Positions 1 through 13,102 of a DNA stretch of 13,102 nucleotides are shown here, piece after piece. A program made the translations under genes and the position numbers. Source of the DNA: Gammaproteobacteria bacterium (GTDB lineage Bacteria; Pseudomonadota; Gammaproteobacteria; GRL18); assembly GCA_030632625.1 (NCBI GenBank), contig DAOVUK010000039.1:1-13102 (forward strand). Reading direction: 5' to 3'. Under the pieces are notes generated by a model. It was given only the letters and a program-made list of their open reading frames with translations, did not search any database and was not told where the DNA came from. Each line of letters starts with the position of its first letter. Positions within the stretch are counted from its first letter, which is position 1.

Positions 1-11
1 AGAGTTGTCAT
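1..11 (-). CDS. Start of next suf-operon gene (partial, possibly sufS)
   Basis: An ATG lies at 11-9 on the minus strand, followed by codons for Thr-Thr, and the window then ends. A purine-rich ribosome binding site (AGGAGGAGAG at 34-25) lies 13 nt upstream of the ATG. It begins 29 nt after the sufD stop on the same strand, so it is probably the next gene of the operon. In many gammaproteobacterial suf operons this position holds sufS, the cysteine desulfurase, but three codons cannot show that. The identity is an inference from gene order only. Confidence 0.5.
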
Positions 12-40
12 TTTGTTCTATACTCTCCTCCTGCCCTTTT

Positions 41-1399
41 TTATAGGATATCATTTAAAACCAGGATTTTTTCCTGCAGTTGTTTTGTTATTATTTCAAC
101 CAGGGATTCAATTTCAATGGTGTTAATGATTTCAGCAGCAAAGCCGAGACAAAGCATTTGTTTTGCTCTGGATTCATCAATGCCCCGGGAACGTAAATAA
201 AAGATCTGCTCTGCTTCTAATTGACCCACGCTTGCACCATGACTGCATTTAACATTATCAGCATAAATTTCCAATTGCGGCTTGGTATCAATTTCAGCGT
301 TTCGAGTCAATAATAAGTTGCTGGTAGACATATGAGCATCCGTAGCCTGAGCATCTTTATCAACGATAATATGACCATCAAAGACAGCACGTCCGCCTTT
401 GCCATACAAAATACCCTTAAAGCGTTCCTGACTTAAACAATCCGGGGCATGGTGCTGGACTTTAGTATGAAAATCGATTAACTGCTGTTGGCCAACACTA
501 TAAAGACCATTTAAGTGACACTGTGCAGACTGACCATTGAAATCCACATGAATATCGGTTCTGGCCCAATGACCACCGGATGCATAAGTCGTATGCTTAT
601 ATTCACTACAGGTCATTTGTGAAACAAATACACTGCCCATATGATAGGCCTGTTTACTTTCATCCTGTATGCGGTAATGATTTAATGCCGCTTTATCCTG
701 CAGTATTATTTCGATCAAATTATTATTAAAATACAAGTGATTAGCGTTACTGATATAACGTTCAACTACTGTTGCCGATGCCCCCTTTTCCATCACCAGT
801 AAAGTTCTCGGCTGCAGCAGCAAAGAATTTTCTGATTCAGTCGTGATGCTAATAATTTCAATCGGCTTATCCAGTTTTATTCCTGTGCCGATGTGGATAA
901 AAACACCCTCATTTATTAACGCCGTATTCAGAGCAGAAAAAATATGGGATTCTTTTCCGGCAAGTTGTCCCAAAAAAGTACTGACAGGGATTGCTGCTAA
1001 TGACTTAGCATCCTGTAAACTGCTGATAGTCACACCTTCAGGTAAATCACTCATATTGCTCAATTCAGGGATGCAGCAGCCATTGGCTATAATAATTTGA
1101 TAGCTGTCTAATCCCGGTATAATATGATCATCCAGATTAAGCTCCGCTAATGAGGCCGATGTTTTGTCTGCTAATTTAAACGGCTGGGAAAAAATTTTAT
1201 CAAGATTAGAATAACGCCAGATTTCATCTTTTCGAGTGGGCATTTTCATCTGCGCAATTGATAATTCTGCATTATGGCGAATGCTGTTAAGCCAATCATT
1301 ATTGGACTCTGCCAGTGAGTTCTCACTCCCCTCTTTTGACAACAGGCCATTAACCCATTCTTTTGATAATCCAGGTTTTGCTTCAATTTGGGTGATCAT
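41..1399 (-). CDS. sufD: Fe-S cluster assembly protein SufD
   Basis: SufD is the paralogue of SufB in the cytoplasmic SufBC2D scaffold complex, where it helps iron entry and de novo Fe-S cluster formation. The 452-residue product has the beta-helix core and, near the C-terminus, the motif NVKCSHGASVG. This contains Cys385 and His387, which correspond to E. coli C358 and H360 at the SufB-SufD interface. The N-terminal part (about residues 1-150) is variable, as in the family, with the helical RKDEIWRYSNL segment. The ATG at 1399 overlaps the sufC stop by four bases (ATGA), so translation is probably coupled. Length and motifs are normal and nothing suggests damage. Confidence 0.95.
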   Translation of the reverse strand: MITQIEAKPGLSKEWVNGLLSKEGSENSLAESNNDWLNSIRHNAELSIAQMKMPTRKDEIWRYSNLDKIFSQPFKLADKTSASLAELNLDDHIIPGLDSYQIIIANGCCIPELSNMSDLPEGVTISSLQDAKSLAAIPVSTFLGQLAGKESHIFSALNTALINEGVFIHIGTGIKLDKPIEIISITTESENSLLLQPRTLLVMEKGASATVVERYISNANHLYFNNNLIEIILQDKAALNHYRIQDESKQAYHMGSVFVSQMTCSEYKHTTYASGGHWARTDIHVDFNGQSAQCHLNGLYSVGQQQLIDFHTKVQHHAPDCLSQERFKGILYGKGGRAVFDGHIIVDKDAQATDAHMSTSNLLLTRNAEIDTKPQLEIYADNVKCSHGASVGQLEAEQIFYLRSRGIDESRAKQMLCLGFAAEIINTIEIESLVEIITKQLQEKILVLNDIL

Positions 1400-2148
1400 G
1401 CGGCGGCACCTTGTGAAAGCCAGCCATAACCTTTTTCTTCTAATTCTATAGCCAGTTCTTTTGTCCCCGAACGTACAATTTTTCCATCCGAGAGGACATG
1501 TACATAGTCAGGTTGAATATAGTCCAGCAAACGCTGGTAGTGAGTTATCACAATCATTGCCCGATTTTTATTCCTCAGGCTGTTAACACCGTCAGCAACA
1601 ATGCGTAAGGCATCAATATCCAGCCCTGAATCAGTTTCATCCATGATCGCCAGATCAGGTTCCAGGATAGCCATTTGTAATATTTCATTGCGCTTTTTTT
1701 CACCACCGGAAAAGCCTGTGTTAACATCACGCTTCAGTAGTTTTGCGGGGATTTTCATTTGTTCAGCTTTTTCTCGAATAAGCTTCATAAATTGAATAGA
1801 ATCAATCGCCTTTTTGCCATTGGCAACACGAATCGAATTGAGTGCTTCTTTAAGAAAAACAATATTATTGACACCCGGCAGCTCAACAGGATACTGCATG
1901 GCCAGAAAAATACCTTTATGTGATCTTTCTTCTGTTGTGTGTGACAAAAGATTGTTGCCCTTATAAAGCACTTTCCCCTGAGTCACTGTATAACCATCCC
2001 GCCCGGATAAAATATGTGCCAGAGTGCTTTTCCCCGCACCATTTGGACCCATAATCGCATGAACTTCGCCCGCACCGACTTCTAAATCCAGACCTTTTAT
2101 AATTTCTTTATTGTCAATCACAACATGTAAATTTTTAATTGATAACAT
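1396..2148 (-). CDS. sufC: Fe-S cluster assembly ATPase SufC
   Basis: SufC is the ABC-type ATPase of the SufBC2D complex. It binds SufB and SufD, and its dimerisation drives the shape change needed for cluster assembly. The 250-residue protein has all nucleotide-binding elements: Walker A GPNGAGKST (34-42), the Q-loop region MQYP (84-87), signature FSGGE (146-150), Walker B LAIMDE (166-171), D-loop SGLD (174-177) and the switch His203. It lies between sufB and sufD on the same strand. It is separated from sufB by 100 nt that contain a 15-bp tandem repeat, and it overlaps sufD by four bases. The ribosome binding site before the ATG is weak (GCAGG close to the start). Confidence 0.96.
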   Translation of the reverse strand: MLSIKNLHVVIDNKEIIKGLDLEVGAGEVHAIMGPNGAGKSTLAHILSGRDGYTVTQGKVLYKGNNLLSHTTEERSHKGIFLAMQYPVELPGVNNIVFLKEALNSIRVANGKKAIDSIQFMKLIREKAEQMKIPAKLLKRDVNTGFSGGEKKRNEILQMAILEPDLAIMDETDSGLDIDALRIVADGVNSLRNKNRAMIVITHYQRLLDYIQPDYVHVLSDGKIVRSGTKELAIELEEKGYGWLSQGAAA

Positions 2149-2161
2149 ATGCCTGCTCTCT

Positions 2162-2206
2162 TATGCTCTCTGTTTTTATGCTCTTTATTTTTATGCTCTC
2201 TGTTTT
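2162..2206. repeat. Three tandem 15-bp repeats between sufB and sufC
   Basis: The unit TATGCTCTCTGTTTT (plus strand) occurs three times without a gap, at 2162-2176, 2177-2191 and 2192-2206. Copies 1 and 3 are identical and copy 2 differs at two positions. A partial copy (TGCTCTCT) lies just before. Read on the minus strand, each copy has a purine-rich GAGAGCAT core just upstream of sufC. Copy number could vary by slippage and change the sufB-sufC spacing or translation. That effect is an inference. Confidence 0.9.
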
Positions 2207-2248
2207 TAAAGAACATGAGTCATACATTTTATCTTCCCGGTCAGACAG

Positions 2249-3694
2249 TCAGCCAACACTGCCTTCCAGCGTTATAGCCAATAATTTTTGCGCTTCTACC
2301 GCAAATTCCATGGGTAATTCTTTAAATACTTCTTTACAGAAACCATTGACAATGAGCGATACTGCATTTTCTTCTGAAAGCCCGCGCTGCCGGCAATAAA
2401 ATAATTGATCATCAGATATCTTTGAAGTCGTTGCCTCATGTTCAACTTTAGCGGTTGGGTTACTGACTTCAATATAAGGAAAGGTATGTGCCCCGCATTG
2501 ATCACCTATCAACAGAGAATCACATTGGGAATGATTTCTGGCATTTTCAGCACGTATTGACATACGTACCAGACCACGATAAGTATTTTGTCCCTGAGCA
2601 GCAGAGATACCTTTTGATACAATAGTGCTTTTAGTATTAGCGCCAATATGAATCATTTTAGTGCCGGTATCCGCCTGTTGTTTACCCCGGGTGACCGCAA
2701 CTGAATAGAATTCACCAATGGAATCATTACCGCGCAGAATACAGCTGGGATATTTCCAGGTGATGGCGGAGCCGGTTTCCACCTGAGTCCATGAAATGTG
2801 TGAGCGATCCCCCTGACAATTACCCCGCTTAGTGACAAAGTTAAAGATCCCCCCTTTGCCGTTTTTGTCGCCGGGATACCAATTTTGCACCGTTGAATAT
2901 TTGATTGCGGCATCTTCCATCGCTATCAATTCAACGACTGCCGCATGTAACTGGTTTTCATCCCGTGTAGGCGCAGTACAGCCTTCCAGGTAACTGACTG
3001 AAGCGCCTTTCTCGGCAATAATCAGGGTGCGTTCAAACTGCCCTGTTTTGGCTTCATTAATGCGGAAATAAGTCGACAATTCCATTGGGCAGCGCACACC
3101 CTCAGGAATATAAACAAAGGTACCGTCACTAAACACAGCCGCATTGAGACTGGCAAAAAAGTTATCAGTATGCGGCACTACCGAACCCAGATATTTTTGC
3201 AGCAAATCCGGATAATCTTTTACCGCCTCAGAAATAGAGCAAAAGATCACGCCGGCTTCAGCCAGATTTTTACGAAAAGTGGTGGCCACCGAAACACTGT
3301 CAAAAACGGCATCCACTGCAATCCCGGCTAAGGCCATTTGTTCTTCCAGAGGAATGCCCAGTTTGTTATAAGTAGACAAAATCTCAGGATCAATTTCATC
3401 CAGACTTTTTGGGCCTGTGATATTTTCTGGCGCTGAATAGTAAGAAATGGATTGAAAGTCGATAGGTTGAATTTTTAGATGTGCCCAATTGGGCTGTTCC
3501 ATAGTAAGCCAGTGATGAAAGGCGCGTAAGCGGTAGGCTAACATCCATTCAGGTTCATTTTTTTTTGCTGAAATCAGATGAATGGTCTCTTGATTCAGTC
3601 CCGGAGGTATAGTGTCAGACGCAATATTGGTTACAAAGCCATGCTCATAGCCACTTTCAATCAACTCGTTGACATTTTCCAGCGAAGCACTCAT
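2249..3694 (-). CDS. sufB: Fe-S cluster assembly scaffold SufB
   Basis: SufB is the main scaffold of the SufBC2D complex. It receives sulfur from SufS/SufE and holds the nascent Fe-S cluster. The 481-residue product has Cys391 in the [16 protein letters not shown] motif and His419-Glu420 in KVEHEATTS. These match E. coli C405, H433 and E434 with a constant offset of 14. The N-terminal region is shorter than in E. coli (495 residues). The ATG at 3694 has a good ribosome binding site (AGAGGTG, 8 nt upstream). It is the first gene of the operon here; no sufA, iscR or sufR precedes it. An IscR-like box 21 nt upstream suggests control by Fe-S status. Confidence 0.96.
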
Positions 3695-3714
3695 TTCTGG
3701 TCACCTCTAAAATA

Positions 3715-3739
3715 ATACTTGACTGTTTTACTATGTTAT
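3715..3739 (-). promoter_or_regulatory. IscR type-1-like operator upstream of sufB
   Basis: The 25 bases fit the type-1 IscR consensus (ATASYYGACT-RWWWY-AGTCRRSTAT) at 21 positions. The left half ATACTTGACT matches fully, the centre GTTTT matches, and the right half ACTATGTTAT is degenerate with four mismatches. It lies 21-45 nt upstream of the sufB ATG, where bound [2Fe-2S]-IscR could control the operon. The IscR gene is not in the window. The right half overlaps a possible cassette boundary (G|TTATAG at 3735-3741), so a cassette insertion may have altered it. Confidence 0.6.
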
Positions 3740-3747
3740 AGACCTAT

Positions 3748-3954
3748 TTGTGGAATAATTCAAGACCAGAGAAAGTAGGTGAATTACAGATGATTGCTTT
3801 GAACCTCATATTATTAAAAGGTAAACCAGAACCTTTAAAGGAAAATTTGTCAGGTTTTTGGTCTCGTCGAATTGATAATACAAACCGTTTAGTTTATGCA
3901 ATTGATGATAAGAAGCTTACAATTATTTCATGCAGGTATCATTACGGAAAATAA
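3748..3954 (+). pseudogene. Truncated YoeB-type toxin gene
   Basis: The reading frame encodes 68 residues. Its C-terminal part, GKPEPLKENLSGFWSRRI then NTNRLVYAIDD and CRYHY, is the conserved body of the Txe/YoeB ribosome-dependent mRNA interferase family, including the family's terminal His-Tyr. The first 20 or so residues do not look like YoeB. The expected N-terminal third (about 25 residues with the helical KINxLI segment) is missing. A YoeB-like stretch (TDDCFEPHIIK) is visible in another frame just upstream of the run AAAA at about 3817-3820, pointing to a frameshift there. No YefM-type antitoxin gene precedes it. Its stop codon overlaps the start of attC H, as in an integron cassette. 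Probably non-functional. Confidence 0.8.
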
Positions 3955-4008
3955 TTTAAGGAACTGCATGGTAGGCAAAAAGACGGCACCATTATTTCAA
4001 TGTTATGT
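3951..4008 (+). other. attC-like site H (plus-strand orientation)
   Basis: The site aligns over its whole 58 bp with attC B of the other array read on its minus strand: AAGGAACTGCATGG / AGGCAAAAAGACG / GTTATGT against AAGAAAATGCATCGG / AGGCAAAAAGACG / GTTATGT. The R' box is GTTATGT (4002-4008). The partner R'' (about 3951-3957) is decayed. The arms ATGGT and ACCAT around AAAAAGAC form the hairpin. It follows the yoeB remnant, as an attC follows its cassette gene. Confidence 0.7.
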
Positions 4009-4404
4009 TTCATTCAACACTGAAAGCAAATTAAGGTGTTTGACGAATGGCATAAAATCTTTATCTGAAAAAAGCAAGGGAATTTTATTATCAATACAGA
4101 AACTAGCAATAATTACATCTGCTGTTTTTCTAATGGTAATTCCTCTCTTTCTTAATTCACGATAATTATCCGCACATTTAAAAACCATATTTTTACCAAA
4201 CATTTCATACTGTTCTAAAGTGGCTAATGATTTTTTTGCTTTATTGAAATCCTTATCACTTCTAAATCCTTGAAGTATTTCCATTACTATTATGTCACCA
4301 ATAACTATCAAGCCGTCAATAAGGGCAATATCCAACATATTAGTTTCTTTGCTCTCAATTCCATTGAAATAATCAATCCAAATACTGGTATCAACCAGTA
4401 TCAT
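4003..4404 (-). CDS. vapC: VapC-type PIN-domain ribonuclease toxin
   Basis: This is the toxin of a type II VapBC module, a Mg2+-dependent ribonuclease that acts on RNA when not held by VapB. The 133-residue protein opens with MILVDTSIWIDYF, and the acidic PIN residues are visible: Asp5, Glu42 (VMEILQGF), Asp96 (IRKTADVIIAS) and Asp114/Asp116 (LLFSDKDF). Its ATG overlaps the vapB stop by four bases, and a strong ribosome binding site (GGGGAGGGGA) lies inside the end of vapB. The stop codon lies within the R' box of attC H. The pair therefore sits inverted in a cassette bounded by attC sites H and I. It appears intact. Confidence 0.93.
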   Translation of the reverse strand: MILVDTSIWIDYFNGIESKETNMLDIALIDGLIVIGDIIVMEILQGFRSDKDFNKAKKSLATLEQYEMFGKNMVFKCADNYRELRKRGITIRKTADVIIASFCIDNKIPLLFSDKDFMPFVKHLNLLSVLNET

Positions 4405-4595
4405 TCCCCTCCCCTCATTTCGTCTAAATCACCTTCCCATTTAAGCTTTCCTCTAAGTTTCCGAATTTCTTGCTGTTTATTGAGTCTTACTAGCATTTTC
4501 AGCCCAAGTTCAACTGCTTCCTTTTTTGTGGTTAAGCCTGTAGCCTTTAATGCATCTGCCATTAGTTCATCATCAATAACAATATTAGTTCTCAT
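4401..4595 (-). CDS. vapB: VapB-type antitoxin
   Basis: The 64-residue protein begins MRTNIVIDDELMADALKATG and continues with KEAVELGLKMLVRL and RGKLKWEGDLDEMR. This is typical of the VapB family: an N-terminal ribbon-helix-helix DNA-binding part, then a C-terminal tail (KWEGDLDEMR) that threads into VapC. The frame is open for 83 further codons upstream, but that part is poor in family features and covers the promoter and attC I. The ATG at 4595, with AAGGTG 5 nt upstream, is the start. A promoter and an inverted repeat just upstream suggest the usual autorepression by the VapBC complex. Confidence 0.92.
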   Translation of the reverse strand: MRTNIVIDDELMADALKATGLTTKKEAVELGLKMLVRLNKQQEIRKLRGKLKWEGDLDEMRGGE

Positions 4596-4605
4596 TTGAC
4601 ACCTT

Positions 4606-4661
4606 ATGTGTATGTTTGTACGATATATACACATCATATCATGACAAAAAAAACATAACAA
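4606..4661 (-). promoter_or_regulatory. vapBC promoter and palindromic operator
   Basis: On the minus strand a -35 TTGTTA (4661-4656) and a -10 TATGAT (4638-4633) are 17 nt apart. A perfect 8-bp inverted repeat, ATGTGTAT (4606-4613) and ATACACAT (4627-4634), covers the -10 and the expected start of transcription. This fits repression by the VapBC complex. The -35 is formed largely by the R'' box of attC I (ACATAAC at 4653-4659). Confidence 0.65.
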
Positions 4662-4705
4662 GAAAATATCGGAGGCAAAACGTCCCGATGGTTTTGACGT
4701 CAGAG
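4653..4705 (+). other. attC-like site I (plus-strand orientation, R' decayed)
   Basis: The R'' box is ACATAAC (4653-4659). It is followed by AAGAAAATATCGGAGGCAAA and then CGTCCCGATGGTTTT, a palindromic arm pair closely like attC sites B and C. ACATAAC is the exact complement of GTTATGT at the other end of the vapBC cassette in site H, as expected for one cassette. The R' position holds GTCAGAG instead of GTTRRRY, so the site is probably inactive. No sign of a further cassette is seen between it and the prfC terminator. Confidence 0.7.
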
Positions 4706-4808
4706 GAGGAGGAGTGATGTTGAACAAAGAGGTACTTGCAAAACCTACTGATAAATCTATCCGATCCAGTATAAGCTGCTTAACTTTTACTCTATGTAAA
4801 ACTGAATT

Positions 4809-4841
4809 AAAAAGCACAATGAAAACGGGTCTCATTGTGCT
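4809..4841 (-). terminator. Intrinsic terminator downstream of prfC
   Basis: A perfect 10-bp stem, AGCACAATGA (4813-4822) with TCATTGTGCT (4832-4841), encloses a 9-nt loop. Read on the minus strand it is followed by TTTTT (4813-4809, partly within the stem base). It lies 40 nt past the prfC stop in the right direction. Positions 4706-4808 show nothing else convincing. Confidence 0.8.
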
Positions 4842-4880
4842 CAATAGAACAAGTTTTTTCCGGGTCTGACCGGGATTTAT

Positions 4881-6467
4881 TTAATGCTCTCGAGTTTTCA
4901 GAAACTCGACTTCCGGCCAGCGTTCCATGGTCAGATTTAAATTAACTCTGGTAGGAGCAATATATGTCAAATCACCACTGCCGTCGATTGCGAGATTATC
5001 ACTGAGTTTTTTTCTAAAATCATTCAGTTTATTTTCATCTTCACAAATGACCCAGCGAGCAGTTTGAACATTGACCGGTTCAAAATCACAGTCTACTTTA
5101 TATTCACCTTTGAGCCTTTCTTTAACCACATCAAATTGCAGGATACCCACGGCACCAAGAATTAAGTCATTATTATTCAGAGGTTTGAATAATTGTGTTG
5201 CACCCTCTTCACTCAATTGCTCCAGACCTTTCATTAAGGCTTTCATACGCATAGGATCTCTTAGGCGGGCACGGCGAAATAATTCCGGGGCAAAGTTTGG
5301 AATACCAGTAAATTTTAATTCTTCACCCTGAGTGAAGGTATCACCAATACGAATGGTGCCATGGTTGTGTAAACCAATAATGTCACCAGAATAGGCTGTT
5401 TCTACGTGACTTCGATCCTGAGCCATAAAGGTAATGGCATTGGCAATTTGTATTTCCTTGCCAATTCGAACATGGCGCATTTTCATGCCCTTTGAATATT
5501 GGCCGGAACAAATGCGCATAAAAGCCACACGATCACGATGCTGCGGATCCATATTCGCCTGAATTTTAAAAACAAAACCGCTCATTTTATCTTCATGGGC
5601 ATCCACTGTACGGGTAATAGTGGCTCGTTCCATTGGCGCGGGTGCATAATCCACGAAGGCATCGAGCATTTCATCCACACCAAAATTATTAATAGCTGAA
5701 CCAAAGAACACCGGGGTTAATTCGCCGGCAAGAAAGAGCTCCAGATCAAACTCATTGCTGGCACCACGAACCAGTTCGACCTCTTCACGTAATTCTTCAG
5801 CCTGATCACCAATTAATTCATCCAGTTTCGGGTTATCAAGACCTTCAATAATTTCACCGGACTGGATTTTGCCGCCATGGGTGGCACTGAACATGTGAAC
5901 TTTATCATGGTAAAGATGATAAACACCTTTAAAGCGTTTTCCCATACCAATAGGCCAGGTAATCGGTGCGCAGCCGATTTTCAGGACATCTTCCACTTCA
6001 TCCAGCAAATCAATGGGATCACGTCCTTCCCTATCCAGCTTATTAATAAAGGTTAAAATCGGTGTGTTACGTAAACGACAGACTTCCATTAATTTGACTG
6101 TCCGCTGCTCAACACCCTTGGCAACATCAATTACCATGAGCGCAGAATCCACTGCCGTCAGGGTGCGATAGGTATCTTCAGAAAAGTCTTCATGCCCCGG
6201 CGTATCCAGAAGATTAATAATACAATCTTTATAGGGAAACTGCATAACCGAGGAAGTAACGGAAATTCCACGTTCTTTTTCCATGTCCATCCAGTCAGAC
6301 GTTGCATGTCTGGCTGCTTTACGGCCTTTAACCGTACCGGCCAACTGAATGGCACCCCCATACAATAGGAGTTTTTCAGTTAATGTGGTCTTCCCTGCAT
6401 CAGGGTGAGAAATAATCGCAAAAGTACGTCTGCGTTTTATTTCTTTGAGAATTAGCTCATTTGTCAT
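4881..6467 (-). CDS. prfC: Peptide chain release factor 3 (RF3)
   Basis: RF3 is the translational GTPase that removes RF1 and RF2 from the ribosome after peptide release. The 528-residue protein matches the usual length (E. coli 529). The G domain shows the P-loop SHPDAGKTT (20-28), the switch region with [18 protein letters not shown] (88-92) and NKLD (142-145). Domains 2 and 3 follow (for example [11 protein letters not shown] and the C-terminal [14 protein letters not shown]). The opening [22 protein letters not shown] is typical. The ATG at 6467 has no strong ribosome binding site. It is a single-gene unit with its own promoter and terminator, flanked on both sides by integron-type cassettes. 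It appears intact. Confidence 0.97.
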
Positions 6468-6513
6468 TATTTGTTTTTCATGTTTTAGTAAACAGACAGG
6501 TATACAGGTATAT

Positions 6514-6535
6514 AAAAAAACACCCGAATCCGGGT
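6514..6535 (-). terminator. Hairpin plus U-tract in the prfC leader
   Basis: Read on the minus strand, ACCCG-GATT-CGGGT (6535-6522) is followed by G and seven T. This is a short but GC-rich stem with a U-tract, as in an intrinsic terminator. It lies between the prfC promoter (-10 at 6561-6556) and the prfC ATG at 6467, so a transcript from that promoter would meet it after roughly 30-35 nt. It could be an attenuator of prfC or a barrier to read-through from the cassettes upstream. Confidence 0.55.
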
Positions 6536-6555
6536 AGTAAATTTAGCCGTGCGGT

Positions 6556-6564
6556 ATTATATCA
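6556..6564 (-). promoter_or_regulatory. Extended -10 promoter for prfC
   Basis: The minus strand carries TGATATAAT: a perfect -10 TATAAT (6561-6556) with the TGn extension. No good -35 is seen at 16-18 nt, which is acceptable for an extended -10 promoter. Transcription would start near 6549, about 80 nt before the prfC ATG. The rest of 6565-6750 holds an 8-bp inverted repeat (6620-6627 / 6637-6644) and no gene I can support. Confidence 0.55.
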
Positions 6565-6732
6565 AATCCCTGACAAGTTGTACCAATTATCTAAAACTGT
6601 CAATTCACTGCCTAAATTCTTATTCATCTGTGCATTATGAATAAAGTCATTAGCTGTAGAATATCGTTTTTAACTGATTTGATACTAATAATGATTGGAG
6701 AGTATATCGATAGAGAAGTATGCGTATTCCGA

Positions 6733-6763
6733 AGAACGTCCATGAGCAACTGCTTGTGTACGC
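6733..6763 (-). other. Possible decayed attC end (site G) with GTACGC
   Basis: Just after the parE stop on the minus strand comes GCGTAC ACAAGCAGTTGCTCATGGACG. The plus strand reads TTGT (6754-6757) then GTACGC, the same junction seen at the intact intron (TTGT^GTACGC at 10259) and at the remnant in attC F (7528). The position, at the end of the last cassette gene, is where an attC is expected. No clear hairpin arms or R' box are visible, so the call is weak. Confidence 0.3.
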
Positions 6764-6767
6764 TAAC

Positions 6768-7058
6768 TTAGTTTCTATGCTTCCAGTAATCTGGGTGGCG
6801 ATGAAGATTCATAATGGCCAATATATAAATCCCATTAATTTCTTCGGAATATAATACACCATACGGAAAACGCTTTACTAACGAGCGCCTAACTTCACCA
6901 TCTATGGTTGACCAAGCTTTGGGATAAGAAAGAGCACGTAGTATTGCAGAATGAACTTCAATTGCGAAATCGTAACCAAGTTCCTCTTCAATCTCTGCAT
7001 AATAATCAATAGCCTTATTGAATTCGATCTCTGCTTCAGGATGAAATTCAAAGTTCAC
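6768..7058 (-). CDS. RelE/ParE-superfamily toxin
   Basis: The 96-residue protein reads MNFEFHPEAEIEFNKAIDYY, then EVHSAILRALSYPKAWS, then VRRSLVKRFPYGVLYSEEINGIYILAIMNLHRHPDYWKHR. This is the ParE-like branch of the RelE/ParE toxin fold: an N-terminal helical hairpin, then the beta-sheet core with the conserved RF-P-YGVLY and H-R-P-YW segments. ParE members usually poison DNA gyrase, but this sub-branch (partner of small PF09720-like antitoxins) has not all been tested, so the target is open. Its ATG overlaps the antitoxin stop by four bases (ATGA). It appears complete. Confidence 0.9.
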   Translation of the reverse strand: MNFEFHPEAEIEFNKAIDYYAEIEEELGYDFAIEVHSAILRALSYPKAWSTIDGEVRRSLVKRFPYGVLYSEEINGIYILAIMNLHRHPDYWKHRN

Positions 7059-7279
7059 TTTTCAAACCTTTTCCAGATTTTTTTAAAAACCTCATCACCG
7101 GGGATAGATTTAATCGTTCCGTTCTTCATTTCAACAAGCCGTTTTTGTGCTAATGATGCCCATTCTTTATCAACTTCTGATTCAGGTTGGTTAAGACTTC
7201 GAAGCAAGCTGTCAACAACTAATGTTCTTTCTTCAACCGGCAATGAAACTACTTCATTAATTAGTTCTTTTGTATTCAT
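7055..7279 (-). CDS. Addiction-module antitoxin (PF09720/TIGR02574-like)
   Basis: The 74-residue protein, opening MNTKELINEVVSLPVEERTL, has the pattern of the small antitoxin family often encoded before ParE-like toxins: LPVEER, LVVDSLLRSLNQPE, DKEWASLAQKRLVEMKNG and a basic end (KKIWKRFEK). The middle W-x-x-x-A-x-x-R segment with EM..G is the usual family mark. It is the first gene of the pair, overlaps the toxin by four bases, and has its own promoter with a palindrome, so autoregulation is likely. Together they form the last cassette of the array before prfC. Confidence 0.88.
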   Translation of the reverse strand: MNTKELINEVVSLPVEERTLVVDSLLRSLNQPESEVDKEWASLAQKRLVEMKNGTIKSIPGDEVFKKIWKRFEK

Positions 7280-7323
7280 TTTGCTACCAAATTGTTAATA
7301 AAAATTTTCAACTTACTGATTTT

Positions 7324-7358
7324 GTGTATTATTATACACTGTTTAAAGTTACTGTTAA
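7324..7358 (-). promoter_or_regulatory. Promoter and operator of the parE-type module
   Basis: On the minus strand a -35 TTAACA (7358-7353) and a perfect -10 TATAAT (7336-7331) are 16 nt apart. The palindrome GTGTAT-TATT-ATACAC (7324-7339) covers the -10, a natural binding place for the antitoxin or the complex. The promoter lies 45-80 nt upstream of the antitoxin ATG. Confidence 0.65.
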
Positions 7359-7405
7359 AAATATTCCTTTCTACTATCGTTATTATGGATATTGAATTTT
7401 TTCTG

Positions 7406-7531
7406 GCCGAACACCTATTTAATTGGACACTTGCTCAAGGAAAGAGGTTGATAAAAATGACTCTCGTTAACCAAAACTCAATATTTTTTTTAAAAATCGC
7501 ATAGACCAAGTGATCCAATTCAAATTTTTGT
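7406..7531 (-). other. attC site F (long type, interrupted by an intron remnant)
   Basis: This 126-bp site is homologous to attC E: it shares the CTCAAGGAAA segment, the poly-T stretch, the ATCGC...AAGTGATC segment and the overall order. The outer arms AATTGGACACTTG and CAAGTGATCCAATT pair. On the minus strand the R' box is GTTCGGC (7412-7406), one change from GTTRRRY. The R'' side breaks off after TTGT (7528-7531), where group II intron sequence begins. It separates the truncated nuclease cassette from the parE-type cassette. Confidence 0.75.
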
Positions 7532-7557
7532 GTACGCCCGACATGGGCATTGACTGA
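7532..7557 (+). mobile_element. 5' remnant of a group II intron in attC F
   Basis: The 26 bases begin GTACGCCCGACATGGGCAT and match the first 26 bases of the intact intron at 10263 at 22 positions. They follow TTGT within an attC, the same target as the intact copy. The rest of the intron and the expected R'' half of the site are absent, and the neighbouring reading frame's stop codon follows at once (7558-7560 on the minus strand). A deletion after insertion is the simplest explanation. Confidence 0.7.
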
Positions 7558-7749
7558 TTAATCATCAAGGTACACAGCTGATGTTTGAAATACTTCTTCT
7601 GGCGTACCATAAAAATCACCATTATCAAATATACTTGGTTCATATTTGTTATGGCTATATGTATAAAAAGCTAAAGTCCATTTTTCTTCATTTCCTTTAT
7701 ATCGCATCCTACAAAGGTGAGTTATATATAAGAAGAATGTAGAAATCAA
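7558..7749 (-). pseudogene. C-terminal fragment of a small cassette-type protein
   Basis: The open frame has 63 codons, but only its second half looks like a real protein: CRMRYKGNEEKW, LAFYTYSHNKYEPS, GDFYGTPEEVFQTSAVYL. I cannot assign it to a named family with certainty. The pattern (Arg-x-x-Tyr-x-Gly, W-x-x-AFY-x-YS, GTPEE) resembles the tail of small conserved proteins of unknown function. Its first 14 or so codons overlap the end of the nuclease frame upstream in another phase, and no ribosome binding site precedes it. It is best read as the 3' end of a gene whose front was lost when it was joined to the nuclease remnant. Confidence 0.5.
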
Positions 7750-8134
7750 AATTAGTTTTTCGTCCAGCTCCGTTTTCTAACTCTGATTCTTTTTCAAAAA
7801 CTACTTCTGTAATTGATTGCCTAGGAATGCCCAATAAATCTAAAATTAAATGTGATTTTTCTTCTAATATTAATGGAAAAAATAAGTTAATACATAGTGC
7901 TTGTGATGAATTCAGGTGATGAAAATATTTGTGGAAATCGATTTTTGAACTTGGAGAAGAAAAAAAAGATTCTCTGTAATTTTCGAGGATATTATAAGTT
8001 CTAAATTTAGTAGGCAAAATATGTTCTTTTAATAATTCCTGCTCTCTATATTTAAAAACACCCAATTCTTTAACTTTGAGCTTTTCACTCCTATATACAC
8101 CAAGGGAGTTCAAAACGTTTTCTTTAAAATTCAA
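7709..8134 (-). pseudogene. N-terminal part of a PGN_0703-like (PD-(D/E)XK) nuclease
   Basis: The 141-residue product contains FHKYFHHLNSSQALCINLFFPLI and TNFDFYI, which I recognise as hallmarks of the PGN_0703-type putative restriction endonuclease family. In that family the acidic residue of TNFDFY and a following FEIKYTE-like strand form the PD-(D/E)XK active site. Here the frame leaves the family pattern directly after NFDFYI, so the second catalytic strand and the C-terminal half are missing. The start is TTG at 8134, with AGGAG 6 nt upstream. It lies just after the R' box of attC A, as expected for the first gene of a cassette. Probably inactive. Confidence 0.6.
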
Positions 8135-8157
8135 TTTAAACTCCTATTTTCTTACAA

Positions 8158-8237
8158 ATATAACGCATGGCTCAGCCCTTGTCTTTGGCGTTTTTTCAGC
8201 CAAAGACAAGGCCGTCCGCTGGAGCCTCTGGTTAGGC
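8158..8237 (-). other. attC site A
   Basis: Read on the minus strand: R'' GCCTAAC (8231-8237 region), L'' GGCTCCAGC, a 13-bp perfect stem (CCTTGTCTTTGGC / GCCAAAGACAAGG) with a T/A-rich loop, L' GCTGAGCC and R' GTTATAT (8164-8158). L'' has one extra base relative to L', the extrahelical base that sets the recombining strand in integron attC sites. This also fixes the orientation as minus. The stop codon of the zinc-finger antitoxin overlaps R''. Confidence 0.9.
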
Positions 8238-8447
8238 GATTTTTGATGTTAATGACTGTGTTTCATGGTCTATTTGTTCTAATGCTTTTTGAATATGCGA
8301 AACCTCATTCTCTTCAAAAAGAGCTTCCCCACATTGAGAACAGACCCATGCAGGGACAGATTCCCAGGAAATGTGATACCCATTTCGATCAGCGCTAAAT
8401 GGGGCATGGCTTCTTACCATTTTGCCTTTACAGTGAAAGCACTCCAT
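8232..8447 (-). CDS. YgiT-type zinc-finger antitoxin
   Basis: The 71-residue protein starts MECFHCKGKM and carries two CxxC pairs (Cys3/Cys6 and Cys36/Cys39, the second in WVCSQCGEALF). This is the zinc-binding N-terminal domain of YgiT/MqsA-type antitoxins. The C-terminal part (VSHIQKALEQIDHETQSL) is a helix and not a full DNA-binding HTH domain, so this is the short form usually found with DUF4258 toxins. A strong ribosome binding site (GAGGAGG) lies 5 nt before the ATG, inside the end of the toxin gene. The order is toxin first, antitoxin second. The stop codon is within the R'' box of attC A, typical of a cassette gene. Confidence 0.88.
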   Translation of the reverse strand: MECFHCKGKMVRSHAPFSADRNGYHISWESVPAWVCSQCGEALFEENEVSHIQKALEQIDHETQSLTSKIA

Positions 8448-8449
8448 TT

Positions 8450-8751
8450 TTACCTCCTCACTTTAAAATCTGATGACCATTGGTCAGGTGATGGTATATA
8501 TGCTGTAATTATAGCCAAATATTCAGCTTTTGGTGAGCATACAACATGTATACACGTTTATCTTTTAAATGAAAAACCAAACAACTCTCACCACGTTCAT
8601 CATTTGGATATTGTTCAATAATTTCTCCGTTAAAAACAGCATCGCGTATTTCTTCAGTAGAAATCATTCTATCAGGGCGGGACATTTGCTTAATTGCATG
8701 AGGCAAGAAAAGGATCTTCTTTTCAGCTGATGTGATTATTTTTTGTTTCAC
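8450..8751 (-). pseudogene. DUF4258-family toxin gene with a frameshift
   Basis: From GTG at 8751 the frame encodes FLPHAIKQMSRPDRM, EIRDAVFNGEIIEQYPNDE and SCLVFHLKDKRVY, typical of DUF4258 proteins (a RelE-like fold). After VY the frame runs to an early stop near 8509. In the next frame the expected family ending is present (HVVCSPKAEYLAIITAYIPS then PDQWSSDFKVRR) and stops at 8452-8450, directly before the antitoxin ATG. One lost base near 8545-8553 explains this, since the full span is one base short of 303. The natural gene would have about 100 codons. It may be a true mutation that disarms the toxin or a sequencing error. Confidence 0.8.
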
Positions 8752-8779
8752 AGTGAATGATTCCTGTTACCTATTTTTC

Positions 8780-8909
8780 GCCTAACATTGTCATAATTTG
8801 GCGCTGGGTCAAGGAAATATGTAATTAAAAAAGACTTTTTTTCACCAAAATTTAAATTTTTTTTAAATATCGCTAAGACCCAGTGATCAAATTCATGACC
8901 TTGTTATGT
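8780..8909 (-). other. attC site E (long type, 130 bp)
   Basis: Read on the minus strand: R'' ACATAAC (8909-8903), arm CATGAATTTGATCACTGGGTC broken by small bulges, a long AT-rich centre, the partner arm GACCCAGCGCCAAATTATG, and R' GTTAGGC (8786-8780). The extra bases are on the R'' side, as in canonical attC sites. ACATAAC complements the GTTATGT box at the other end of the dinJ-yafQ cassette (site B). The length is of the order of the long attC sites of chromosomal integrons. The site is homologous to F. Confidence 0.85.
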
Positions 8910-8913
8910 GTTT

Positions 8914-8942
8914 TTGTTAACTTTTGATGTACAATGTATTAC
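8914..8942 (+). promoter_or_regulatory. Possible promoter for dinJ-yafQ
   Basis: TTGTTA (8914-8919) and TATTAC (8937-8942) are spaced by 17 nt, about 25 nt before the dinJ ATG. The -10 is only a fair match. It is proposed because this module is inverted relative to its cassette and could not use an integron promoter. Confidence 0.4.
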
Positions 8943-8966
8943 AAACGTGCACACAGGACAACTATT

Positions 8967-9251
8967 ATGAAAACTGAAATGCTTACAACCCGTATTGACC
9001 ATGATACTAAATTGGCTTTTACTCACATTTGTGATGAAGTTGGGTTAAGCCCATCACAAGCTATTAAATTATTTGCACGTGCTGTTATCAATTATGGTGG
9101 CATTCCATTTGAACTTAAAGCAAAACAACCAAATTCTGTGACTGTAGCCGCTATTCAGGAGCTTTCACAAGGAAAAGGGCACAAAGCTGAGAGTGTAACC
9201 AGCCTAATTACAGAGTTAACAGAAGGCAAAGTGACAAATGTACACTCTTGA
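8967..9251 (+). CDS. dinJ: RelB/DinJ-family antitoxin
   Basis: The protein (94 residues from the ATG at 8967) reads MKTEMLTTRIDHDTKLAF, then HICDEVGLSPSQAIKLFARAVINYGGIPFELK. This is the ribbon-helix-helix DNA-binding domain of DinJ (beta strand then two helices, GLSPSQAI at the turn, GGIPFEL at the end). The C-terminal tail wraps around the toxin. An ATG-less extension upstream is open but lacks family features. AGGA lies 9 nt before the chosen start. The gene overlaps yafQ by 14 bases and is on the plus strand, against the cassette orientation given by its attC sites. Confidence 0.92.
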   Translation: MKTEMLTTRIDHDTKLAFTHICDEVGLSPSQAIKLFARAVINYGGIPFELKAKQPNSVTVAAIQELSQGKGHKAESVTSLITELTEGKVTNVHS

Positions 9252-9507
9252 TTACTCAACCCAATTTAAAAAAGATTTTAAGAAAATAACAAAAAAGCCC
9301 ATTCCAGATATAATTGAGGTTGGTAATGTCATTTCCGTGCTTCAAAAAGGACGTACTTTAGAAGCTAAATATGTTGATCACCCTCTTTCTGGTAACTGGG
9401 ATGGGTTTAGAGATTGCCACATTAAACCTGACTTGGTTCTGATATATCGAATTCATGAAAATACTTTACAGTTAGCCCGTCTTGGGTCGCATAATGATGT
9501 ATTTTAG
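9238..9507 (+). CDS. yafQ: YafQ-family mRNA interferase toxin
   Basis: YafQ cleaves mRNA within translating ribosomes, held in check by DinJ. The 89-residue protein keeps the known active-site residues with a constant offset of two from E. coli: His48, His61 and Asp65 (DCHIKPDLVLIYR), His85 and Phe89 (RLGSHNDVF). The basic N-terminal region (FKKDFKKITKK) is typical. Start: ATG at 9238 within the end of dinJ. The gene looks complete and functional. It lies between attC E and attC B and is inverted relative to both. Confidence 0.94.
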   Translation: MYTLDYSTQFKKDFKKITKKPIPDIIEVGNVISVLQKGRTLEAKYVDHPLSGNWDGFRDCHIKPDLVLIYRIHENTLQLARLGSHNDVF

Positions 9508-9520
9508 TAGCGATTTGGTC

Positions 9521-9578
9521 ACATAACGCCAAAATCACCGGAGCGTCTTTTTGCCTCCGATGCATTTTCTTGTTGTGC
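9521..9578 (-). other. attC site B (58 bp)
   Basis: Read on the minus strand: R'' GCACAAC (9578-9572), AAGAAAATGCATCGGAGGC, loop AAAAAGAC, GCTCCGGTGATTTTGGC and R' GTTATGT (9527-9521). The arms AAAATGCATCGGAG and CTCCGGTGATTTT pair, with two extra bases on the R'' side. R'' complements R' of site C (GCACAAC at 10210-10216), marking both ends of the brnT-brnA cassette. It is closely similar to sites C, H and I. Confidence 0.85.
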
Positions 9579-9583
9579 CTGTT

Positions 9584-9853
9584 TTAATTAGAATGAAACT
9601 CTTGTTCAATTTTCTCTGATAAAAATATTTTTAATAATGATTGATAGGGGATGTCACGTTTATTAGCTAATAATTTCAGTTCATCTATCATTATTTCAGG
9701 TAATCTAATAGAGATTTTTTTTGTTGATGGTTTAAGGTTTGGTAAGATTGTTTTTTTTGACTTAGACCAATCAATATATTCTGTTGATTCAGAAGTAGTC
9801 CAAAATTCTCTTTCTTCATCTTCTGTTTTAAAGTTTGGTAATTTTTTTTTCAT
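9584..9853 (-). CDS. brnA: BrnA-type (CopG-like) antitoxin
   Basis: The 89-residue protein contains PNFKTEDEEREFWTTSESTEYIDW in its first part and LPNLKPSTKKISIRLPEIMI followed by LKLLANKRDIPYQSLLKIFL. This is the BrnA/CopG-antitoxin pattern: an N-terminal toxin-binding segment (with the E-EREFW motif) and a C-terminal ribbon-helix-helix with the PYQSL turn. It follows brnT with a four-base overlap (ATGA at 9853-9850), the usual order for this family. It stops just before the R'' box of attC B. Confidence 0.9.
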   Translation of the reverse strand: MKKKLPNFKTEDEEREFWTTSESTEYIDWSKSKKTILPNLKPSTKKISIRLPEIMIDELKLLANKRDIPYQSLLKIFLSEKIEQEFHSN

Positions 9854-10143
9854 TTTAGATATACCTCTTTTTCTTTTTTACTCATATCTCTTGCTGAAAT
9901 AACACGGATAAAATCATCTCTAATAGTGCTAACAATAAATAAGAGCCTACCACTATCTGTTTGCCCTAAAGAATAATAACGAATCTCAAGTTGAGAATGT
10001 TTTTCATCATCACCAATAATCAGGGGTTGATTAAAAAATATTTGCTCGCATTCAGATTTACTGACTTGGTGTAAAATCCAATTTTTTTCTGAATTTCCAA
10101 TATCCCACTGGAAACCAACACAATTTAGTATTTTATGAGTCAT
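9850..10143 (-). CDS. brnT: BrnT-family ribonuclease toxin
   Basis: BrnT toxins have a RelE-like fold and inhibit translation by RNA cleavage. From the ATG at 10143 the protein has 97 residues and matches the family along its whole length: FQWDIGNSEKNWILHQVSKSECEQIF, IGDDEK, EIRYYSLGQTDSGRLLFIVSTIRDDFIRVISARDMSKKEK. The conserved GxTxxGRLLF and RVISAR blocks are intact. The frame also opens two codons earlier at TTG (10149), but that codon lies in the operator, so the ATG is preferred. No ribosome binding site precedes it. The promoter position suggests a leaderless message. Confidence 0.92.
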   Translation of the reverse strand: MTHKILNCVGFQWDIGNSEKNWILHQVSKSECEQIFFNQPLIIGDDEKHSQLEIRYYSLGQTDSGRLLFIVSTIRDDFIRVISARDMSKKEKEVYLK

Positions 10144-10178
10144 GAGCAATGTATATCATGTAGATATACATAAATCAA
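10143..10178 (-). promoter_or_regulatory. brnTA promoter and palindromic operator
   Basis: On the minus strand TTGATT (10178-10173) and TATACA (10155-10150) are 17 nt apart. The perfect 9-bp inverted repeat ATGTATATC (10149-10157) and GATATACAT (10163-10171) covers the spacer and the -10, fitting autorepression by BrnA. Transcription would begin about at the A of the ATG (10143). Confidence 0.65.
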
Positions 10179-10209
10179 GAATAAGAGAAAGGAATATGGA
10201 ATTTTGCAA

Positions 10210-10262
10210 GCACAACGCCAAAATCATCGGGGCGTCTTTTTGCCTCCGATGCATTTTCTTGT
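10210..10262 (-). other. attC site C, main part (split by the group II intron)
   Basis: The site has R' GCACAAC on the plus strand (10210-10216), arms AAAATCATCGG and CCGATGCATTTT, and then CTTGT, where the intron begins. Joining 10262 to 12316 gives a 58-bp site whose R'' reads GTTATAT on the plus strand. This equals the length of sites B and H. The reconstituted R'' complements ATATAAC at 13041-13047, the other end of the hicAB cassette. Confidence 0.88.
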
Positions 10263-10846
10263 GTACGCCCGTCATGGGCATAAACTAATGGGGTGAAAGT
10301 CCCCTGTAGGAGGATCACCGCTATGTAAATTGTATCCAACCATTTTAGCGACAACTACTAGCAGAAGGCAAGGGCAAATCCGCGAGGAGCTGTCCGAAGG
10401 AAGCCCAATGCAAAACGATGAGCCAATGGACAAAAACATCCTATAAGGCCTGGCCTGAAGGTGAGTTTGCACCAGAAGACGAAACCGTGTGATTCAACGG
10501 GTAGGGTAAAGGATGTGGTTGTGTCGTGAAAGTTTATGTTCTTATCCGGGGAGATCTGTACAACATTGCAGCAGCACCATAAGTTAAACCACGGTACGTG
10601 AGGATTGCCGTTTAAACGCCTCGGCCTGGCAGCGCTATCACTGGCAGGAGCCTGAGCCACAGGGACACAAAACTCGATAAAGCTTATGAATCCGTGTTGT
10701 AGCGCCTTTTCAGGAGACTGGGACGGTGATTGTACAGAAGTCAGCCGAGGTCATTGTAGCCAAATGCCTGATTTAATCGTCAGGACACGGCGCCAACAGT
10801 AGGTGCTTTAGGCAAAGGACTGAACATTTAACCAGAGGAGTGAGTG

Positions 10847-12244
10847 ATGACTTACTTGAATGCATCGCAATCTCAGAGCAGAGATGATGAAATTCAGCGT
10901 ACAGGCAGAGAACCCGCCTTAAATGACTTCTTGTTTCAAGGAAAGTTATTAGAACAGGTATTATTACCACAAAACCTCCATAGAGCCTGGAAACGGGTTC
11001 GGAGTAATAAAGGTGCACCGGGTATTGATGGCATGACCATTGAGCAATTCCCTGATTTTATCAAGGAATACTGGCAGGATATTATTCTTCCCAGTTTGCG
11101 TGATGGACGTTATCAACCCACCGCAGTGAGACGAGCCATTATCCGCAAGCCGGATGGTGGGGAACGGCTGTTGGGAATTCCAATTATCTTAGATCGATGG
11201 ATTATGCAATCCATTGCACAAGTACTGTCACCGATGTATGAGCCTGACTTTTCTGAATTCAGCTATGGATTCAGACCAGAAAGATCTCAGCATATGGCAA
11301 TAGAACAGGTGCGTAAAAGCATATCTGAAGGTCGAAAGATAGCTGTGGATGTGGACTTGTCTAAGTTCTTTGACCGGGTTGACCATGATTATCTCATGAG
11401 TAAACTGGGACTTAAAATAAAAGACAAAGCCCTGATGCAACTGCTTGGAAAATACTTGCGTGCAGGTATCATGGATTCAGATGGACAATACTTTGAAAGT
11501 AGGATCGGCGTACCGCAGGGAAGCCCGTTATCGCCACTTTTATCAAATATTGTTCTTGATGAACTGGATAAAGAACTGGAACGAAGAGGTCATCGGTTTG
11601 CAAGATATGCGGATGACTTCATCATTTTAGTTCGCAGCCAAAGAGCCGGAGAAAGGGTCTTAAATAGCGTGACAAACTATGTTCAGAAACAGCTGAAATT
11701 GCAGGTTAATGAACAGAAAAGTCAGGTTGTCCCGATTAAGGAAAGTAAATTCCTCGGTTTCAGCTTCAAAGGAAAGTGGCTGGTTTGGCACCCTAAGGCA
11801 CTGAATCAATTTCAATGGAATGTAAGACGATTGACGAAGCGCACAAAAGGGATATCTATGGAAACCCGGATCAAGGAATTGAACCAATACCTGACAGGAT
11901 GGATCCATTACTTCGCCTAAAGCGCCTACTTTTGGTGGCATTGCTGATCAGTACCAGTTGTGTGTCGAACTCGATAGCTGGATAAGACGGCGAATACGAC
12001 AGTGCTATTGGAAACAATGGCGTAAAGTCAAAACCACCAAAAGTAGGCCCCATGAGGGGAGGTAAGGAGCCTGTTAAGGCTGGGAGTGAAAGAAAAGCTA
12101 GCTGTTTTCTGTGGCATCTCCAGCAAGAGCTATTGGCATAGTTCTAAAACAGAAGGGATTAATAAAGGACTCTCTAATAAATACCTGAAGGATTTAGGAC
12201 TCATCTCTATTAAAGAGAGATGGGTGGCAATTCATTACGGTTAG
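10847..12244 (+). pseudogene. ltrA: Group II intron reverse transcriptase/maturase, frame-disrupted
   Basis: From the ATG at 10847 (AGAGGAG 6 nt upstream) the frame runs to a stop at 11918-11920 and gives 357 residues. All reverse transcriptase blocks are present: RSNKGAPGIDG, SYGFRP, VDVDLSKFFDRVDHD, GVPQGSPLSPLLSNI and the catalytic YADD near residues 254-257. The maturase (X) domain begins (FLGFSF, LTGWIHYFA) and then breaks. Its next part (IADQYQLCVELDSWIRRRIR and QCYWKQWRKVKTT) lies in the +1 frame from about 11919 to 12060. The last part (LLRLGVKEKL, KSYWHSSKTEG, LKDLGLISIKERWVAIHYG) is back in the first frame to the stop at 12242-12244. No C-terminal endonuclease domain is present, which suits attC-type introns. 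Confidence 0.9.
11924..12048. repeat. Perfect 15-bp inverted repeat around the IEP frame change
   Basis: GCCTACTTTTGGTGG (11924-11938) and CCACCAAAAGTAGGC (12034-12048) are exact reverse complements, 95 nt apart. Both copies sit at the two points where the maturase reading frame changes phase, while the 95 nt between encode conserved maturase residues in the shifted frame. Confidence 0.95.
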
Positions 12245-12246
12245 TG

Positions 12247-12315
12247 AACCGCCCATTGCGGACCCGCATGATGGGTGGTGTGGGGCTGTGGGAGAGAAAC
12301 CCACGGCTACCCGAT
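12247..12315 (+). ncRNA. Group II intron domains V and VI
   Basis: Domain V reads ACCGCCCATTGCG (12248-12260), GACC loop, then CGCATGATGGGTGGT (12265-12279). The two arms pair, with a 2-nt bulge in the 3' strand as in all group II domain V hairpins; the catalytic triad position reads CGC. Domain VI follows: GTGGG (12288-12292) pairs with CCCAC (12300-12304), with an unpaired A near the 3' base as candidate branch point. The intron ends CCCGAT at 12315. Confidence 0.85.
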
Positions 12316-12340
12316 TATATTTTATTTGAATTAGAGACGG

Positions 12341-12673
12341 TTAAATATGGACTGCTTTATCAAGAACCTCAGCAACCCATTGATTAATACTTTTTCCTTG
12401 AACTTTTGATGCTGTTGCAACTGCAGCATGAATATCTGGATTAATACGTAGCATTAAATTTCCAGAATAAGGTTTTTGTGCTGGTCTACCTGTTCGTTCA
12501 CTAACCTCAAGATAATGCTCAACTGATTCATGAAATGCTGTTTCAAGATCATCAACATTGGAACCATGAAATGAAACAATATCATCAATGCCAGCTAAAC
12601 GACCAACAAAGATACGATCATCTTCATCAAATTCAATTCGTGCTATGTAATTTTTGTATTTCATCATATTCAT
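12341..12673 (-). CDS. hicB: HicB-family antitoxin
   Basis: The 110-residue protein has the HicB partial RNase H-like fold at its N-terminus (YIARIEFDEDDRIFVGRLAG, VSFHGSNVDDLETAFHESVEHYLE) and a C-terminal ribbon-helix-helix (LMLRINPDIHAAVATAS, GKSINQWVAEVLDKAV) that should bind the operator in front of hicA. Its ATG overlaps the hicA stop by four bases. A second possible start lies three codons later (MKYKNYI). The stop lies 25 nt from the intron's 3' end; the intervening sequence includes the R'' remainder of attC C. Confidence 0.92.
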   Translation of the reverse strand: MNMMKYKNYIARIEFDEDDRIFVGRLAGIDDIVSFHGSNVDDLETAFHESVEHYLEVSERTGRPAQKPYSGNLMLRINPDIHAAVATASKVQGKSINQWVAEVLDKAVHI

Positions 12674-12924
12674 TGTGTGATACCAGCTTTTTCCAAAAAT
12701 TCACGTGCTGATTTTATTCTATATCTCAGAGCCTCTTTGTTTGGATGAGGACGGTGAAAATCTGCACGTTTATCATTAAGAATAAAAGTTACAGCAGAAC
12801 CATTCCCTTCGTCTTTTTCTGCCCCTAAAGCGATAAACAAGGCTTCTATTTTTCTCCATTCCAAATTGCCATTAACAGGATCAGTGAAAATTACCTGAAG
12901 AGTTTTTCTGTGCTTGTTATTCAT
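12670..12924 (-). CDS. hicA: HicA-family mRNA interferase toxin
   Basis: HicA toxins are small double-stranded-RNA-binding-fold ribonucleases neutralised by HicB. From the ATG at 12924 the protein has 84 residues: NNKHRKTLQVIFTDPVNGNLEW, KIEALFIALGAEKDEGNGSAVTF and RADFHRPHPNKEALRYRIKSAREFLEKAGI. These match the variant in which the usual GSH-type segment is replaced by G-GSAV and the FHRPHP motif is prominent. A longer frame opens at GTG (12963), but that codon is in the loop of the operator palindrome, so the ATG is preferred. No ribosome binding site is visible. The gene is first in the pair, as usual for hicAB. Confidence 0.9.
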   Translation of the reverse strand: MNNKHRKTLQVIFTDPVNGNLEWRKIEALFIALGAEKDEGNGSAVTFILNDKRADFHRPHPNKEALRYRIKSAREFLEKAGITQ

Positions 12925-12979
12925 ACAAGTAATATTAGCACAAAATGCTGAGTTTGCAATCACATAATGATTGCAAACT
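12925..12979 (-). promoter_or_regulatory. hicAB promoter and 11-bp palindromic operator
   Basis: The perfect inverted repeat AGTTTGCAATC (12951-12961) and GATTGCAAACT (12969-12979), with a 7-nt spacer, is a likely HicB operator. On the minus strand its proximal half supplies a -35 TTGCAA (12959-12954), followed after 16 nt by the -10 TAATAT (12937-12932). Transcription would begin one or two bases before the hicA ATG, so the message may be leaderless. Positions 12980-13040 show nothing further that I can support. Confidence 0.65.
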
Positions 12980-13040
12980 TTAAAAAAAATTTAATTTGAC
13001 TGGTTGGTCAGGTAAATGAGTATGGACTTGAATTTTTGAG

Positions 13041-13102
13041 ATATAACGTCGGCATGAACGGTCAAATTGTCATTGGCGTTTTTCAGCCAATGACAATTTG
13101 AT
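13041..13102 (-). other. attC site D (cut by the window edge)
   Basis: On the plus strand the R' box ATATAAC (13041-13047) is followed by a long hairpin: AAATTGTCATTGGC (13064-13077), GTTTTTCA loop, GCCAATGACAATTT. The stem-loop plan is that of attC A (GGCGTTTTTTCAGCC centre). The R'' side lies beyond the window. It marks the far end of the hicAB cassette. Confidence 0.75.

Follow-up and report, generated by a model that had tools for sequence, protein, structure and literature searches.

The window, that is, the whole stretch of DNA that was analysed, is 13,102 bases long and makes up the entire contig C92 of an assembly of 3.36 Mb in 533 contigs (82% complete). Its right part carries an array of attC-like sites and cassettes, chiefly of the toxin-antitoxin type, and one attC of the array is interrupted. 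The array features that matter here are listed below.

7532-7558, plus strand: what is left of a second IIC intron, 27 nt of its 5' end, following TTGT^ in a further attC-like site of the array, with the same letters as the intron 5' ends in genomes G020 and G021.
9521-9578, minus strand: intact 58-nt attC, neighbour of the interrupted one, recognised by direct repeat and fold and used as the model of the empty site.
9584-10149, minus strand: BrnT/BrnA-type toxin-antitoxin cassette (PF04365, PF12441), left of the interrupted attC.
10210-10262, minus strand: left part of the interrupted attC (R'-L'-loop-L''-start of R''), which folds with 12316-12320; 10211-10262 is a direct repeat of 9522-9573 (94% identity).
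12316-12320, minus strand: rest of the R'' box of the interrupted attC (TATAT), one of the two ends of the hicBA cassette.
12341-12963, minus strand: HicB/HicA toxin-antitoxin cassette (PF05534, PF07927), right of the interrupted attC.
13041-13102, minus strand: attC cut off by the contig end; it forms the far end of the hicBA cassette, and its ATATAAC pairs with the cassette's other end.

The BrnA model scores under the NCBIfam cut-off in the cassette at 9584-10149. Further left, the attC-like sites at 3958-4010 and 4646-4700 are oriented opposite to the rest of the array and flank a PIN-domain cassette (PF01850). ORF 7709-8134 matches the REase-ARP restriction-endonuclease family only at positions 5-130 of 270, and it is probably a truncated gene inside a cassette. 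The array would be a CALIN, an attC cluster without integrase, if no intI lay nearby. No intI match was found on the 13.1-kb window contig; because the contig ends inside an attC, a linked intI may lie beyond it.

The interrupting element has the following parts.

10263-12315, plus strand: group IIC intron of the attC lineage, 2,053 nt, beginning GTACGCCC and ending CTACCCGAT, assigned from Rfam, from ends common to relatives and from the RT tree.
10376-10540, plus strand: match to Rfam group-II-D1D4-3 (RF02001, 120 bits, E 8.8e-25), the 5' domains of the ribozyme.
10430-10433, plus strand: candidate EBS1 (ACAA) opposite the IBS1 TTGT, chosen by the position of the ACAA stretch, with putative pairing.
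10844-11920, plus strand: RT ORF of 358 aa.
12248-12279, plus strand: domain V-like helix in the fold of 12241-12315 (-38.2 kcal/mol, z -4.5).
12281-12313, plus strand: domain VI-like helix in the same fold.

A second Rfam family, D1D4-1, also matches the intron (44-51.5 bits), and no domain V match was obtained from Rfam within the intron, even at a lax threshold. The DV/DVI-like helices precede the ACCCGAT intron end, and the unpaired A 12309 in the DVI-like helix, 7 nt from the 3' end, is a candidate branch point. A group II ribozyme core is therefore recognised from the D1D4 families together with the DV/DVI-like fold. The intron RT/maturase matches TIGR04416 with 369 bits. Among PDB entries it scores best with the GsI-IIC RT (324 bits), then with 7uim (277 bits) and 5hhj/5hhl (258/253 bits), which we take to be IIC, versus 153 bits for LtrA (presumably IIA) and 120 bits for 6me0 (presumably IIB). 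No endonuclease family occurs among the NCBIfam and Pfam matches of the 358-aa ORF. An RT/maturase without endonuclease and nearest to IIC RTs, on top of the ribozyme matches, agrees with the IIC kinship that the sequence-only reading had suggested.

That reading had also placed the ends at 10263 and 12315. These ends recur in relatives, but from this sequence alone they carry an ambiguity of one base, as 10262 and 12315 are both T and 10262-12314 fits equally well. The start at 10263 was chosen, since group II introns have G as their first base. The junctions were compared with regular expressions that assume the first ~18 and last ~11 intron bases, and with BLAST of the ends, which does not. 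Of 21 distinct 5' junctions, which include two from the window and five from genome G003, 15 read TTGT, 2 TGGT, 1 TTGG and 3.TTG, so six are not TTGT; the three.TTG junctions would be explained if the intron had inserted one base more to the left. T comes next in all 20 distinct 3' junctions, of which one is from the window. The proposed target TTGT^T is supported. The plus strand is the bottom strand of the interrupted attC, a call based on the AACGCC...TTGTT order, which we take to be that of an attC, and on hicBA and brnTA lying on the minus strand. The intron therefore sits at TTGT^T of an attC bottom strand and runs opposite to the cassettes, as had been claimed.

When 10210-10262 and 12316-12320 were joined by script, a site of 58 nt was obtained, as long as the intact attC at 9521-9578. 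Past TTGT, the 9.5-kb copy of the direct repeat continues with TGTGCC and the 10.2-kb copy with GTACGCCCG. The joined plus strand folds as single-stranded DNA into an attC-like hairpin (-10.4 kcal/mol, z -3.0), which none of 200 shuffles equals. The intact neighbour gives a similar but weaker fold (-7.2 kcal/mol, z -1.3, equalled by 20 of 200 shuffles); because of this weak fold of an intact attC, folding on its own is modest evidence for the joined site. The 58-bp attC predicted on joining 10262 to 12316 is borne out by its length, by the 94% repeat and by its fold. "Perfect" was too strong a word for it, since its outer 7-mers do not pair with each other, as is usual for an attC within an array.

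The two ends of an integron cassette are complementary. This was found for the three cassettes to the left of the interrupted site, with end pairs GTTAGGCG at 8231 and CGCCTAAC ending at 8786, GTTATGTG at 8903 and CACATAAC ending at 9527, and, as a separate third pair, GTTGTGC at 9572 and GCACAAC ending at 10216. The joint GTTATAT is the reverse complement of ATATAAC at 13041-13047, so the pairing noted earlier between the R'' box and the far end of the hicBA cassette is present. The hicBA cassette obeys the rule only when the intron is left out.

The joined site and the hicBA cassette were searched in 40 genomes, including the genome of the window, with up to 12 candidates scored per genome, and 16 of the 40 gave a match. 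Among the fetched loci, 24 rows match the joined attC. In two of them, the window and G003:C200 (L103), an intron occupies the site at this same TTGT. Sixteen rows from relatives cross the joint without an intron, and 13 of these read TTGTT or TGGTT, for example ..TTTTCTTGTTATGCC in G012 and ..TTTTTTTGTTAGGTG in G007; the remaining rows are four other sites of the window's own genome and two partial matches. The attC family, which had been called unusual, is not so in this genus: many relatives have copies free of any interruption. The relatives of the hicBA cassette in G010 (94%) and G018 (82%) match within the cassette only and have different surroundings, with no attC match beside them in the fetched stretches. 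The suggested search for empty sites therefore returned attCs of the family that are intact across the joint, but none of the genomes searched showed an orthologous empty site flanked by these two cassettes; such an orthologue is expected to read TTGTTATAT.

In an RT tree of 53 rows (midpoint root), the window falls in a 33-row clade (99/91) together with the RTs of three introns from class 1-type integrons. This clade is nested in a 44-row clade (100/98), separate from nine Bacillota/Bacteroidota rows. Within the 33-row clade, the window lies in one 16-row branch and the three plasmid integron introns lie in a second branch of 16 rows; insertion targets were read for the rows other than the database (P) rows and the nine outer rows. 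The plasmid introns lie in integrons, antisense to resistance cassettes, with intI1 annotated in two cases and "integron integrase" in the third, and their RTs are ~57-58% identical to P0003. P0003 is an intact RT of 449 aa, 90% identical to the window RT, and its source is named Candidatus Thiodiazotropha sp. (ex Lucinom...).

A set of 34 named or plasmid relatives was assembled from 31 of 80 loci (the best 80 of 568, from an alignment-based contig scan) and the three plasmid loci. In the 26 relatives with a recognisable 5' end, the intron follows TTGT (22), TGGT (3) or TTGG (1), and by eye the junctions lie mostly behind attC-like hairpins. The window RT thus falls with the RTs of introns that insert into attC, judged by eye, and the kinship with attC-targeting IIC introns drawn by the sequence-only reading is supported by the tree. 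From the tree, the relatives' junctions and the antisense plasmid integron introns, the window element is, judged by sequence, a group IIC intron of the previously described IIC-attC kind. By eye, introns of the window's family also sit in attC-like sites of several same-genus and same-family genomes. At G007:C11:81023-81264, the first 242 nt of an intron (95% identity to the window intron) follow TTGG in an attC-like site and are then followed by unrelated sequence.

The window copy of the intron is broken. Its RT ORF has 358 aa, compared with 445-449 aa in P0003-P0006, and the GIIM profile covers only 2-39 of 80, so that the maturase domain ends half way. Alignment of the DNA with one fully intact relative, the intron of G012 (1,974 nt), located three insertions.

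10793-10814, plus strand: REP-like insertion 1, CCAACAGTAGG and a hairpin, 22 nt; a 22-nt gap in the intact G012 intron and a dispersed repeat. The MAFFT gap lies a few nt further left, and 10793-10814 fits the flanks better.
11914-11935, minus strand: REP-like insertion 2, CCAAAAGTAGG and a hairpin, 22 nt; a 22-nt gap in the G012 intron.
12037-12059, plus strand: REP-like insertion 3, CCAAAAGTAGG and a CCCC-ATGA-GGGG hairpin, 23 nt; a 23-nt gap in the G012 intron.

All three units consist of CCAA[AC]AGTAGG followed by a small hairpin. Two of them lie within the RT gene and one cuts the maturase domain: insertion 2 brings a stop into the gene after IHYFA, and insertion 3 is a second frameshift. 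The two coding units are absent from G012 and from P0003-P0006, and G012 lacks all three. The window and G012 introns also differ by further indels, a 15-nt one and several that span 1-3 nt. With two units in the RT/maturase gene, the window copy appears unable to make its own full maturase and would have lost its mobility. Its splicing probably fails without help from another copy. Some activity may remain in the truncated RT, or a second copy could supply the function in trans.

The units are dispersed. The unit pattern has 43 matches in the window's own genome, a few of them overlapping (0 in the reversed control), and 71 in G009 (control 1), where the unit of insertion 3 recurs at many places, and it is present in 15 of the 40 genomes. 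With up to 3 mismatches, the insertion-2 pattern has 14 matches in the own genome (control 1). The stems vary in step (CCCC/GGGG, CGCC/GGCG, CACC/GGTG, CTCT/AGAG). With GTAG beside a palindrome, dispersal and compensatory stem changes, the units fit, by sequence, GTAG-tagged REP-like elements. The surroundings were examined for 42 units from 40 fetched stretches (32 own, 8 from G009; several with short flanks), a set that excludes the units of the window and of intI. For the 41 units with a two-sided flank, none lies in a frame of at least 100 codons that is open on both sides. Translational bypassing of the units was considered and dropped, because the units examined elsewhere do not lie inside long genes. 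Four Y1 transposase loci occur in the own genome (82% complete assembly), and no unit was found in their fetched flanks. By eye, many units in loci L279-L318 sit within larger repeats, for example CTTCCCCCTT...AAGGGGGAAG hairpins, and frequently at the hairpin tip.

The same kind of unit was found in integron integrase genes.

G000:C280:1954 and 2312-2334: REP-like units in the intI of the window's own genome.
G012:C100:2302-2325: REP-like unit in intI.
G003:C50:676-699: REP-like unit in intI.

The integrase on contig C280 scores 317 bits, over the cut-off, and its best PDB match is IntI4 (2a3v, 227 bits). One of its units is in frame and adds 7 residues relative to IntI4 and a XerA, and the second shifts the frame directly after RHSF. 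The earlier statement that no integrase is in view holds for the window, but the same genome carries this broken one. RHSF could be read in 10 intI loci, and in three of them (own genome, G012, G003) a unit follows right behind, which suggests recurrent insertion at one codon. By eye the G003 intI is nearer another intI type, and this type is without the unit in G007 and G010.

In one relative, the intron ends occur far more often. G003 belongs to the same genus (~2.9 Mb, 99% complete), and it alone was followed copy by copy. Matches to the first 80-99 nt of the intron were found at 98-99% identity in at least 40 places (40 of 58 candidates scored), and the last 84-116 nt at 91-94% identity in at least 40 places (40 of 53 candidates scored); 40 is a lower bound because only 40 of the 58 and 53 candidates were scored. 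All 40 upstream flanks differ from each other and end in TTGT, and all 40 downstream flanks differ and begin with T. The contigs end within the intron, and the interior found consists of the last ~240 nt only. The RT tail on G003:C275 is identical to P0003 at 56 of 56 residues. Judging by this genus-mate, the host of the window is presumably a gammaproteobacterium close to Candidatus Thiodiazotropha. Up to 7 candidates per genome were scored for intron ends across the genomes, so other multi-copy genomes could be missed.

Judged by eye, one of the G003 sites is an attC (L126) and three are terminator-like (L258, L117, L059). The best upstream hairpins have a median of -10.8 kcal/mol, versus -9.1 kcal/mol at 400 control TTGTT sites (one-sided p 0.026). 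When these four sites are left out, the medians are -9.95 versus -9.15 kcal/mol (p 0.18). The four were picked after the energies had been seen, so a weak residual hairpin preference is possible. At 14 comparator sites (integron or attC-like, occupied by other introns) the median is ~-20, with a range from -2.5 to -34 that overlaps G003; the energy measure is crude, and some attC sites fall within the G003 range. The six bases before TTGT in G003 are T-rich (3.4 versus 2.0 T on average). Frames of at least 100 open codons run into 16 of the 40 upstream flanks (7 sense, 9 antisense; 0.5% in letter-shuffled flanks) and into 20 of the 40 downstream flanks (11 sense, 9 antisense). A beta-CASP ribonuclease-like gene ends with Beta-Casp positions 1-90 at L114 and resumes with 93-120 at L144, and residues of TTHA0252 run to 321 on one side and from 325 on the other; L114 and L144 are presumably the two sides of one insertion that splits this gene. 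A GC-skew bias of the insertions was not detected in the 5' flanks (23 of 40 positive, binomial p 0.43, Wilcoxon p 0.08) or the 3' flanks (26 of 40, p 0.08 and 0.07).

Taken together, the best explanation of the window, at a probability of about 93%, is an IIC-attC intron that retrohomed into an attC and was later broken by three REP-like units. The ends (to one base), the target, the orientation, the lineage and the insertions relative to an intact intron are read from the sequence, and we infer the insertion pathway, the loss of mobility and the movement of the units. The intron would have retrohomed into the single-stranded, folded bottom strand of the attC between the BrnT/BrnA and HicB/HicA cassettes. 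Its RNA would pair a short EBS1, for which ACAA is the candidate, with TTGT, and the attC hairpin would replace the missing second exon contact, as it does in IIC-attC introns. Three units with GTAG and a hairpin would have entered the intron later, two of them in the RT/maturase gene, presumably moved by a REP transposase.

The units might instead be native to the intron, as a ribozyme variant or through recoding or bypass of the ORF, so that the intron would still be autonomous. The RT is indeed well conserved after each unit (84% identity to P0003 over 449 residues with stops read through), which means that the decay is young or that selection is present. However, like units occur dozens of times elsewhere in the genome, the intact relatives lack them (the two coding units in G012 and P0003-P0006, all three in G012), and two units bring a stop and frameshifts, which together make native units highly improbable. 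It is about as unlikely that the element stands outside the attC lineage, as an IIC intron that generally targets terminators and entered this attC accidentally. Its relatives in G003 do use terminator-like and other sites, but the RT tree groups the window with integron introns, the same-family introns of several same-genus and same-family genomes sit by eye in attC-like sites, and a second attC-like site in the window holds an intron 5' remnant. Concerning G003, contig ends within the intron, with the interior limited to the last ~240 nt, could suggest an assembly artefact rather than separate copies. We give this little credit: 40 different upstream and 40 different downstream flanks join the intron at the same base, all with TTGT or T, one gene appears split over two such contigs, and a short-read assembler is expected to break ~80-99 nt into a multi-copy repeat.

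With separate copies preferred, we lean towards the view, drawn by computation from one fragmented assembly, that an attC-specific group IIC lineage lost its need for a hairpin and invaded G003 at no fewer than 40 TTGT^T sites, some of them in genes. The window intron itself is of a described kind; what we read as new is the G003 spread, in which little or no hairpin is involved. In the literature searched, no paper pairs Thiodiazotropha with a group II intron, and none of the listed titles and abstract openings describes such an intron spread. The main text of PMC9938160, on the streamlined symbiont 'Aeq1' (2.9-3.2 Mb), makes no mention of mobile elements, transposition or introns. If true, a IIC intron can invade genomes with a need for only about five bases and T-rich DNA. 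Its attC-bound and dispersed relatives would offer a natural comparison for testing directly how the DNA hairpin shapes target choice by IIC introns. If confirmed, intron spread would be part of genome change in a symbiont, probably of a clam. The window copy, in turn, would illustrate one way in which integron introns can die, with an intron RT and an integrase that both carry like tiny repeats.

Among known systems, the units resemble GTAG-tagged REP elements, which have stems of 5-13 bp (PMC3733652). They share GTAG beside a short hairpin, alternative complementary stem bases, dispersal and occurrence in some genes. In contrast to those elements, the stem of the units is only 3-4 bp, a constant CCAA[ACG]A stands ahead of GTAG, and no REP-flanked transposase gene was found for them.

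In published work, bacterial-C introns sit chiefly directly behind terminators (PMC8919778), IIC introns target terminators or, less commonly, attC (PMC4424553), and the TTGT/T site, the bottom-strand orientation and insertion into CALINs and TA-rich arrays are already in print for IIC-attC introns (PMC7923331). The window intron agrees with IIC-attC introns (S.ma.I2 and kin; introns of class 1 integrons) in the GTACGCCC 5' end, the attC target TTGT^T on the bottom strand, the antisense orientation and the RT clade. It differs from them in that its RT is on its own branch, among introns of uncultured bacteria, its copy is broken by REP-like units, and a related intron has spread outside attC in G003. 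Terminator-targeting IIC introns share the short target and the hairpin that replaces IBS2, and three G003 copies look terminator-like (L059, L117, L258). Unlike these introns, 36 of the 40 G003 sites show no significant excess of hairpins, and some copies lie in open frames.
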